From NCBI GenBank assembly GCA_030680795.1, contig JAUXUL010000051.1, positions 1 to 64,000 on the forward strand: a stretch of DNA of 64,000 nucleotides, written 5' to 3'. Shown here one piece after another: positions 1-64,000 of this stretch. Numbering within the stretch: the stretch's first letter is position 1; each line of letters opens with the position of its first letter. The position numbers and the translations under genes are program-made. This DNA is from Anaerolineales bacterium (GTDB taxonomy: Bacteria > Chloroflexota > Anaerolineae > Anaerolineales > Villigracilaceae). Below the pieces are notes generated by a model. The model was not told the DNA's origin, did no database searches, and saw only the letters and a list, made by a program, of their open reading frames with translations.

Positions 1-320
1 GACTGAAACCCAAGTTGCGCAATAACCGCTTGAGGTAATTCGGATGATAGCTGACTTCAAATTCCTGTTGGATCAACTTACGAACACGTTCCAACGTCCA
101 GCGGTCTGTTGGAAATCCACAAGCCAATGCGCCACGATCCAACATACGTTTCAACTTTTGCTTCTATTGTTTTTGCCCAATCGCTTCCTGTAGTTCGATT
201 AACACCCAACTGGCGAGAAATTTCGGCTTGTGATAATTGCCTGTCTTTAACAAGCGCCCACCTTCAAGCCGCCTCTCTTCCATATTGTTCACGCGTCAAG
301 TATGATGGTTTCCATGTCAT
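1..320 (-). pseudogene. IS630-type transposase remnant (N-terminal part, runs off the left edge)
   Basis: Read on the minus strand, the segment begins ATG-MTWKPSYLT and then gives pieces of a helix-turn-helix transposase N-terminus in different frames: ERRLEGGRLLKTG, then QLSQAEISRQLGVNRTT and DWAKTIEAK, then RGALACGFPTDRWTLERV followed by RKLIQQEFEVSYHPNYLKRL. The order and wording match the winged-helix N-terminus of IS630-family transposases. The pieces lie in at least three frames, and the usual linker between the AK and RGALACGF blocks is missing, so the gene has an internal deletion and frameshifts. The catalytic DDE domain would lie beyond the left edge. Non-functional as seen. Confidence 0.7.
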
Positions 321-399
321 ACCTCAATTGTAAGTCAATCTCAGTTAACCTGAATAGGTGAATGACACTACCCAACTATATAACTATTGAACTATTAAA

Positions 400-1749
400 C
401 TATGGTTGCAGCCCCAGATCCTGCAAGGCTTGCACAGCAGGAGCCCAGTTCACATGAACTTTTAGCGCTGCGCGGTAATCATCCACTGCATTTTTGGTAT
501 TGCCAATTTGATAGTACGCGCGTCCGCGCCAGAGCAGGGATTCTTCCAGTGTTGGAGTGGAGATCGTGTCATTCAATGTGGTGTCTGCCAGATTGATCAC
601 ATCCTGATAACGGGCTGAGTAATAGTAGGCAAAGTAGGGTCCGGTTTGATACCACAGCATGCGGAAGGGACGATTTGCAAGGGCTGTGTTCCAGTTTGCA
701 TATAAACGGAAAGCCTGGTCGTATGCCATGGCGGCATCCACGTATTGCTGCAAAGCCACGTGGCTTGTGCCTTTGTTGAACCAGGCAAAGAACTGATTAT
801 TACCACTCAGAGATTGGGCTTCTTTTTCAGCCAGTTCAAACGCATGTTGCAAAGCCCATTTCTCATCTGCCCAGGTACCGAGCAAATCCAATACTTCTGC
901 TTCACGGTCTGCGGGATAAACAACCATGAAAAGATAATTGAAGGAGCGCCAGCCATCCAGATAGTCGGTATATTTACTTAAAAGATCCTTGCCCGGTTTG
1001 AGGTTGGAATCCTGAACGATAAATCCGCCGCGCGCATCATCGTAGCCTGTGGTGAAAAGATAATGTCCGAGCCAGTCTATTTTGCCGTTGTAATCGCGTT
1101 CGTAATATCCTTTTTCCGCTATTATGGGAAAACCAGCCGCGATCAAACGTTTGACGAGCGCTTCATCGCCGCCATAGCGGGAGAGGGCGCGATATTTTGT
1201 ATTCTCGTTGACGAAGTCTACGAGTTCATACGGCATGACGTTTTTATCGGGCAAGCCTTGTTCAATAAAATTCTTATTTGGGTCGCCTGAACCAGGCTTG
1301 ACCACCTTGGCAACATCATCACGATTTCCCTTCCAGCCCCAAAAGTTAAGTGCCATTGTTAAATTGGCAGGACCACAATAATTCCAGCGGTTGTGCTGGT
1401 CAACGTAGATAACATCCGGCAGAATAACCGAAGCAGGCAGGGGTGTAGTGGTGATCGTCGGTGAAAGCGTAGGCCCAGCCTTGGGAGTCGAAGTCGCCTT
1501 CGGAGTTAACGTCAGCAAGTATTCAGCGCGAGTCGTTGCAATGACGGTTTCAATGGTTAAGTCTGTTTGCCCGCTTGGTTGAAACACGGCCTGGCTGGGC
1601 GGATTGAAGAAGTAGATGATCCTTGTGCGCAGGAGTTCCACGCGTGTTGCAAGGCGGTCATGAATGGGTGAAATGTAATACAGGCCGATGCCAAGCACGA
1701 AAACAACGGATATCAACCAGAATTTATTTATTTTTATAAATCTTTTCAT
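400..1749 (-). CDS. Membrane-anchored C39-like peptidase with C-terminal TPR-like repeats
   Basis: A 449-residue protein with one N-terminal membrane segment (about residues 10-28) and a Thr/Pro-rich linker (about 80-105). A Peptidase_C39_2-type cysteine protease fold follows: the nucleophile sits in NYCGPAN (Cys125) and the catalytic His in WLGHYLFTTGYDD (His229), with QDSN shortly after. The last ~150 residues look like TPR helices, for example FNKGTSHVALQQYVDAAMAY and LLWRGRAYYQIGNTKNAVDD. The protein is probably extracytoplasmic and tethered, with the repeats binding a partner. The substrate is unknown, and C39-like domains of this sort need not process bacteriocins. It stands alone upstream of nothing obvious and lies downstream of dnaK beyond a strong terminator. 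Confidence 0.75.
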   Translation of the reverse strand: MKRFIKINKFWLISVVFVLGIGLYYISPIHDRLATRVELLRTRIIYFFNPPSQAVFQPSGQTDLTIETVIATTRAEYLLTLTPKATSTPKAGPTLSPTITTTPLPASVILPDVIYVDQHNRWNYCGPANLTMALNFWGWKGNRDDVAKVVKPGSGDPNKNFIEQGLPDKNVMPYELVDFVNENTKYRALSRYGGDEALVKRLIAAGFPIIAEKGYYERDYNGKIDWLGHYLFTTGYDDARGGFIVQDSNLKPGKDLLSKYTDYLDGWRSFNYLFMVVYPADREAEVLDLLGTWADEKWALQHAFELAEKEAQSLSGNNQFFAWFNKGTSHVALQQYVDAAMAYDQAFRLYANWNTALANRPFRMLWYQTGPYFAYYYSARYQDVINLADTTLNDTISTPTLEESLLWRGRAYYQIGNTKNAVDDYRAALKVHVNWAPAVQALQDLGLQP

Positions 1750-1792
1750 GGAGAAGATTATACATGCTTACACAGTACCTTGTAAAACAGAA

Positions 1793-1824
1793 AGACCTCC
1801 GAGTTCTTGAAAACTCGGAGGTCT
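1793..1824 (-). terminator. Intrinsic terminator of dnaK
   Basis: Perfect 13-bp stem (AGACCTCCGAGTT and its complement) with a 6-base loop, starting 7 bases past the dnaK stop. A T-rich tract follows on the minus strand. Confidence 0.8.
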
Positions 1825-1831
1825 GAATTAC

Positions 1832-3724
1832 CTACTCTTTCACTTCGCCATCCACGACATCCTCATCTTGTGGAGCGGACTGTCCTTCACTTTGCGTCTG
1901 CCCTTGCGCTTGCGGCTCGCCTTGTGCGTAGAGTTGCTGGCTCAATGCGTGAAAGGAGTTTTGCAATATCTCGGTGTGTTTCTTGATGTTGGTTATATCT
2001 TCACCTAGCGCGGCTTGCTTCAATTCGTTGATCTGAGTTTCAATGGAACCGCGTTCCGCCTCTGGAACTTTATCGCCAAGTTCGCGCAGTGCCTTTTCTG
2101 TTTGATAGACGAGGTTATCGGCATTGTTTTTCACTTCGATCACTTCACGGCGTTGTTTATCTGCGACTTCGTTCTGACGCGCTTCCTGCACCATGCGGTC
2201 AATATCGTTTTTGTTCAGGTTCGTTGAAGCAGTGATGGCAACCTTTTGTTCCTTGCCTGTGGCTTTGTCTTTCGCGGTTACATGTATTATGCCGTTTGCG
2301 TCAATATCAAAGGTCACTTCCACTTGCGGAATGCCGCGCGGGGCCGGTGGAATGCCATCCAATCGGAATCTTCCGAGACTCATATTGTCATTCGCCATTG
2401 GGCGTTCGCCCTGCAGGACGTGAATGTCAACGGCGGTCTGGTTATCTGCGGCCGTGGAGTAGGTTTCAGTCTTGCGGACAGGGATGGTGGTGTTGCGTTC
2501 GATCATCACCGTCATGACACTGCCCATCGTTTCCACGCCGAGTGAAAGCGGAGTGACATCCAACAATAAAATATCTTTGACATCGCCGCCGAGCACGCCT
2601 GCTTGAATGGCCGCGCCAATCGCAACTACCTCATCTGGATTAACGCCTTTGTTCGGTTCTTTGCCATTCGTTAAACTACGCACCAGATCCTGGACCATCG
2701 GCATGCGCGATGAACCCCCGACAAGAACCACCTCGTCGAGTTTATCCGCAGACAAGCCCGCGTCTTTGAGCGCGGCTTCAAACGGTTTGCGGCAGCGCGC
2801 GAGCAGGTCGCCGGTCATTTGCTCGAATTTGGCGCGTGTGAGTTTAACTTGCAAGTGCTTCGGTCCGCTTGCATCTGCGGTGATATAAGGCAGGTTGATC
2901 TCGGTTTCCATGACTGTGGAAAGTTCGATCTTGGCTTTCTCTGCGGCTTCGCGCAAACGCTGCAGTGCCTGTTTGTCAGCCCGCAGGTCAATGCCCTGAT
3001 CTTTCTTGAATTCATCTGCAGCCCAGTTGGTGATCTTCTGATCCCAGTCATCGCCGCCGAGGTGGGTATCACCGTGCGTGGATTTGACTTCGATCACGCC
3101 TTCGCCTACCTCAAGGATGGATACGTCAAAGGTACCGCCGCCGAGGTCGAAGACCAAAATTGTTTCGTTCTTTTTCTTATCGAGACCATAGGTCAGGGCG
3201 GAGGCTGTTGGTTCGTTGATGATTCGCAAGACTTCCAGGCCCGCGATCTTGCCGGCGTCTTTTGTGGCCTGGCGTTGGCTGTCGTTGAAATACGCGGGGA
3301 CGGTGATGACTGCCTGTGTGACAGGTTCTCCCAAGTAGGCTTCCGCATCCGTTTTGAGTTTGCCCAAGATCATCGCGCTGATCTCTTGCGGGGAATATTC
3401 TTTCCCTGTCACAGGGATTTTGACGCGCACATCATTGGCTGGTCCTTCGATTACTTTATATGGAACCATGCCTCGTTCGACACTGGTCTCTTCGAAGTGC
3501 CGTCCCATGAAACGCTTGATGGAATAGACCGTATTATCTGAATTTACAACACCCTGTCGTTTGGCGGTTTGCCCGACCATGCGTTCGCCGTTCTTGTTGA
3601 ACGCGACGATGGATGGGAGGAGACGTCCGCCTTCTGCTGTTGTGATGACGGTGGGCGTGCCGCCTTCCATAACGGCGACAACACTGTTGGTGGTGCCGAG
3701 GTCAATGCCAATAATTTTTGCCAT
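1832..3724 (-). CDS. dnaK: Chaperone protein DnaK (Hsp70)
   Basis: A 630-residue Hsp70 in the cytoplasm that binds exposed hydrophobic peptides in an ATP-driven cycle. The nucleotide-binding domain is complete: phosphate-1 loop [10 protein letters not shown] at the N-terminus, [17 protein letters not shown], the phosphate-2 loop [13 protein letters not shown] and the adenosine motif [11 protein letters not shown]. The substrate-binding domain (from about residue 390) and a Gln/Glu-rich C-terminal tail ending in [10 protein letters not shown] follow. The start is supported by AAGGAG seven bases upstream of the ATG. grpE and dnaJ are not next to it, and no CIRCE inverted repeat is visible upstream, so its heat control is not of the standard HrcA type as far as the sequence shows. 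Confidence 0.98.
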
Positions 3725-3811
3725 TTTAAAACTCCTTGCTCATGATTTTCAATAGTTGAATATTAAACGACTTGTGCAAGAATCCTGTTAACGGCTTGTA
3801 GGTTTTTAATC

Positions 3812-3834
3812 AAAAAACTCCCCTTGCTGGGGTT
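3812..3834 (-). terminator. Intrinsic terminator of the lipoprotein gene
   Basis: On the minus strand AACCCC-AGCAA-GGGG is followed by AGTTTTTTG, about 8 bases after the stop codon of the lipoprotein gene. The stem is short but the T run is clear. Confidence 0.55.
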
Positions 3835-3841
3835 GATTATT

Positions 3842-4567
3842 TTATGGTTCGTCAACCTTTATCCATTCGAAGAATGCTGTCATTGGAGTTTCGTTGAAAG
3901 AGGCTGTAGTGAGGCCGACATTGCCCTCGCTGAGTTCAAAGCGTTCAATATCCAATCTTCGAATCAGTGTTCCATTTACATACAAAAGCAGGCTGTTGTC
4001 CTGGCAGGAGAGTCCAATTTCATAGTTCAAATTTCCTGCTTCAAGATGTTTGGTTGGGTCGGTGGCAATGGGAGTGTATTGTGCAATCCCTGGCGCCAGC
4101 CATTGCCCAAACAGGGCACTGTATGTTCCGTCGCTGGCGGTGTTGAATTCAAACCATCCTTTTGATTCATCGTAGCGGCAGACCAAGCCAATGGAACCTG
4201 TGGGCGTTGCCGAAGATTTGGCGGTGATGAGTATATTTGAATACGTGTGCGCGTTGTGGATTCCGAGATACCATGTGTGAGGCGCTGAAATATCAATGCG
4301 GAGCATGCCGTTTTCATAGGCGGTGAGAGGGGTATCTGCTCCGCCTGTTTGGAGAAATTCCCAAAATGTTGAGTCTGTATCGAATTCTTCTGTAAAGTAT
4401 AGCGGTAGTGGGGACGGGGGTGGTGTAGCTGTTGGGGCTGTAGTAGCAGGTATGGGCGTGGGGCGAAGCGTTGCGGTTGGTGTGGATTCAGTCGCAGGCG
4501 TGGAAACAGCACTTTGGCAGGCAACTGTGAGGGTGAGACATCCAATTAATAAGATCAACTTTTTCAT
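3842..4567 (-). CDS. Lipoprotein with a jelly-roll (concanavalin-like) domain
   Basis: A 241-residue exported lipoprotein. The signal peptide ends in the lipobox LTVAC (Cys17) and is followed by a Thr/Pro/Ala-rich linker to about residue 50. The mature domain starts YFTEEFDTDSTFWEF and alternates short hydrophobic strands with polar turns (IGLVCRYDESKGWFEFN, YEIGLSCQDNSLLLYVNGTL, GNVGLTTASFNE), ending FFEWIKVDEP. This is the strand pattern of LamG/3-keto-disaccharide-hydrolase-like sandwiches often found on the surface of Anaerolineae. I do not see catalytic residues that would assign an enzyme activity, and carbohydrate binding is only a guess. Its own terminator lies directly downstream, so it is probably monocistronic. 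Confidence 0.6.
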   Translation of the reverse strand: MKKLILLIGCLTLTVACQSAVSTPATESTPTATLRPTPIPATTAPTATPPPSPLPLYFTEEFDTDSTFWEFLQTGGADTPLTAYENGMLRIDISAPHTWYLGIHNAHTYSNILITAKSSATPTGSIGLVCRYDESKGWFEFNTASDGTYSALFGQWLAPGIAQYTPIATDPTKHLEAGNLNYEIGLSCQDNSLLLYVNGTLIRRLDIERFELSEGNVGLTTASFNETPMTAFFEWIKVDEP

Positions 4568-4622
4568 GAGTTCTCCTTTTTAATGTAGTTAGGCCAGCAG
4601 GTAACTGCGGGCCGAAAAGAAT

Positions 4623-4999
4623 TGGAGATGGCGGGAATTGAACCCGCGTCCGAAAGATTCGACCCTCGGAAATCTACGAGCGTAGCCTGCCGAAGTTAGT
4701 CATCACAGAGATCTCGGCGGGCAGGTAACTCTGTGACCATCTGCTGGTCTTTCGCTCAATTAGCAGAGTCAGGAGCGGCACTCTACCTTTGTTTCGCCCG
4801 ATCCGTCACCCGGTAGAGGACGGTGCCGGCGGACGTGACATCCTAAGATGTCAACCGTTACGATCTCACCTAGGCGGCGAGGGGCATAGCGGCGTATGAA
4901 GTGCGGTTGGCACTTAAAATTTGCGCTGAGTTTACGAGTTCGGCGCGCGCTCGGCTCGCATTCCGGAACCAGCCTCTCCCGTCGAAGCCTGTCATCCCC
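4623..4999 (-). ncRNA. ssrA: Transfer-messenger RNA (tmRNA)
   Basis: Rescues stalled ribosomes with SmpB. The RNA begins GGGGATGACAGGCTTCGACG and ends with the T-arm CGCGGGTTCAATTCCCGCC and CATCTCC. The 5' GGGGATG pairs with 3' CATCTCC (one G-U) to form the acceptor stem, with A as discriminator. No CCA is encoded, so it must be added after transcription. The motif CTCGTAAA ahead of the tag aligns with the E. coli sequence CTCGTAAAAA. It is one-piece, not permuted. Confidence 0.95.
4870..4911 (-). other. tmRNA tag-peptide reading frame
   Basis: Aligning the segment before the resume codon with E. coli tmRNA (TAGTC-GCA-AAC versus TAAGT-GCC-AAC) places the resume codon at GCC 4911-4909. The encoded tag is ANRTSYAAMPLAA followed by TAG. 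It ends in LAA, as degradation tags usually do. A longer reading from the preceding GCG is possible but less well aligned. Confidence 0.75.
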
Positions 5000-5066
5000 A
5001 TGAGTGAAGATTTTTCCCAAAGAACGGAGATATTCTCGACTTTGGGAAGATTCCTGATGCGTTTTT

Positions 5067-5075
5067 ATTATAGCA
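5067..5075 (-). promoter_or_regulatory. Extended -10 promoter for tmRNA
   Basis: On the minus strand TGCTATAAT lies about 68 bases upstream of the mature tmRNA 5' end. No good -35 is seen. The transcribed leader can form a stem (CCCAAAG with CTTTGGG) next to the expected RNase P cut. Confidence 0.5.
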
Positions 5076-5099
5076 TCGCAATATTAATTGAGAATAAGA

Positions 5100-5559
5100 A
5101 CTTGTCCATTATAATTATTTGTGTTAAACTCATTTAATAATTCACCTAACGTGGAACATCTCGTAAATTTGAATAGCAAACACGGTTAAATTACAGGAAC
5201 CTGCAGACGATGCATAACATCAATTAATAGCATTGTCCACTTGAAGAAAACCTGATGAAAATGGTCAATTATGCCACTTGCGCGTTTATTTTTTAGGTAA
5301 TATTATATAGGCCTGCTACCGCGCGCCTGAAAACGACCCTATTTTGACCGCTGCATTTGTATAAAACCCGAAAAACTCGGCAGAAGGCTGATGTATCTGG
5401 TGGGTGGGTTGCGTAGGGTAAGTTAAAGGCACTTCCCTACGGTCCCTCTAAAATAGCGGGACGCTGGTTACAGAGAAAAAAGCAGGAATAAGTCAGCGGA
5501 ATCAGCGTTTTGCAGCGCGTGCAGCCTTTTTGTACGGTAGAGAAAAAGCAGAGGAAAAA
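5100..5559. other. Intergenic region without a recognised gene
   Basis: About 460 bases between the tmRNA promoter and the receiver-CpaE gene. It is AT-rich in its left half. The one structure I see is a 9-bp stem with a bulge at 5413-5440 (GTAGGGTAAG with CTTCCCTAC) in the leader of the downstream gene; it lacks a T run. No RNA family is recognised. Confidence 0.4.
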
Positions 5560-6723
5560 ATGGCTGAAAAAATCCTGATTGTTGATGATGATGTGGACAC
5601 ATTGAGACTCGTTGGGTTGATGTTGCATAAACAGGGGTATCAGATCAGCGCGGCTTCTAATGGTTCACAAGGGCTGAAAAAAGCGCTGGATGAGCGCCCG
5701 GATCTGATTTTGTTGGATGTAATGATGCCGGACATGGATGGGTATGAGGTTACGCGGCGCCTGCGTAAAAACCCTGCAACTGCATCCCTTCCTATTTTAA
5801 TGTTTACAGCCAAGACTCAATTGGATGACAAGGTGACAGGGTTCGAGGTGGGGGCAGATGATTATCTAACAAAGCCGACACATCCTTCTGAACTACAAGC
5901 GCACGTAAAAGCTTTGCTTTCCCGCACTGCATTAAAGAATAATGGTCATACCACCACTGCTTTGCATGATCAGCATGGGTATATGATCGGTGTGCTTTCT
6001 GCGCGCGGCGGGTTGGGGGTTTCTTCTGTGGCTTCCAATTTGGCGGCAAGTCTGCATGCCAGGTCGCGGTCAGATGTTATCCTTGCTGAGCTTACACCGG
6101 GAAAGGGATCACTCGGCATGGATCTGGGCACTCCGAACCAAAAAGGCTTGACTGAAATTTTACGGGGCAGCGTAGCTGAAGTGACCCTTGAGAAAGTGAT
6201 GGCTTCACTGGTGAAGCACAATTCCGGAATAAAACTTTTCCTTGCATCTGAGAATCCGCGTGATGTAAATTTGATTTCACAAATTCAGAATTATGAAACC
6301 CTTATGACCCACCTTGAAACACTTGCCCGCTTCATCGTTTTGGACATTGGAGTTGGTCTGCCCGACTTTGTGCAGAAACTTCTCCCGAAGTTTAATGAGT
6401 GCATCGTTGTTGTGGAAGGTGCACCGAGCTCCATTCAGCATACTAAATATCTAATTGATGAGATTGCTTCTTTGAACATTAATCGCAAGAACATCAGTGT
6501 GGTGTTGAATAACCGCCAGCGTTCTGATGCTCTAATGTCGTTAAATCAGGCGCAGGAGAAACTTGGTCATTTGATCTCCGCTACACTTACGCCTGCACCT
6601 GAATTATTCCTGCAAGCCACGCGTATGCAAACACCAGCGGTGCTGACTGAGCCATCGAATATGATCTCACTCCAATTCCTTAAAATAGCAGATACGATTG
6701 TTGAGCGCGAAAAGGCGCGATGA
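5560..6723 (+). CDS. Response-regulator receiver fused to a CpaE/TadZ-like ParA-fold domain
   Basis: A 387-residue protein. Residues 1-122 are a complete receiver domain: acidic pocket ILIVDDD (9-11), phospho-acceptor Asp53 in LLDVMMPDMDG, and conserved Lys105 in DYLTKP. From about residue 140 a MinD/ParA-like domain starts (YMIGVLSARGGLGVSSVASN), as in CpaE/TadZ proteins that place Tad/Flp pilus machinery. The P-loop position reads GGLGVSS, with Val where CpaE and ParA proteins have Lys, so ATP hydrolysis is doubtful although the fold is kept. ATG 5560 is preferred over an upstream TTG because GAGG precedes it. No tad pilus genes are nearby, so the target is unknown. The FHA protein downstream could be a signalling partner. 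Confidence 0.8.
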   Translation: MAEKILIVDDDVDTLRLVGLMLHKQGYQISAASNGSQGLKKALDERPDLILLDVMMPDMDGYEVTRRLRKNPATASLPILMFTAKTQLDDKVTGFEVGADDYLTKPTHPSELQAHVKALLSRTALKNNGHTTTALHDQHGYMIGVLSARGGLGVSSVASNLAASLHARSRSDVILAELTPGKGSLGMDLGTPNQKGLTEILRGSVAEVTLEKVMASLVKHNSGIKLFLASENPRDVNLISQIQNYETLMTHLETLARFIVLDIGVGLPDFVQKLLPKFNECIVVVEGAPSSIQHTKYLIDEIASLNINRKNISVVLNNRQRSDALMSLNQAQEKLGHLISATLTPAPELFLQATRMQTPAVLTEPSNMISLQFLKIADTIVEREKAR

Positions 6724-6745
6724 TCCCTTCCCTTCCCAGATGTAG

Positions 6746-6943
6746 ACCAGCATTGAATTTGCCGCGGACTTGTTCCGACAATCTAAATATGCGGCTGTGT
6801 TGATGGGCGCGGCGGGGCTTTTCACTCCGTCGGGGAACCCTGATTATTGTTCCACAGGAACAGGTTTATGGTCGCAGGATGAGCCGTTGAAGGCGGTTTT
6901 TGCATGGTTACGCCCGCTGGCGGAGTTGGAAAAAACGGGGTGA
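6746..6943 (+). pseudogene. C-terminal fragment of an unrecognised protein
   Basis: A 65-codon open stretch ending in TGA, read as SIEFAADLFRQSKYAAVLMG, AAGLFTPSGNPDYCSTGTG and LWSQDEPLKAVFAWLRPLAE. It has protein-like composition, but no start codon with a ribosome-binding site, and a stop directly upstream (TAG 6743). It sits in the ~360-base gap after the receiver-CpaE gene. The family is not recognised. A gene remnant is the simplest reading; chance is possible. Confidence 0.35.
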
Positions 6944-7008
6944 GTCAAATCCATCCTCACCCAAAATATAGATATACTCCATCAAAAAGCCAAATGAAAA
7001 ATAATGAT

Positions 7009-7037
7009 TTGACTTTTTAGCCCGAAGATTGTACACT
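7009..7037 (+). promoter_or_regulatory. Sigma-70-type promoter of the FHA gene
   Basis: TTGACT (7009-7014), 17-base spacer, TACACT (7032-7037), followed by a GGAGG ribosome-binding site at 7071 and ATG at 7082. One of the best -35/-10 pairs in the window. Confidence 0.7.
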
Positions 7038-7081
7038 AGGAAAAAAATATATTATTTTGATTATGTACCCGGAGGAAGCAG

Positions 7082-7633
7082 ATGGCACAATTCCAATTCG
7101 TTATGAGGTCAGGCCCCACCCCAGGCGTGACTTTCCCTCTTGATGGGGATCAACTCACCATTGGGCGTGATTCCTCCAACGGCGTCGCGATCAATGATGC
7201 CGAAGTTTCACGCAGGAATTCGCGCCTTACATTCCAAGGCGGCAAGTATGTGATCGAAGACCTGGGTTCCACCAACGGCACATTTGTAAATGGACAACGT
7301 CTGGTGGGCCCGGTTGTGCTAAAGGCTGGGGATCTGGTCTCGCTCGGTGAGCATATCGTCCTGATGTATGATGCGATCAATATGGATGCCGGCGCTACCG
7401 TGGCTATATCCCGCAAGTCTGTTCCTGTACAAGCTTCTGCCCCGGCATATGCTTCAACCCCTGCGCCTGCCTCCTATGCCCCGCCTCCGTCTGCTGGCAG
7501 GAAGACCAACATGACTCCGATATTCATTGGCGGTGGAGTTTTCCTCTTCATTTGCCTGTGCGCTTCCTTCTTCTGGTGGGTGGATGCGACCTACCGCTGG
7601 TGTGTCTTCTTCCCATTTATGTCTGGTTGTTAA
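7082..7633 (+). CDS. FHA-domain membrane protein
   Basis: A 183-residue protein with an N-terminal forkhead-associated domain (about residues 1-105), a module that binds phosphothreonine peptides. Visible motifs are LTIGRDSSNGVAI, VSRRNSRLTF and LGSTNGTFVNGQRL. The usual SRxH reads SRRN, with Asn in place of His. A Pro/Ala-rich linker (about 120-140) leads to one membrane segment near the C-terminus (IFIGGGVFLFICLCASFFWW). The FHA domain would therefore be cytoplasmic, with a very short outer tail. It has its own promoter and terminator. No Ser/Thr kinase gene is in the window, so the phospho-partner is unknown. Confidence 0.85.
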   Translation: MAQFQFVMRSGPTPGVTFPLDGDQLTIGRDSSNGVAINDAEVSRRNSRLTFQGGKYVIEDLGSTNGTFVNGQRLVGPVVLKAGDLVSLGEHIVLMYDAINMDAGATVAISRKSVPVQASAPAYASTPAPASYAPPPSAGRKTNMTPIFIGGGVFLFICLCASFFWWVDATYRWCVFFPFMSGC

Positions 7634-7647
7634 TAAAAGCCCGAGTG

Positions 7648-7680
7648 CGCCCCGCGAGCCAGGCTCGCGGGGCGTTTTAT
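7648..7680 (+). terminator. Intrinsic terminator of the FHA gene
   Basis: Perfect GC-rich stem CGCCCCGCGAG / CTCGCGGGGCG with a 5-base loop, followed by TTTTATTTAT. Confidence 0.9.
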
Positions 7681-7709
7681 TTATCAGGCAGGAAAAAAAT
7701 CGTTTCATA

Positions 7710-7737
7710 TTGTAAAATCACTCATCTTTGATAGAAT
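7710..7737 (+). promoter_or_regulatory. Probable promoter of the AI-2E-family gene
   Basis: TTGTAA, 16-base spacer, TAGAAT with an upstream TG (TGATAGAAT, extended -10). It lies just after the FHA terminator and 50 bases before the next ATG. Confidence 0.45.
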
Positions 7738-7787
7738 TAAATTGATGCACGCTTGGTAAATATGCAAATAAGAATAGAAAAATTATC

Positions 7788-9002
7788 ATGTCCAAATCTC
7801 AAAACCTAACATCCCCAACCTGGGGCACAAATACAAAACTGGTCGTCGCTCTCACCATTGTTGTGATTGTCGGCGCGTTACTCGTCAAATTTCAGTTCAT
7901 TATCACCCCGTTGTTGATTGCGCTTGTGCTTTCATATTTATTTCACCCAGTAGCAGATTTTTTTCAGAGGAAGCTGCGCTTCTCCTGGAATGCCTCCGTT
8001 GGCGTCATCTATCTTTTTATCATCATCCTGTTGCTGGGCTTGCTTACGCTCGGCGGGGTAGGCTTGGTGCAACAGATCCAAAGCCTGGTTATTATCTTGC
8101 AGGATGCGCTCAGAACTCTCCCGCAACTCATTGAGAATATTTCAGGGCAGGTGTATCAGTTTGGTCCATTCAAACTTGATTTCAGCGCAATGGACTTGAG
8201 CGACTTGAGCGCTCAAATCCTGGACATGGTACAACCTTTACTAAGCCGCACAGGTACATTGCTTGGAACCGTGGCAGGGAGCGCCGCAAACTTCATCGGC
8301 TGGACGTTGTTTGTCATCCTCGTCTCATACTTTGTATTGGCAGAAAGCCGCGGCTTGCGAAACCGCATAATCACAGTAGATATCCCCGGTTATACACAAG
8401 ATCTGGGCCGCCTCAGCCGCGAACTCGGGCGCATTTGGAATGCATTTTTACGCGGACAGATCATCATCTTCTTTCTCACTGTCATTGTGTACTTCACTGT
8501 GCTTAGCCTGTTAGGTGTGCGTAACGCCATTGGTCTTGCTTTCCTGGCCGGGCTTGCGCGTTTTGTCCCTTATGTCGGTCCGGCTGTTAATTGGGTGATA
8601 CTTGTCCTGGTGGCATATTTTCAAGCATATAAATTGTTCGGGCTCTCGCCCTTCTATTACACATTGCTTGTTCTGCTTATTGCACTTTTCATTGACCAGA
8701 TCTTCGATAATATTGTTTCACCCCGCATTCTTTCAGATGCGCTTAAAGTACACCCTGCCGCGGTGCTGGTGGCTGCCATCGTCGCTGCCAATTTGCTTGG
8801 CATTCTCGGTGTGGTTGTTGCTGCCCCCATTCTCGCCACCGCCACACTCTTATGGAAATACACCATGCGGAAAATGCTGGATATGGATTCCTGGCCCGAT
8901 GAGGAATTGCATCAATCGCCCCATCCCCCAGGATCGCGCCTCTTCGCTTCGATCAGCCGCTTCTTTCGTAAACTCAGCCTGAAACTAAAAAAGGGGAAAT
9001 GA
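7788..9002 (+). CDS. AI-2E family (PerM/TqsA-like) membrane transporter
   Basis: A 404-residue integral membrane protein with about eight hydrophobic segments. The family hallmarks are the N-terminal FIITPLLIALVLSYLFHPV, a soluble loop over residues ~95-165, GRIWNAFLRGQ, ARFVPYVGP (the conserved F-V/I-PY-x-GP motif), and the C-terminal NIVSPRILSDALKVHP. Members export or exchange small molecules: TqsA handles autoinducer-2, and others act as ion/proton antiporters. The family name alone does not fix the substrate. The C-terminus is cytoplasmic and Lys-rich. It is followed after 49 bases by a small acidic protein that may be co-transcribed. Confidence 0.85.
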   Translation: MSKSQNLTSPTWGTNTKLVVALTIVVIVGALLVKFQFIITPLLIALVLSYLFHPVADFFQRKLRFSWNASVGVIYLFIIILLLGLLTLGGVGLVQQIQSLVIILQDALRTLPQLIENISGQVYQFGPFKLDFSAMDLSDLSAQILDMVQPLLSRTGTLLGTVAGSAANFIGWTLFVILVSYFVLAESRGLRNRIITVDIPGYTQDLGRLSRELGRIWNAFLRGQIIIFFLTVIVYFTVLSLLGVRNAIGLAFLAGLARFVPYVGPAVNWVILVLVAYFQAYKLFGLSPFYYTLLVLLIALFIDQIFDNIVSPRILSDALKVHPAAVLVAAIVAANLLGILGVVVAAPILATATLLWKYTMRKMLDMDSWPDEELHQSPHPPGSRLFASISRFFRKLSLKLKKGK

Positions 9003-9051
9003 ATCCACCCGTTTCATTGTTTTATAAACCTTATCAACCAAGGAGAAAATC

Positions 9052-9234
9052 ATGACCAATAATAACAACGAACCCAGTACCAACACCATCGCAGAGACCG
9101 AAAACTTCCTCGCCTGGAAAGCCGAAGAACCCGATGGTGAAGTTACCTACCATATCGAATTGAACAATGTCACAGTCCACTTCTTTGAAGAAGAATGGAC
9201 TGAGTTCCTGCAGCTAGTGCGGGAATTAAAATAA
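9052..9234 (+). CDS. Small acidic protein of unknown function
   Basis: A 60-residue protein preceded by a strong ribosome-binding site (AAGGAG, 6 bases from the ATG). It is very acidic (ENFLAWKAEEPDGEVTYHIE) and ends HFFEEEWTEFLQLVRELK, a likely amphipathic helix. The middle (VTYHIELNNVTVHF) looks like two short strands. No family is recognised. Position suggests co-expression with the permease upstream, and a hairpin ends the unit. Confidence 0.7.
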   Translation: MTNNNNEPSTNTIAETENFLAWKAEEPDGEVTYHIELNNVTVHFFEEEWTEFLQLVRELK

Positions 9235-9238
9235 CAAA

Positions 9239-9269
9239 GACGGAGTCCGATAGCCTATCGGACTCCGTC
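9239..9269. terminator. Strong hairpin, probable terminator
   Basis: Near-perfect palindrome (GACGGAGTCCGATAG ... CTATCGGACTCCGTC) 4 bases after the stop of the small gene. No T run follows on the plus strand; the T-rich side is on the minus strand. It may act as a terminator or as an RNA-stabilising stem. Confidence 0.5.
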
Positions 9270-9291
9270 AAAAATACGTGGAGATTTTCGA

Positions 9292-11349
9292 ATGAAATTA
9301 TCTCGATTTTTATTTAGAGTGGGATTCAGCTTATCCATCGCATTTGCCATCAGTTTTTCTTCTGCCGTTATATATTTTGACTATTCCGGGTACACACAAA
9401 CCATAGATCGCTTCTCCCTTGTTGCTGTCCCTACACTTGCACTTGCATTTCTTCTTTATGAAATATCCCCCAAATTTTGGGCATGGTTCTCACAAAGACA
9501 GGTTGATATTCTGCTCTCGCTTGGCTTATTGGCCCTGCTTGCAGCAATCGAGACCGTGCTAACCGTCGGAACATCGCGTGTTTATTACCTCGGGACACTC
9601 GCATTTGCGCTTGCACTCTTCACCGTGATGCTGCCAGCCGCACAACCAATGGAACGCTTGCGCCTGGCTCATTCCACCTGGCATTATCTGATCGGATTTT
9701 TTTTGAGCTTATTTTTTACCTATGGAGCCATGGGATTTTTAAGCGGCACTCTGGATGGCAGATTTCACATCATTGGTTTTTCAATGACTCTCACCATCCT
9801 CGGCAGCCTCGCTGGATATTACCTCGTACGCCGCGCCGCACGATCCCTAAAGGATGGATTTCTCAGTAACGGGTTGAACATCTTTCTTGCTTTAATCCTT
9901 CCGGTATTTGTAGTGGTTATTTTTTATATAAGTACCCAGTTTCCATCCATGTTTCGCGCCTGGTACTTCCAAATTCCCACTGCATGGTTCGACCTATACC
10001 TGTCCAGCGCCATTGTTGCCGGAGCCTGGGGCATCCCAATACTTGAACAGATCGAGACACGAGGAATTTATCAATCCTTTAGTAAAACAAAAGCATTTTT
10101 ATTTATAAAAGAAAACCTACCCGGTATCTACGCAGGCGCAATGTTTTTCCTGGTTAATTTGGTGCTTGCCCGAGCCTTTAACCATCCTACCTTTAGTTTA
10201 AACAGCATCGTCTTTGAAGCTGATGCGGGACCCTGGTTAGCCATACTTGGTTATCCCGAAGGTTTTAATGTCAATCGGGCGGTACATCCACTTGTATTGA
10301 TCACCCTTCGTCCCTTCGTTCGTTTGATCGGCTTGTTTGTAGGGGAAAAATGGTTCCTGGCCCCCATGATCGCAATCGCGGCAATCAGCGGCTCAGCTGT
10401 GCTTATGGCGTGGATCTTTGTCAAACGCGCTGCTCAAAAAGATACCTATGCCTTCATCTTTGCAGTATTGCTCGGGACAAGCGCCTCGCACCTACTCTTC
10501 GGTTCACTCACTGAAACTTATGTATTTGGCATGGCCTCCCTCATCTTCTTTTTCCTGCTTATTCAGGCGGATGAAAAACGCTTCTCTGTTTTGGTGCCGG
10601 CAGGACTGCTCGTTTTTGGTATTGCCGTCACAAACCTCGCGCAAAGTATGATCGGCCTGTTCTTTAAGAAATTCGGCTTCAGGCGGCTCGTATATTATGG
10701 CGTCCTCCTCCTTGCAGCGGGAATTGCCCTGACTGCTTTTGTCAGCATGTTATATCCCGGCAATCAATCCTTCTTTTATGTGCCGCAGGATATTTCCTTT
10801 GAAGCTCGTTTTACACAACCAATTTATGCAGATCCGCTTGAAGGGGTGGTAAACCGCATAAAGATTGTAGGCAGAACCGTATTTTTATATGACGTGCTGG
10901 CTCCCACACCCATCGAAGTCTTTACAGGCAAACAGGCAGGCACCCCGATCATTAACCTCAAGACTTATCATTATAAAGATGACATTGTCGCATGGTACGA
11001 TGGTTTGGCAAATATCCCCCTTGTCCTCTGGTTTCTTTTACTCGTAGCATCCCTCATATTTTTTCTGAAAAATATTCGCTCTCAGGACACGCCGCTCCTG
11101 CTTGGCTTGCTGGGCAGCATTGCTTTTAATTATTTCCTGCATATGAATTATGGAACCGAGCTCTTCCTGTACACGCCCTATTGGACATTTCTGCTCGTCT
11201 TTTTCATCTCCGTTTCCCTCAAGGAACTGGCAGGATACCGCTGGCTCCATATCTCACTAACCGTTTTCCTTCTCATGCTCATGGCTAACAACGCCAGGTT
11301 CATGTTCATCATTTTACGCGGACTTTCCCCCTATTTTGGGTTTGAATAA
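9292..11349 (+). CDS. GT-C-like polytopic membrane protein, paralogue 1 (acidic pair lost)
   Basis: A 685-residue protein with many membrane segments along its whole length, related to the genes at 11419 and 15138. Shared blocks are FNHPTFSLNSIVFEADAG (about 296-313), VHPLVLITLRPFVRL, LLFGSLTETYVF, LHMNYGTELFLYTPYWTF and the C-terminal ELAGYRWLHISLTVFLLML. The layout of a long membrane N-terminus, a large outer loop with acidic residues and a conserved His-Pro resembles GT-C glycosyltransferases, which use lipid-linked sugars. That class is inferred. The Asp-Asp pair of the paralogues (DDIFFDADS) reads Asn304-Ser305 here, so this copy may be inactive or changed in function. GGAG lies 7 bases upstream of the ATG. 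Confidence 0.6.
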   Translation: MKLSRFLFRVGFSLSIAFAISFSSAVIYFDYSGYTQTIDRFSLVAVPTLALAFLLYEISPKFWAWFSQRQVDILLSLGLLALLAAIETVLTVGTSRVYYLGTLAFALALFTVMLPAAQPMERLRLAHSTWHYLIGFFLSLFFTYGAMGFLSGTLDGRFHIIGFSMTLTILGSLAGYYLVRRAARSLKDGFLSNGLNIFLALILPVFVVVIFYISTQFPSMFRAWYFQIPTAWFDLYLSSAIVAGAWGIPILEQIETRGIYQSFSKTKAFLFIKENLPGIYAGAMFFLVNLVLARAFNHPTFSLNSIVFEADAGPWLAILGYPEGFNVNRAVHPLVLITLRPFVRLIGLFVGEKWFLAPMIAIAAISGSAVLMAWIFVKRAAQKDTYAFIFAVLLGTSASHLLFGSLTETYVFGMASLIFFFLLIQADEKRFSVLVPAGLLVFGIAVTNLAQSMIGLFFKKFGFRRLVYYGVLLLAAGIALTAFVSMLYPGNQSFFYVPQDISFEARFTQPIYADPLEGVVNRIKIVGRTVFLYDVLAPTPIEVFTGKQAGTPIINLKTYHYKDDIVAWYDGLANIPLVLWFLLLVASLIFFLKNIRSQDTPLLLGLLGSIAFNYFLHMNYGTELFLYTPYWTFLLVFFISVSLKELAGYRWLHISLTVFLLMLMANNARFMFIILRGLSPYFGFE

Positions 11350-11363
11350 CTCCTTCCTAAACC

Positions 11364-11407
11364 TGCATTGACACCAGGGGTTTTCCGAACCCCCCGGTGC
11401 CAATGCA
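11364..11407. repeat. Long imperfect inverted repeat between two paralogues
   Basis: TGCATTGACACCAGGGGTT faces AACCCCCCGGTGCCAATGCA across a 5-base loop, a ~19-bp stem with two or three mismatches. It starts 14 bases after the first paralogue and ends 11 bases before the second one's ATG. It has no T run; it could be a processing/terminator stem or a small dispersed repeat. Confidence 0.6.
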
Positions 11408-11418
11408 AGGCACCAATA

Positions 11419-13452
11419 ATGACAAAACAATTTTTTATAAATATCAGACAAATATTCTTAAGCGCTGTGATCGGGGGCTCAGCATCATACGCCCTGGTTT
11501 ATTATTATTTTTATAATAACAATTTTTCGGCTACAGATCAGTTTTTCCTTTTTGCTGTCCCGGCGGTATCGGCAATGATTTGTGCATATTTTTTACTGCC
11601 GTTCATCGAAAAAACATTAATTCAATCGTCTGTTCTTACAAGGATAATTCTTTTAGTTTTTGCCCTGCTCTCAGCCTTAATGATTAAGGTACCGATATTA
11701 AGAGCAGTGGATTTATTTTCCGCCTCTGTGTTCATCTCTTTGCTGGCTGTTTTCTTTGCTGGGACCGTTCCCGCCGCCCCTTTCCTCCAAAAAGTGATTG
11801 GTACAAAAAATCTCCCCCGCCTGCTTTTTGGGTGGGCATTTTCAACTATCATCATTTATATCATCACGGGTTTTCTAGATAACTATTACAGCAATTTTAT
11901 TGAAATTGTATTTATCGCCCTGACATTGCATTTATTAATCGGACCAACGGGATATCTTCTTGTTAAGAGACTCGGGGATTTCGCAAAGCAAAACAAAATT
12001 GATTTTATACTTACCCTCGCTTTATTTCTGGTGTTATTTATGTTTACTGGCATAACATTTCAATACGGCAAACAATCCCCTGTGCTATTCACCCCCGAGT
12101 ATTTTTTGCTGGACCAAAGCTTGCTCCCTGCTTTTGGGGTTGTAAGCGTGCTTATTATCCCCTGGCAGGCGTGGATTCTTTTCAAACTCGAATCTCTCGG
12201 CATTCGTGAAAAAATAAAAAGCACGAAGCTATATGTATATATAGATGAAAATCTGGCAGGAGTGGTGCTCGCCCTGGCTTTCTTTGCGATCTACCTCCTG
12301 ATCGCAACTGTTCTTAATCATCCACGGTTTGATGTTGACGATATTTTTTTCGACGCTGACAGCTTGAACTGGCGACTTCGCCTCACTACGGATAACTGGC
12401 AGGATTACTATTGGAGATCCGTACACCCGTTTGTCTTATTACTCCTCAAACCGCTCATTGACTTGGCTGCCATACTGCTTAGGGGCGATAAATTGTTCGG
12501 GGCTTATATTGTGGTCGCAACTGGCGGAGCATTATCCGTTTTCCTGTCCTGGAAATTTATAAAAGGAGTCACTGGAAACGTTGTTTATGCCTCATTGGTC
12601 GCTTCCATACTTGGTTTATCTGCGTCCCACATAATTTTCGGATCATTAATTGAGACCTATATTTTTTCAGCCGCAAGCTTGTTATTATTCTATTTGCTTT
12701 TGCTGGAAGGAAGACCCCTTTCTGCATTGGTTCTGGCAAGCCTGCCAGCCATAGGCATTACACTCTCAAATTTCGCCCAAAATGCGCTTGCCCTTTTTAC
12801 GGTTAAAACAAACCTAAAGGTGATCCTTCGTTTTGTTCCAGTAGTTTTGGTATTGCTTGTTCAACTCAGTTTATTGAACAATCTCTTCTTTCCAGGCGCG
12901 CATCCTTTTTTCTTTATCCCGTCCGCGCTGCTTGCTGAAGAACAGAATATCTTTCCCCTTAACGCTCTTCGGATACAGGCGGTTACAAGAGCCTTTTTGT
13001 TCCATAATGTGGTTGCGCCAACCCCTATTTTATACACCGGTGATATTCCCTTTACGCAATTCAGATTCTTCAAACCTGAAATCAACAAGCTCAGCGTATA
13101 CGATACATATCTACAAACATTTACTGCATGGTTCTGGCTGGTATTGATACTACTTGGTATTGCGACTTTTTTGATAAATTACAAAAAATACAATTCCAAC
13201 AGGTTATCCCTGGCTTTGATTGGATGTATGTTATTAAATATTGGGCTCCACCTTAGATATGGCAAGGAATTATTCCTATACTCACCCAATTGGACTTATG
13301 CGCTTATCCTCCTGCTGGGGCTGGCATGGCAGGGATTTGCAAAAGACAGGTGGTTCCAGGTCACCTTGTTAATCTTCGTGGTCTTTCTAATGATTAACAA
13401 TAGCCTGTTGTTGGGCACGATTTTTGGCGTACTGGAGCCTTACTTCAATTAA
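11419..13452 (+). CDS. GT-C-like polytopic membrane protein, paralogue 2
   Basis: A 677-residue multi-pass membrane protein of the same family as its upstream neighbour. The N-terminal ~270 residues match paralogue 1 in layout (TDQFFLFAVPAV versus IDRFSLVAVPTL). The conserved loop is FDVDDIFFDADSLNWRLR (Asp307-Asp308), followed by SVHPFVLLLLKPL, IIFGSLIETYIF, LHLRYGKELFLYSPNWTYAL and LAWQGFAKDRWFQVTLL. Two acidic residues in the first large loop are the usual catalytic or metal-binding feature of GT-C enzymes; the sugar and acceptor are unknown. ATG 11419 is chosen over an upstream TTG at 11368 because the TTG lies inside the inverted repeat. The gene runs tail to tail into the GT39-like gene, 7 bases apart. 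Confidence 0.65.
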   Translation: MTKQFFINIRQIFLSAVIGGSASYALVYYYFYNNNFSATDQFFLFAVPAVSAMICAYFLLPFIEKTLIQSSVLTRIILLVFALLSALMIKVPILRAVDLFSASVFISLLAVFFAGTVPAAPFLQKVIGTKNLPRLLFGWAFSTIIIYIITGFLDNYYSNFIEIVFIALTLHLLIGPTGYLLVKRLGDFAKQNKIDFILTLALFLVLFMFTGITFQYGKQSPVLFTPEYFLLDQSLLPAFGVVSVLIIPWQAWILFKLESLGIREKIKSTKLYVYIDENLAGVVLALAFFAIYLLIATVLNHPRFDVDDIFFDADSLNWRLRLTTDNWQDYYWRSVHPFVLLLLKPLIDLAAILLRGDKLFGAYIVVATGGALSVFLSWKFIKGVTGNVVYASLVASILGLSASHIIFGSLIETYIFSAASLLLFYLLLLEGRPLSALVLASLPAIGITLSNFAQNALALFTVKTNLKVILRFVPVVLVLLVQLSLLNNLFFPGAHPFFFIPSALLAEEQNIFPLNALRIQAVTRAFLFHNVVAPTPILYTGDIPFTQFRFFKPEINKLSVYDTYLQTFTAWFWLVLILLGIATFLINYKKYNSNRLSLALIGCMLLNIGLHLRYGKELFLYSPNWTYALILLLGLAWQGFAKDRWFQVTLLIFVVFLMINNSLLLGTIFGVLEPYFN

Positions 13453-13459
13453 TCCCCCT

Positions 13460-15037
13460 TTATTTCGGCAGGTACACCAGGAATTTTTCAAACTTCTTGT
13501 CCTTATATTCAACATCAGAAACAGGCGGATTCTCTTTTAGTACAAGAACATAAACAGCGCTTGGGTCTTCCGCACAATCTGTAAGGCTGAAGCGATAATT
13601 TTTTAGAGCGAGCGGAGTCCGGGCAGGGTCAGCAGGGTCAAGCGGATTAATCCACTCAAGCTGGTCAAGATACTCCGAGGGATGATACTGCTGAGTCAAC
13701 AGTACATAAATATATAAGGAATACCTTTGCTCTGAAAAACAAATCAGGGAATCACTTTGTTCGGTTGCAAACTCAATCGCAGGGATGATCCCGTCATTAA
13801 AAATTCCACTTGCCCGCTTTCGATATTCATCGCCATGATATGCCTGATTAAATAGAATAAATCCGACTGAGAAGACCAATACTGTAATTGGCAGCGTCAG
13901 TGGGACATACTTTTCCAGTTTCACAATAAGGACTGCAACGCAAAGGAGTATGGGTGTGAAAATTAGATTGATACGCGTCAAATTTACTGGGTGCAAAATT
14001 CCTATCGTCAGTGAAGCAACCACCCAGGATAACAAGAACCAGCGTTCAACCCGGGTCTCCCGATTCGCTGTAAAAGGCAGGGTTAGAATAAACCCAGCTG
14101 CCGCAAGTGGAAGTGTGAACTTGTAAAAATATCCGAAGGGAGCGACGAAATTCCAGGGAAATGCATCCTCTTGTATCCAAAGTACCTTAAACATAATTGC
14201 GGCATTTTCCCTAATCGCGTTCAACGGATTTTCGCCGAAAACAGCTGCCATGGTTTCATAACGCGCCTCCACGGGCAGGCTCGGGATGGTAACTGAGCCT
14301 AAACGCAAAGTATCCAGATGAAGGGTATTAACTGCAATAAACAAAACAATAGGAACAGCAATCAACGAAAAAACGATCAGACCTGTGACTGTCTGTAATA
14401 CCGACATGCGCTTTGAATAAACCAAGACTGGGATAACCAGCAAAAGAAAGACAGGCACACCGACATAGGCAGTCCCATAACCATACAGGCATAACGCAAA
14501 AAACACAAATGAGACCAGAAACCACCAATTTTTAGGATTTGATATCAATAGGGCTGTAAAGCCGGCCAAAAAGAAAAAAGGCATGATGTTTGATTCAACC
14601 GCCCAACGTGAATTGACAATATGCCAGGGTGAAATTGCCAAGAAGAACATGGCGATCAGGGCGAATTTCCTCCCCAGCAGCCGTTTGCTTGCAATGAATA
14701 TCAGTGGAAGTGAAAGAATGCCAGATAGGAGCATCGGAAGCCGGACCGATGCAGCGTTAATCCCTTGCAATGCCACAAACGGAATTAACATATAGGCATA
14801 AAGCGCATTTTGCCCGCTGCCCCAGGAGATCAAATGAACAGGGTAAGACATTCCATTTCTGTCCATACCGAACTTGTAAATGTAATAGGACTCCACCCCA
14901 ATGGAGGCCTCGTCTGGGTTTAAACCAGGCGGAAGCGAGCCAAACTCCCACACACGGGCAAATATCCCAATCGCCAGAATGGCGATAAAAAGCAGGTGGG
15001 CGTTATATTTTGAAAAAGTGACAACTAATCTGTTCAT
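13460..15037 (-). CDS. Glycosyltransferase family 39-like membrane protein
   Basis: A 525-residue polytopic protein of the PMT/ArnT-like GT-C group, which transfers sugars from polyprenyl-phosphate donors to proteins or lipids on the outer face of the membrane. The first outer loop carries the hallmark acidic pair in PPGLNPDEASIGVESYYI (Asp-Glu at about residues 41-42), followed by RLPMLLSGILSLPLIFI, LAISPWHIVNSRWAVESN, and a soluble C-terminal part after the last membrane helix (EYLDQLEWINPLDPADPART). Acceptor and sugar cannot be read from sequence. It is divergent from the gene at 15138 and convergent with that at 11419, which fits a small surface-glycosylation locus together with the three GT-C-like paralogues. 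Confidence 0.75.
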   Translation of the reverse strand: MNRLVVTFSKYNAHLLFIAILAIGIFARVWEFGSLPPGLNPDEASIGVESYYIYKFGMDRNGMSYPVHLISWGSGQNALYAYMLIPFVALQGINAASVRLPMLLSGILSLPLIFIASKRLLGRKFALIAMFFLAISPWHIVNSRWAVESNIMPFFFLAGFTALLISNPKNWWFLVSFVFFALCLYGYGTAYVGVPVFLLLVIPVLVYSKRMSVLQTVTGLIVFSLIAVPIVLFIAVNTLHLDTLRLGSVTIPSLPVEARYETMAAVFGENPLNAIRENAAIMFKVLWIQEDAFPWNFVAPFGYFYKFTLPLAAAGFILTLPFTANRETRVERWFLLSWVVASLTIGILHPVNLTRINLIFTPILLCVAVLIVKLEKYVPLTLPITVLVFSVGFILFNQAYHGDEYRKRASGIFNDGIIPAIEFATEQSDSLICFSEQRYSLYIYVLLTQQYHPSEYLDQLEWINPLDPADPARTPLALKNYRFSLTDCAEDPSAVYVLVLKENPPVSDVEYKDKKFEKFLVYLPK

Positions 15038-15137
15038 GCGAATTTCTGGTCCCGCTTGAATTATATTTTATAATCCATATTATGTATAACTTCATTTGTA
15101 ATTCACTCCACCTGCCAAAACCAGAGGGGATTGATTC

Positions 15138-16787
15138 GTGAGACTAACAAGCAAACGTCTCATCCTGGCCTGGTTGATCAGTGCCCCGTTTGGCTATTTT
15201 GGAATGGGCTACTTGAGTAATTTTTATTCCACTCCTTTTGGATTTACTCTGGTTGCATTGGTTCTTCATTTTGGCATGCTTTTATTTTTGTACCTGACAC
15301 TTCCAATGGTGAATTTACGGCTTCAATCCAAACCCTTTGACATGGGTATTGCCTTAGCCTTGTTCATTGCCCTATCTGCTCTCGTGTGGACCCTGTTCAA
15401 TATGGCCGGGCAATTTCCAAGTCTGTTTGATGCGGCTTTTTATCATCTTGAGGCAGACCAGTTCATTTACTTTGCGATTGCGTTTATCCTTTCCCTGCTA
15501 TTAACTGGGTGGGCGTTGTCTTTTGTAGAAGAACAAAAAATAAATCAACCTCGTCTCCATAAATATGTGGGTGAAAACCTGGCTGGCCTGGCAGTTGCTG
15601 CATTTTTCTTTTCGATATACCTGATCTCTGTATCCATATTCAACCAGCCCGCATTCAATAGCGACGACATATTCTTTGACGCAGATAGCAACCTGTGGCG
15701 CTGGCGTTTTGCAACGGCAGATTACCGTGATTATTACTGGCGCCCCGTACATCCTTTTGTGCTGATCATTATCCGCCCATTGGTGGCGCTGATTGCTTTC
15801 TTCCTTAAAGGCAACGCCCTTCATGCCACTTTCGTACTGGTTGCTTTTACCGGCGCGTTCTGTGTTTTTCTGGTCTGGTATTTTGTAAAGCAGGTGCTCG
15901 GCAATTCGTTGTATGCACTTCTGATCGCATCTTTATTTGGCGCATCTACAGCCCAACTTGTGTTTAGTTCGCTGATCGAGACATATATTTTTTTAACCGC
16001 AACAGCCCTGATTTTCCTCATTTTTTTACTCAAGGACAAGCCGCTCTTCGTCCTGGTTGTCACCGGTGTCATCGCCTTTGGCATTACCATCTCGAATTTT
16101 GGTCAAACTATCATCGCGCATCTGCTTATCAAGCGTGACATCAAACAATGGGTCAAATACGGTTTGATCGTTGCTGCGCTGGTTGTCCCATTAACCCTGC
16201 TGAATAATTTTGTGTATCCAAATTCCCAACCATATTTTTTTGATCTCTCCTCCTATGAAGGTGAAGGACACAATTCTTTTCCCCCAAGCATTCAGCGTGG
16301 TGAGTATTTAGCGCGCGTGATGTTCCTGCACAGCATTGTTGCCCCTGAACCTCTCATCCTTGAAGAAGAGATACCCTTCCTGAAAGTCTGGATGTTCAGG
16401 GCTTCGATCAAAAAAGATCCCATGCGCCTGGCAGAATATACAAACTGGTTCGGCACTTCGGTTGCGTTGATTTGGTTTGCTTTGATGTTGGCGGGTGGAT
16501 TGTTATTCCTGAAAAACCTTGGAAAGCAGGATAACCGCTTACAATTTACCTTCATCTTGATTCTGTTATTCAATTTTGTGCTTCACCTGCGGTACGGAAA
16601 GGATGTTTTCCTTTATTCAACCAATTGGACTTATGCCGTCATTTTATTCCTTGCCCTGGCGTGGCGGGAACTCGCCAATAAAAGGTGGTTTCAAATTTCC
16701 CTGCTTGTGTTTATTGCGCTTCTGCTTGTGAATAATTCGCAGTTGATATATACCATGTTGAGCGCTTCGGCTTTGCATATCAAATGA
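15138..16787 (+). CDS. GT-C-like polytopic membrane protein, paralogue 3 (short form)
   Basis: A 549-residue member of the same family as the genes at 9292 and 11419, lacking about the first 130 residues of those. The conserved loop is FNSDDIFFDADSNLWRWR (Asp176-Asp177), then PVHPFVLIIIRPLVAL, LVFSSLIETYIF, LHLRYGKDVFLYSTNWTYAV and LAWRELANKRWFQISLL. It is closer to paralogue 2 than to paralogue 1. The likely start is GTG, with AGAGGGGA about 7 bases upstream. It is probably an outer-face sugar or lipid transferase, by inference from the GT-C-like layout. Confidence 0.6.
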   Translation: MRLTSKRLILAWLISAPFGYFGMGYLSNFYSTPFGFTLVALVLHFGMLLFLYLTLPMVNLRLQSKPFDMGIALALFIALSALVWTLFNMAGQFPSLFDAAFYHLEADQFIYFAIAFILSLLLTGWALSFVEEQKINQPRLHKYVGENLAGLAVAAFFFSIYLISVSIFNQPAFNSDDIFFDADSNLWRWRFATADYRDYYWRPVHPFVLIIIRPLVALIAFFLKGNALHATFVLVAFTGAFCVFLVWYFVKQVLGNSLYALLIASLFGASTAQLVFSSLIETYIFLTATALIFLIFLLKDKPLFVLVVTGVIAFGITISNFGQTIIAHLLIKRDIKQWVKYGLIVAALVVPLTLLNNFVYPNSQPYFFDLSSYEGEGHNSFPPSIQRGEYLARVMFLHSIVAPEPLILEEEIPFLKVWMFRASIKKDPMRLAEYTNWFGTSVALIWFALMLAGGLLFLKNLGKQDNRLQFTFILILLFNFVLHLRYGKDVFLYSTNWTYAVILFLALAWRELANKRWFQISLLVFIALLLVNNSQLIYTMLSASALHIK

Positions 16788-16872
16788 CCGTCATTGGTCC
16801 GTAAACTCCGCGTCTTTCCTTCGACAGGTCTAGGATACCGTCTCTGCCACTCCTAGCGGGACAATGAAAGAG

Positions 16873-16903
16873 AACGGATATCATTGTGACATCCGTTTTT
16901 TTT
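16873..16903 (+). terminator. Intrinsic terminator after paralogue 3
   Basis: AACGGAT ... ATCCGTT stem followed by a run of eight T on the plus strand. Confidence 0.8.
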
Positions 16904-16906
16904 CAT

Positions 16907-16984
16907 TTACTTCCCCAACCTCGCTCTTTCCTCTTCAATCGCACTCTCCTCCAACTTCTTGCCATTGCACGGCACTTCGTAAAC
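16907..16984 (-). pseudogene. Duplicated 3' end of a metG gene
   Basis: Directly downstream of the metG stop, another frame reads KKLEESAIEEERARLGK-stop. This parallels the true metG C-terminus KKLDESVINEERARLGQ-stop. The codons differ at many places, so it is an old duplication or the tail of a second, lost metG copy. There is no start or upstream body; only about 25 codons survive (beginning VYEVPCNG). Confidence 0.7.
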
Positions 16985-16989
16985 AGCGG

Positions 16990-18825
16990 TTATTGACCTA
17001 ACCTTGCTCTTTCCTCGTTAATGACACTTTCATCTAGTTTTTTGAATAATGGTGCAGGTTGATTCAACTTCTTCCCAGGTTTTAATTCGCTGGGCTTCCA
17101 TTGCACGTTTGGTTCAGGTCTGAGACCTGAACCAACATTTCGATATCTCAAAACCGTATGCTCCCCAAGTGAGTCTTTGACCGTTTCGGTGTATTGCTCG
17201 CCGAAGAGCGGAGTCTCGTAGTTGAAGAAGCCGTGCAATTTTTCGCAAGTGAAGGGCAGGAAGGGGGCGAACATCACCTTGAGCGAGTCGATGGCTTTCA
17301 GCGCGGTGTAGACGGCCTTGCCCGCTTCGGCTTTGTCCACTTTGATGGCAGACCACGGCGCGTTGAGGTCAAGATACACGTTCACGGCGGTGGCAAGTTT
17401 CATCGCTTCGCCCAATGCGGAGCGCAGGCGCACGGCTTCGAGTTCCGCGCCTACAAGGGCGAAGCCCTTTTCGATAACGGCGAGCAGGCTCAGGTCGGAG
17501 TCGCGAAGCGTCTTTACATCAATAGAAGGAACTTGCCCTTCCCAATTCTTATAACAGAACGCCAGCACGCGGTTCGCAAGGTTGCCCCAGGTCGCCACCA
17601 GTTCGTTGTTGTTGCGCGCCACGAACTCAGCCCAATCCCAATCACTGTCTTTCGCTTCGGGCATGTTGACGGTCAGGTAATAACGCAGGGCATCGGGGTC
17701 GAAACGCGTCAATGCGTCGAGCCCCCACACGCCCCAATTACCCGAACCGCTGATCTTTTTGCCTTCGAGGTTCATGAACTGATTGGCGGGCACATCATAC
17801 GGCAGGGTCAACGGGACTTCCTCACCCGCGAAGATTTCCATGAACGCGCTTCCCGCGCCCATTAATTCGGCGGGCCATTGCGACGTGTGGAAGAAGATGT
17901 TGTCCTTGCCAATGAAGTGGAATTGCTTCGCGTTTGGATTTGTCCACCAATCGCGCCACGCATCTTTCTGACCCTTCGACGCGCTCAGGGCGGCGCTCGA
18001 TAGCTGTGCCCACTCAATTGGGGCGGAGAGGTAGCCGATGACTGCTTCGAACCAAACGTAAATGCGCTTGCCTGCTTCCGTCCAGCCTTCGACGGGAACG
18101 GGAATACCCCAATCAAGGTCGCGCGTGATGGAGCGGGCCTTGAGTCCTTCGCTCTCGATCTTGCGCAATGACTCGCCGATGACGGTATCGCGCATGTGCG
18201 GGGCGCGTTCCTGTAAGAACTTCTTGACCTCGGGTTCGAGCTTGGAAAGATCGAGATAAAAATGTTCGGTATCGCGCAATTCAAGTGCGCCGTCGCCTGT
18301 CTTTGCGCGCGGATTTTTCAACTTTTCGGGTTCGAGCACGTTGCCGCAGTTGTCGCATTGATCGGAGCGCGCGCCTTCGTAGCCGCAGATGTAGCATGTC
18401 CCTTCGACGTAGCGGTCAGGGAGAAATTTATTCGCGCTGGGGGAGTACCACTGCTTGCTGAATTTCTTGAAAAGAAATCCGTTCTTCTGCAATGCAAGGA
18501 ACATCGCCTGCGAGACCTTGAAGTGATTCTCGCTGTGTGTCGTGGTGAACATATCGTAGGTGATGCCGTAGCCTTTGAAAACTTCGATGAAGGATTCATG
18601 ATATTTTTTATAGACTTCCTCGACGGGCTTGCCCTCCTTGTCCGCGGCAAGCACAACGGGCGTGCCGTGAGAATCCGTCCCGCTGACCATCAGAACGTTA
18701 TTTCCTATAAGACGGTGGTAGCGCGCTACAATGTCACCGGGCAAATGGGAACCTGTGATATTCCCGACGTGGATCTCGGCGTTTGAATATGGCCAGGCAA
18801 TGGCAACTAAGATGTTTTCGGGCAT
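16990..18825 (-). CDS. metG: Methionine--tRNA ligase
   Basis: A 611-residue class I aminoacyl-tRNA synthetase charging tRNA-Met in the cytoplasm. The HIGH motif reads HVGN (residues 19-22) in AEIHVGNITGSHLPGD. The zinc knuckle has four Cys (CYICG ... CDNCG) near residues 145-165. The KMSKS loop reads KISGS (GKKISGSGNWGVW), a variant. The anticodon-binding helical domain follows, and no C-terminal tRNA-binding (EMAP) domain is present. A stretch LSSAALSASKGQKDA before DAWRDWW looks inserted and corresponds to a short palindromic DNA repeat. GGAGG six bases before the ATG supports the start. Upstream lie a Met-rich leader peptide and a terminator, which suggests control by charged tRNA-Met supply. 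Confidence 0.95.
   Translation of the reverse strand: MPENILVAIAWPYSNAEIHVGNITGSHLPGDIVARYHRLIGNNVLMVSGTDSHGTPVVLAADKEGKPVEEVYKKYHESFIEVFKGYGITYDMFTTTHSENHFKVSQAMFLALQKNGFLFKKFSKQWYSPSANKFLPDRYVEGTCYICGYEGARSDQCDNCGNVLEPEKLKNPRAKTGDGALELRDTEHFYLDLSKLEPEVKKFLQERAPHMRDTVIGESLRKIESEGLKARSITRDLDWGIPVPVEGWTEAGKRIYVWFEAVIGYLSAPIEWAQLSSAALSASKGQKDAWRDWWTNPNAKQFHFIGKDNIFFHTSQWPAELMGAGSAFMEIFAGEEVPLTLPYDVPANQFMNLEGKKISGSGNWGVWGLDALTRFDPDALRYYLTVNMPEAKDSDWDWAEFVARNNNELVATWGNLANRVLAFCYKNWEGQVPSIDVKTLRDSDLSLLAVIEKGFALVGAELEAVRLRSALGEAMKLATAVNVYLDLNAPWSAIKVDKAEAGKAVYTALKAIDSLKVMFAPFLPFTCEKLHGFFNYETPLFGEQYTETVKDSLGEHTVLRYRNVGSGLRPEPNVQWKPSELKPGKKLNQPAPLFKKLDESVINEERARLGQ
17972..17990. repeat. Short palindromic repeat inside metG
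   Basis: CCCTTCGACGCGCTCAGGG, a variant of the CCCTTCGACAGGCTCAGGG word seen elsewhere in the window. It is translated in frame as LSASKG within an apparent insertion in MetG. Confidence 0.6.
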
Positions 18826-18840
18826 TCGTGCCTCCAGAGT

Positions 18841-18934
18841 TATATGTCATTGTGAGGGCGGTGATTGTCCGCCCGAAGCAATCTCCAGCGCTGTGTAAGG
18901 GATTGCTTCGGGCTTTGCCCTCGCAATGACATAT
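18841..18934. repeat. Dispersed repeat, ATGTCATTGYGAGGGC family
   Basis: A 94-base element with 18-base terminal inverted repeats (ATATGTCATTGTGAGGGC and, inverted, ATATGTCATTGCGAGGGC). The core reads GAAGCAATCTCC ... GGATTGCTTCGGG. Related copies lie at 28751, 60845 and 62055. It occupies the metG 5' untranslated region between the attenuator and the ribosome-binding site. Confidence 0.75.
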
Positions 18935-18940
18935 CATTTA

Positions 18941-18973
18941 CAAACAAAAAGGCTGTCCGCGTGATGGACAGCC
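18941..18973 (-). terminator. Attenuator-like terminator upstream of metG
   Basis: On the minus strand GGCTGTCC-ATCACGC-GGACAGCC is followed by TTTTTGTTTG. It lies 23 bases after the leader-peptide stop and about 115 bases before the metG start, so readthrough is needed for metG expression from the leader promoter. Confidence 0.8.
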
Positions 18974-18996
18974 CGTATTCGTTCAGGTTTGTGAAC

Positions 18997-19092
18997 CTAA
19001 CGTGCTTTCCGCTCAGCGCGGCAATACATCTCCATTCGCATGGACATGGCCATGGTCATTGTCACCATTGTGTAAGCAGGTCCCGTATTCAT
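18997..19092 (-). CDS. Methionine-rich leader peptide of metG
   Basis: A 31-codon reading frame beginning MNTGPAYTMVTMTMAMSM and ending in KAR-TAG. It has eight Met codons, seven of them in a 14-codon run (residues 9-22). The frame is followed by an intrinsic terminator and then metG. A -10-like TAAACT ends exactly seven bases before the ATG, so the message may be leaderless; no ribosome-binding site is needed or seen. Stalling at Met codons when charged tRNA-Met is scarce would be the classical way to relieve a downstream terminator. The antiterminator pairing is not obvious by eye. The opposite strand reads as a His-rich frame, but it has no promoter or terminator in register. Confidence 0.6.
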   Translation of the reverse strand: MNTGPAYTMVTMTMAMSMRMEMYCRAERKAR

Positions 19093-19099
19093 GGGCAAT

Positions 19100-19128
19100 A
19101 GTTTACTATGTCCTTTGATGTCTGGCAA
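19100..19128 (-). promoter_or_regulatory. Promoter of the metG leader
   Basis: TTGCCA (19128-19123), 17-base spacer, TAAACT (19105-19100). The leader-peptide ATG follows after seven bases (ATTGCCC), the same spacing as at the cysteine desulfurase promoter, consistent with a leaderless start. Confidence 0.5.
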
Positions 19129-19250
19129 GTCATTTAGTGAGTGTGCAAATAGTTTATGGATGAGTTGAATAATTTTTTTGCGAAGCAAGCTCCTGTTTTT
19201 AAACCTTCACCATTAGCAAGGCAAGCCATAAAAAATCCAATTCCCTGAAT

Positions 19251-19757
19251 TTACAAAAGGTCTTTCAACTTGGCAAACGGTGAATCGGACTGTGCGGGTC
19301 TATGGCCGCAATCTTTTTCATTCAAGTTTTCGCCGCATTCCATACAAAGTCCCTTGCAATTGGGTTTGCAGACCGGGCTGATGGGAATTTCAAGCAGGGT
19401 ATACTCGCGCAAAAGTTCTGCAATATCAAGGTGGGCATCTTCGGGCAGGATGAGACCAGATTCGGTTTCGGAGCGTTTGTCGAAAGCATACAGCTCGGTG
19501 AAGGACCAATCCAGTTCGTGCTCGAAGTCTGTCAGGCAGCGCACGCAGTTGAGGGAGGTTTCAGCGGAGAAATCCGCCTGCAGGATCAGTCCCTGCGGGG
19601 TTTTGCCGACATTGGCAATCCCTTCAAAATTGCGCAGTTCAAGGTCATCACCAAGGATGACCTTGTCAAATGCAAAAGGGAAGTCATGGTTGTAGCCGAC
19701 TTCTCCATGGACGATGAAGCCGACGTTAAAGCGGAAGGGTTTTTTTGGGCTGGGCAT
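19251..19757 (-). CDS. yceD: YceD/DUF177 family protein
   Basis: A 168-residue member of the YceD (DUF177) family, linked in other bacteria to 23S rRNA accumulation. It starts MPSPKKPFRFNVGF, as the family usually does, and carries the Cys signature in two parts: CVRCLTDFEHEL in the middle, and CKPNCKGLCMECGENLNEKDC with the terminal GHRP. ATG 19757 is preferred over GTG 19775: the GTG lies at the edge of a dispersed repeat (19778-19828), and the family N-terminus fits the ATG. The ribosomal L32 gene rpmF, its usual downstream partner, is absent; the metG leader follows instead. Confidence 0.85.
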   Translation of the reverse strand: MPSPKKPFRFNVGFIVHGEVGYNHDFPFAFDKVILGDDLELRNFEGIANVGKTPQGLILQADFSAETSLNCVRCLTDFEHELDWSFTELYAFDKRSETESGLILPEDAHLDIAELLREYTLLEIPISPVCKPNCKGLCMECGENLNEKDCGHRPAQSDSPFAKLKDLL

Positions 19758-19777
19758 GGGGATTAGTTGTGTCACAA

Positions 19778-19828
19778 GCGAATGGTCTCTTATGTTTGAC
19801 AGAGATGCTTCGCTGCGCTCAGCATGAC
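19778..19828. repeat. Fragment of the TAACTCACCTTACG MITE-like family
   Basis: On the minus strand GTCATGCTGAGCGCAGCGAA, then GCATCTCT and, after a short gap, GAGACCATTCGC follow the internal sequence of the elements at 41939 and 59388. The terminal repeats are missing. Confidence 0.55.
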
Positions 19829-19841
19829 TTGATCGTGAGAA

Positions 19842-20807
19842 TTACACTTTCCTATCTACAATATACCTCGCGAGATTTTCAAGGGACTCGCGTTCAGCGC
19901 TGGGATCCATTGCATCGAGGCAGGTCAGTGCGCGGTCAACATGCCCTTCGGCTTCGCGCATGGCTTTTTGGGCCGCCTCGCTTGCGCGGATGTTATCCAC
20001 GAGGCGCGTCATGTTGTCGTTGTTTGTCCAGCCGCCGTTGGGAAGCGAAAGCACATCGGGGTCATTCGGATTTGCCTCAGCGTAGTACATGGCTGGGAGG
20101 GTAACCAGGCCGTTATGTAAGTCTGAGCCGAGCGGTTTGCCGACTGCGGATTGTTCTCCGTTGAAGTCGAGGATGTCATCCACGATCTGAAAAGCCATGC
20201 CGATTTGATATCCGAAATCGCGCATGGAATCAATCGTCGCATCGCTGGCAGGGCTAACCATGGCCGCCGCGCGTGCGGTCATTTCAAACAAAGATGCGGT
20301 CTTCGCGTAAATGCGCTCGTAATAATTGTCGCGGTTGATGAGTCCGCGCGAGGTGAACATTTGAGTGAGTTCGCCGTTGACGATCACCGCCAAAGTTTCG
20401 GAGAATAATTTCATCAGTGGCAGGTGATCGGTTTCGGCGGCGAGTTTGGCGGCGCGCGCAAAAAGATAGTCACCCGTTAACACGGTGGCAGGCGGCGACC
20501 AGCGTGCATTTAACGTGGCCATGCCTCTGCGAAGCAATGCGCCGTCAATCAAGTCATCATGCACCAATGTGGCGGTGTGAAGCAACTCAACCGCCGCGCC
20601 AAGTGTGACGAGCTTTTCAAGAGGCGCACCCAGCATGTTTCCGATGAGCAGGCCAAGGGTGGGACGGACGCGTTTGCCTCCAGCCGCGAGCAAATGCTCC
20701 AGGGCGGCACGCAAGTCGGGATGAGCATCATCCGCCTGTGCCCGCATTCGTTCTTCAACGAGTTTAATTTCTTCTGTTACGGGTGATAGAAAAGTTACTG
20801 CGTTCAA
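19842..20807 (-). CDS. Polyprenyl diphosphate synthase
   Basis: A 321-residue trans-prenyltransferase that condenses isopentenyl diphosphate with allylic diphosphates, probably giving the C35-C50 side chain of menaquinone or a similar quinone. Both Asp-rich motifs are present: LVHDDLIDGALLRRG (DDxxD, first) and FQIVDDILDF (second). GGKRVRP near residue 50 is the substrate-binding Lys-Arg segment. Chain length cannot be read with certainty. TTG 20807 is proposed as start because GGGGAG lies 6 bases before it, inside the end of tatD; this implies translational coupling. A further TTG at 20825 is the alternative. Confidence 0.85.
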   Translation of the reverse strand: MNAVTFLSPVTEEIKLVEERMRAQADDAHPDLRAALEHLLAAGGKRVRPTLGLLIGNMLGAPLEKLVTLGAAVELLHTATLVHDDLIDGALLRRGMATLNARWSPPATVLTGDYLFARAAKLAAETDHLPLMKLFSETLAVIVNGELTQMFTSRGLINRDNYYERIYAKTASLFEMTARAAAMVSPASDATIDSMRDFGYQIGMAFQIVDDILDFNGEQSAVGKPLGSDLHNGLVTLPAMYYAEANPNDPDVLSLPNGGWTNNDNMTRLVDNIRASEAAQKAMREAEGHVDRALTCLDAMDPSAERESLENLARYIVDRKV

Positions 20808-20808
20808 A

Positions 20809-21630
20809 TCAGTCTCCCCATGCAAAGAGCCGCGCCGCGTTGGCGGTTGTAATGCTGGCGATCTCCGCAGGGCTTTTGGAATGGATTTCTGCTATTTTAT
20901 CAGCAATGTGATGAACAAAGGCAGGTTCGTTTCTCTTGCCACGACATGGCACGGGAGAAAGAAATGGCGAGTCGGTTTCAATTAGTAATTTGGTAATCGG
21001 TAATTGCCTGATAATGTTACGTTTTTCATCCGCATTTTTATAAGTGATCGGCCCGGTGACGCCGATGTAAAAATTTAATGCAAGCGCTTTTTGCGCAGTT
21101 TCAAGCGTGCCATTGAACGAATGAAGCACACCAGGTCTTTCTGTCAGCGGGCTTTCTAAACTGCCTTGCCATTCCTCCAAAATTTCCAACAGGTCAGCAG
21201 ACGCATCACCAAACCACGCGTCGTTTTCCTCGCGCATGTGAATGACGACAGGCTTGTTGATCTCCTTTGCAAAAGCAAGTTGTTGTTTAAGCACTTCGCG
21301 TTGAAAGGCGCGCTTTTCATTTTCCTTCACCCAATAATAATCAATGCCGATCTCGCCGACCGCAACCACTTTTGGATGACTTGCCAACTCTTTTACTTCC
21401 TGAAAAGTTTCTTCGGAGAAATCCTCCAGATCAGTTGGATGGAACCCAACCGCCGCATACACGCTGGGATATGACTCTGCCAACCGCAGCGCCTCTTTGC
21501 TGGACCTGTGGTGGAGTCCTGGCACGAGCAGCCGAAACAACCCTGAATCATTCGCGCGTTGGATCACTTCCGCGCGGTCGGGGTTGAATTTGTTGTAATC
21601 GAGATGGCAGTGGGTGTCGGTGAGTTGCAT
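20809..21630 (-). CDS. tatD: TatD family metal-dependent hydrolase
   Basis: A 273-residue TIM-barrel hydrolase of the TatD DNase family (3'-5' exonuclease activity in characterised members). Metal ligands are visible in order: DTHCHLD near the N-terminus, the Glu of AVGEIGIDYYW, the His of KPVVIHMRE, LHSFNGT, and LIETDSPFLSP near the C-terminus. The gene is complete. It ends so close to the prenyl synthase start that the two are probably translated from one message. Confidence 0.9.
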   Translation of the reverse strand: MQLTDTHCHLDYNKFNPDRAEVIQRANDSGLFRLLVPGLHHRSSKEALRLAESYPSVYAAVGFHPTDLEDFSEETFQEVKELASHPKVVAVGEIGIDYYWVKENEKRAFQREVLKQQLAFAKEINKPVVIHMREENDAWFGDASADLLEILEEWQGSLESPLTERPGVLHSFNGTLETAQKALALNFYIGVTGPITYKNADEKRNIIRQLPITKLLIETDSPFLSPVPCRGKRNEPAFVHHIADKIAEIHSKSPAEIASITTANAARLFAWGD

Positions 21631-21647
21631 GGTGTCAGGTTCCAGGT

Positions 21648-21691
21648 GTCAGGTATCAGGTAGCATGACTCTGGAATACCTGATACCTGAC
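21648..21691. repeat. 15-bp inverted repeat downstream of the phosphohexomutase
   Basis: GTCAGGTATCAGGTA and its exact complement separated by 14 bases, 2 bases after the mutase stop. Further GTGTCAGG units flank it. There is no T run. It may stall transcription or protect the 3' end of the message. Confidence 0.6.
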
Positions 21692-21693
21692 AT

Positions 21694-23124
21694 TTATTTT
21701 ATTCCTGCAACTTTCAACCCATCTTCTAAAATCGCTTTGACTTTATCGCCATGCCGCGTCTCGCAATACACTCGCAGGATGGGTTCCGTTCCGCTAAAGC
21801 GGATCAACATCCAGCCTCCATCTTCCAATTTGAATTGGAAACCATCCACGGTGATAAGTTCGGTCACTTTCAAACCGCCGAGGGTCTTTGGGATGTTGTC
21901 CATGATGATCTTTCTGCGCGTATCAGGGTCTCCGCTAAAGGGACTATCCACGCGGTCATAGAAATATTCCCCGCCCACTTTGGCGAACAAGTCTTTGAGT
22001 AATTCAGTGGGTTTCTTGCCTGTTTTCACCATGAAATCGAGCATGTATAAGCCCGCTAATATTCCGTCACGCTCAGGGACATTGCCACGGAAGGCGTAGC
22101 CGCCCGATTCTTCACCGCCGATGAGCGCATTGGTCTCGGTCATCTTCGGCGCAACGAATTTGAATCCCACACCCGTTTCGTGGACGGGCACGCCGTAAAT
22201 CTTGCCGAGCTTGTTCAACATGCCCGTCGTGGACAAAGTCTTTACAATGTCGCCGCGTTCTCCGCGAATTTCAAGCAGATAGTACGCAAGCAAAGCATAC
22301 ACGCGCAATTGATTAATGAACTCGCCATTCTCATCGCCAATACCGCAGCGGTCTGCGTCACCATCAGTAATCAGGAGCACATCGGCTTTGTTGTCAACAG
22401 TGGCTTTCAAGCCGGCATCAATATTCGGCTGGATCGGTTCAGGTCTTTTCATCTCAGGGAAGGATGGATTGCGCTCGTTGTGAATTTCGATCACTTTGGT
22501 TTTGCCGCCCCCAAGCAAACGCGGAAACCAGCCTGCACCGTTGCCCCACATGACATCCACCATGACGGTGAGACCAGCATCCTTGATGGGTTGCAGGTCA
22601 ATCAGGCCGTCACGGGTTAAGTGTTCAATGTAAGGAGTGGCCGCGTCAAACTTAACGATACTACCTTCTTGAACGCCAACGTTGAACGTTAAACGTTTAA
22701 CGTCTTTTACATCATTAGGAATTCCATCTTCGATCTGCTTCAATCCTTCTGGGTCAATCGCCCCGCCGGTCTCATTGCGGACCTTGAATCCATTGTCTGT
22801 GGGTGGGTTGTGGCTGGCAGTGATGTTCACAGCGCCTGCGGCTTTCTTGTCCACTACGGCGTATGAAATTACGGGAGTGGGTGTTGCGCCGTCAGTCAAA
22901 TATACTTTCATGCCATTGCCTGCCAGCACTTCCGCAACTGCCGCGGCGAAGTGCTCACTGCTGAAGCGCATATCATGACCAACGATGATCCACTCTCCCT
23001 TTTTGCCTTGAGCCAGCATGTATGATGCAAATCCCTGCGCACAGCGGCGCACGTTATCGAAGGTGTAATCTTCTGCGATAACTCCGCGCCAGCCGTCTGT
23101 GCCGAATTTAATTTTTTGTGCCAT
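21694..23124 (-). CDS. Phosphoglucomutase/phosphomannomutase family protein
   Basis: A 476-residue alpha-D-phosphohexomutase interconverting hexose 1- and 6-phosphates. Landmarks are FGTDGWRG at the N-terminus, the phosphoserine loop [12 protein letters not shown], the metal loop [11 protein letters not shown], the sugar-binding loop [13 protein letters not shown], and the phosphate-binding loop [12 protein letters not shown] near the C-terminus. Glucose versus mannose preference cannot be read safely. AGGAGA is 6 bases before the ATG. Its products would feed nucleotide-sugar and polysaccharide synthesis. Confidence 0.92.
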
Positions 23125-23250
23125 GAAATATTCTCCTAAGAAGTGATGACCTGCGAAATTATATCATCCACAAAAAAACTCCGAGAGTTTGTCTCGGATG
23201 CACTCAAAGTATGTAGATTAATTTGAGCAAAACCGAGAACTCGGTGAAAA

Positions 23251-23369
23251 TTCCCTCACCACTACGACACGGTGATTGAAAGACGAACTGTCAATGCATT
23301 GCCTGCCCTATTCCAAGGGGAAAGGGGGAAGCCGCACGATGAAAAGTCGTCATAATTGGGGTGAGGGAA
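23251..23369. repeat. Intergenic repeat with TTCCCTCACC termini
   Basis: A 119-base segment bounded by TTCCCTCACC and GGTGAGGGAA, perfect 10-bp terminal inverted repeats. A related GGGAGAGGGG...GGTGAGGGT string occurs inside cinA (33155-33187). It lies in the leader region between the mutase and the cysteine desulfurase genes; the rest of that ~330-base gap holds no other gene. Confidence 0.55.
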
Positions 23370-23435
23370 AGGAGCAAAGCTAACAAACCTTGTGTGACCC
23401 TGTTTTTTTTATTACGTCATTTGACGCAAATAGTT

Positions 23436-23444
23436 TGCTATAAT
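23436..23444 (+). promoter_or_regulatory. Extended -10 promoter of the cysteine desulfurase gene
   Basis: TGCTATAAT ends seven bases before the ATG at 23452, with no ribosome-binding site between. Transcription should start at or next to the start codon, so the message is probably leaderless. Confidence 0.65.
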
Positions 23445-23451
23445 CCCTTCC

Positions 23452-24603
23452 ATGATTTACTTTGATTATGCCGCCACTACACCTGTTGACCAGCGCGTTC
23501 TTAATGTGATGCTTCCATATTTCCGCGAATCTTTCGGAAATCCGTCCTCTGTCCATCGCCTCGGACAAAAAGCCGAAACCGCAGTAGACCAGGCTCGTGA
23601 AAAAGTCTCGACTGTTTTACATTGCAAACCTGAGGAGATCATCTTCACTTCCTGCGGCACTGAAGCGGATAATCTCGCCCTGCGTGGCGCCGCAATGGCA
23701 AGGCGCGCAGCCTCAGGTGAAAAATGGATTTTGACCGCCAGGACCGAACACCACGCAGTGAGTAAAACTGCCGAGCAGCTTGAAAAGGAATATGGCTTTC
23801 TGCTCGAGTGGCTGGATATGGATCAATATGGCGCAGTTACGCCCGAGTCTTTGAGCAAGGCGGTTTGCAACCATACATCCATCGCTTCAGTGATGTACGC
23901 CAATAACGAGATCGGCACGATCAACCCGATCCCTGAATTGGCTGAAATTGCGAGGGTAAATAACATTCTCTTTCATACAGATGCCGTACAAGCTGCGGCG
24001 TATTTGGATGTAAATGTAGAAAAGCTCGGCGTTGACTTGCTTTCCCTCGGCGGGCATAAATTCTACGGACCAAAAGGCGTGGGGGCGTTATACGTCCGCA
24101 AGGGGACAAAACTTCTCGAGCACATGACCGGTGGGGGGCAGGAGTTTGGTCTGCGGGCTGGGACGCAGAATGTGCCGTATATCATCGGCTTTGCCGAAGC
24201 ATTGCGCCTTGCCGCAGAAGAGCGCGAAAACCGCACAACACATGTCAAGCCATTGCGGGATCATATAATTGGAAAAGTGCTTGAAACAATTCCCGATTCC
24301 CAATTAACGGGACATCCCAAATCACGCCTTCCAAATCACGCCTCATTTGTCTTCAAAGATGTAGATGGCAACCTGCTTTTGCAAATGCTCGATTCTGCTG
24401 GTTTTGCCTGCTCCTCCGGCTCTGCCTGTAAAACAGGAAACCCTGAGCCGAGTGAAGTGATCACTTCTTTGGGTTATTCCCGTGATTGGGCATTGGGTTC
24501 ATTGCGTGTTACGCTCGGCGTTGATTCCACGCCTGAGCAGGTTGATTCTTTCTTGAATACTTTACCTGCTTTGGTAGAGAAGGCAAGAAAATTGCGCAAC
24601 TAA
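23452..24603 (+). CDS. Cysteine desulfurase (NifS/IscS family)
   Basis: A 383-residue PLP enzyme that takes sulfur from cysteine for Fe-S clusters and thiolation. The N-terminus MIYFDYAATTPVD is typical. HxxxxD-type cofactor contacts include TEHHAVSK; the PLP Lys is in LGGHKFYGPKG; the active-site Cys lies in the loop SAGFACSSGSACKTGN near residue 325. The loop ending in Lys-Thr-Gly is of the group I (IscS/NifS) type. No iscU or mnmA is adjacent. Expression from a probably leaderless transcript is suggested by the -10 seven bases upstream. Confidence 0.93.
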   Translation: MIYFDYAATTPVDQRVLNVMLPYFRESFGNPSSVHRLGQKAETAVDQAREKVSTVLHCKPEEIIFTSCGTEADNLALRGAAMARRAASGEKWILTARTEHHAVSKTAEQLEKEYGFLLEWLDMDQYGAVTPESLSKAVCNHTSIASVMYANNEIGTINPIPELAEIARVNNILFHTDAVQAAAYLDVNVEKLGVDLLSLGGHKFYGPKGVGALYVRKGTKLLEHMTGGGQEFGLRAGTQNVPYIIGFAEALRLAAEERENRTTHVKPLRDHIIGKVLETIPDSQLTGHPKSRLPNHASFVFKDVDGNLLLQMLDSAGFACSSGSACKTGNPEPSEVITSLGYSRDWALGSLRVTLGVDSTPEQVDSFLNTLPALVEKARKLRN

Positions 24604-24635
24604 CCTGTCTACTTGTTTACCTGTTTACTTTTACC

Positions 24636-26126
24636 TTGAAAACCAAAATCATCACCCTCGAATCTCACGATAACCTGATCTCCGTCCGCGATAAATTATC
24701 GTGGGCGAAAACGCCGCGCATTTTGCTGGTGTGGCCGAAGTATGAAAAAATCACTTTGCGGCTGCTGGATTTGAAAGTCCTGCAACGCCATGCAAATTCG
24801 CTCGGTGCGCAATTGGGATTAGTCACCCGCCGCACGAAGGTGAGGCGTGATGCAGAGTCGCTTGGCATTCCAGTTTTCATTTCAACGATCTCGGCTCAAA
24901 AGGACCTGTGGCCTGATCCTGCTACGAGGACTCAGCGCATCCCGAAGCCTCCGCGCCGTGACCTGCGTCAGATGCGGGACGCTGTATATGAAGAAGAACC
25001 CACGTGGCGGAAGTCTCTACTCGGGCGGGTGGTCACTTTCACAGCGGGGGTAATAGCCGTTTTGGTAGTGGCAGGCTTATTTGTCCCGCGTGCGGCGGTG
25101 ACTTTGTATCCCGAATCGCAGACTCGATCCATCCGCATCCCAGTGAACGCAAGCCCATCATATGAATCCGTATCCATCACTGGCAACATCCCCGCGCAAA
25201 CTTTAGGGGTCCTTGTGGATGCGGAAGGATCGTTGGCAGTGACGGGCAAGATTACGCTGCCAAAATCAAAGTCGAAAGGCATTGCGCGTTTCACAAATTT
25301 AGGTCAGGTTGAAGTTGACATCCCGGCAGGTACGCTTATTTCCACAATTGATTTGACTCGTTTTTTCACTTTGAATAATACGCGTCTGCCCGCTGGCATT
25401 GATTCATTTGTGGAAATTCGCATAGAAGCACTGGAGGCGGGTTCGCAGGGAAACGTCGAACCAGATTCGATTTTGATCGTTGAAGGACCACTTGGGTTCT
25501 CTGTAACAGTGACCAATCCAGATTTGATCTCAGGCGGCACGGATATAAAAACGATTGGAACGACCGAAGAAGACCGCGCTGAATTGCGCGCCGTGCTGAT
25601 GGAAAAATTAAGCCGCTCTGCTGAAATGCAAATGCGCGCGCAGATTGGCGCGGACGATCTATTATTGTTGGACACTCTTGAAATCAAAGGGGTTTTGCAA
25701 GAGGAATTCTTGCCGCCCGCTGGACAAGCCGGAAAAACGCTCGTGCTGAAAATGCAAGTGGAATTTTCAGCCCGTTTTATTTCAAATGCTGATTTGAAAC
25801 AATTGGCGGTTTCCACATTGAGCGCAGGCGGAGCCATCCTGCAGGGATTTTCATCATTCGGCGAAGTGGCCTTCAAGCCCCTTGCCTACCCTGTCACTGA
25901 CTCTTCTGGTTTCACACATTTTGAATTGGAAGCAAAACAGGTCACGCTGCACGATATTGACGAAGTCAAAGTGTTTTCAATCATTCGCGGACATGACCCA
26001 GCGCGCGCGCAGACAGAGTTGATGAAATCCTTTGCATTAAGAGATGAGCCGCAGATCACTATCCGCCCTGCATGGTGGAAGTGGCTGCCATTGATCCCGT
26101 TCAATATATTGGTGGAGTTGAAGTGA
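24636..26126 (+). CDS. Baseplate-J-like membrane protein
   Basis: A 496-residue protein whose residues 1-110 form an alpha/beta domain with no recognised name (ISVRDKLSWAKTPRILLVWP). One membrane helix follows at about 133-152 (VVTFTAGVIAVLVVAGLFVP), then a ~340-residue outer region. The outer part has the pattern of baseplate J/gp47-type domains: IARFTNLGQVEVDIPAGTLI, LEAGSQGNVEPDSI and NPDLISGGTD. Anaerolineae genomes often carry such proteins outside phages; the role is unknown. A TTG start is used with no clear ribosome-binding site. The stop overlaps the ruvX start (GTGA), so the two are translationally coupled. Confidence 0.65.
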   Translation: MKTKIITLESHDNLISVRDKLSWAKTPRILLVWPKYEKITLRLLDLKVLQRHANSLGAQLGLVTRRTKVRRDAESLGIPVFISTISAQKDLWPDPATRTQRIPKPPRRDLRQMRDAVYEEEPTWRKSLLGRVVTFTAGVIAVLVVAGLFVPRAAVTLYPESQTRSIRIPVNASPSYESVSITGNIPAQTLGVLVDAEGSLAVTGKITLPKSKSKGIARFTNLGQVEVDIPAGTLISTIDLTRFFTLNNTRLPAGIDSFVEIRIEALEAGSQGNVEPDSILIVEGPLGFSVTVTNPDLISGGTDIKTIGTTEEDRAELRAVLMEKLSRSAEMQMRAQIGADDLLLLDTLEIKGVLQEEFLPPAGQAGKTLVLKMQVEFSARFISNADLKQLAVSTLSAGGAILQGFSSFGEVAFKPLAYPVTDSSGFTHFELEAKQVTLHDIDEVKVFSIIRGHDPARAQTELMKSFALRDEPQITIRPAWWKWLPLIPFNILVELK

Positions 26127-26539
26127 GAATCCTGGCAATAGACCACGGCGAAAAGCGGATTGGCATTGCATTAAGCGATTCCACAGGGACTATCGCCAAT
26201 CCATTGAAAGTCATTCAGCATGTTTCGCGCATCATTGATGCCGCACAAGTCGCTGATCTTGCCATGCAAAACGAAGTTGGACTTATCATTATTGGTCAAT
26301 CTTTTGATGAAAAGGGCCGCCCGAATCTGGCTGGCCGCCGCGCCGCACGTTTTGCGGATGAAATAAAGAATCAAACCGATATTCTCATTGAACTGTGGGA
26401 TGAATCATTCAGCACACAAATTGCCCGCAACGCGCGGATTGAACTTGGTGTCTCGCGTAAAAAACGCACAGGCCACCAGGACGCCTTCGCAGCAGTGGTC
26501 ATTTTGCAGTCTTATCTTGAGACGAAACGGAAATCGTAA
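26123..26539 (+). CDS. ruvX: Putative pre-16S rRNA nuclease / Holliday-junction resolvase-like (RuvX/YqgF)
   Basis: A 138-residue RNase H-fold nuclease of the YqgF family, which matures the 5' end of 16S rRNA in E. coli. Visible motifs are ILAIDHGEKRIGIALSD (first catalytic Asp), GLIIIGQSFDEKGRPN and LWDESFSTQIA, and GHQDAFAAVVILQSYL (last acidic residue). The GTG start overlaps the preceding stop in GTGA and has GGAG upstream. Followed by mltG, a common neighbour in many phyla. Confidence 0.9.
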   Translation: MRILAIDHGEKRIGIALSDSTGTIANPLKVIQHVSRIIDAAQVADLAMQNEVGLIIIGQSFDEKGRPNLAGRRAARFADEIKNQTDILIELWDESFSTQIARNARIELGVSRKKRTGHQDAFAAVVILQSYLETKRKS

Positions 26540-26605
26540 TTCGTGATGCGTGAGTCGTAAATATCTTTCGGACACGATGTCAAAAATGGAAAACCGAAAA
26601 TAAAA

Positions 26606-27721
26606 ATGCGTCGTTATCAACTTCAATTTTTTCTTGCCTTTCTAATCATCATTATCCTCGCCTGCGTATATTTCACCTTTGGCTATCTTCCCGCGCGCGC
26701 ATCGCTTTTATATGGTCCGCCCGGGCGTGGGCTTTCCATTTCACAGATTATAGAATATTCCTCGCGCCTGCTTTTGCATGGTGACCAGCTTACAAAGCCG
26801 CTTAACCCAAATGCCAGTGAACAACCCTTTAGCATTTCACTAGGCGAGTCGGTTTCGTCAGTTGCGCTGCGGCTCCAACAGGCTGGCCTGATTCTCGATT
26901 CGCAAACCCTGCTCGATTATTTAATCTACACAGGTCTAGACCTGACCATTCAATCCGGCGAGTATGTCCTCAGTCCCGCGCTTTCGATCATTGACATTGC
27001 CCGCGAATTACAGGATGCGACTCCCGCAGACATTACCTTCGTGATTCTCCCCGGCTGGCGGATGGAAGAGATCGCCGCTTCGCTCCCCACCTCGGGCCTG
27101 GATATTTCTCCCGAAGCATTTATCCACGCCGCACAGACCCCGCCCGCCGTACTCGATTTTGTTCCCTCATCGTCTTCGATGGAGGGCTTCTTCTTTCCCG
27201 CTGCGTATGTCCTTCCGCGTTCCACAACTCCCGATCAATTTGTGGATGCCGTCGGGCGGAACTTTGCCCTGCACATAACCTATGATTTAAAAACTGGCTT
27301 TGCAGATCAGGGATTGAGCGTTTATCAGGCTGTCATCCTGGCCTCCATCGTGGAACGTGAATCCATTCAGGACGAAGAGATGGCATTGATCGCATCTGTG
27401 TTCATTAATCGCCTGAACATCGGCATGACCCTCGGCAGCGACCCGACAATCCAATACGCGCTCGGTTTCGACTCCATACAAACCACTTGGTGGAAAAATC
27501 CCCTCAGCCTCGCCGACCTGAAGTTAGATTCCCCGTACAACACCTATATATATGCAGGCTTGCCGCCTGCGCCAATTTCCAACCCCGGTTTGGAGGCTTT
27601 GCAGGCTGTGGCTTTTCCTGAGGTTTCCCCATATTATTATTTCCAAGCGACTTGTGATAACTCAGGCTATCATACTTTCGCTGTCACCTTTGAAGAGCAT
27701 CTTGCGAATGGATGTCCGTAA
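26606..27721 (+). CDS. mltG: Endolytic murein transglycosylase
   Basis: A 371-residue membrane-bound lytic transglycosylase that cleaves nascent peptidoglycan strands. One N-terminal membrane helix (FFLAFLIIIILACVYFTF) is followed by a LysM-like region (SISLGESVSSVALRLQQAGL) and the YceG catalytic domain. The catalytic Glu is in ILASIVERESIQDEEM, followed by FINRLNIGMTLGSDPTIQYA and SPYNTYIYAGLPPAPISNPG. It is the third gene of the baseplate-J-like/ruvX unit, 66 bases after ruvX. Its stop lies 2 bases from that of the convergent gene. Confidence 0.95.
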   Translation: MRRYQLQFFLAFLIIIILACVYFTFGYLPARASLLYGPPGRGLSISQIIEYSSRLLLHGDQLTKPLNPNASEQPFSISLGESVSSVALRLQQAGLILDSQTLLDYLIYTGLDLTIQSGEYVLSPALSIIDIARELQDATPADITFVILPGWRMEEIAASLPTSGLDISPEAFIHAAQTPPAVLDFVPSSSSMEGFFFPAAYVLPRSTTPDQFVDAVGRNFALHITYDLKTGFADQGLSVYQAVILASIVERESIQDEEMALIASVFINRLNIGMTLGSDPTIQYALGFDSIQTTWWKNPLSLADLKLDSPYNTYIYAGLPPAPISNPGLEALQAVAFPEVSPYYYFQATCDNSGYHTFAVTFEEHLANGCP

Positions 27722-27723
27722 TC

Positions 27724-28740
27724 CTAATCAGCAAATTTTTTATTTCTCTTGATAAAGTTAGACCCCACCACCATCACCAGCCCGATCAACGCAATCACCT
27801 GTCCCTGCCAATACACTGGAGTGAGCAATGCCCGTATCATGGCAGATGCCAGGTCGTTGGTGTAATCCAGCAGGATCGTGGGGAGGTAGGCTGACATTCT
27901 ATTTACAAGAATGCGTTGGAAAATCGCCCCAAAGACTGGTGCGCCGATTAACCCCATTAAAGTTGCGAGCACACCATTGATTAGAAATGGAACGCCCCAC
28001 CAATTCAACCAACTCTTGAGTGAGTTGACCGCAAGGATGGTTATCATCAATAGAAATGCAAACGGCAGTATCGGGCTTAAGCGCATCACCATTCGTGAGG
28101 TCTGCAATTTCTCGCGCGGATCATTTTCAGGCGGCGCGCTGATAAGGGTAAATTGATCGGGGATGGCAAGCGCGACGAATTGCATTTGTCCCTGTATCAC
28201 AGGCGTCAGTAGCGGATAAAACTCTGTGGGCGGTTTGCAGAATTGCATTTCGCTTTTCGTCAGCAGGTCAAATGTCATTTGTACGATTTGCTCAAGTGTG
28301 CAATCTGCTTGTGTCTTCAAAAGTGCGAAAACAGCTTGCACACCTGTGTCACTGACCATGCTTGCTTTGAGCGGGATCAACGAGAGATGAACAGAATCCG
28401 TTTGCATGTTGAGATATGCAAAGGTTGAACTCAAAACATCATCCCCCATAACTTTGAGGGTCTCTTGAGACAGCATACTGCGGAAGAATGCCTCCCATGC
28501 CTGTGTGTTCATGCCGCGCATAACGATGGGGCCCTGGCTTTGGCCTGTATTTGTGGAAGTCATTGCATCTGCCATCACCGAGGGCAGTTTGTTGTAAAAA
28601 TCCTCCCGTGCAAAAGCTTTTTGATAGGTCTCCGCGGCAAAAGCTCTTCGGTCAAAGTTAAAGAGGAAGAGCGCGATCACGGCTGCGACCACAAATAGAA
28701 TCGCGCAAACTGTGGCGAGGGTTTTCTTTATGGTTTCCAT
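27724..28740 (-). CDS. Membrane protein of unknown function with a large extracytoplasmic domain
   Basis: A 338-residue protein with an N-terminal membrane helix (ATVCAILFVVAAVIALFLF) and three more near the C-terminus: FAFLLMITILAVNSL, GVPFLINGVLATLMGLIGAP and VIALIGLVMVVGSNF. Between them lies a ~180-residue Gln/Met-rich outer domain without Cys pairs or catalytic motifs that I can name (AREDFYNKLPSVMADAMTST, MRGMNTQAWEAFFRSML). No family is recognised. It ends 2 bases from mltG on the other strand and starts beside a dispersed repeat. Confidence 0.6.
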   Translation of the reverse strand: METIKKTLATVCAILFVVAAVIALFLFNFDRRAFAAETYQKAFAREDFYNKLPSVMADAMTSTNTGQSQGPIVMRGMNTQAWEAFFRSMLSQETLKVMGDDVLSSTFAYLNMQTDSVHLSLIPLKASMVSDTGVQAVFALLKTQADCTLEQIVQMTFDLLTKSEMQFCKPPTEFYPLLTPVIQGQMQFVALAIPDQFTLISAPPENDPREKLQTSRMVMRLSPILPFAFLLMITILAVNSLKSWLNWWGVPFLINGVLATLMGLIGAPVFGAIFQRILVNRMSAYLPTILLDYTNDLASAMIRALLTPVYWQGQVIALIGLVMVVGSNFIKRNKKFAD

Positions 28741-28750
28741 AATTAATATT

Positions 28751-28900
28751 TCATGTCATTCCCCTAACGGGGACGATGTGCGAGGAGCCGCTCTTGTACT
28801 TCCCTGGCACCGCCCGCCAGGGCAGGTGTGGCGACGAAGCAATCCCCAACGGCGATGAGATTGCTTCGTCGGGAAGAACACCCTTCTCGCAACGACATTA
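28751..28900. repeat. Dispersed repeat, ATGTCATT...GCGAGG family
   Basis: Begins CATGTCATTCCCC and ends CTCGCAACGACATTATG, with GACGAAGCAATCCCC ... GAGATTGCTTCGTCGGG inside. It is related to the element at 18841. Its right end abuts the stop codon of the amidohydrolase-CYTH gene (TAA at 28898-28900). Confidence 0.65.
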
Positions 28901-30877
28901 TGTCTCTGTCAACATCTCGATCAGATCCTGCGTCACCGCTTCGGCATCACCCACGCCGAGCAGGTTCAATAACTTACTTGCCAACTCTGCCTTGAGGTCT
29001 GCATCATTGCGGCTCCAGGTGCGGCTCTTGATCTCAAGGAAGTGTCCCATATGCGGCGACTTCACTTCATCAAGGTTTACAAAGAATTCCGTATTTTTAT
29101 AACGGATGTGCCAACGCAGGCGGTCCTTCTCAACTGAAACTTCCTGTTTTGGGTTAAAGTATTCGCGATAGAAGCGTAATGTATGCACAGCAGGCGCCAG
29201 GAAGCGGCTGCGTGAAAGCAGCACGTCATGTCCGATCTCGCCTTCACGCTTCTGACCGAGCAATGTCAAACGCGAACGCACGTTTTCCACCTCGCCTGCT
29301 GCATTGATGAGATTATCTTCACGAAAGCGCAAACGTCCCTGAGCCGGATCATCGAACATGAAATAATCGTCATATTGATGATAATGTTTATACGCGCTGA
29401 TCTCGATCTCAGGCCGCTTCATTTTCTGGACCAATTGGTCTGGTTCCGTTACCTTGACCTTGACCTGCACCTCAAACGACTCCTGTTCCATCGAGCCGCC
29501 GAGCGCGATCAACTTCGAAAGCACAGATTGTTCACGCTTGATCAGGAAGGCGTCAATCTTTTGCGCCAGTTCGCGCGCCTGCTTCTGCAGGTCAGTTTCG
29601 TTCAATGTGAGCAATTCATGCGCGCGCATTAACCATTTCCCATTAACCATTACATCCGTCACATCTGTGGATTTGGAAGCGAATACCAATTGTGCGTAGG
29701 CATTGTTCGGGTCGCGGCGGAAGCGGGGAGAGTTATGCAGCGGGGAGGTGTCAACAAGGATCAGGTCTGCGCGTTTGCCTGGTTCGAGTGACCCTGTCAA
29801 ATGTCCGATATGAAGCGCTTGTGCGCCCATGCGCGTCGCCATAAGCAGGGCAGTCGCGGCGGGGACGACCGTTGGATCATTGGAAGAGGCTTTCGCAACA
29901 AATGAAGCGAGACGCACTTCTTCGAACATGTCGAGGTCATTGTTGGAGGCGGGACCGTCCGTTCCAATGCCGACGTTGAGTCCGTTTTCGAGCATTTTTT
30001 GTACGGGCGCAAATCCGGAAGCGAGTTTTAGATTCGATGATGGATTATGCGCGACACCCGCATTAACATGTTGCAGTGTTATTATTTCACCGATATCAAT
30101 GTGAACACAGTGCGCGGCGATAACCTTCGCTTCGAGCAGGCCTTGCTTTTTGATATACGGCACAACGGGCATGCCTTGTTCTTTTCGCATGGTTTCAACT
30201 TCAAGCGCGGTTTCAGAAATATGAATGTGCAGAGGCACATCAAATTCTTTTGCGATGTCTGCACAAGCGCGCAGGATCTCGGGCGTGGTGGAGTAAGGTG
30301 CGTGCGGCGCAATCGCCGGGACGATCAGCGGGTGGTTTTTCCACTTCTTGATGAACTCACGCGCATAGGCAAGTGAATCTTCATAAGCGGCCGCATCTGG
30401 CGCGGGATATTTCATTATGGATTGTCCGCAGACTGCGCGCATGCCTGCATCGGCTGTGGCTTGGGCTATAGCGTCTTCAAAAAAATACATATCATTGAAT
30501 GTGGTCACGCCGCTGCGGATCTGCTCGGCGCAGGCAAGCAATGTGCCAAGCCGCACAAATTCCGGTGAGACGAATTCACGTTCAACCGGGAGCATGTAAC
30601 CCATCAGCCACACATCAAGACGCAGGTCATCGGCGAGACCGCGCAGGAGGGTCATGGGTACATGCGTGTGCGCGTTGACCAGGCCCGGCATCAAGACTTT
30701 GCCGTTGCAATCAACGGTTTCAATTGCCGAATATTCTTTTTTGATCTCTTCTTCCGGCCCAACTGCGATGATCGAATCCCCTTTAACGGCGACGGCGCCG
30801 GGGTCATATTGGTTTAATTTGCCATCCATGCTGAGCACGATGGCGTTGGTAAATAGTGTGTCCGCTTTTTGAGTCAT
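28898..30877 (-). CDS. MTA/SAH-deaminase-type amidohydrolase fused to a CYTH domain
   Basis: A 659-residue single frame. Residues 1 to about 440 are a TIM-barrel amidohydrolase like 5-methylthioadenosine/S-adenosylhomocysteine deaminase. They carry the HxH in GLVNAHTHVPMTLLRG (His70, His72), IAPHAPYSTTPE, LHIHISETALE, IAAHCVHID, and GIGTDGPASNNDLDMFEE with the last metal Asp. From about 463 a CYTH (triphosphate tunnel) domain follows: FEVQVKVKV, GRLRFREDN, VRSRLTLLGQ, LRFYREYF and HFLEIKSRTW. The ExExK start reads EVQVK, slightly off consensus. A typical deaminase is about 440 residues, so the extra ~200 residues are real added sequence with no stop or frameshift at the join. The CYTH domain may bind nucleoside or inorganic triphosphate; I know of no established function for the pair. 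Confidence 0.85.
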   Translation of the reverse strand: MTQKADTLFTNAIVLSMDGKLNQYDPGAVAVKGDSIIAVGPEEEIKKEYSAIETVDCNGKVLMPGLVNAHTHVPMTLLRGLADDLRLDVWLMGYMLPVEREFVSPEFVRLGTLLACAEQIRSGVTTFNDMYFFEDAIAQATADAGMRAVCGQSIMKYPAPDAAAYEDSLAYAREFIKKWKNHPLIVPAIAPHAPYSTTPEILRACADIAKEFDVPLHIHISETALEVETMRKEQGMPVVPYIKKQGLLEAKVIAAHCVHIDIGEIITLQHVNAGVAHNPSSNLKLASGFAPVQKMLENGLNVGIGTDGPASNNDLDMFEEVRLASFVAKASSNDPTVVPAATALLMATRMGAQALHIGHLTGSLEPGKRADLILVDTSPLHNSPRFRRDPNNAYAQLVFASKSTDVTDVMVNGKWLMRAHELLTLNETDLQKQARELAQKIDAFLIKREQSVLSKLIALGGSMEQESFEVQVKVKVTEPDQLVQKMKRPEIEISAYKHYHQYDDYFMFDDPAQGRLRFREDNLINAAGEVENVRSRLTLLGQKREGEIGHDVLLSRSRFLAPAVHTLRFYREYFNPKQEVSVEKDRLRWHIRYKNTEFFVNLDEVKSPHMGHFLEIKSRTWSRNDADLKAELASKLLNLLGVGDAEAVTQDLIEMLTET

Positions 30878-30895
30878 TCATGCTCCTCTGGATTT

Positions 30896-30926
30896 AGCAA
30901 GAGGGCAGCAATCCCTGCCGCCCTCT
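30896..30926. terminator. Hairpin between the DUF2283 gene and the amidohydrolase
   Basis: GAGGGCAGCAATCCCTGCCGCCCTC forms a stem of about ten pairs with a bulge. T runs are short on both sides. It probably ends the DUF2283 transcript. Confidence 0.45.
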
Positions 30927-30947
30927 TTATGTTTCGTGATGAAATTA

Positions 30948-31175
30948 TCAGCCAGTTGCGCTTGTAAGAGCTGGTTCTATTTCAAAGACAATGGATCCGG
31001 CAGTTTGCAAAAGGACACGGTGCGCATCCAGAACTTCCAAGCCCGCCAGCATTCCATTCAGATCGTAATCAGCAATGATCTCATCTGTTAGCTGGCGTGT
31101 TTCAACTTTGCCAGGTTCTATGGCCTGAAATTCAAGATAAAGCACGTCAACTTCCGGATCATAAGTGGTTTTCAT
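30948..31175 (-). CDS. DUF2283 family small protein
   Basis: A 75-residue protein with the DUF2283 pattern: YDPEVDVLYLEF at the N-terminus, IIADYDLNGMLAGLEVLDA in the middle. These proteins often lie directly after a DUF4258 gene and the pair has been proposed to act as toxin and antitoxin. AGGAGAAGG before the ATG is a strong ribosome-binding site. A decayed DUF4258-like frame lies directly upstream, so the gene may now be an orphan. Confidence 0.8.
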   Translation of the reverse strand: MKTTYDPEVDVLYLEFQAIEPGKVETRQLTDEIIADYDLNGMLAGLEVLDAHRVLLQTAGSIVFEIEPALTSATG

Positions 31176-31188
31176 GGAACCTTCTCCT

Positions 31189-31377
31189 TTAGTTTCCGTA
31201 ATAAACGATAACAGTCACGAAAACAATCTTCTCAGACTCCTCGACGAAAATAACTTGAACTGTCTTGAATGCATACACCTGCTGATTAACTGGGGAGGGA
31301 AGGCTGTAATCGAAAGACCTCTTTGCTTGTTTTTTAATTTTCGCGCGCTGGTTGCCATGCCTCAGATTGAATCGGTT
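31189..31377 (-). pseudogene. Remnant of a DUF4258-like partner of the DUF2283 gene
   Basis: Sixty-two sense codons end in TAA just before the DUF2283 ribosome-binding site. The C-terminal part reads QQVYAFKTVQVIFVEE then SEKIVFVTVIVYYGN, the strand pattern at the end of DUF4258 proteins. There is no start codon in this frame. The N-terminal half seems to continue upstream in another frame (RAIILARASSIKPIQSEAW), so a frameshift is likely. The family call rests on the C-terminus and on position. Confidence 0.5.
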
Positions 31378-31400
31378 TTATGGATGATGCCCTGGCAAGG

Positions 31401-31409
31401 ATTATAGCA
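31401..31409 (-). promoter_or_regulatory. Extended -10 promoter for the DUF4258 remnant/DUF2283 unit
   Basis: TGCTATAAT on the minus strand, right after the stop of the M14 peptidase gene and upstream of the decayed frame. No convincing -35. Confidence 0.45.
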
Positions 31410-31414
31410 CGCGG

Positions 31415-32392
31415 TTATGGTTGAAACTTCAATAACACGTCCAGCGCTTTTATATTTTGTTTGAAGTCTGTATATGTATGTGTGGAGAGCTCCATATCCA
31501 CAGAGATTGCGCCTCGTTCCACGGCATAATCTGCAAGTGTGCCTGTAAAGATGCAGCCCGTGTCAATCGGCGGGAACGGATACTTTGTTACCTTGGCCAG
31601 CGCTTTTGCAAATTCTACCGAATTTTTTTCCCAAGGTTCTCCGCCGGGGAAAATACCGAGCGCGGCGCTGTGGTAGCTGATCAGTGTTTCCACGTTGTGG
31701 GTTTGTAAAAAGTACATCATTGCGCGTGACTCTGGTTCCGAGCCGGGTCCTGCGCCGCTTGTTGAGGGACCGTAGCTCCAGCATCCATCGCGGTCCCAGT
31801 CTGCGGCCCAATTTGCGGGAAAGTTGCGGTTCAAATCCACACCGTGGTCGTTGACGCGTCCGTCAATGCCGTGGTCACGCGCATCGCCGTCTGGGTTTAG
31901 ATTTCGCAGGATATATAAAGTCACATCACTTGGGATCACATCTGGGTTCTCGTAGATGTAGGTGATCAATTCGTCAGCCAGTGCTATCGTGTTCCATTCG
32001 TAGCCGCCATGAATGCCCGCCACGAGCATGCGTTCTTTTTCACCGTTGCCGAAGGTATAAACTTCAAGCGGGCGGCCTGAGACGGAATATCCAATGACTG
32101 TGCGGCGATTATCGCCTTCAAGCAGTACGAATGGTGTTGGGGTCTGCACCACGATCATTGTGGAGCGCGGATTTGGCGTAACGGTAGGTAAATACAGCGA
32201 TAATGGGTTTGGTGTGTATGTGGCGGGAAGCGTGGCTGTATAGATTGGTTTTTGTGCCAGCGGCGCGGCGAGCGCTGGTTGCAGGGCCCAGTAGGCGATC
32301 GGTACAAGCGCAATCGCACCCAAGCCGATAATGTTCAATGCCCACGCAAGTATTACCCAGGCTGAGTCTTTGCGTCGTTTTGGCGCTGGCAT
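31415..32392 (-). CDS. M14 family zinc carboxypeptidase-like protein
   Basis: A 325-residue secreted or membrane-anchored peptidase. One N-terminal helix (VILAWALNIIGLGAIALVP) and a Pro/Thr-rich linker precede an M14 fold. Zinc ligands are seen in HGGYEWNTI (His and Glu) and in SYHSAALGIF (His). The Arg/Asn substrate-binding segment reads GVDLNRNFPANW, and the catalytic Glu is in ISVDMELSTHTYTDF. Members remove C-terminal or side-chain residues from peptides, including peptidoglycan stem peptides. The substrate is not determined. The start abuts the cinA stop (shared base), suggesting co-transcription. Confidence 0.85.
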   Translation of the reverse strand: MPAPKRRKDSAWVILAWALNIIGLGAIALVPIAYWALQPALAAPLAQKPIYTATLPATYTPNPLSLYLPTVTPNPRSTMIVVQTPTPFVLLEGDNRRTVIGYSVSGRPLEVYTFGNGEKERMLVAGIHGGYEWNTIALADELITYIYENPDVIPSDVTLYILRNLNPDGDARDHGIDGRVNDHGVDLNRNFPANWAADWDRDGCWSYGPSTSGAGPGSEPESRAMMYFLQTHNVETLISYHSAALGIFPGGEPWEKNSVEFAKALAKVTKYPFPPIDTGCIFTGTLADYAVERGAISVDMELSTHTYTDFKQNIKALDVLLKFQP

Positions 32393-33618
32393 TAATCCAT
32401 TTCCTCCAACATCATGCGCAGCCAGTTCAAAGCCAGGTTCATGCTCCAGCGCGGCAAACTGCGCAGCGGGCCGCCGTACGTGATGCGATGACTCTTTTCA
32501 CCTTTGGGAGTGATCATCGCCATTTCTGCCGCGCGCTCATCCATATAGACGGAAACGCCGAGAGCGAGATCTGCTTTCGAGTCTGCCTGGGCGGCGCGTA
32601 ATGCGTCCATGAGAGCAGCAGGATCGAGGCTTGCACTGAGCGGCGTCGAACTGTTAGGTAATGAAACGGTGTTCGGAATTTTTCGCGCAAGCAAGCCCTC
32701 GAGTCCGGATTCAATTGCAGTGAGAGTCATGCCGCGCCTTGCGATCATTTCCAGCAGGACATCTTCCAGTTTATCTTCATCCACACCAAAGACGACACTG
32801 CCGAGTCTTTCACGGACCTGAGACTCGACCTTGGCGATCATGTCATTTGCTTCGCTTTCGTTTTTTGCCTTCGCGGCGATGCGCACATCCACTACGCCGG
32901 TATGCGCGGCAAGGCCAACGGTTGGGTTGCTGAGCGTTTCAAGGTCTGCGATCTTCTCATCGATCATGCCTTCGCCAAGCCCAGCGCAATGCAATATGCG
33001 GATTTTGATGATTTCGTTAAGGTTGAATCTTTTTTGCAAATACGGAATGACCGACTCGTGCAGGACGTGTTCCATTTCCTGCGGAACACCTGGCAGGGAG
33101 ATGACCGCCCTCATCCCCAGCATCTCTTCCAAAGCCTGCCCTGAGCCTGTCGAAGGGTTGGGAGAGGGGCGCAGGGGTGAGGGTCTTTCAACGATAAAAC
33201 ATGGCGCAGTGCCGACAGGGTTTTTCAAACCAATTGAGCCTTTGGGAACATAGGCCTGCCGTTTTTGATTTTCAGACGGCTTGCGTCCATAGCGCGCAAT
33301 CGTATCAACGACTTGCTGCCAAAGGTCTTCGCGAAATTCTGTTTCCACTCCAAGGGCTTTTGCAACGGCTTCACGCGTGGGGTCATCAATGGTGGGTCCC
33401 AGCCCGCCAGTGGTAATGACGATGTCTGCGCGTTCGATTGAGTCGTGAATTGCGCTTGCAATGCGATCAACGTTATCACCGATGGTGATGGTGCGATACA
33501 AATCCACGCCCATGCTTCGCAATATGCGTGCGATGTAACGTGTGTTGGTGTCTACGATTTCACCAAGTAATATTTCGGTTCCGATTGTGATGATCTCTGC
33601 TGATGTCATTTGTCTCAA
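32392..33618 (-). CDS. cinA: CinA family protein with a degenerate C-terminal amidase domain
   Basis: A 408-residue CinA-like protein. The N-terminal MoaB/MoCF-type domain is well kept (EIITIGTEILLGEIVDTNTR, VITTGGLGPTIDDPTREAVA), as is the middle (AVISLPGVPQEMEHV). In active CinA/PncC the C-terminal domain removes the amide of NMN and has an ESCTGG motif; here that region reads TAIESGLEGLL, so the catalytic site looks lost and the domain is rearranged. A ~25-residue insertion RPSPLRPSPNPSTGSGQALE splits the usual FIVE...VISLPG segment and is built from repetitive DNA. ADP-ribose pyrophosphatase-type activity of the N-terminal part may remain. Confidence 0.8.
   Translation of the reverse strand: MRQMTSAEIITIGTEILLGEIVDTNTRYIARILRSMGVDLYRTITIGDNVDRIASAIHDSIERADIVITTGGLGPTIDDPTREAVAKALGVETEFREDLWQQVVDTIARYGRKPSENQKRQAYVPKGSIGLKNPVGTAPCFIVERPSPLRPSPNPSTGSGQALEEMLGMRAVISLPGVPQEMEHVLHESVIPYLQKRFNLNEIIKIRILHCAGLGEGMIDEKIADLETLSNPTVGLAAHTGVVDVRIAAKAKNESEANDMIAKVESQVRERLGSVVFGVDEDKLEDVLLEMIARRGMTLTAIESGLEGLLARKIPNTVSLPNSSTPLSASLDPAALMDALRAAQADSKADLALGVSVYMDERAAEMAMITPKGEKSHRITYGGPLRSLPRWSMNLALNWLRMMLEEMD
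33110..33187. repeat. Repeat-derived in-frame insertion in cinA
   Basis: About 78 bases holding the palindromic word CCCTGAGCCTGTCGAAGGG (33139-33157) and a GGGAGAGGGG...GGTGAGGGT string. Both words recur in intergenic repeats of this window. It is read through in cinA as NPSTGSGQ and neighbours. Confidence 0.65.
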
Positions 33619-33627
33619 TTTAATACT

Positions 33628-33669
33628 GCTTTAGGCGGCGCCCCCGCCGCCGAGGACGGCGGCTTAAGC
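33628..33669. terminator. GC-rich hairpin between the oxidase and cinA genes
   Basis: On the minus strand GCCGCC and GGCGGC repeats can fold in more than one way (GCCGCC-GTCCTC-GGCGGC, or GGCGGC-GGGGGC-GCCGCC). There is no T run. Possible weak terminator downstream of the FAD oxidase. Confidence 0.35.
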
Positions 33670-33675
33670 AAAATG

Positions 33676-34830
33676 TTACACCACATTGTACTCTTGAATT
33701 AAACGACCCTCTTCAAACCGTTTTAAATCCAGCATCGAAACATCCACGCTGGAAAATTTCCCATCCAAAATAAATTCACTCATTAGTTTTCCCGAGATCG
33801 GTCCGTGCATGAAACCATGTCCTGAAAAACCCGTGCAAAGCGTAAAGCCTTTTACATCTGTATTACCAAAGATCGGGTGAGCGTCTGGCGTCACTTCATA
33901 AAGTCCGGCCCAGTGCGAAGCGCGGCTTGCCTTTTCAACCAACGGCAATCTTTCAATTGCAGCTTCCAGATTCACCAGCTCAAAATCTTCATCCACACTC
34001 TGATCATAGCCGGGCTTTTCATTTTGATTACTCATTCCAATCAGCAGACCTTCACCTTCACGATGAAAGTAAAGCGATTTCGCAAAGTCGATCACGAACG
34101 GAAAATCTTCTTGAATTTCTACTAATGGATTTGTCGTGAACATCTGCCTGCGGAGAGGGATGACTGGGATTTGCACTCCCGCCATCTGGCCTATTTGACT
34201 CGCCCACGGTCCCGCCGCATTAAGGATCATGCGCGTCTTGACCGCGCCGAGGTTTGTTTGCACCTCTTCAACTTCGCCCCCGCTGACGGTGATCCCAATT
34301 ACCTCCGCACCGCAGACGGCTTTCACGCCCATCTTTTGCGCCGCATTCATATATCCCATCACCACACTGTTTGGGTCAACCGTGCCGTCTTTTTGATTAA
34401 ATGTGCCGGCAAGGGCGTCATCGAATTTCATTAATGGCAATCGCGCGCGGACTTCATCCCCGCTCAGGAGTTGGGTTGGCACGCCAAGTTTGTTTTGCAA
34501 TTCCACATTGCGCATGAAGGTGTTGGCAACTTTGTCGTTTGTTGCCACAAGCAAATATCCGCATTGACGATAATTCACATCCTGCCCAATTTCATCCTTG
34601 AAACGTTCGATCATGGGCAGGCTTAAAAGCGACAACTTTATATTGATCTCTGTGGAGAATTGATAACGTATGCCGCCTGCGCATCTGCCTGAAGCACCCT
34701 GCCCGAAGAAGTTTTCCTTTTCAAGCAATACTATATTTTTCACGCCACGTTTTGCAAGGTGGTAAGCTGCGCTGGCTCCCATCACACCCCCGCCGATAAT
34801 GACAATCTCTGCTGTGATTGGTAGGTTCAT
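33676..34830 (-). CDS. FAD-dependent amine/amino-acid oxidoreductase (DadA/sarcosine-oxidase beta family)
   Basis: A 384-residue flavoenzyme. The Rossmann FAD motif is EIVIIGGGVMGASAAYHLAK near the N-terminus, followed by LLEKENFFGQGASGRCAGGI. The C-terminal FAD loop reads LCTGFSGHGFMHGP. The sequence follows the DAO family members that oxidise sarcosine, proline or glycine. The exact substrate cannot be assigned. It is followed upstream in the same orientation by an ornithine-cyclodeaminase-like gene and the Liv transporter, which points to amino-acid catabolism. Confidence 0.85.
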   Translation of the reverse strand: MNLPITAEIVIIGGGVMGASAAYHLAKRGVKNIVLLEKENFFGQGASGRCAGGIRYQFSTEINIKLSLLSLPMIERFKDEIGQDVNYRQCGYLLVATNDKVANTFMRNVELQNKLGVPTQLLSGDEVRARLPLMKFDDALAGTFNQKDGTVDPNSVVMGYMNAAQKMGVKAVCGAEVIGITVSGGEVEEVQTNLGAVKTRMILNAAGPWASQIGQMAGVQIPVIPLRRQMFTTNPLVEIQEDFPFVIDFAKSLYFHREGEGLLIGMSNQNEKPGYDQSVDEDFELVNLEAAIERLPLVEKASRASHWAGLYEVTPDAHPIFGNTDVKGFTLCTGFSGHGFMHGPISGKLMSEFILDGKFSSVDVSMLDLKRFEEGRLIQEYNVV

Positions 34831-34860
34831 GATATGGTTCTGTTCCTTTTCACTTTAGAT

Positions 34861-35850
34861 TTACCATGCGATCGTTTGCCCCAGTCCTAATTTTTTAGCA
34901 TTTTCCACCGCAGCTTGTGCGGCCATTGCATCTTGTACCGCTATACCAACGGATTTGAATAACGTAATTTCATCGGGTGATTTGCGGCCAGGTTTTCTAC
35001 CCAGCAGGATTTCACCTAGTTCAGTATTAATGTCTTCAGTTTTGATCAACCCTGATCGAATGGGAATGACGAGATCGCCCGTCTCTGCGAGTGTAGCCGA
35101 TAGCGAATCAACGACAATGCGGGCACGTCTCACGGTCTCGGCGGGTATTTCCTGCATCTCTGGAGTATAAGAGCCAATCGCGCTGATGTGAACCCCGGGC
35201 TTGAGTTTTGCGTCATCAAAAACAGGTGAAATGGAGGTTGTAGCGGTACAGATAATATCGGCCCGGTGAATTGTCTCTTCTGAGGTCTTCGCGATGCGTA
35301 TATCACGAGGGATGGGACCCATACCGGCTAATTCAGACACAAAAGCTTCGGCGCGTTCACGATTTGAATCAAAAACCCAAACTTGCTCAATTGTTCGCAC
35401 AGTACATGTGGCTTCCAATTGCGTTCGTCCCTGTGCGCCGGCGCCGAAAATTGCAGCTACGTGGCTATCTGAACGAGAAAGTATATCCGTTGCCAGGCCA
35501 CTTCCCGCCCCAGTGCGAATGGCGGTCAGTGAGCTACCCTCCAATAAGGCGACAGGTTTTCCTGTATTGGCTTCCAATACCAGTACAGTGGCGTAAATTA
35601 AGGGCAGATTATGTTGTGGATTGTGTGGGAATACAGAGACCACTTTTACCGCAAGTGCCTGACTCTTATTATCGTTGACAAAGGCAGGCATAATAAGAGT
35701 CAAACCATCGTGAGGTGGAACAGGCAGGCGACTGCGCAAAGGTACTTCTGCTTTTCCATCTGAGAGCGAGATATAGGCTTGCTTCATTGCTTCGATGGCG
35801 TCTTTCATTGGCAGAACTTTGCGAATTTCATCAGCATTTAGAATGAGCAT
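34861..35850 (-). CDS. Ornithine cyclodeaminase/mu-crystallin family protein
   Basis: A 329-residue NAD(P)-binding enzyme. It starts MLILNADEIRKVLPMKDAIE, as the family does; GGAG six bases before this ATG supports it over an in-frame ATG 51 bases upstream. Dinucleotide-binding GAGAQGRTQLE, the segment LTAIRTGAGSGLATD and SIGVAVQDAMAA-like C-terminus (SVGIAVQDAMAAQAAV) are visible. Members include ornithine cyclodeaminase (ornithine to proline), alanine dehydrogenase and pyrroline-2-carboxylate reductase; sequence alone does not choose. With the oxidase downstream, an amino or imino acid substrate is likely. Confidence 0.85.
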   Translation of the reverse strand: MLILNADEIRKVLPMKDAIEAMKQAYISLSDGKAEVPLRSRLPVPPHDGLTLIMPAFVNDNKSQALAVKVVSVFPHNPQHNLPLIYATVLVLEANTGKPVALLEGSSLTAIRTGAGSGLATDILSRSDSHVAAIFGAGAQGRTQLEATCTVRTIEQVWVFDSNRERAEAFVSELAGMGPIPRDIRIAKTSEETIHRADIICTATTSISPVFDDAKLKPGVHISAIGSYTPEMQEIPAETVRRARIVVDSLSATLAETGDLVIPIRSGLIKTEDINTELGEILLGRKPGRKSPDEITLFKSVGIAVQDAMAAQAAVENAKKLGLGQTIAW

Positions 35851-35964
35851 GTGATCTCCATTACTCAATAGACCTCTTGCAAAAGGTATTGTAGTCGCCA
35901 TGTTACCATACGACTAAATTCGTTACTGCGATATGATTTTTAAGTTATGCAAGATGATTAATAT

Positions 35965-36000
35965 AAAAAGCGCAGAGGGTAGGGGCAACCCTCTGCGCTT
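35965..36000 (-). terminator. Intrinsic terminator of the liv operon
   Basis: Perfect 13-bp stem AAGCGCAGAGGGT / ACCCTCTGCGCTT with a 7-base loop, followed by TTT on the minus strand, 19 bases after the livF stop. Confidence 0.85.
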
Positions 36001-36019
36001 GTCTTTAATACATTCCTTT

Positions 36020-36733
36020 TTATTCCACGCCGAGGTAGGCCTTTTGAACCATCGGGTTTTTCTTGAGGTTTTCTGCTGTGTCGGTCAGCACGATCTCGCC
36101 TGTCTGGATGACGTAACCGCGATTGGCGATTGTCAGCGCCATGAGGGCATTCTGTTCTACAAGCAGGATGGTGGTCCCCTCTTTATTGATCTGCTGGATG
36201 GTATCAAAGATCAATTCCACCAGAACTGGTGCTAGTCCCATGGAGGGTTCATCCATGAGCAGGACGGTTGGGCTCGACATAAGGCCCCGGCCAGTCGCAA
36301 GCATTTGCTGTTCACCGCCAGAGAGTGTACCTGCCACCTGCGTGCGACGTTCTTTCAAGCGCGGGAAGAGCGTGAACACTCTTTCCATGTTGCGGGATAA
36401 TTCCTCTTTACTGTTACGGCTGAAGGCGCCCATTTCAAGGTTTTCCAATACGGTGAGCCTGGCAAATACTCCCCGTCCTTCCGGCACCATGGAGACGCCT
36501 TTGTGGACGATTTCATGCGCCTGATATTTCAATAAATCTTCGCTGTTCAGGCTGATACTTCCTTCACGCGGTTTCAACAAACCAGAGATGGTGCGCAATG
36601 TGGTTGTCTTTCCTGCGCCATTACCGCCGATCAGGGTCACGATTTCACCCTTCTCAATATGGAGGGAAATACCTTTGAGGGCATGAATTTTGCCGTAGTA
36701 GGTGTGAACGTTTTCTATGTTTAGTGTGGACAT
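36020..36733 (-). CDS. livF: Branched-chain amino-acid ABC transporter ATPase LivF
   Basis: A 237-residue ABC ATPase on the cytoplasmic face. Walker A GGNGAGKTTTLR, Q-loop and signature TLSGGEQQMLATGRGLM, Walker B VLLMDEPSMGLAP and H-loop region LLVEQNA are in place. The SMGLAP after Walker B and length of ~235 are typical of LivF. It is the last gene of livKHMGF and is followed by a strong terminator. Confidence 0.93.
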   Translation of the reverse strand: MSTLNIENVHTYYGKIHALKGISLHIEKGEIVTLIGGNGAGKTTTLRTISGLLKPREGSISLNSEDLLKYQAHEIVHKGVSMVPEGRGVFARLTVLENLEMGAFSRNSKEELSRNMERVFTLFPRLKERRTQVAGTLSGGEQQMLATGRGLMSSPTVLLMDEPSMGLAPVLVELIFDTIQQINKEGTTILLVEQNALMALTIANRGYVIQTGEIVLTDTAENLKKNPMVQKAYLGVE

Positions 36734-36739
36734 CTTTGC

Positions 36740-37573
36740 CTACTGTGAATTGGATTTGGTCTTGCCATCGGAAAACCGTTCATGAGCATTCGCCATGCCT
36801 GCGGTGGAGGCGCCGCGACCGAGATAAGCTTCGATTACACGCGGGTTGCTCTGGATTTCGGCAGGAGTGCCTTCTGCGATTTTTTCACCGTAGTCAAGGA
36901 CGGTGATGCGCTCGGAAATGCCCATCACAACGCGCATGTGATGTTCGATCAGCAGAATGGAAATGCCCAATTCGTCGCGCAAGCGGTGGATGAATGCTGT
37001 CAGGTCTTCGGTTTCGCGAGGATTCATCCCGGCTGTTGGTTCATCCAGTAAAAGCAGTTTGGGTTTGGTCGCCAAAGCGCGGGCAATCTCAAGTCGTCGT
37101 TGGGCGCCGTAAGGCAGGTTGCGTGCGAGCAAGTCACCTTTGCCAGTCAGGTCAACAAAGTTTAACAATCTTTGTGCCTCGGCAAGCGCCATTTTCTCTT
37201 CCGTGCGCACCCTGGGTGTGCCAATCACTGCGCTCATCCAACTCGAGTGCAAAAATAAATGCTGGCCAACCAAAATATTTTCTAGGGCAGACATGTCTGG
37301 AAACAAGCGAATATTCTGATAGGTGCGCGAGATGCCAAGACGGGTGATCTGGTCGGGTCGCAAGAGATGGATTTGCGTCCCCTCAAAGGAGATGGCTCCC
37401 TCGTCGATCTTTCCGAAACCAGTGATGCAATTAAAGAATGTCGTTTTTCCTGCCCCGTTTGGGCCGATAATGCTGACGATGGATTTTTCGGGTATATTAA
37501 AATCAACAGAGTTGACAGCCACAAGTCCGCCAAAACGTTTGATAACTTTGTTTGCGGTTAGGATAACAGCCAT
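36740..37573 (-). CDS. livG: Branched-chain amino-acid ABC transporter ATPase LivG
   Basis: A 277-residue ABC ATPase. Walker A is GPNGAGKTTFFNCITGF, the signature region NLPYGAQRRLEIARALA (LivG-type, with YGxQ in place of SGGQ), Walker B LLLLDEPTAGMNPRE and H-loop LLIEHHMRV. The C-terminal tail after EAYLGRG is about 25 residues longer than usual and of low complexity. It lies 6 bases before livF. Confidence 0.93.
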   Translation of the reverse strand: MAVILTANKVIKRFGGLVAVNSVDFNIPEKSIVSIIGPNGAGKTTFFNCITGFGKIDEGAISFEGTQIHLLRPDQITRLGISRTYQNIRLFPDMSALENILVGQHLFLHSSWMSAVIGTPRVRTEEKMALAEAQRLLNFVDLTGKGDLLARNLPYGAQRRLEIARALATKPKLLLLDEPTAGMNPRETEDLTAFIHRLRDELGISILLIEHHMRVVMGISERITVLDYGEKIAEGTPAEIQSNPRVIEAYLGRGASTAGMANAHERFSDGKTKSNSQ

Positions 37574-37583
37574 TTTGACCTCT

Positions 37584-39341
37584 TTATGCCTTTGCCTTCG
37601 ATGGTTTTGACGGCGCTAGTTCAGATTCCTCATGATGGAGTTCACGTAGAATAGTCGGGGATGGCCATAACCCTTCCGGTTTAGCGATCATCATCATAAT
37701 CAGCGCAGCGCCATAGAGCAGGTAGCGGAATTCTGAAACTTCTCGCAGAAGTTCAGGCAGGCCAATTAATGCGATCGCGCCAACAATTACGCCAGGGATG
37801 CTCCCTATTCCTCCGACGATAATAATTGAAACAACATTGATGGAAACGATCAATTGCATACTGCTGGCGAAAATGGAGCCGACCAATACTGTAAAGATTG
37901 CGCCGCCCAACCCTGCAAAAGCAGCGCCAAGAATATACGCTAGTAGTTTGGTCTGGATCAAATTGATACCAAGGGCTTCTGCCACGTCTTCATCTTCACG
38001 AATAGCCATCCACGCACGACCAAGTCTGGATCTTTGTAAGCGCCATGCAATAAATGCGATCAATATTGCGCCGGTGAGTGCTATATAATAAATTTCCTTC
38101 GGGCCGCCAAACTCAATTCCATTACAAACTCGAGGCACATCTACCCGAACAAATTCCCCTAGTGTACCCAGGCAAGGTTTTTGAATGCCTATGATGCCTT
38201 GCGGGCCACCGAAGAATGGGGCCAGGAAATCTGATCCAGCCAACAGGCGGACAATTTCTCCGAAGCCGAGCGTGGCAATTGCCAGGTAATCGCCACGGAT
38301 CCCGAGCACGGGCAAACCAAGGAACGCACCAAACATCATGGATGCTAATACTGCGATCGGCACTGCCACCCAAAATGAAATGTGCTGTAATCCAAATGGG
38401 CCGTAGGATGTCAGCAGACCTACTGTATACGCGCCGACCGCAAAGAAGGCTACGAAGCCGAGATCCAACAAACCGGCAAATCCAAGGGTAATGTTGAGGC
38501 CAAGCGCCATCATGGCATATAGGCAGACTAGTACGATGACTTGCGCAATGAATGGTCCGGAAACCTGTGGTAACCCAAGCGCGATATATGCTAGCAAAGC
38601 CAATAAAACCACCCGTATCGTGGTTTGTCCTTTTTTAGGCAAACGTGCAAAACCATCTTGTATGGATTGTGATCGCGCAGACCAAAGCATGGAAATTGCA
38701 ATGACAACGACAAAGAATATTATCGTGCCTTGAAGTGTAAGCCCAGTTTGACCGAATAGATATTTTGCTAATTTCTCGATATTGCCTGATTGATTGATCA
38801 TCACCACGCGAAAGAGACCCGAGAAGAGCGCCATGCCAAACAGGAAAATGATGGCGCGGGTGATTGGCTGGCGAAATTTTTCGGGCAGGCTGAATAAAAG
38901 CGCTCCCATCAAGCCCGCAATTGCACCAAACTCGGGGAGCAGCCAAACGCCAGCGGCCCCGCGTTTAAATGTAAGCAGATCAAATAACGCTGGCGATGCA
39001 TTGAGAAATACGGCACGCAGGTTGATTTGACTGCCAAGCCATACAAACGCGGCAATCAGTATGCCGGTGGTTAGCCCGGCAAGTGTCCCGGCCATCAGAT
39101 TGTTAACAAGCTTGCTTTGATTGAGCAGGTTTGAGATCGTCCGAGTGGCAATAAAGCCGGTGGCCAAGGCGATGGCAAGGAGCATGAAATCCCCAAGTGT
39201 GATGACGTTTTCGATCACGTCGCGCTTGCTAAATACTTCAATCATGCCAATCAGGGAGAGAAATAATCCGACAATCCCACCGAGCAGACCTATTCTAATT
39301 GCAAACCAAAAGAGATTATCTTTTTTCATAATTATTTTCAT
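37584..39341 (-). CDS. livM: Branched-chain amino-acid ABC transporter permease LivM, with a long N-terminal membrane extension
   Basis: A 585-residue permease; usual LivM proteins have roughly 300-420. The core from about residue 260 is standard: LYAMMALGLNITLGFAGLLD, YLAIATLGFGEIVRLL, RLGRAWMAIREDEDVAEALG (the EAA-like loop) and the C-terminal GGIGSIPGVIVGAIALIGLP. The first ~230 residues add about six membrane segments (LLAIALATGFIATRTI, NNLMAGTLAGLTTGILIAAF and others) with no match to the core that I can see. Starts at ATG 39341 or ATG 39329 are both possible; the first lies 4 bases after livH. Confidence 0.9.
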   Translation of the reverse strand: MKIIMKKDNLFWFAIRIGLLGGIVGLFLSLIGMIEVFSKRDVIENVITLGDFMLLAIALATGFIATRTISNLLNQSKLVNNLMAGTLAGLTTGILIAAFVWLGSQINLRAVFLNASPALFDLLTFKRGAAGVWLLPEFGAIAGLMGALLFSLPEKFRQPITRAIIFLFGMALFSGLFRVVMINQSGNIEKLAKYLFGQTGLTLQGTIIFFVVVIAISMLWSARSQSIQDGFARLPKKGQTTIRVVLLALLAYIALGLPQVSGPFIAQVIVLVCLYAMMALGLNITLGFAGLLDLGFVAFFAVGAYTVGLLTSYGPFGLQHISFWVAVPIAVLASMMFGAFLGLPVLGIRGDYLAIATLGFGEIVRLLAGSDFLAPFFGGPQGIIGIQKPCLGTLGEFVRVDVPRVCNGIEFGGPKEIYYIALTGAILIAFIAWRLQRSRLGRAWMAIREDEDVAEALGINLIQTKLLAYILGAAFAGLGGAIFTVLVGSIFASSMQLIVSINVVSIIIVGGIGSIPGVIVGAIALIGLPELLREVSEFRYLLYGAALIMMMIAKPEGLWPSPTILRELHHEESELAPSKPSKAKA

Positions 39342-39345
39342 CCTG

Positions 39346-40413
39346 TTAGGCCTTTTTGGAAATGCGCTCGCCCAAAATGCCAGATGGGCGGAACAGCAGG
39401 ATCATAACCAGCATTATGTAAGCAATCGCATCCTTGAGTTGGTAGGGACGATCAATACCAACGCTCTCAAGGAAAAGTGCTGGTCCTACAGACTCCAGGA
39501 TTCCAAGAACAAGTCCGCCCACCATTGCGCCCGGGATGTTGCCAATGCCTCCGAGTACCGCGGCGGTGAAGGCTTTGATGCCCGGGGTGAAGCCCATGAA
39601 GAAGCCGACCTGGCGAAAGATGAGCGAATAGAGCACGCCAGCCGCCCCGGCCATGGCGGCGCCGAGTGCGAATGTGGTTACGATAATGCGATTAACGTCA
39701 ATTCCCATCAGTGCGGCCACATCTTTATTTTCGGAAACGGCGCGCATGGCTTTACCCATTTTCGTGAACATGACGATGTAGTAAAGAATAGCCATCATCA
39801 ATAATGCAGCAACTATGACAATAATCTTAACTTTAAGAATCTCAACGCCAAAGATGGCCCAATCGCCATCCAATGCTTTGATTCGTGGGTAGGCATAAAC
39901 GCCGGGGCCGAAAAAACCACGGAATGTATATTGCAGGAAAAATGAAGCGCCAATTGCGCTAATCAAAGGCACAAGACGAGGAGCGCCGCGCAAAGGCCGA
40001 TATGCAATGCGTTCAACCAGCATGGCAATCAGGGCAGAAATAAGCATGGCGAACAGGATCGCGCTTATGAAGCCTATTGCAGGATATTTATCCATAAAAC
40101 CAATGCCGGTTAACCATGTTGCGAGAAAATACCCACCGAATGCGCCAGTCATGAATATTTCCCCGTGAGCAAAATTGATCATCCGCAGGATGCCATAAAC
40201 CATTGTGTAACCCAGGGCGATCAGGGCGTAAATGCTCCCTTGTGAGATGCCAGATACAACGAAATCGATCCACTGTTCGCTGGTGTATTTTCCAGCGCGA
40301 ATCGTTAAGAACGTCCCTAACACTACAATAAGAATAATTAATATACGAAACCCCCATAAAAAACCGCTTACGGCCCAGTCTGTAACTCGTTCGCCAAAAC
40401 TTGTACGCATCAT
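39346..40413 (-). CDS. livH: Branched-chain amino-acid ABC transporter permease LivH
   Basis: A 355-residue inner-membrane permease. Typical segments are QWIDFVVSGISQGSIYALIA, LGYTMVYGILRMINFAHGEI and the cytoplasmic loop GKAMRAVSENKDVAALMGID. The C-terminus has AVLGGIGNIPGAMVGGLVLG. The paired ATG codons at 40413/40410 follow AGGAG by 8 bases and are preferred to TTG 40431. A hairpin separates it from livK. Confidence 0.92.
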   Translation of the reverse strand: MMRTSFGERVTDWAVSGFLWGFRILIILIVVLGTFLTIRAGKYTSEQWIDFVVSGISQGSIYALIALGYTMVYGILRMINFAHGEIFMTGAFGGYFLATWLTGIGFMDKYPAIGFISAILFAMLISALIAMLVERIAYRPLRGAPRLVPLISAIGASFFLQYTFRGFFGPGVYAYPRIKALDGDWAIFGVEILKVKIIVIVAALLMMAILYYIVMFTKMGKAMRAVSENKDVAALMGIDVNRIIVTTFALGAAMAGAAGVLYSLIFRQVGFFMGFTPGIKAFTAAVLGGIGNIPGAMVGGLVLGILESVGPALFLESVGIDRPYQLKDAIAYIMLVMILLFRPSGILGERISKKA

Positions 40414-40442
40414 GGACGTGGCTCCTAACAATGAGATGTTGT

Positions 40443-40476
40443 AAAGATGGGGCAGATATTTATCTGCCCCATCTTT
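40443..40476 (-). terminator. Hairpin between livK and livH (partial terminator)
   Basis: Perfect 15-bp stem AAAGATGGGGCAGAT / ATCTGCCCCATCTTT. Only a short T run follows. Such stems commonly let the binding protein be made in excess of the membrane parts. Confidence 0.7.
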
Positions 40477-40497
40477 AATTACTTGTGATACTAAGGG

Positions 40498-41757
40498 TTA
40501 CGGATAGATCTTCTTGGGATTCGGGTTAGCCGTATCCTGTGGGTTCCATGCAGCTGCGTCCGAGTTTACGATTTCGTATATCGCTATGACAGGGGCGCCG
40601 CAGTCACCAGAAGCAGAGCAGGCGAGCGTACCGGTAATGCCTTGGAAATCCTTGGTGGCATAGATGGCATCACGCAGAGCCTGGCGCGGGACGTAGATGG
40701 TACCGTCGGCTTCTACGACAGCAACTTTCTCAAGAGCAGTAAACAAGATGTTTGTCGCATCATAGGCATGGGCATGAAAAACGGAGAGAGGCGCTCCACC
40801 ATATTTGGCGTTGTGCTTTTCAACGAATGTAGCATAACCACCGGGGAAGAGACCGAAGTCTGGGCTGGAGAGGTACATGCCCTCTGTGTTCGCGCCACCA
40901 GCCTTGAGGAAGTCAGCTGTAAAGATGCCATCAGAACCGGCAATCGCAACAGTTTCGAGCCCGGCAACATCGCGGATTTGGGCAGCGATGTAACCACCGG
41001 CGGCTACGAAGACTGGGAAGTAAACGAATTCAGGTCCGGCAGCAGAGACTGTGGTTAATACAGGTCCCATGTCGGTGGCGTCCTTGGCAACGGCTTCCTG
41101 AGCGACGATTGTGCCACCCATGGCAGTGAACTCATCAGCGAAGACTTGTTGGAGAGCCTGAGCATAGGCGGAGCCATCATGAATGGTTGCAGCCTTGGTG
41201 ACTTTCAGGACATTGTAAGCAAACTCAGCAACAGCCTTGCCTTGGAAGGCATCGCTATGGGCGGTGCGCAGGTAACCGGCATAGTCAGGTCCGCGGGCAG
41301 GATCTGTCAGTACGGGGCGGGTATTGGACGGGGAGATGGTGGTCAAGCCGGCGTTGGTGAGCGTGGCAACACCGCCGACGGTTTCATCCGAGCAGCTGGA
41401 GCCGATTAAGCCCACAATGGATGTATCAGCCGCGAGTTTGGTCGCGGCAGTGGCGCCACCTTCAGGTGTGCATAAAGCATCTTCGGTGGTCAAAAGGATA
41501 TCGTGACCCTGGAACTTACCGCCCAGGTCTTCAATCGCGATTTCAACACCGCGCTTGGAATCTTCACCGAGTGAGCCATCAGCGCCGGAAAGAACACCCC
41601 AATAAGCAACGTGGACAGGCTCATCGGGGGCGACTTTCACACAGCCGAGCGCGTCAGCACATTCGTACGTGGCAGCGGCAGGCGCGCCGCCGCAGGCGGC
41701 CAGCACCATGCTGGCGAGCACCAACACGGATAGTAAAGCGAACAAACGTTTATTCAT
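40498..41757 (-). CDS. livK: Branched-chain amino-acid ABC transporter substrate-binding lipoprotein
   Basis: A 419-residue lipoprotein; signal peptide with lipobox VLAAC (Cys22). The mature part is a type I periplasmic-binding fold: VHVAYWGVLSGADGSLGEDS, KRGVEIAIEDLGG, IVGLIGSSCSDETVGGVATL, LTTISPSNTRPVLTD and HAYDATNILFTALEKV. Specificity for leucine-type, or for other amino acids or amides, cannot be read. GGAGGAG about 7 bases before the ATG is a strong ribosome-binding site. A second, unusually perfect Shine-Dalgarno-like string lies ~95 bases further upstream without a gene. Confidence 0.92.
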   Translation of the reverse strand: MNKRLFALLSVLVLASMVLAACGGAPAAATYECADALGCVKVAPDEPVHVAYWGVLSGADGSLGEDSKRGVEIAIEDLGGKFQGHDILLTTEDALCTPEGGATAATKLAADTSIVGLIGSSCSDETVGGVATLTNAGLTTISPSNTRPVLTDPARGPDYAGYLRTAHSDAFQGKAVAEFAYNVLKVTKAATIHDGSAYAQALQQVFADEFTAMGGTIVAQEAVAKDATDMGPVLTTVSAAGPEFVYFPVFVAAGGYIAAQIRDVAGLETVAIAGSDGIFTADFLKAGGANTEGMYLSSPDFGLFPGGYATFVEKHNAKYGGAPLSVFHAHAYDATNILFTALEKVAVVEADGTIYVPRQALRDAIYATKDFQGITGTLACSASGDCGAPVIAIYEIVNSDAAAWNPQDTANPNPKKIYP

Positions 41758-41849
41758 TTCTATACTCCTCCAAAATCTTGTTAGGTGAATTCAAATTCCC
41801 GCATGTGCGGGTAGATAACGAACAGTAGACAATACTTACCGTGTCGGCC

Positions 41850-41862
41850 TCACCTCCTTTTA
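41850..41862 (-). promoter_or_regulatory. Orphan extended anti-anti-SD string in the livK leader
   Basis: TAAAAGGAGGTGA on the minus strand is fully complementary to the usual 16S 3' end, but no usable start codon and frame follows (the overlapping GTG would code only five residues). A small stem (CCCGC-ACAT-GCGGG, about 41796-41812) lies between it and the real ribosome-binding site. Confidence 0.5.
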
Positions 41863-41885
41863 GTTGAATCTGATATAAAAAGGAT

Positions 41886-41920
41886 GCCTTAAAACCACCA
41901 ATATATTGGATTTTTTAGGC
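41886..41920. promoter_or_regulatory. Palindrome upstream of livK, possible operator
   Basis: Perfect 12-base core CCAATATATTGG (41898-41909) extended by imperfect arms GCCTTAAAA / TTTTTTAGGC. Position and symmetry suit a repressor site or a terminator stem; the regulator is unknown. Confidence 0.45.
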
Positions 41921-41938
41921 ATAACTCTAAAACATTAA

Positions 41939-42110
41939 TAACTCACCTTACGTAGTGTCATGCTGAGCGAAGCATCTCGTATTACAGCAGTAGAGACCCT
42001 TCGCGGAGTTTATCTTGAGCGAAGCGTTGTCCTGACGGTTCGACTTTCGCTCACCGTGTCGAAGGGTCGAAAGGCTCAGGGAATCACGATTAAGTGAATA
42101 AGGTCACCTA
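41939..42110. mobile_element. MITE-like element, copy A (full length)
   Basis: Starts TAACTCACCTTACG, continues GTGTCATGCTGAGCGAAGC, ACCCTTCGCGGAGTTTATC and TTGAGCGAAGCGTTGTCC, and ends GGGAATCACGATT ... AATAAGGTCACCTA. The same order of blocks occurs reversed at 59388-59549. The right terminal repeat is worn. No coding capacity. Confidence 0.75.
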
Positions 42111-42204
42111 ATAATATTATTAGCGTTTAATGTATTAAATCGCAATGATAAGACGATTTTTGCTTTAGGTCAAGAGTTCGTGTCTAGACTTTTTACCGCA
42201 GCCT

Positions 42205-42694
42205 TTATTTCTTCTCGTGAGGCTTATACAAAAGCTGCTCGGGGATGCGCAGGTCTGTGTTACGAATTTTTATCGCCAAGTCTGCGGCAAGATTATACAT
42301 CAAACGATAACCCAATTGCGGGTATGTTTCACATATCATGATAATTTTATCGCGTTGGATAACAAGCAGGCGGGTGTCCTTTTGCACAGCACGCGCATAA
42401 GCATATCGCCTCCCTTCATCCACCAAAGCAACTTCCCCAAAAGATCGTCCCCGGTGAAGGCATGCCACCGCAGTTTCTTTTTTCCAAGCTCCCCGGTTGT
42501 ATCGCGGTTGATCAATATATCCACCTCACCCCGCATGATCACATATAATTCCTTACTGCCGCTATTCTCCTAAAAGATGAGATCGCCTGAATTAAATAGG
42601 ACTTCCTGGCACAAATTTCCAACCAACTCCAATTGCGTTGGTGTGAATTGATAAAAATATCGGTTTGTTTCAGAAAGTTGACCAGGTTGTTCAT
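42205..42694 (-). pseudogene. Broken cyclic-nucleotide-binding-domain protein
   Basis: From ATG 42694 (AAAGGA upstream) the frame gives MNNLVNFLKQTDIF, then shifts to YQFTPTQLELVGNLCQEVLF and NSGDLIF, stops at TAG, resumes ENSGSKELYVIMRGEVDILI, and shifts again near a run of A to TAVACLHRGRSFGEVALVDE and YAYARAVQKDTRLLVIQRDK. Together these give a cNMP-binding beta roll with the GEVALVDEGRRYAYARA-type phosphate-binding cassette split over frames. There are two frameshifts and one nonsense codon. All neighbours are intact, so decay is more likely than sequencing error, though the A-run shift could be an error. About 145 residues if repaired, without a DNA-binding domain. Confidence 0.75.
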
Positions 42695-42750
42695 CGAAAA
42701 ATCCTTTGCAAGAGTGTAGCATATTCGCGGATGAAGTGCAACGCTTCGCG

Positions 42751-44166
42751 CTACGGGTAGGTTTGAATCAGCCAATCAAGCGGATCTACCTGAATGCCAT
42801 TTACCCACAACTCCCAATGCAGGTGCGGACCTGTCAAACGACCCGTGTGTCCCACTTTCCCGATCACCTGACCTTGTTCTACTACATCGCCAACCTGCAC
42901 ATCAAACTTGGACTGATGCCAGAACCCACTGTATATGCCCCATCCATGGTCAATGATTGTGGCATTGCCTCGTACTGCTAGTAGTCCAGCAAAAACGATC
43001 ACTCCTGCCGCCGGTGCCGTAATAGCAAGACCATCCCCACCACCAAAATCAAGCCCGGTATGCCACCAATTTATTTTCAAATCTGTTCCCTGTCCAAGGT
43101 AAACGCGGCGTGTTCCATATTTTGAAGTGAAGTAGGTTGAATCTGCGTAGGCAATAGCGGGAGATATAAACTCACCATTCCAATATTTTGTTGGGGTGGA
43201 TGGTAACGTAATACTTTCCAGTTGTTTATCTTCAGGCTCTGTAACGGCTGGGTCAATCAGTGGTACCTGTTCTGGGGGCAAAACAAGATTTTCACCGGTA
43301 GGGTAATTCCCTGAAACGATCAAAATAAATTGTTCGTAGGATTGCCTGCTTCCATCGGGGAGGGTGGCATCCAGTCGTAAGGGATAGACGCCCGGTGCGA
43401 GTAAAGCATGCACGCCTTGCAAGGCGATCTGTGTGCCATCTTCATCGGGGAAGAATTTCAATGGATGGTCAACAAGCAAGCCGCCTAGTGTAACACCAGG
43501 AATGGTTTGTACTTTAATAACACCTGTCCCACCCTGTTTAAGGGGAAGGTCGCGGATTTCCGCACTGACAAATGCGGAGGGCAGACCGGTTGTGGTTTTC
43601 CCGTTATTTTCACCGGGCGCAAACAATGTATCAACGGGCAAGCCGTCCCATGAACCTTGCAATCCATTAATGCCTGCCAGCGACCAAACACTGGTGTTAT
43701 TTTTAATCGCAACCTCAAGTAAGGATTCGCCTGCGCTTGGTGAAACACGGGTGTTATTTCGGCTCTCAGCCTGCACAGGAACGATCATGCTGATACCCAC
43801 ATAAAATTCGCTTGGGCTGACCACGCGATTAAGTTTCTTGAACAGGTCTTCGGGTACTTGTGTTTGCCGCATAAGACTGCGGTACGAATCACCGAAGTTG
43901 ATCACTTCGGTACTTAAAGTTCCTGTAACGCCTTCAAGCCCCGGAATGATGAGTTGTTGCCCAGCGTCAAGTTGATTTGGATCCGTAATCCCATTTGCAG
44001 ACATCAGATCGGTGATGCTGATGTTGAATCGTGCTGCAATGGATGAGAGACTGTCGCCAGGCTGCACAATGTAAACAGGTCCGCTTGCATCCTGCGCATA
44101 AACTGGTTGGGCTGAATTTATTAAACTAGCTAGAAGAAGCAGGAGAACAATTACGCGTTTACACAT
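42751..44166 (-). CDS. LysM and M23 (LytM) domain peptidoglycan hydrolase-like protein
   Basis: A 471-residue exported protein with a signal peptide ending near PVYAQD. A LysM domain follows (YIVQPGDSLSSIAARFNISI, about residues 32-80), then a second LysM-like stretch (FGDSYRSLMRQTQVPEDLFK) and a third (GESLLEVAIKNNTSVWSLAG). The C-terminal M23 domain has HTGLDFGG (HxxxD) and HLHWELWVNG (HxH), the zinc ligands, so it is probably an active endopeptidase. ATG 44166 overlaps the stop of the DUF192 gene by 8 bases, implying co-translation. Confidence 0.88.
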   Translation of the reverse strand: MCKRVIVLLLLLASLINSAQPVYAQDASGPVYIVQPGDSLSSIAARFNISITDLMSANGITDPNQLDAGQQLIIPGLEGVTGTLSTEVINFGDSYRSLMRQTQVPEDLFKKLNRVVSPSEFYVGISMIVPVQAESRNNTRVSPSAGESLLEVAIKNNTSVWSLAGINGLQGSWDGLPVDTLFAPGENNGKTTTGLPSAFVSAEIRDLPLKQGGTGVIKVQTIPGVTLGGLLVDHPLKFFPDEDGTQIALQGVHALLAPGVYPLRLDATLPDGSRQSYEQFILIVSGNYPTGENLVLPPEQVPLIDPAVTEPEDKQLESITLPSTPTKYWNGEFISPAIAYADSTYFTSKYGTRRVYLGQGTDLKINWWHTGLDFGGGDGLAITAPAAGVIVFAGLLAVRGNATIIDHGWGIYSGFWHQSKFDVQVGDVVEQGQVIGKVGHTGRLTGPHLHWELWVNGIQVDPLDWLIQTYP

Positions 44167-44530
44167 TCGAGAATTCAACCTTATCACCAATTTCGTAATC
44201 TCCCCAGCGATCGGGGTGTATCTCCAATGTATATTTTGCATCTGCTTTGGGGAAGTAGGCCGGGCGCCATGATTTTGCGATGACTTTATCTACAACCGTC
44301 ATTTCAGTGTTGATCCAAAAGACGGCCAGATCGAATGGTACGAAGAACATATGGATGGAAGTTTCAAGGCGTGAATCCCGCTGTTCGACCAGGAGCAGGC
44401 CTTCGTCAAGAGAGAGGCGGGAGCGGAACATCAGTCCGCGCAGTTTGCAGAGGAATGAGTCGCAGTATCCCACACGGGCCGGCTGATAAATTGTTTTATT
44501 TATGTTGTTTATGGTAATGAGGCGGGGCAT
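44159..44530 (-). CDS. DUF192 family protein
   Basis: A 123-residue protein of the DUF192 family, which has a small beta-barrel fold. Typical motifs are CKLRGLMFRSRLSLDEGLLL, SIHMFFVPFDLAVFWI and YTLEIHPDRWGDYEIGDKVE. No signal peptide is seen, unlike many relatives. Function is unknown for the family. It overlaps the LysM-M23 gene, so the two form a unit. Confidence 0.85.
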   Translation of the reverse strand: MPRLITINNINKTIYQPARVGYCDSFLCKLRGLMFRSRLSLDEGLLLVEQRDSRLETSIHMFFVPFDLAVFWINTEMTVVDKVIAKSWRPAYFPKADAKYTLEIHPDRWGDYEIGDKVEFSNV

Positions 44531-44538
44531 GATTAATC

Positions 44539-44568
44539 ATAAAACTGGGCGGCTTGTTCGCCGCCCAG
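44539..44568 (-). terminator. Intrinsic terminator of the response-regulator gene
   Basis: ACTGGGCGGC / GCCGCCCAGT stem with a 6-base loop, then TTTT on the minus strand. Confidence 0.85.
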
Positions 44569-44584
44569 TGGATAGAAATTGGTT

Positions 44585-44977
44585 TCAGGATGATCTTTGC
44601 TTGAATATTTTTTCCACACTATCCAGCAACTCCTGCGGACTGAAGGGCTTGGCGATGTAGTCATCCACTTTTGCAATGTGCAAGCCCAGCACTTTGTCAA
44701 TGTTCTGTGCTTTTGCGGTGACGACGATGACGGGGATGCCGCGCGTGGAAGTGTCCGCTTTCATTTGTTGGTATACTTCCCAGCCATCCATCACCGGCAT
44801 CATTAGATCGAGCAGGACAAGGTCTGGGAGTGTTTCGCGGATCATTTTGATGCCTTCCACACCGCCTGGTGCGCCATGCACCTCAAACCCGCGACGACCA
44901 AGGATAAGCCTGATCAAATCTATCATCTCAGGTTCATCTTCGATACAAAGTATCTTTTTGACAGTTGTCTTTTCCAT
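44585..44977 (-). CDS. Stand-alone response-regulator receiver protein
   Basis: A 130-residue CheY-like receiver without an output domain. The acidic pocket is ILCIEDEPEM, the phospho-acceptor Asp lies in LVLLDLMMPVMDGWEVY, the switch Thr in VIVVTAKAQ, and the conserved Lys in DYIAKPFSPQEL. It has its own terminator. No histidine kinase is adjacent; it may relay phosphate or act by protein contact. It is divergent from the exonuclease gene, 53 bases apart. Confidence 0.9.
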   Translation of the reverse strand: MEKTTVKKILCIEDEPEMIDLIRLILGRRGFEVHGAPGGVEGIKMIRETLPDLVLLDLMMPVMDGWEVYQQMKADTSTRGIPVIVVTAKAQNIDKVLGLHIAKVDDYIAKPFSPQELLDSVEKIFKQRSS

Positions 44978-45030
44978 AATTCTCCTGTCTTCAAATCAAG
45001 TTTACCATAAAACCAATACAGGCTTAAAAG

Positions 45031-45792
45031 ATGAAGATTATCACATGGAACGTGAATGGCATTCGTGCCGCGCTCGGTAAAAACGCATTGGATTGGACGT
45101 TTGCCCAACAGCCCGATGCCTTGTGTATGCAGGAAGTGAAGGCGCGTGAAGAACAGTTAAATAGAGAACAGCGAGCCATGTTAAAACTTCCCTTTGTATG
45201 GAATTCAGCACAGCGTCCCGGTTACAGCGGCGTGACGACTTTCTTTAAGCAAGAGCCCGACGAGATCGTGCTGGGCATGGGCGAACCGAAATTTGATGTG
45301 GAAGGACGCGTCATTCAGACCGTTTGGGCTGGGCTGCGTCTCTTCAACATTTACTTTCCAAACGGAAAGCGCGGTCTGGAGCGCGTGGACTATAAACTTG
45401 AGTTCTATGCGCATTTGCTTGAGTTATGCTACTCGCTTCACAAACAAGGGGAGAGCATCATTATTACGGGAGATTTCAATACCTGCCACATGCCGATTGA
45501 CCTGAAGAATGCGAAGGCGAATGAAAAGACTTCCGGCTTTTTGCCTGAAGAACGCGAGTGGGTCCAGAAATTCCTGGACAATGGCTTTGTGGATGTGTAC
45601 CGTCATCTATACCCTGATAAAGTTCAATACACCTGGTGGACGTACCGCCTGAATGCGCGCGAGCGCGGCATTGGCTGGCGCTTGGATTATTTCCTGGTTT
45701 CAGAGTCGCTCCTTCCACGTGTGAAGGATGTGATCATTCACGAGAATGTGATCGGTTCAGATCATTGTCCGGTGGAATTGGTGTTAGTATAA
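45031..45792 (+). CDS. xthA: Exodeoxyribonuclease III
   Basis: A 253-residue AP endonuclease/3'-5' exonuclease of base-excision repair. Motifs are MKIITWNVNGIRAAL, LCMQEVKA (metal Glu), YSGVTTFFK, IITGDFNTCHMPIDLKN, TWWTYRLNARERGIGWRLDY and the C-terminal GSDHCPVELVL with the catalytic His. Complete and of usual length. It runs tail to tail into the CDF transporter gene. Confidence 0.95.
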   Translation: MKIITWNVNGIRAALGKNALDWTFAQQPDALCMQEVKAREEQLNREQRAMLKLPFVWNSAQRPGYSGVTTFFKQEPDEIVLGMGEPKFDVEGRVIQTVWAGLRLFNIYFPNGKRGLERVDYKLEFYAHLLELCYSLHKQGESIIITGDFNTCHMPIDLKNAKANEKTSGFLPEEREWVQKFLDNGFVDVYRHLYPDKVQYTWWTYRLNARERGIGWRLDYFLVSESLLPRVKDVIIHENVIGSDHCPVELVLV

Positions 45793-45797
45793 TTTTT

Positions 45798-46757
45798 TTA
45801 TTTTCTTGATTGATGGGTAACTTGGTCTGAAGGCGGGGTTTCTGTGCGGTCCAAATTAGTGTCATCCCATGAAGCCGGGTCGTTGAGCGACTCTAAATGA
45901 GTAAATACGGTGACCTTTGGCAGGGCACGACGGATATCCGCTTCTATGTTTTCCAATAAACGATGGCCGCGCTGGACTGTCCATCTACCGGGCACAATGA
46001 CATGGAGTGATACAAATTGCCTTGCTCCAGATTGGCGGGTCCGAAGGGCATGAAACTCAACGCCATTTTGAGTGTATGGTTCCAGCATTTTTTGCACAAG
46101 GTTTTGCTCCTCAACCGATAGGGCAGTATCCATTAATCCCAGTGCAGACATTTTTACGATACGAAAACCCGACCAGATGATATTCGCCGCGACAATGAAC
46201 GCGACAACCGGATCCAATCGTTCCCAACCGGTAATTACAACCAAGCCAACGCCAGCCAGAACGCCTGCCGACGTCCATACATCTGTGATCAAGTGATGGG
46301 CATTGGCTTCAAGTGTGATGGATTGGTAGCGTTTACTGGCTCGCATCAGGATAAGCGCCACGATCAAATTTACAAGGGCAGCGCCGACTGAAACGCCCAA
46401 TCCCAAGCCGACCTGTTCAAGCGGCTTCGGGGTGATCAGCCTTGGTATGGCGGCAACGATAATACTTAGCGCAGCGATCAGGATCAACGTCCCTTCAACG
46501 CCGCTTGAAAAATATTCGGCTTTGCCATGTCCATAGGTATGGTCTTCATCTGCCGGGCGGGCGGCAATTGTCAACATGGCCAGCGCCATCAGCGCCCCTA
46601 CAAGGTTGACCACTGACTCCAGTGCATCTGAAAGCAGACCAACTGAACCGGTTAGTAAATATGCGATGGACTTGAGGGTGATCGTGAGAACGGCCGCGCC
46701 GATTGAAAGCCAGGCAAAACGTGTTAGAAATGAACGGTTTTTAGGATCTATTGCCAT
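45798..46757 (-). CDS. Cation diffusion facilitator family transporter
   Basis: A 319-residue metal-proton antiporter (Zn2+, Co2+, Fe2+ or Mn2+ in relatives). Six membrane segments are visible. Metal-site residues are in LLSDALESVVNLVGA, in EDHTYGHGKAEYFSS and in NAHHLITDVWTSAGVL (HxxxD). The C-terminal cytoplasmic domain is the usual ferredoxin-like dimerisation part (HVIVPGRWTVQRGHRLLENI). The metal cannot be assigned with confidence. Confidence 0.9.
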   Translation of the reverse strand: MAIDPKNRSFLTRFAWLSIGAAVLTITLKSIAYLLTGSVGLLSDALESVVNLVGALMALAMLTIAARPADEDHTYGHGKAEYFSSGVEGTLILIAALSIIVAAIPRLITPKPLEQVGLGLGVSVGAALVNLIVALILMRASKRYQSITLEANAHHLITDVWTSAGVLAGVGLVVITGWERLDPVVAFIVAANIIWSGFRIVKMSALGLMDTALSVEEQNLVQKMLEPYTQNGVEFHALRTRQSGARQFVSLHVIVPGRWTVQRGHRLLENIEADIRRALPKVTVFTHLESLNDPASWDDTNLDRTETPPSDQVTHQSRK

Positions 46758-46962
46758 GATTTATGAAAGGTATTGTAAACACAGATTGTCAAAATGGTTA
46801 GTGACGATTATCCCTGGAACTTTCCAGGCGCAGCCAATGCCTGATTGTTTTTGCAGGCAGGTTTCGGCTGTATTAGCGGCGTGTTGTGCGTAGTTGTCGA
46901 AACGAGCCGTATTAGAGAATCATATAAAATTTCCATTTTACGCGTTGTCTGTGGATTGGACT

Positions 46963-46971
46963 TGGTATAAT
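46963..46971 (+). promoter_or_regulatory. Extended -10 promoter of ftsH
   Basis: TGGTATAAT 30 bases before the GTG start, in the only ~240-base gap upstream. No clear -35. Confidence 0.55.
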
Positions 46972-47000
46972 CCGGTTGAAAGTCAAATTTGGAGGATTCC

Positions 47001-48863
47001 GTGAATTCCCGTAGTCAATCGTTTTTTGTGTATTTACTTCTGCTGGTCGCCATTGGTGCAATGCTTTATATGGGTTTTAACCAAAATACCAGTCCAGAAG
47101 AACCGCTTACCATTAGTAAGGTGGCGCAACAAGTGCAAGATGGTGAGATTGCTCGGATCATCGTTCAGAGCAATGATACCATTCGTGTCGTGAAGCCCAA
47201 TGGTACTGAGGAGGATGCCGTTGAATCTCGCATTGAATCCGATACAACCTTTGTGGAGCAGCTTCGTAGTTTTGGGGTGACTGCTGAACAGCTTGCCAAG
47301 ATTGATGTCGAAGTCAGGGCGCCTTCTGTTTGGGGAGGCGTGTTGAGCAGCGCTTTGTATCTTCTGCCTGTCTTGTTCATGGGTGGTTTGTTGTGGTTCA
47401 TACTTCGTCAGGCGCAGGGTAGTAACAATGCAGCCATGTCCTTCGGGAAGAGCCGCGCGCGCATGTTCAGCGGCGAACATCCCACTGTTTCCTTCGCCGA
47501 CGTGGCCGGCGCGGAAGAATCAAAACAGGAGCTTGCCGAAGTGGTTGAGTTCCTGAAAGAGCCGCAGAAATTCATTCAACTCGGCGCGCGCATCCCGAAG
47601 GGTGTTTTGCTGGTTGGCCCTCCTGGAACAGGTAAGACCCTGCTTGCAAAAGCCGTTTCAGGCGAAGCCGGCGTACCGTTCTTCTCGATTTCCGGTTCAG
47701 AATTTGTTGAAATGTTCGTGGGCGTTGGCGCAAGCCGCGTGCGCGATCTCTTCGAGCAAGCCAAGAGACACTCACCCTGCATTGTTTTCGTGGATGAAAT
47801 TGATGCTGTCGGCCGCCAGCGTGGCGCGGGACTTGGCGGTTCACATGATGAACGCGAGCAGACACTCAATCAAATGCTCGTTGAAATGGACGGTTTCGAT
47901 ACCGACACAAATGTTATCATTATTGCCGCAACCAACCGTCCCGATATTCTTGACCCGGCCCTGATGCGCCCCGGCCGTTTTGACCGCCGCGTAACGCTGG
48001 ATCGCCCGGATGTAAAAGGACGCGAAGCCATTCTTAAAGTTCACGTCAAAGGCAAACCATTGGATCCGCAGGCTGACCTCGCCTCGATTGCACGCGGTAC
48101 ACCCGGTTTCGTCGGCGCAGATTTGGAAAACCTTGTGAATGAAAGCGCCATCCTTGCCGCCCGCCGCAATAAAACTGCCATTGGTCAAACTGAACTGGAA
48201 GAGGCGATTGAGCGTGTGGTCATGGGACCTGAGCGCAAGTCACGGCTCATCTCTGACGAAGAGAAGCGCATCATTGCCTACCATGAAGCTGGTCATGCGA
48301 TCGTGGCCAATGCCATCGCTGAAGCAGACCCCGTGCAAAAAGTGACCATCGTAGGCCGCGGACAAGCCGGCGGCGTAACCTGGTTCCGCCCCGACGAAGA
48401 CCGCATCCTGATGTCCCGCAAGAAAATGCTTGCCACTCTGGCCATGGCGCTTGGCGGACGCGCCGCAGAAGAATTGATCTTTGATGATATAACCTCTGGC
48501 GCATCCAATGATATCGAACAGGTGACACGCATGGCCCGCGCCATGGTCACACGCCTCGGCATGAGCGCCGAAATGGGCACCATGACCTACGGTCAAAAGG
48601 AAGAGCTGATCTTCCTCGGACGCGAAATCTCAGAACAACGTGATTACTCCGAAGCTGTTGCCCAGCAAATTGACCGCGAAGTCCGCAAAATCGTGGAAGA
48701 GGCGTATAAAGTTGCAAAGAGTCTCGTCAAGAAATATCGCAAGCAATTGAATATTATTGCGGAAAAACTTCTTGAAGTTGAATCGATCAACCGTGAAGAA
48801 TTTGAAAAACTCTTCCCGGCGCCTTTTGGCAGGAAGAAGAGCGGCACGCCGCAAATTGTGTGA
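47001..48863 (+). CDS. ftsH: ATP-dependent zinc metalloprotease FtsH
   Basis: A 620-residue membrane-bound AAA+ protease that degrades misfolded and short-lived proteins. Two membrane helices flank a ~75-residue outer domain. The AAA module has Walker [15 protein letters not shown], Walker [16 protein letters not shown], and the second region of homology [19 protein letters not shown]. The protease domain has HEAGH in [10 protein letters not shown] and the third zinc ligand in the conserved later segment. GTG 47001 has GGAGG five bases upstream; an earlier in-frame TTG (46989) overlaps that site and is rejected. Confidence 0.96.
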
Positions 48864-48890
48864 GTAAGAACGTAGACAAGTAGACACGTA

Positions 48891-48922
48891 AAAAGAGGCC
48901 TCGAATTTCGGAGGCCTCTTTT
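48891..48922. terminator. Bidirectional terminator between ftsH and the acyl-CoA ligase
   Basis: AAAAGAGGCCTC / GAGGCCTCTTTT around an 8-base loop, with T runs on both strands. The outer flanks (GTAGACAAGTAGACACGTAA and GTATACAAGTACACAGGTAA, inverted) extend the similarity to about 33 bases, so a dispersed repeat may have supplied the terminator. Confidence 0.85.
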
Positions 48923-48959
48923 CTTACCTGTGTACTTGTATACCTGTTTACCTATATAC

Positions 48960-50660
48960 CTATTTCCCTTCCTTATGCTGTCTCACCAATTCACGGCGCA
49001 GAATCTTTCCAACCGTTGTCTTGGGCAATTCAGTGCGGAATTCATAATGGGTGGGGACTTTGTACGGAGCAAGATGTTCCTTGCAGAGAGCCTTGAGTTC
49101 ACCTTCTGTCAAAGTTTCACCAGGCTTCACAACGATCCAGGCTTTGACCGTCTCGCCCCGTTCTGCGTCAGGGATGCCGCCAACGCCCACTTCCAATACT
49201 TTGGGATGCTCCATGATGACCTCTTCCACTTCACGCGGCCACACCTGGAATCCGCCCGGCTTGATGAGTTCCTTCTTGCGGTCAAAGATATAAAAATAAC
49301 CTTCTTCATCCATGCGGCCGATATCACCTGTGAATAGCCAGGTCTTGCCATCTTTCAACTGGCGCAAGGCAAGGGCTGTTTCTGTAGGCATGTTATGATA
49401 GCCTTTCATTACCTGCGGACCGCGAATGATAAACTCACCGACCTCACCTACCGCAACTTCGGTTTCGCCATCCTCGAGGCTGACAACCTTCACATCTACA
49501 TCGGGTAACGGCACGCCGATGGAACCCACCTTATTCACGCCTTCCAGCGGGTTGCAGTGCGTGGCAGTCGGCGCCTCAGAAAGACCATAACCTTCAAATA
49601 CCTTGCCACCAGTTAATTTTTCAAACTGCTCTTTTGTTTCACGCATCAGCGCCGCAGAGCCAGAGATACAAGCCTTGACCGATGAAAGGTTGTACTTGCC
49701 TGCTTTTACATCGGGATGATTATTAATACCGTTATACAGCATCGGCACGCCGGGGAAAATGGAGGCCTTGTATTTGCTGATGTTCTGCAAAACATCTTTT
49801 AAGTCGCGTGCGTTTGGCACCATCACCAGACTTGCCCCCACGACCATTCCGAAATTCATTCCCGCCACCATGCCATACACATGGAAAAGGGGTATGCCCA
49901 TTAGCACTACTTCCTTGCCTTCCTCCAAACCCGTCATCCAGCTTTTGATCTGAAGTGTATTTGCAACTATATTGCGGTGTAAGGCGACTGCGCCTTTTGG
50001 CACACCCGTAGTCCCACCGGAATACTGGAAGAGCGCGGTGTCATCAGCTAACACGACCACATTTGGTCTCGGCGAGTTGGCGTGTTTCGCAAGCAGGTCT
50101 TTCATCCATACATCACCATCTGCAAGGGTCTCAACCCGGTCGCCTTCCTTCTTCTCTTTTACCAACGTGAACAAGAGGCGCGTGATGGGCGGCAGGGTTT
50201 CTTTGATATTCGTAACAATGATCCGTTTTAACTTGGAGCGTTCTCTGACCGCTTTTAATCGATCGTAAAAACGACTGAGCGTGAACATGATCTCAATGTT
50301 TGCGTCATTGACAGGGAAAATCACTTCATCCACGGGATAAGTAGGGTTGACAGCCACCACAACGCCACCAGCTTTGAGAATGCCAAAATACGCGATCATA
50401 AACTGCGGTGTATTTGGCAGGAAGAGCCCCACTCGATCGCCTTTTTTCACGCCCATTTCATCTACGAGCGCCGCCGCCATGTGATCAGTCAACGCGTTCA
50501 TCTCGCGATAGGAAATGACCGCACCCTTAAAAATCGTACAGGTGTGGTCAGGATATTTGCGTGCAGCTTCTTCCAAAAAATGAAACAGGGGCACTTTTGG
50601 GTACTCAATTGTTTGAGGCACACCTTTATCATAATGTGCCAGCCACGGTTTGTTGCTCAT
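48960..50660 (-). CDS. Long-chain acyl-CoA synthetase (AMP-binding)
   Basis: A 566-residue adenylate-forming enzyme that activates fatty acids with ATP and CoA. The P-loop is YSGGTTGVPKGA; the motif VFEGYGLSEAPTATHCNP and the hinge/ATP motif LFTGDIGRMDEEGYFYIFDR follow, with the C-terminal catalytic Lys segment LPKTTVGKILRR. Length and N-terminus (a short lid before FHFLEEAARKYPDHTC) suit FadD-like ligases. Substrate chain length is inferred from overall resemblance only. Confidence 0.88.
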   Translation of the reverse strand: MSNKPWLAHYDKGVPQTIEYPKVPLFHFLEEAARKYPDHTCTIFKGAVISYREMNALTDHMAAALVDEMGVKKGDRVGLFLPNTPQFMIAYFGILKAGGVVVAVNPTYPVDEVIFPVNDANIEIMFTLSRFYDRLKAVRERSKLKRIIVTNIKETLPPITRLLFTLVKEKKEGDRVETLADGDVWMKDLLAKHANSPRPNVVVLADDTALFQYSGGTTGVPKGAVALHRNIVANTLQIKSWMTGLEEGKEVVLMGIPLFHVYGMVAGMNFGMVVGASLVMVPNARDLKDVLQNISKYKASIFPGVPMLYNGINNHPDVKAGKYNLSSVKACISGSAALMRETKEQFEKLTGGKVFEGYGLSEAPTATHCNPLEGVNKVGSIGVPLPDVDVKVVSLEDGETEVAVGEVGEFIIRGPQVMKGYHNMPTETALALRQLKDGKTWLFTGDIGRMDEEGYFYIFDRKKELIKPGGFQVWPREVEEVIMEHPKVLEVGVGGIPDAERGETVKAWIVVKPGETLTEGELKALCKEHLAPYKVPTHYEFRTELPKTTVGKILRRELVRQHKEGK

Positions 50661-50769
50661 AGGTCCTCCTCCAGGAATGTGGGTGAATACGATTTATAAC
50701 CAGTATATACTTGAAAATACTAAAAGTCAATTACAACACCCGACCTTTTAGCAAGTTACGGATGAATCA

Positions 50770-50799
50770 CTTATTGTGGATTTGCAAATCCACAATAAG
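50770..50799. repeat. Perfect 30-bp palindrome downstream of miaA
   Basis: CTTATTGTGGATTT followed by GC and the exact complement. There is no T run. It may be a terminator-like stem for miaA or a protein-binding site. Confidence 0.55.
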
Positions 50800-50830
50800 G
50801 TGCTGGGTCTGCCAATCCAACACAACAAAT

Positions 50831-51802
50831 TTAGCCAGAATCCCCAGCTGTTTCATCGCTCCGGCCGTCGTTCCCCGCGGCGATGTTTTGCTGGATATAT
50901 TCCATGATCTCGTTTTGGATTCCATCCCGGACTCTGAACCACTTAATTCGGGGATCGGACTCCTTAAACCAATTTGCCTGCCTGCGGACAAACACTCGCG
51001 TTACGCGTCTTATCTCGACTTTGGCCTGCTCAATGCTCCATTCATCATTTATCACGCGGATGCATTCCCGATACCCAATTGCAGACATGCTTGGCAGGGT
51101 GGGGGAATATCCTTTTTCAAGTAAACCTTTTACTTCATCCACAAATCCAGTTACAAACATTGCCTCAATGCGTTGGTCTACCCTTTCGTACAACTCGGTC
51201 CGTGGACGAGTCAAGCCGATGGTGATCAAATGATAGGGTGAATTGCCTTGCCCACGTTGCTCTGAAAATTTTTTACCGGTTGTCATAATGACTTCCAGCG
51301 CGCGGATCGTTCGCCTGACATTGCGGGCGTCAATTTTTTGTGCTGACTCCGGGTCAAGTTGCGCAAGTCTGTCGTGGAGCCAATTGACTCCTCTTTCTTC
51401 TCGCGAAGCGATCTTTTCTAGTTCAGTTCGCAGCCGCTCATTCGCTGTGACTTCCGGCGGAGTCCATCCCTGCGTCACTGCGCGCACGTATTGTCCCGTG
51501 CCGCCAACCAAAAAGGGGAGTTTGCCGCGCGCATGAATATTTGCGATGATATCTTTTGCTTTTTGTTGAAAGACTGCCAGACTTAGCGTCTCATCTGGAT
51601 TGACGATGTCAATTAAATAATGCGGCACACGCGCGCGTTCTTCAAGGGATGGCTTGGCTGTGCCAATATCCATACCGTGATAAAAGAGACGCGAATCCGC
51701 AGAGATGATCTCGCCGTTCAATTTTTCCGCGAGTTGAATGGCAAGTTCTGTTTTGCCAACAGCAGTCGGCCCGACGATGAGGATCAAAGAGGATATGCTC
51801 AA
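50831..51802 (-). CDS. miaA: tRNA dimethylallyltransferase
   Basis: A 323-residue enzyme adding a dimethylallyl group to A37 of tRNAs that read codons starting with U. The P-loop is VGPTAVGKTELAIQLAEKL, then GEIISADSRLFYHGMDIGTA, KPSLEERARVPHYLIDIVNP, FLVGGTGQYVRAV and RRQANWFKESDPRIKWF. All family blocks are kept. Its 5' neighbour is a 100-residue membrane protein 14 bases away. Confidence 0.95.
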   Translation of the reverse strand: MSISSLILIVGPTAVGKTELAIQLAEKLNGEIISADSRLFYHGMDIGTAKPSLEERARVPHYLIDIVNPDETLSLAVFQQKAKDIIANIHARGKLPFLVGGTGQYVRAVTQGWTPPEVTANERLRTELEKIASREERGVNWLHDRLAQLDPESAQKIDARNVRRTIRALEVIMTTGKKFSEQRGQGNSPYHLITIGLTRPRTELYERVDQRIEAMFVTGFVDEVKGLLEKGYSPTLPSMSAIGYRECIRVINDEWSIEQAKVEIRRVTRVFVRRQANWFKESDPRIKWFRVRDGIQNEIMEYIQQNIAAGNDGRSDETAGDSG

Positions 51803-51816
51803 AATATTCCCTTGAG

Positions 51817-52119
51817 TTATAACGCTGACCGATTTTCAAACCAGCGTACCAGCAGACCGCACAAGACTGCGAAAACAAGACCGATAAGTATATCCAGGCC
51901 CAGGTACGGCAGGTTAAAAATGCTTCGGAAAGCAAAACCGCCTTGCTCGAAGAAAATAAGCGGGAAGCCGGCGCGGACAATATCGTCAGCGCAGGAGTCT
52001 GTTCCTAATATGGCGGGCAGGCCGCAGTCTGAGAGCAGAGGCGCGGCAAGCAGATTGGCGAGGGTAAAGATAAAGAGTCCGATCAGGAATCCGTTGGAAA
52101 AGGTGCGGGAGAATGTCAT
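51817..52119 (-). CDS. Small membrane protein of unknown function
   Basis: A 100-residue protein with two hydrophobic segments (NGFLIGLFIFTLANLLAAPL, LGLDILIGLVFAVLCGLLV) and a middle part with two Cys (SDCGLPAILGTDSCADDIVR) that could pair if it faces outside. No family recognised. It is co-oriented with miaA and probably in one transcript. Confidence 0.6.
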   Translation of the reverse strand: MTFSRTFSNGFLIGLFIFTLANLLAAPLLSDCGLPAILGTDSCADDIVRAGFPLIFFEQGGFAFRSIFNLPYLGLDILIGLVFAVLCGLLVRWFENRSAL

Positions 52120-52148
52120 CCTATAATTTGGTCCTTATGAATCTTTAT

Positions 52149-52259
52149 TAACTCACCTTATGCACCCAATCGTGATTCCCTGAGCGGAGCGAAGGGTCTC
52201 TACCTCTAAAATCCGAGATTCTTCGCTTCGCTCAGAACGACACTGCGTAAGGTGAGTTA
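52149..52259. mobile_element. MITE-like element, copy B (internally deleted)
   Basis: A 111-base element with perfect 12-bp terminal inverted repeats TAACTCACCTTA (52149-52160) and TAAGGTGAGTTA (52248-52259). Inner blocks AATCGTGATTCCCTGAGC and GAAGGGTCTCTAC match, inverted, the ends of the longer copies. The TAA stop of the aldo/keto reductase gene (52257-52259) lies inside the right terminal repeat. Confidence 0.85.
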
Positions 52260-53216
52260 TTTAGAATTCAGGGGTCTGCTGGAATACTCGCGGATGGTAT
52301 CCGTGGCTTCATCCAGCTTGGCTACTTCATCTTCCGTCAATTGCCAGCCTGCGCCGCCTGCATTCATCTTTGCCTGTTGTGAATTTTTCGCGCCGGGGAT
52401 GGGAAGCGCTCCTTTACAGATCAGCCAGTTCAACGAAACTTGTGAAACAGTTTTATCGCCGTGGTTTTGACCGATTTCCTGCAATAGTTTAATAACGGGA
52501 GGCAGTTTAATGAGTAATTCGGCATATTGTGAGCCGCGTATACCGGGCGGTGGATTCTCCGCTGAATACTTTCCAGTCAGCAAGCCTTTTTCAAGCGGGG
52601 AATATGCGATCAAACGAATGCCAAGTTCCTTGCAGCGCGCCAACGTGCCGTTCTTTTCCACCTCACGGTTCAATAAACTGAAGTGCACCTGGTTGGATGC
52701 CAGCGGAATGCCATGCTGCGCCAGCGTTGAATATGCTCTCAGCAAGCGTTTCTGCCCGAAATTGGAAATGCCCACTGTGCGCGTCCAACCGCGTTTTACG
52801 CATTCAAGCATGCCTTCCATCATTGTCTCGGGACTCATGGTTACTGACGGCCAATGTATTTGATATAGGTCGACCGAGTCTAACCCCATGCGTTCCAGGC
52901 TTCCTTTCAATGCGCGCGGAATGAAACCTTTGGTAAATTTCCACGGCCATGGAAAGAACTTGGTTGCCACCAATACAGGCTGGTCAGTTTCTTTTAGGAA
53001 TCTGCCAAGCATTCTCTCCGATAGGCCAGAGCCATAGATTTCAGCAGTATCCACAAAACGAACACCCAGATTTAGTGAAACGTCAAATGCTTCACGGATG
53101 TCTTTCTCTGTGTATGTTTGCCCATATCCCCAAATAACGCGGTCACCCCATTGCCATGCCCCCAATCCCATTTGGATGGCGTGCAAAAAACGTGTTTCAC
53201 TGCTCACTTCGGTCAT
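52257..53216 (-). CDS. Aldo/keto reductase
   Basis: A 319-residue NADPH-dependent oxidoreductase with a TIM barrel. Catalytic residues are in FVDTAEIYGSGLSERMLGRF (Asp and Tyr), VATKFFPW (Lys) and YQIHWPS (His). NADPH contacts are in AYSPLEKGLLTGKY and GAKNSQQAKMNAGG. The substrate is unknown. The reading frame ends in NSK-TAA with the stop supplied by the MITE-like element, so the C-terminus may have been trimmed or altered by that insertion. Confidence 0.9.
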   Translation of the reverse strand: MTEVSSETRFLHAIQMGLGAWQWGDRVIWGYGQTYTEKDIREAFDVSLNLGVRFVDTAEIYGSGLSERMLGRFLKETDQPVLVATKFFPWPWKFTKGFIPRALKGSLERMGLDSVDLYQIHWPSVTMSPETMMEGMLECVKRGWTRTVGISNFGQKRLLRAYSTLAQHGIPLASNQVHFSLLNREVEKNGTLARCKELGIRLIAYSPLEKGLLTGKYSAENPPPGIRGSQYAELLIKLPPVIKLLQEIGQNHGDKTVSQVSLNWLICKGALPIPGAKNSQQAKMNAGGAGWQLTEDEVAKLDEATDTIREYSSRPLNSK

Positions 53217-53315
53217 TGACAGTTCCTTCGCTGAATTGGGTGATTTTATCTTAAAAAATCACCCTCGCCAAAAATTCAGGTTACAATACAGCCCGCTCAA
53301 ATTTTATTGGAACTA

Positions 53316-54134
53316 ATGGACCGATATTTCCTGACCACGGGTAGGGGAATATCGCTCCCTGAGTTCCGGGAGGTTCCCGTGACACCTAATTCACCAAAGC
53401 GGGAGATGGAACCCGCCTCCAGCCTTAACGAAAGGCTGGGTCTGTCCTTTTCAAATGTATCCCTGCTGACGCGTGCCCTAACACACCGTTCCTATGCCAA
53501 CGAACAATTTGAAGGTGTAGAGGACAACGAACGCCTTGAATTTCTTGGCGATGCCGTTTTGGATTTCATCGTGGGGGAGTGGGCGTATAACCGCTTTCCT
53601 GAAATGCCTGAAGGCGATTTGACCAAGATCCGCTCTTCGCTGGTGCGGAATGAACGACTCGCAGAATTTTCCCGCCGCCTCGAGCTTGGTTTTGCCCTGC
53701 GGCTTGGACGCGGCGAGAAATCCTCCGGCGGTCATCTTCGGGATAATTTACTTGGTTCGGCTTTCGAGGCGCTAATCGGCGCCTTGTATCTTGACTCAGG
53801 ACTTGAGGCTGTGAAGCGTTTTATGCAGCCTCTGCTCGAGTGGATGAGCCCCAGCATCCTTGATGAACTCCACGACCCGAAAAGCCAGTTGCAGGAGATC
53901 ACGCAATCGCTAAAATTGGGAACGCCACATTATCGTGTTATCAACACCAGCGGGCCGGACCATGCCCGCATGTATGAAGTGGAAGTGGAAATCGCAAGTG
54001 AAGTCAAAGGCCGCGGTACAGGATCAAGCAAAAGCGCTGCCGAGCACGCAGGTGCAAAAGATGCACTGGAAAAAATATTAAACACTAAGGACACAAAGTA
54101 CACAAAGGAAGAAAAAAAAGACTTGAACTTATAG
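53316..54134 (+). CDS. rnc: Ribonuclease III
   Basis: A double-strand-specific endoribonuclease for rRNA and mRNA processing. The signature is NERLEFLGDAVLDFIVGEW, with the later acidic residue in GSAFEALIGALYLD; the C-terminal dsRNA-binding domain starts near DPKSQLQEITQ. The start is uncertain. ATG 53316 gives 272 residues, but the family usually begins near SSLNERLGLSF, so ATG 53406 is a serious alternative; the ~90 bases between hold a hairpin. The last residues NTKDTKYTKEEKKDLNL are encoded by one arm of a dispersed inverted repeat rather than by conserved sequence. Confidence 0.92.
   Translation: MDRYFLTTGRGISLPEFREVPVTPNSPKREMEPASSLNERLGLSFSNVSLLTRALTHRSYANEQFEGVEDNERLEFLGDAVLDFIVGEWAYNRFPEMPEGDLTKIRSSLVRNERLAEFSRRLELGFALRLGRGEKSSGGHLRDNLLGSAFEALIGALYLDSGLEAVKRFMQPLLEWMSPSILDELHDPKSQLQEITQSLKLGTPHYRVINTSGPDHARMYEVEVEIASEVKGRGTGSSKSAAEHAGAKDALEKILNTKDTKYTKEEKKDLNL
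53345..53378 (+). promoter_or_regulatory. Nested hairpin near the rnc start
   Basis: GGGAA-TATCG-CTCCC-TGAGTTCC-GGGAG-G-TTCCC can fold as two stacked 5-bp stems. If translation starts at 53406 this lies in the 5' leader, where RNase III cuts its own message in E. coli. Confidence 0.35.
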
Positions 54135-54168
54135 GTTTTCCTTCGTGATCTTCGTGCCCTTTGTGTTT
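54080..54168. repeat. Inverted repeat of the AAACACWAAGGRCACRAAG type
   Basis: Left arm 54080-54108 and right arm 54140-54168 match in inverted orientation at nearly all positions (AAACACTAAGGACACAAAG versus AAACACAAAGGGCACGAAG). The left arm is translated as the C-terminal tail of RNase III. Confidence 0.75.
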
Positions 54169-54236
54169 AGCTTTTCCACTTACTCGACCACCAATCCTAA
54201 ATCGCAAATCTAAAATCGTAAATCGAAATTGAGACC

Positions 54237-57200
54237 ATGTCCCTTCGTCTAAAATCCCTCGAACTGCAAGGATACAAAACTTTCGCCTCGCGCACCGTAT
54301 TTGAATTTGCGAGCGGAATTACAGCCATTGTCGGGCCGAATGGTTCCGGTAAATCGAATATTGCCGATTCCCTGCGCTGGGTATTGGGTGAACAATCCTA
54401 CACACTTTTGCGCGGCAAAAAGACCGAAGACATGATCTTCTCTGGCTCGGAGCATCGCGCACGCGCAGGCATGGCGCAAGCCACCCTTACATTTGATAAT
54501 ACCGAGCAATGGCTTCCGCTTGATTTTTCGGAAGTTGGCATGGCGCGTTACGCCCACCGTGATGGACGCAATGAATATTTAATTAACGGACAACGTGTCC
54601 GCTTGCGCGAGATGAACGAACTGCTGGCTCAGGCTGGTTTGAGCGAACGCACCTACACCATCCTCGGGCAGGGTCTGGTGGATGCCTCTCTCGCCTTGAA
54701 AGCGGACGATCGTCGCCGTCTGTTCGAAGAAGCCGCAGGCGTAGGTTTGTACCGCGTCCGCCGTGACGAGGCTTTGAAACGCCTCGATAACACGGAAAGA
54801 AACCTCGAACGCGTATTGGATATTATGGCGGAACTGGAACCGCGCATCAAAAGTTTGGAGCGGCAGGCAAAACGCGCCATTGATTTCTCCCGCGCCCAGG
54901 CCGACTTGAAAATGATCCTGCGCGAGTGGTACGGGTTTCACTGGCATCGCGCCCAACGTGATCTGACCGACGTTCGTGAAACTCTCCGCACGCAGGAGAA
55001 TCGCGTGCGTGCAGCGCGCGCGGCTCATGAGAAAACACAGGCTGCTTACATGGCTTTTCGTGAACGCCTCTCTGGTTTGCGCACACAATTAAATGGCTGG
55101 CATCGCCAATCTGCGGATTTGCACATCCAACGCGAAGCCATCAGCCGTGAACTGGCTGTCCTGGATGAACGCCGCCGTGCATTGACTGTGACGCAGGCAT
55201 CGATTCTTTCCGATCAGGAACATGCAATGGATGAATTGCATCTCGCCAATGAACGCTATCGCGAATCTGAACAGGAACTTGCCCGCATCCAAGCTGAATA
55301 TGAAGAGGCCAAGGCGCAGTTTGCCAGCGCGCAAAATGCCCTGCAAACCCGCCAGGGTGAAAGAACCAGCCTCGAAGAACAGCTGGCCGTTACGAGAAAC
55401 CAGATCGAATCACTCAACCAGCAGCGCGCCGAGAACAATGCGCGCCTGGATGAGTTGAAGTCACGCCTTGGATCACAAACCCAAAAAACCGAACTCACCA
55501 AAATTTCCATTGCCAATGCCGAATCTCTCATGACGCAGGCAAAGGCGCAATCTGAATCCGCAAGCAAGGCGCGCAAGCAGGCTCTCCTTGCTTTGCAGGA
55601 AGCCGAAGAAAGAGTTACTGCAAAAAGAAATGTAGTCGATTCAATCGAACGTGAGCGCCGCGAAGCCCTTGAACGCCGTGCGAAAGAAGAAGCCGATCAT
55701 TCGCGATTGAAAGCCCAAATCGAAGTGTCGGAGCAATCCGAGCAATCGCTGGCGGGCTATGCGGAAGGCGCGCGTTATTTACTCGATGCCGCTCGTCACG
55801 CTTCGCATAAACCAGTGGGTGTGCGTGGCGCGTTCAGCGCCGCGCTGGATGTGCCGGCCGAACTTGAAGTTGCCATTGCCGCCGCTCTCGGCGATACCCT
55901 CGATGCGGTCTTGCTGGATGCAGATCAACTTGAAGAGGCCTTGAGTTTGCTTGAATCGGATGATGCCGGGCGCGCGGCTTTACTGCCTCTCGTCGAGCAG
56001 GATGCCATCTTGCTCGACAAACCAAATGATATGGATTGTCTCGGCGTCGCCTCTGAACTTGTCAATGCGCCCGATGAATTGCGCGGCGCAGTTAAATTGA
56101 TGTTGGGGCAAACCCTGATCGTGCGAGATCGTTCGTCTGCGCGAAACCTGATCAAGGATTTAGCGACTCACGCGCGCGTGGTGACTTTGCGCGGGGAAGT
56201 CTTCCGTGGCGACGGTTTGGTCATCGCTGGGAAAACCGCTTCTTCCTCGACCCTGGGCCGGTCACGCCAAAAACGGGAATTTGAATCCGCCTTGAGCGGA
56301 CTCCTCACCCGCCTGGCTGAATCAAATGATTCTGTTGAACGGTTATCGGATCAACTTGCGGCTGCGCAGCGCGAACTGGTGCAAGCCGAGACCGATGCGC
56401 GCGAAGCCCGCGTCAGATTGGGAGAAGCCCAGGAGACCGAGCAGCAGGCCGGGCTGGAGTCTGAATCGATGGCACGTCAGCTTGGGTGGCAGAAAAACCA
56501 GTTGACGCAGTTGCAAGCCGAGGCGCAGGAGTCTGCTTCGATCCAGCAAAAATTGACCGAATCACAATCTGAAGTGGAAGCGCGTTCATCCGAATCGCAA
56601 TCCCAATTGAAGGATGTCAATGCGAAGTTGAAGGAAGTTTCTGCCGACGAATTGCAGGAGCAGGCTTCGTACTGGGGCACGCGCGTGGCGGTGGCGGAGC
56701 AAAGCCTGGCGGGTGCGCTGGCGAAGAAGGCAGAACGCGAAAAAGAGATCACGCGTTTGGATGTCCGCCGTGTGGAGTTGGCTGCACGTTTGCAGGAAGC
56801 CGAACATTCCTTGAATGTTTTGGATCATGAAAAAAGAAATCTGCGTGAACGTGAAAGCGGTTTGCACGGACAGATCGAGGCCATGCGAATTCAAATCGAG
56901 CCTGCCGAAAAAGACCTTGAAACGGCGGAGCAGGCAGAAGCGCGTTTGCAGGAAGCAGAAAATAACGGGCAAAAGAATTTTGCCAATGCCGAGCGTTCGT
57001 ATGGTCAGGTGCAGTTGGAGCAGATCCGCAAGGCGGAAGCGTTGGATAACCTGCGCGAGAAGATCAGCGATGATTTTGGCCTGGTGATGTTTGATTACGC
57101 AGCGGATGTCTCTGGTCCCGTGCCTTTGCCTTTGGATGGGATGGTGGAACAGTTGCCGATTGTGACGGAACTTGCGCTTGAGATCGAACAGCAATTGACT

Positions 57201-57848
57201 CATCACCGCGCACAGTTGCGCCGCATGGGGCCGATCAACCCGGATGCAAAGTTGGAATTCGATCAGGAAAGCGAACGCTACACTTTCATGAAGACTCAGG
57301 TGGAAGACCTGCATAAAGCCGAAAAAGATTTGAAGCAGGTCATCGCCGAGTTGGATGAAGTCACCAAGCGTGAATTCGTGCGCACCTTCGATGCGGTGGA
57401 TAAGCAATTCCGTGAGACATTTGTGCGACTGTTTGGCGGCGGTTCGGCGCGCCTGGCATTGACCGACCCTGAAAACCTGGTGGAAACGGGCATTGAAATT
57501 GAAGCGCGTTTGCCGGGCAGGCGTGAGCAGGGCCTGGCATTGCTCTCCGGCGGTGAAAGAAGTTTGACCGCGATCGCGCTGGTATTCGCCTTGCTCAAAG
57601 TTTCGCCTACGCCCGTCTGCGTGATGGATGAAGTGGATGCGATGCTTGATGAAGCCAACGTCGGCCGCTTCCGTGACCTGTTGGTTGATTTGAGCAAGGA
57701 TACGCAGTTCATCATCATCACCCACAACCGCAGTACCATTCAAGCCGCGGATGTGATCTACGGCGTGACGATGGGGCGCGACTCTGCGAGTCAGATCATC
57801 AGCCTGCGGTTGGATCAGGTCACAGATGATATGTTGAAACGCGGATAG
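54237..57848 (+). CDS. smc: Chromosome segregation protein SMC
   Basis: A 1203-residue SMC ATPase that organises and segregates chromosomes. The N-terminal head has Walker A IVGPNGSGKSNIADSLRWVL and LRGKKTEDMIFSGSE. Long coiled coils (about 165-500 and 680-1030) surround a hinge near 510-680 (GVRGAFSAALDVPAELEVAI, LGQTLIVRDRSSARNLI). The C-terminal head has the signature LLSGGERSLTAIALVFALLK and Walker B PVCVMDEVDAMLDEANV. It follows rnc, a common bacterial arrangement. scpA and scpB are not in the window. Confidence 0.97.
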   Translation: MSLRLKSLELQGYKTFASRTVFEFASGITAIVGPNGSGKSNIADSLRWVLGEQSYTLLRGKKTEDMIFSGSEHRARAGMAQATLTFDNTEQWLPLDFSEVGMARYAHRDGRNEYLINGQRVRLREMNELLAQAGLSERTYTILGQGLVDASLALKADDRRRLFEEAAGVGLYRVRRDEALKRLDNTERNLERVLDIMAELEPRIKSLERQAKRAIDFSRAQADLKMILREWYGFHWHRAQRDLTDVRETLRTQENRVRAARAAHEKTQAAYMAFRERLSGLRTQLNGWHRQSADLHIQREAISRELAVLDERRRALTVTQASILSDQEHAMDELHLANERYRESEQELARIQAEYEEAKAQFASAQNALQTRQGERTSLEEQLAVTRNQIESLNQQRAENNARLDELKSRLGSQTQKTELTKISIANAESLMTQAKAQSESASKARKQALLALQEAEERVTAKRNVVDSIERERREALERRAKEEADHSRLKAQIEVSEQSEQSLAGYAEGARYLLDAARHASHKPVGVRGAFSAALDVPAELEVAIAAALGDTLDAVLLDADQLEEALSLLESDDAGRAALLPLVEQDAILLDKPNDMDCLGVASELVNAPDELRGAVKLMLGQTLIVRDRSSARNLIKDLATHARVVTLRGEVFRGDGLVIAGKTASSSTLGRSRQKREFESALSGLLTRLAESNDSVERLSDQLAAAQRELVQAETDAREARVRLGEAQETEQQAGLESESMARQLGWQKNQLTQLQAEAQESASIQQKLTESQSEVEARSSESQSQLKDVNAKLKEVSADELQEQASYWGTRVAVAEQSLAGALAKKAEREKEITRLDVRRVELAARLQEAEHSLNVLDHEKRNLRERESGLHGQIEAMRIQIEPAEKDLETAEQAEARLQEAENNGQKNFANAERSYGQVQLEQIRKAEALDNLREKISDDFGLVMFDYAADVSGPVPLPLDGMVEQLPIVTELALEIEQQLTHHRAQLRRMGPINPDAKLEFDQESERYTFMKTQVEDLHKAEKDLKQVIAELDEVTKREFVRTFDAVDKQFRETFVRLFGGGSARLALTDPENLVETGIEIEARLPGRREQGLALLSGGERSLTAIALVFALLKVSPTPVCVMDEVDAMLDEANVGRFRDLLVDLSKDTQFIIITHNRSTIQAADVIYGVTMGRDSASQIISLRLDQVTDDMLKRG

Positions 57849-57915
57849 AAAATAAACGCTAACCTATGCTTTTCGGCGGCATCGCCCCTGAAAGAGATTA
57901 GAGAACTGGCAATCA

Positions 57916-57949
57916 AAAACGCCCGCCTCGATTTGAGATGGGCGTTTTC
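57916..57949. terminator. Terminator between smc and the convergent foldase gene
   Basis: AAAACGCCC / GGGCGTTTT stem with a partly paired middle and TTTTCTT on the plus strand; A run on the other side makes it usable in both directions. Confidence 0.8.
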
Positions 57950-57984
57950 TTCATGCTTAATCCTTTATATTTATCCTTACATTA

Positions 57985-59355
57985 CTACGGCGTTGCGGTT
58001 GCTTGGCGTTCTTTGAGCGCTTCTGCCTGTGAGGTCATCTGTGCATTTGCGGCTTCGGTTGCTGCGGTTACGAAGTTAGGCTCGGAAGGAACACGGCTTT
58101 GCCAGACATCAAATATATCCACGCCATATTCTTCCTTGGCAGCGGTCTGCCAATCCGAAAAGACTTTGTCTTTGGCGGCTTCATACTGGTCTGCGGTCAG
58201 GGGGCGGTCTTGCTTGGCGACCAACTGGATGATGTGATAGCCAAAATCGCTTTGAACCGGCTCGGCGCTGAAGTCACCTGATTTTTCCAAGGCAAAGGCG
58301 GCGGCTTCAAATTCGGGAACCATGGCTCCCCTGCCAAACCAGCCGAGATCACCGCCAGACACTGCCGAGCCTGTGTCTGAGGAGAATTCAACTGCCAACG
58401 CGGCAAAGTCTTCGCCGTTCTTCAAGCGTTCGATGATGCCTTTGGCAAGAGTCACATCGCTCACCAGAATGTGACGCGCCCAGACTTGCTGCTCTATTTG
58501 GGCAACATCCGCAGTGATCTCATCCTTAAGTTTTCTTTCAAGGATTTGTGCCTCGAAGATCGAACGATAGATGCCTTCATCGAAACCAAGCTTTGTCATT
58601 CTTGCGTTTGCATCTTTAAGTTGACTTTCAAATCCCTGGAAAGTGTAAGGCGTGGAAGTTGGCAGGGCGGTGGCTGTAGGTCCCGCTGTTGGCGTAGCGC
58701 TGGGTTCCACTGTTGCTTCTGCTTGCAGGGTTCCCTCAGCAGGCGGGGTGCTTTCAGTGCTTATGGGTGTAGCGCTGGCCGGCGGGGTGGCTGTGATGAC
58801 ACTGAAAGCCTCCGCAGGGACGTCAGGTAAAGTAACCTGCGTTGGTGTGGCTGAGGGCGTGGGGGTGCCATTTGGATAATAACCAAAACCGCCCTGGATC
58901 GCCTCGTTCAGTTCATCTTCACTGACAGTGATACCGCGTTTAGCCGCTTCCTGGCGGATCAATTCTTCATTGACCATCTGGTCCAGCACAGACTGACCAA
59001 CTGTCAGTGGTGAATCCAAGTTGGATTGAATTTGTTGCAGTTGTGTATCCACATTCATGCCGAAGTACTGCGCATATTGTGCATACTGGGAGTATTGACT
59101 CAACAATTGCTGGCGCTGCAGACGCACGCGCGGTTCGAAATCGCGGACAAGGATCTCAGTATCCCCAACCTTTGCAACAGGTCGGTGAAGTTGGAAATAG
59201 TTAATATCCAGCCAGCCGTACACAAGCAGAGCCACAACCAGAGCAAGTGCGCCGAAGAATGTGTATAGAATGATGCGTCCCTGTTGTCGTTCGCGCTGCA
59301 GGCGGGCAACATGTTTTTTATGCAAAACAGGTTTATTACCTGGTTCATTAGGCAT
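57985..59355 (-). CDS. SurA/PrsA-like peptidyl-prolyl cis-trans isomerase (membrane-anchored)
   Basis: A 456-residue foldase with a basic cytoplasmic N-terminus, one membrane helix (IILYTFFGALALVVALLVYG), and a SurA-N-like chaperone part (VLDQMVNEELIRQEAAKRGI, TVSEDELNEAI). A ~90-residue Thr/Pro/Ala-rich insert (about 170-240) interrupts this part. The PpiC parvulin domain follows: WARHILVSD, AVEFSSDTGSAVSGGDLGWF and SDFGYHIIQL. It probably helps fold exported proteins. ATG 59355 is chosen because AAGGAG lies 7 bases upstream; the ATG two codons earlier is too close to it. Confidence 0.85.
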   Translation of the reverse strand: MPNEPGNKPVLHKKHVARLQRERQQGRIILYTFFGALALVVALLVYGWLDINYFQLHRPVAKVGDTEILVRDFEPRVRLQRQQLLSQYSQYAQYAQYFGMNVDTQLQQIQSNLDSPLTVGQSVLDQMVNEELIRQEAAKRGITVSEDELNEAIQGGFGYYPNGTPTPSATPTQVTLPDVPAEAFSVITATPPASATPISTESTPPAEGTLQAEATVEPSATPTAGPTATALPTSTPYTFQGFESQLKDANARMTKLGFDEGIYRSIFEAQILERKLKDEITADVAQIEQQVWARHILVSDVTLAKGIIERLKNGEDFAALAVEFSSDTGSAVSGGDLGWFGRGAMVPEFEAAAFALEKSGDFSAEPVQSDFGYHIIQLVAKQDRPLTADQYEAAKDKVFSDWQTAAKEEYGVDIFDVWQSRVPSEPNFVTAATEAANAQMTSQAEALKERQATATP

Positions 59356-59387
59356 GGCCATACTCCTTCATGAAAAAATAGAGTAAT

Positions 59388-59549
59388 TAACTTACCTTAC
59401 GTACCCAATCATGATTCCCTGAGCCTTTCGACCCTTCGACAAGCTCAGGACAACGCTTTGCTCAAGATAAATTCCGCGAAGGGTCACTACTGCTGAGATA
59501 CGAGATGTTTCACTTCGCTCAACATGACACTGCGTAAGGGGAGTCATTA
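59388..59549. mobile_element. MITE-like element, copy C (full length, opposite orientation to copy A)
   Basis: Left end TAACTTACCTTACG, right end CGTAAGGGGAGTCATTA. Read on the minus strand it gives GCAGTGTCATGTTGAGCGAA, ACCCTTCGCGGAATTTATC, TTGAGCAAAGCGTTGTCC, GAGCTTGTCGAAGGGTCGAA and AGGCTCAGGGAATCATGATT, the same block order as at 41939. It contains the CCCTTCGACAAGCTCAGG palindromic word. Confidence 0.8.
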
Positions 59550-59558
59550 ACATAAATT

Positions 59559-59586
59559 CGGGGCATGGAATTTTTCCCATGCCCCG
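59559..59586 (-). terminator. Terminator of the rpsF-ssb-rpsR operon
   Basis: CGGGGCATGG / CCATGCCCCG stem with an 8-base loop, 17 bases after the rpsR stop; AATTTAT follows on the minus strand. Confidence 0.7.
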
Positions 59587-59603
59587 CGAAAATCTTTCGG
59601 CAA

Positions 59604-59894
59604 TCAGGAACGAGTATCGTCCAAGGCTCTGCCGCTGAAAGGCAGAAGCGCAACATGGCGGGCCTGCTTGATGGCCGCCGCCACAATCCGCTGATGCTTG
59701 GCACAGGCGCCGGTCTGGCGGCGCGGGCGGATCTTGCCATCTTCAGTTATATATTTGCGAAGCAAGTCAATTTTCTTATATTCGACGATCAAAAGCTTGT
59801 CTGCGCAAAACTGACAAAACTTAGGCTTGGCGAAAAACCTGCGGTCTCCACCGCCGCCCTCGCCGCCCCCTGAAAAATTGCGTTCGTCACTCAT
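59604..59894 (-). CDS. rpsR: Small ribosomal subunit protein bS18
   Basis: A 96-residue S18. The core is [20 protein letters not shown] then [20 protein letters not shown] and [20 protein letters not shown]. It keeps the CxxC ... C-x-x-H set of a zinc-binding (C+) form. A Gly-rich N-terminal tail ([12 protein letters not shown]) is added. It is the last gene of rpsF-ssb-rpsR; rplI does not follow. Confidence 0.96.
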
Positions 59895-59911
59895 GGTTTA
59901 CTCCAAATTAA

Positions 59912-60334
59912 CTAAAACGGAAATTCATCTTCAGCCGTGCCAGTTGTCGGCTCGGCAGAAGCGCTTTCGACATCCTGTGAATGGTTGTTATTTGCATCGC
60001 GTCGCTCCCCCAGCATCATCATCTCATTGGCAACGACCTCCACGCTGGTATGCTTTTGGCCTTCCTTGTCATCCCAGCGGCGGGTTTGCAGGCGTCCTTC
60101 AATGTAGACCTGCTGTCCCTTAATCAGATATTGCTTGCAGATTTCAGCGAGATTACCCCAGGCAACCACATTGAACCACTCGGTTTCACTATGGCGCTCG
60201 CCATCCGCGCTGTTCCACGAACGGCTGACAGCCACGGAAAAAGTGGTGACTGGTTTACCCGAAGGTGTGTAACGCATTTCTGGGTCTTTCCCAAGATGCC
60301 CAATGATCTGAACTTTATTAAGGCCTCGGCTCAT
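59912..60334 (-). CDS. ssb: Single-stranded DNA-binding protein
   Basis: A 140-residue SSB. The OB fold spans about residues 3-108 (LNKVQIIGHLGKDPEMRYTP, FSVAVSRSWNSADGERHSET, EWFNVVAWGNLAEICKQYL, GQQVYIEGRLQTRRWDDKEG). A short acidic tail ends in EDEFPF, near the D-D-D-I-P-F consensus used to recruit repair proteins. It lies between rpsF and rpsR, a classical arrangement. Confidence 0.96.
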   Translation of the reverse strand: MSRGLNKVQIIGHLGKDPEMRYTPSGKPVTTFSVAVSRSWNSADGERHSETEWFNVVAWGNLAEICKQYLIKGQQVYIEGRLQTRRWDDKEGQKHTSVEVVANEMMMLGERRDANNNHSQDVESASAEPTTGTAEDEFPF

Positions 60335-60373
60335 CTCGATCTCCTTGGTAATTAACGGGTAATCACAAATAAA

Positions 60374-60658
60374 CTAACCAACCACAGAAAGCATGTGACG
60401 CATGATCGACTCTTGAAAACGGAGATTGCGTTCAAGGGCAGATGTAGCGGCGGGCTCCATGGTCATGTTCAATAGAACGTACTGACCTTCGCGGTGTTTT
60501 TGGATAATATAAGCAAGCTTGCGGCGTCCCCACACCTCGGTCTTATCCACACTGCCGCCTGATTCACTGATCCAGCCTTTTACCTTGTCGAGCACGCCGT
60601 TAAAAGCGGTCTCATCCAGGTCGGGCTGGATAATATACATCAGTTCATAGTTTCGCAT
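60374..60658 (-). CDS. rpsF: Small ribosomal subunit protein bS6
   Basis: A 94-residue S6: MRNYELMYIIQPDLDE, VKGWISESGGSVDKTEVWGR, RKLAYIIQKHREGQYVLLNM and the C-terminal RNLRFQESIMRHMLSVV. AAGGAGG lies 8 bases before this ATG; an upstream in-frame extension is rejected because S6 starts MRxYE. The ribosome-binding site sits in the loop of a small stem (TGGAAA-GGAGGA-TTTCCCA), which may allow feedback by S6:S18 as known in other bacteria. Confidence 0.95.
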   Translation of the reverse strand: MRNYELMYIIQPDLDETAFNGVLDKVKGWISESGGSVDKTEVWGRRKLAYIIQKHREGQYVLLNMTMEPAATSALERNLRFQESIMRHMLSVVG

Positions 60659-60844
60659 TGGGAAATCCTCCTTTCCATGGGTATGCTCCTGTTCAAGCCG
60701 TTGGCTTGCCGGGAACGGAAAGGCACGTAGATTAAGACGCACCTATTTGTTTAGCGGGCGAAGTTTACCACAGAATCTTTTTATTTGGATGAAGTACCCG
60801 CCTCATTCTTAACCGATAATTGTTCCTGTCCGAAGGGTATTTTC

Positions 60845-60975
60845 TTGGCTAATATGTTATTGCGAGGCGGGCTTTGCTCTTCCCGACGCCTGTCCTGAGC
60901 CTGTCGAAGGGAAGCAATCCCTAATTTTCAGGAGACTGCTTCGGCAAAACCAAGAACGCCTCACAGTGACATACA
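60845..60975. repeat. Dispersed repeat of the GCGAGG...GAAGCAATC family with a nested palindromic word
   Basis: Begins TTATTGCGAGGCGGGC and ends CGCCTCACAGTGACAT, with GAAGCAATCCC and GAGACTGCTTCGGC inside. CCTGAGCCTGTCGAAGGG (60894-60911) is nested in its left half. The rest of the 324-base gap to rpsF holds only the rpsF leader. Confidence 0.65.
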
Positions 60976-60982
60976 CTTCCCC

Positions 60983-62044
60983 CTATCTCACATAAATCGG
61001 ATTGCTATAAATCCACCCGCGCCTTTTGCCTAAATATCTGCGAAAGGCCTCAATGCGGTATACACCCGGCTCTATGGTGATGTGTGTGCAGGAAGATTGA
61101 TTCTCCCAGGTTTGTATCACCTGACCATCTTTCAAAAGAGACATCTCAGCAGAAGACGGTAATTTAGCCTGCAAGGTCACCCCGCCTTTCGCGGGGATCT
61201 CATCGCCCATGGAAACAGAAGCATCCCATCCCTGTGCAGTGAAGCGGAATCCTCGGGTGGGGGCGGGCAGGTCATAGCCGACGAAACAATGTCCCACTGA
61301 CAGGGCTTGATAGATGAGGGATTTATCCTTGTTCACCTCTCCGCTCAACGGTTCAGAGAGAAGCGCGTGTGTGTTGACTGTTCGAAAGTGAAATTCATAC
61401 GGAAAGATCACCCGCTGGATCGGTCCCAGACTCATATCCAAAGCGTGAGCATCCGAGCCCCCAATCGCCACCACGCGTTGACCGGTTGAGAGTAATTCAT
61501 CCCATTTTCCCAGTGTATTCGGAATGGGCTGGTGCGCCACGAACGCGGGGAAAAACGCATAAAAAGCGCCGTGAAGTTTTGTGGGAACAACCGTTTTTAA
61601 TTCGCTCAAGGCATTCCATAACTCAATGCCGGTGTAATTTTGGGCAGACCAATCCACCCATGAAATATCAATTTCCTTGAATGCCTGTGCTTCGGGATCG
61701 TGAGGATGAGCCAGGAAGGACAGCCCGCCTGCCTCATGTACCTGATTAATCAGGTTTTGCGGATTTTCTGCAAAGGCAGCCAACTCACGGTTTGCGCCAA
61801 AAACGAGTAGGTGATTCTTTTGCGGCTCACGCGCCTGGTCGTGAACTTCCTCACCGATCAGCATCAGGATCTTTTTATTCTTTTCCTTGTAATATCCCTC
61901 GAACCCGTGGACAAGAATATTATGGTCGGTGACAATGACCACATCTAGATCGGCTTTTATGGCGGCAGCGGCAATATCTTTGTGAATACCGCTTCCGTCT
62001 GAATATCTTGTGTGCATGTGCAGGTTGATGATGACTTCGTGCAT
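60983..62044 (-). CDS. PHP-domain metal-dependent hydrolase
   Basis: A 353-residue protein. The PHP motifs are INLHMHTRYSDGSGIHKDIA at the N-terminus, VVIVTDHNI, and later LSFLAHPHDPEA and AIGGSDAHALDM. Such proteins resemble CehA/McbA-type phosphoesterases; the substrate is unknown. The C-terminal ~90 residues look like a beta-sandwich (VTLQAKLPSSAEMSLLKDGQ, GVYRIEAFRRYLGKRRGWIY). ATG 62044 with AAGGAG six bases upstream is preferred to an upstream in-frame start that would lie in a dispersed repeat. Confidence 0.85.
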   Translation of the reverse strand: MHEVIINLHMHTRYSDGSGIHKDIAAAAIKADLDVVIVTDHNILVHGFEGYYKEKNKKILMLIGEEVHDQAREPQKNHLLVFGANRELAAFAENPQNLINQVHEAGGLSFLAHPHDPEAQAFKEIDISWVDWSAQNYTGIELWNALSELKTVVPTKLHGAFYAFFPAFVAHQPIPNTLGKWDELLSTGQRVVAIGGSDAHALDMSLGPIQRVIFPYEFHFRTVNTHALLSEPLSGEVNKDKSLIYQALSVGHCFVGYDLPAPTRGFRFTAQGWDASVSMGDEIPAKGGVTLQAKLPSSAEMSLLKDGQVIQTWENQSSCTHITIEPGVYRIEAFRRYLGKRRGWIYSNPIYVR

Positions 62045-62054
62045 AAAGCTCCTT

Positions 62055-62166
62055 GTGAATATGTCCCTCCCGTGCAGTGACTGGGACCATGCGAGCCGCT
62101 TAACGGCGAAGCAGTCTCCTCGTTGAAACTGGAGATTGCTTCGGGAAGAATGCCCTCGCCACGACA
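62055..62166. repeat. Dispersed repeat of the GCGAG...GAAGCARTCTCC family
   Basis: Contains GAAGCAGTCTCC and GGAGATTGCTTCGGGAAG facing each other, with CATGCGAGCC and CCCTCGCCACGAC at the flanks. Related to the copies at 18841, 28751 and 60845. Confidence 0.6.
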
Positions 62167-62196
62167 AATTAAAATTTCCGGTTTACCAGCCGCTTG

Positions 62197-62226
62197 TTGA
62201 CGATTCACTTCTTGAACAGGTATAAT
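62197..62226 (+). promoter_or_regulatory. Sigma-70-type promoter of secG
   Basis: TTGACG, 18-base spacer, TATAAT; the ATG follows after 30 bases with AAGGAGG between. Confidence 0.75.
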
Positions 62227-62256
62227 CTGTCCGCTAATTTCAAGGAGGCATATTGT

Positions 62257-62481
62257 ATGACTAGATTTTTGGATATTTCGCTTATTATAACCTCGGTTGG
62301 TTTGATCCTCAGTGTTATCCTGCAAAGCAAGGGAGCAGGGTTGGGCGGTCTTACCGGCGCGGATACCGGAGGTGTCTTCACCGCCCGTCGCGGTATCGAG
62401 CGCATCCTTTTTTGGGTGACGATCGTACTTGCCGTGGTTTTTTTCGGCCTTGTGATCACCATTATTATTCTGGGACGCTAA
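62257..62481 (+). CDS. secG: Protein-export membrane protein SecG
   Basis: A 74-residue subunit of the SecYEG translocon. Two membrane helices (DISLIITSVGLILSVILQ and ILFWVTIVLAVVFFGLVITI) flank the conserved cytoplasmic loop QSKGAGLGGLTGADTGGVFT. ATG 62257 is set by AAGGAGG 8 bases upstream; the longer frame upstream crosses the promoter. The gene is monocistronic, with its own promoter and terminator. Confidence 0.93.
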   Translation: MTRFLDISLIITSVGLILSVILQSKGAGLGGLTGADTGGVFTARRGIERILFWVTIVLAVVFFGLVITIIILGR

Positions 62482-62498
62482 AAATCACAAGCCTGTAA

Positions 62499-62555
62499 CG
62501 GCCGCCGGGCCATTGCCCTACTTTGGGGTTGGCGGCGGCCTTTCTTTATTTTATT
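62499..62555 (+). terminator. Intrinsic terminator of secG
   Basis: GGCCGCC ... GGCGGCC outer stem with an inner partly paired loop, followed by TTTCTTTATTTT. Confidence 0.75.
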
Positions 62556-62565
62556 TAACAATGCA

Positions 62566-62627
62566 GTAAGGGCGACCCTTCACGGTTTATCAAGAGGTTT
62601 TATTTTCGCTGGGCGGGTCGCCCCTAC
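62566..62627. repeat. Short element with GTARGGGCGACCC terminal repeats
   Basis: GTAAGGGCGACCC (62566-62578) and its inverted copy (62615-62627, one mismatch) bound 36 bases. It lies between the secG terminator and the next gene. Confidence 0.6.
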
Positions 62628-62646
62628 GGTATATTTATATAACCCT

Positions 62647-64000
62647 ATGAAAAAATTACGCTGGCAGATTCTCGTTGTGGCGGTCACGATTGTGATCGTG
62701 GCTTTGCTGTTACTTAGCCAACAACCGGTGAGCATTATTACTTTGCCCGAAGCCGCGCCCGGCGGTATTTATACAGAAGCCCTGATCGGCTCCATGGGTA
62801 GGCTCAACCCCATGCTGGATTGGAACAACTCCGCAGATCGCGATATCAACCGCCTCATCTTTAGCGGGTTGATGCGCTTTGATTCCCACGGATTGCCTCA
62901 ACCCGATCTTGCAGATGCATGGGGCGCGTCGGCTGACGGCATGATCTATAATTTTTCACTGCGGCAAAACGCCTTCTGGCATGACGGTCAGCCTGTCACA
63001 AGTGATGACGTCATTTTCACCATTGAATTGATAAAGAGTAGTGGATCTCTCTTTCCGCAGGATATAAAAGACCTGTGGTCTCAAGTGGAAGTAAAGAAAC
63101 TTAATGAAAAGACACTTCAGATCAGGCTGCCGGAACCATTTGCCCCATTTTTGGATTACGCCACATTTGGCGTTTTGCCAAAACACCTGCTTGAAACAGT
63201 CCCCTCAGATCAATTAGCCAACGCAGAATTTAATTTGCAGCCGATCGGTTCAGGTCCATATAAGTTTGATCGCCTACTGACCAGCGGCGGCCAGATCACA
63301 GGGGTTGTGCTGGTTGCAAATGCGGATTACTACATACAAACTCCGTTTATCGAGCAGGTTGTTTTCCGTTTTTATCCGAATTCAGCCGCTGGATTCGATG
63401 CGTACAAACAGGGCGAGGTGCTCGGAATAAGTCAGTTGACCAATGACACTTTGGAGCCGGCTTTAAGAGAAACCACCCTCTCGGTCTATACCAGCCGCCT
63501 CCCGCAAATGGGACTGGTCTTCCTGAACCTCAATGACCCCAGTGTGCCGTTCCTGCAAAGCGAAAAAGTCCGCCGCGCGTTGTTATTCGGGGTAAATCGC
63601 AATGTGATTGTCTCGCATATCTTAAATGGACAAGCCATCGTTGCGGATGGACCGATCCTGCCAGGTTCGTGGGCTTATTATGAAGATATTGAACAATTTG
63701 ATTATGACCCTGATGCCGCTACTTCGCTGCTTATAGAAGAAGGATATGTCATTCCTGCCGGCGGCGGGGATGTGCGTGCAAAAGACGGTCAATTCCTGAC
63801 TTTTACACTGGTTCATCCCGATGACACGATCCACACTCAGATCGCTCAAGCCATTCAATCGGATTGGGCATTGATCGGCGTGAAAATAGAATTACAGGCA
63901 GTTGCCTATGAAAGGCTGGTGAATGATTTTCTCACCACCCGTAATTATCAAGCCGCGCTTGCAGACATGAATACTTCCCGCACACCAGACCCGGACCCCT
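62647..64000 (+). CDS. Peptide/oligopeptide ABC transporter substrate-binding protein (partial)
   Basis: The first 451 codons of an SBP_bac_5 (DppA/OppA-type) protein that runs off the right edge. The N-terminus has a membrane segment without a lipobox (WQILVVAVTIVIVALLLL), then LIGSMGRLNPMLDWNNSADR, RLIFSGLMRFDSHGLPQPDL, ADAWGASADGMIYNFSLRQN and FWHDGQPVTSDDVIFTIELI, the family signature, later GSGPYKFDRL and RRALLFGVNRNVIVSHIL. It binds peptides or other solutes outside the membrane for an ABC importer not seen here. No ribosome-binding site is clear before the ATG. Confidence 0.9.
   Translation, partial: MKKLRWQILVVAVTIVIVALLLLSQQPVSIITLPEAAPGGIYTEALIGSMGRLNPMLDWNNSADRDINRLIFSGLMRFDSHGLPQPDLADAWGASADGMIYNFSLRQNAFWHDGQPVTSDDVIFTIELIKSSGSLFPQDIKDLWSQVEVKKLNEKTLQIRLPEPFAPFLDYATFGVLPKHLLETVPSDQLANAEFNLQPIGSGPYKFDRLLTSGGQITGVVLVANADYYIQTPFIEQVVFRFYPNSAAGFDAYKQGEVLGISQLTNDTLEPALRETTLSVYTSRLPQMGLVFLNLNDPSVPFLQSEKVRRALLFGVNRNVIVSHILNGQAIVADGPILPGSWAYYEDIEQFDYDPDAATSLLIEEGYVIPAGGGDVRAKDGQFLTFTLVHPDDTIHTQIAQAIQSDWALIGVKIELQAVAYERLVNDFLTTRNYQAALADMNTSRTPDPDP

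Follow-up and report, generated by a model that had tools for sequence, protein, structure and literature searches.

A putative methionine-codon attenuator upstream of metG in Anaerolineae, with a leader that appears to be leaderless

Upstream of metG, the 64,000-nucleotide stretch of Anaerolineae DNA analysed here (the window) contains a short methionine-enriched reading frame and, between this leader and the gene, an intrinsic terminator as judged by sequence. The two probably form part of a ribosome-mediated transcription attenuator that senses charged Met-tRNA, a reading to which we assign a probability of about 0.88. Attenuation had already been proposed in the initial annotation of this DNA. 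The proposal gained support at the sequence level from the conserved Met cluster, the position of the promoter, the terminator, and a pairing between the last codons of the leader (region 2) and the stretch containing the 5′ arm of the terminator (region 3).

The features of the locus are listed in Table 1. The annotated frame of 31 codons with eight Met, seven of them within 14 codons, was present in full and was assigned to the minus strand; the seven clustered Met fall in codons 9–22. The promoter-like −35/−10 pair with 17-base spacing, ending seven bases before the ATG, was recovered as described. So was the terminator with its T5GT3 tail, stated to lie 23 bases past the stop: the gap is 22 bases to the hairpin (18974–18951) and 23 bases to the GGCTGTCC stem, and the tail TTTTTGTTT occupies 18950–18942. 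The metG product matched PF09334 (Pfam, E 2.6e-131) and TIGR00398 (NCBIfam, 458 bits; cut-off 336). Runs of CATG occur in the window's own copy of the leader. On the plus strand opposite the Met run (18865–19101), a His-rich frame, HSHGHGHGHCHHC, was seen that had no Pfam match; it is a side effect of the Met run, since ATG and CAT are complementary. Palindromic elements similar to the one that separates the terminator from metG were found at the same position in several relatives (e.g. L005, L011, L029 and L030). Elsewhere in the window, a tmRNA gene (RF00023) is located at 4620–4999 on the minus strand.

Table 1. Features of the metG leader locus in the window, and loci with comparable leaders before tyrS and proS
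Feature	Position or locus	Strand	Remarks
YceD	19775-19251	minus	PF02620, E 4.7e-28; precedes the promoter-like pair
-35 hexamer TTGCCA	19128-19123	minus	TTGACA in many relatives
Spacer, 17 bases	19122-19106	minus	between -35 and -10
-10 hexamer TAAACT	19105-19100	minus	followed by 7 bases, then the leader ATG at 19092
Leader frame MNTGPAYTMVTMTMAMSMRMEMYCRAERKAR	19092-18997	minus	31 codons, 8 Met; stop TAG at 18999-18997
Candidate region 1, GCTTACA	19071-19077	minus	GCTTTCC in many relatives; possible partner of GGAAAGC (region 2)
Antiterminator region 2, AGCGGAAAGCACGTT	18999-19013	minus	last leader codons and first stop base; AGTGGAAAGCACGTT in many relatives
Region 3, TACGGGCTGTCCATCA	18962-18977	minus	contains GGCTGTCC, the terminator 5′ arm and region 2 partner
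Intrinsic terminator, GGCTGTCC / GGACAGCC hairpin and TTTTTGTTT tail	18974-18942	minus	about -16 kcal/mol
Palindromic repeat-like element TGTCATTGCGAGGGC...GCCCTCACAATGACA	18842-18934		separates terminator from metG
metG, methionine--tRNA ligase, 611 aa	18825-16990	minus	GGAGG before ATG
Tyr-rich leaders	L357:1160-1263 (own genome, G000:C46), L355, L356, L364-L393		
Pro-rich leaders	L329 (own genome, G000:C2), L327, L328, L394-L423		

Within the genus, a 320-base query (18941–19260) gave a match at E 1e-6 or better in 35 of 37 genomes, its own included. The two genomes without a match were G031 and G034, and G002, G006 and G024 matched only the last 37–97 bases or so of the query. Among 24 genomes outside the genus, no match to this query was better than E 0.01. 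The open frame from the conserved start was kept in all 30 genus loci, each with at least two internal Met (two in L020, three in L015 and at least five in the remaining loci), and all 30 had the arrangement TAAA(A/C)T, seven bases, ATG. In 29 of them metG followed directly downstream; in L018 the contig ends. The leaders differed in length and in the number of Met, and the terminal WKAR-stop, or a sequence near to it, was among their most constant parts. Inside the Met leader of L006, L033, L035, L213 and L219 there was an in-frame palindromic insert (approximately TLAPGASAG), which looks like a small repeat tolerated within the frame; in L005, a similar palindrome lies just past the terminator.

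For the family, MetG was found in 109 of 120 genomes, and 80 further upstream regions extended the set to 115 loci, 33 of which belong to the genus. A locus was called by script if at least two ATG codons fell within 14 codons and a terminator lay −3 to 75 bases past the stop. The alignment of upstream regions in relatives that the initial annotation had recommended thereby turned out in its favour, as Met frame and terminator stayed together in 108 of the 115 loci by script and in two more, L155 and L182, by eye. At least three Met within 14 codons were present in 106 of the 108, and the reverse complements, used as a control, gave three calls in 115, each with two Met. Five loci (L162, L168, L196, L210 and L212) lacked the arrangement by script and by eye. 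In the called leaders, 508 ATG were in frame vs 10 and 18 in the other two frames, and Met made up 17% of the residues, figures that are partly circular because the frame was picked for Met. The last Met preceded the stop by a median of 10 codons within the genus and of 11 among the remaining family loci.

The position of the promoter was similarly constant. A TANNNT box 6–8 bases before an in-frame leader start was found in 100 of the 108 called family loci, as TAAAAT in 47 and as TAAACT in 43. The same search at six other offsets returned 3–25 of 108, which is the fairer control since the script tries every in-frame start; with a single ATG on the reverse strand, 31 of 1110 were positive. 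Among the window's open reading frames of at least 200 amino acids, 5 of 42 had such a box near the start. From the position of the −10 box, a leaderless form is therefore predicted for the leader transcript, which would be uncommon among the window's genes, and this suggests a start at or beside the AUG. In family f33, a −10-like box ended seven bases before the leader ATG in four of five loci, and in L068 (f58) the distance was nine bases; in families other than these two, such a box was not always present.

The initial annotation had described the antiterminator as not evident by eye. It became apparent across the family as the pairing of region 2 with region 3. The window itself illustrates it poorly: CGG replaces TGG, ATCA replaces ATTT, and the antiterminator is weaker than those of the relatives. 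In the main design, the last leader codons, ...AGTGGAAAGCACGTTAG, face (A)ACGGGCTGTCCATT, the stretch holding the 5′ arm of the terminator, and the duplex joins UGGA.AGC.CGUU with AACG.GCU.UCCA and has two A–G mismatches. Of 63 loci of type A1, 56 (55 distinct) were aligned and L017, L036, L143, L144, L169, L194 and L218 were omitted. In this register 94.4% of 675 cells were paired, a count that favours regular loci because the seven were set aside mostly for a shifted or doubtful region 2 register. Registers slid against each other were paired at 19.6–52.6%, and none of 500 shuffles reached as high a value. The terminator hairpin itself was paired in 100% of 440 cells. Double-sided changes were confined to four cells of a single pair (CG to UA, columns 34 and 66), the GU/AU alternation at columns 24 and 77 was one-sided, and pairs with a double change were no more numerous than in the shuffles (329/500).

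Several other genera carried GGACAGC or GGGCAGC as region 2, which pairs fully with GCTGTCC, including one G–U pair at most, and in L208 a change in the arm was matched by its partner (GGGCAGC opposite GCTGCCC). Of the 108 called loci, 92 are of the main type, and a variable four-base extension of the duplex was examined in 89 of them after three redundant ones had been dropped. It formed 2.53 pairs with its own partner vs 2.05 with permuted partners (sd 0.08, 0/1000), and covariation was not significant with one locus per genus (22 loci, median p 0.15). A second design was recognized in 16 loci, in which region 2 reads GCCAG or near it beside the stop and the terminator arm reads CTGGC or CTGGT. 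Outside the family, perfect helices were found in f33, GGGACAGGCG with CGCCTGTCC (L074), and in f23, TGGCGGTC with GACCGCCA (L048); the region 2/3 duplex was weak in L123, L054 and L059. Judged by complementarity, the second design and the helices of other families follow the same antiterminator logic in different letters. At the family level, complementarity thus shows an antiterminator, weak in energy, that shares sequence with the leader's end and is mutually exclusive with the terminator.

The energies of the antiterminator duplex were modestly better than those of shuffled sequences (median z −1.04, 25% of 108 loci at p ≤ 0.05), and the window's own duplex was no better than its shuffles (−13.7 vs −13.5, z −0.08). 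When folding was modelled before the 3′ arm was made, the terminator's 5′ arm was paired with upstream sequence at 0.71 (genus) and 0.65 (other family loci) with the ribosome at the last Met, and at 0.18 and 0.24, respectively, with the ribosome at the stop. In the same ensemble model, a shuffled spacer gave 0.56 and RNA without a ribosome gave 0.61 (genus) and 0.65 (rest of the family); in the model, then, untranslated RNA is not shut off. Outside the family, the contrast between a stalled and a finished ribosome was small (0.67 vs 0.50). With the full hairpin, the terminator was favoured on average in every state (0.84–0.96, and 0.85–0.90 for the stalled ribosome), with L010 as an exception; the switch would therefore have to be kinetic. 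Since duplex and ensemble energies discriminate weakly, the case rests on the pairing in register and on conservation. A candidate protector pairing between regions 1 and 2 (GCTTTCC with GGAAAGC) had a mean of 6.2 of 7 pairs in 30 loci, compared with 1.2–4.7 when slid. It was without significant covariation (181 of 1000 permutations as high), and in the window's own copy it is weak (5 of 7).

The Met-rich frame that the initial annotation had proposed to look for in related genomes also recurs beyond the family. In the class, MetG was found in 132 of 150 genomes; the upstream regions of 110 were taken and 109 examined (L039 was dropped as too short), and the other 22 had a cut or short upstream region or fell beyond the number taken. 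Judged by their titles, 80 named relatives were nearly all metagenome-assembled genomes, mostly labelled Anaerolineales or Chloroflexi bacterium. Among the 101 upstream regions from outside the family, which represent 38 families, Met cluster and terminator were called together in 20, vs 0 of 101 reverse complements; any terminator at all was present in the searched stretch of 33, and 81 lacked the combination by script. The positives came from f23, f24, f33, f35, f50, f52, f55, f57, f58 and f59, and f27 contributed a single further locus with only two Met; examples of their leaders are MNTVSVAVSMRMQLLSSPQGRQR (L083) and MKRSTILMMMRSLPWGRRCEAP (L055). A search of the phylum gave MetG in 74 genomes, from which 20 upstream regions were sampled. 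Of these, 19 belonged to other classes and one to the same order, and none of the 20 was convincing. L311 was formally called with two Met and was rejected as unconvincing, with a frame of 50 codons.

Chance and known RNA families were considered as sources of the arrangement. On both strands of the window, 29 terminator-like sites were detected by script, and only the one at the metG leader follows a frame with at least four Met in 14 codons; one other follows a frame with three. The window, reverse-complement and shuffle controls together rule out a chance Met cluster. An Rfam scan of the window and 20 loci returned no family above its gathering score at the metG leader element, neither the T-box (RF00230) nor a SAM or other riboswitch, and the same scan detected T-boxes at pheS. 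Further copies of the element in the same genome were sought with blastn, and gave weak matches only (E 0.04 or worse).

Comparable leaders were found at other synthetase genes. At 19 of 30 family loci, sampled from 58 genomes with a match, an apparently leaderless Tyr-rich leader and a terminator precede tyrS (e.g. MFELKRETYYYYSHP). All 19 leaders have at least two Tyr and 15 have at least three, Tyr accounts for 21% of the residues and several contain YYYY; among the other 11 loci, several have a longer frame that finishes in YY or YYY. These leaders are likely Tyr-codon attenuators by their sequence. For proS, 30 loci were sampled from 60 genomes with a match. A Pro-rich, apparently leaderless leader with a −10 box and a terminator was present at 27, with proS following directly or about 0.7–1.2 kb downstream, and two further loci had a Pro leader without the −10 box; the longer scan that gave these counts required a Pro motif. 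With 450 upstream bases scanned, Pro leaders had been recovered at 3 of 30 loci, since they can be as far as about 1.2 kb from proS. The Pro leaders have the form M..NPNPSP....RSG or similar (e.g. MLMNPNPSPRMCNSSRSG), and their terminator is very constant. L328 has two other genes separating its leader from proS, and L420 had no Pro leader in its 801 upstream bases. NCBIfam supplied the names of tyrS (own genome) and proS (G026). The leaders at metG, tyrS and proS are thus each rich in the amino acid of their own synthetase, which supports codon sensing. In the same two genomes, a T-box (RF00230) precedes pheS (L362 and L361). At putative ThrRS, ValRS, IleRS and LeuRS loci, assigned by Pfam family and length, we observed terminators with a CGTCC- or CGCCC-like arm, recalling T-box terminators; no T-box match above the gathering score was found there.

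From the anatomy and its conservation, both read from the sequences, we infer a transcript start, ribosome stalling, readthrough and a switch that depends on Met-tRNA. Transcription would start at or beside the leader AUG, and the leader would be translated from a leaderless 5′ end. If Met-tRNA is plentiful, the ribosome would pass the Met codons to the stop and cover region 2, the terminator would form and transcription would halt before metG. If Met-tRNA is scarce, the ribosome would stall among the clustered Met codons, some 10 codons short of the stop. Region 2 would then stay uncovered and could base-pair with the terminator's 5′ arm in region 3, and the polymerase would enter metG.

The same anatomy could belong to a small Met-rich protein, for example a metal- or redox-related one, with metG merely the next gene; the frame is indeed flanked by a promoter-like pair and a strong terminator of its own, and metG carries its own GGAGG. 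We consider this improbable, about one chance in twenty, as a functional protein is hard to reconcile with a frame that remained tied to metG in 29 of 30 loci, in which mainly the Met clustering, the shortness and the region 2 codons persist across genera and families while the remaining peptide varies. The peptide also lacked a Pfam match at E ≤ 1, and parallel Tyr and Pro leaders occur before tyrS and before proS or its operon. Slightly less probable still is structural or protein-mediated control, by a riboswitch, an RNA-binding protein or a DNA operator of CATG palindromes, with an incidental frame. The CATG runs in the window copy and the modest antiterminator energies taken alone would fit such control, but the ATG codons keep one frame despite length changes and in spacing variants (MMM, MxM, MxxM) across families, in 100 of 108 loci a start codon is placed where the transcript is expected to begin, and the Rfam scan of the window and 20 loci was negative.

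We give the lowest weight to arrest by the nascent peptide, or plain coupling of translation and transcription, in which charged Met-tRNA is not counted. The Met codons could double as internal starts, and the model does not yield the antiterminator as its equilibrium fold. Unlike typical arrest peptides, the metG leader peptide is little conserved beyond Met across families; moreover, the tyrS leaders abound in Tyr and those of proS or its operon in Pro.

The kind of mechanism proposed for metG, attenuation by sensing of codons, is known; the novelty lies in the use of Met, the metG target and the occurrence in Anaerolineae, together with the apparently leaderless form. Leader-peptide attenuators are classical at trp, his, leu and pheST. 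T-boxes, which metG carries in many Gram-positives (Firmicutes), bind the tRNA directly and independently of translation, and more synthetase is made when the tRNA is uncharged. The metG leader would likewise raise the synthetase when the tRNA is uncharged. In contrast to a T-box, it depends on translation in our proposal; no T-box was found at metG, and the T-boxes of the family sit at pheS. T-boxes have been placed in Chloroflexi in PMC3766115 and PMC2494555, in whose main texts metG is absent. Excerpts of PMC1262725 present classical attenuators of trpS and leuS in Streptomyces, as predictions, and contain none for methionine operons in Actinobacteria. The metG leader shares with these attenuators a short frame rich in its own codon, an antiterminator that excludes a U-tailed terminator and a synthetase as the target, and differs from them in its regulatory codon (Met), in its target (metG), in its occurrence in Anaerolineae and in its apparently leaderless start. 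According to an excerpt of PMC9031893 that cites Canestrari et al. 2020, leaderless polycysteine short ORFs attenuate in mycobacteria in a manner dependent on Cys. They resemble the metG leader, as predicted here, in being leaderless and in using contiguous codons for one amino acid; they concern Cys, another phylum and downstream translation, whereas the metG leader concerns Met, an intrinsic terminator and a proposed region 2/3 switch. Among the open-access matches listed, none describes a Met-codon attenuator of metG (Lopatovskaya 2010, on synthetase attenuation, lay outside this comparison).

If the metG switch operates as proposed, more enzyme would very likely be made when charged methionine tRNA is short. 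Methionine is an awkward amino acid for counting codons because the same synthetase also charges the initiator tRNA, so that starting and stalling share one enzyme. A wider, tentative view, which we regard as possible but rather doubtful, is that Anaerolineae have home-grown leaderless codon-counting attenuators at metG, tyrS and proS or its operon beside the T-boxes at pheS, and that the metG device reads two tRNAs. If so, the 5′-terminal AUG would sense initiator fMet-tRNA and decide whether the leader is translated at all, elongator Met-tRNA would set the stall site, and the metG response could rise at moderate shortage and drop again at severe shortage. Taken together, the leaders suggest that Anaerolineae control several synthetase genes by leaderless leader peptides in genomes with a T-box as well, and two solutions to one problem may thus be compared within one cell.
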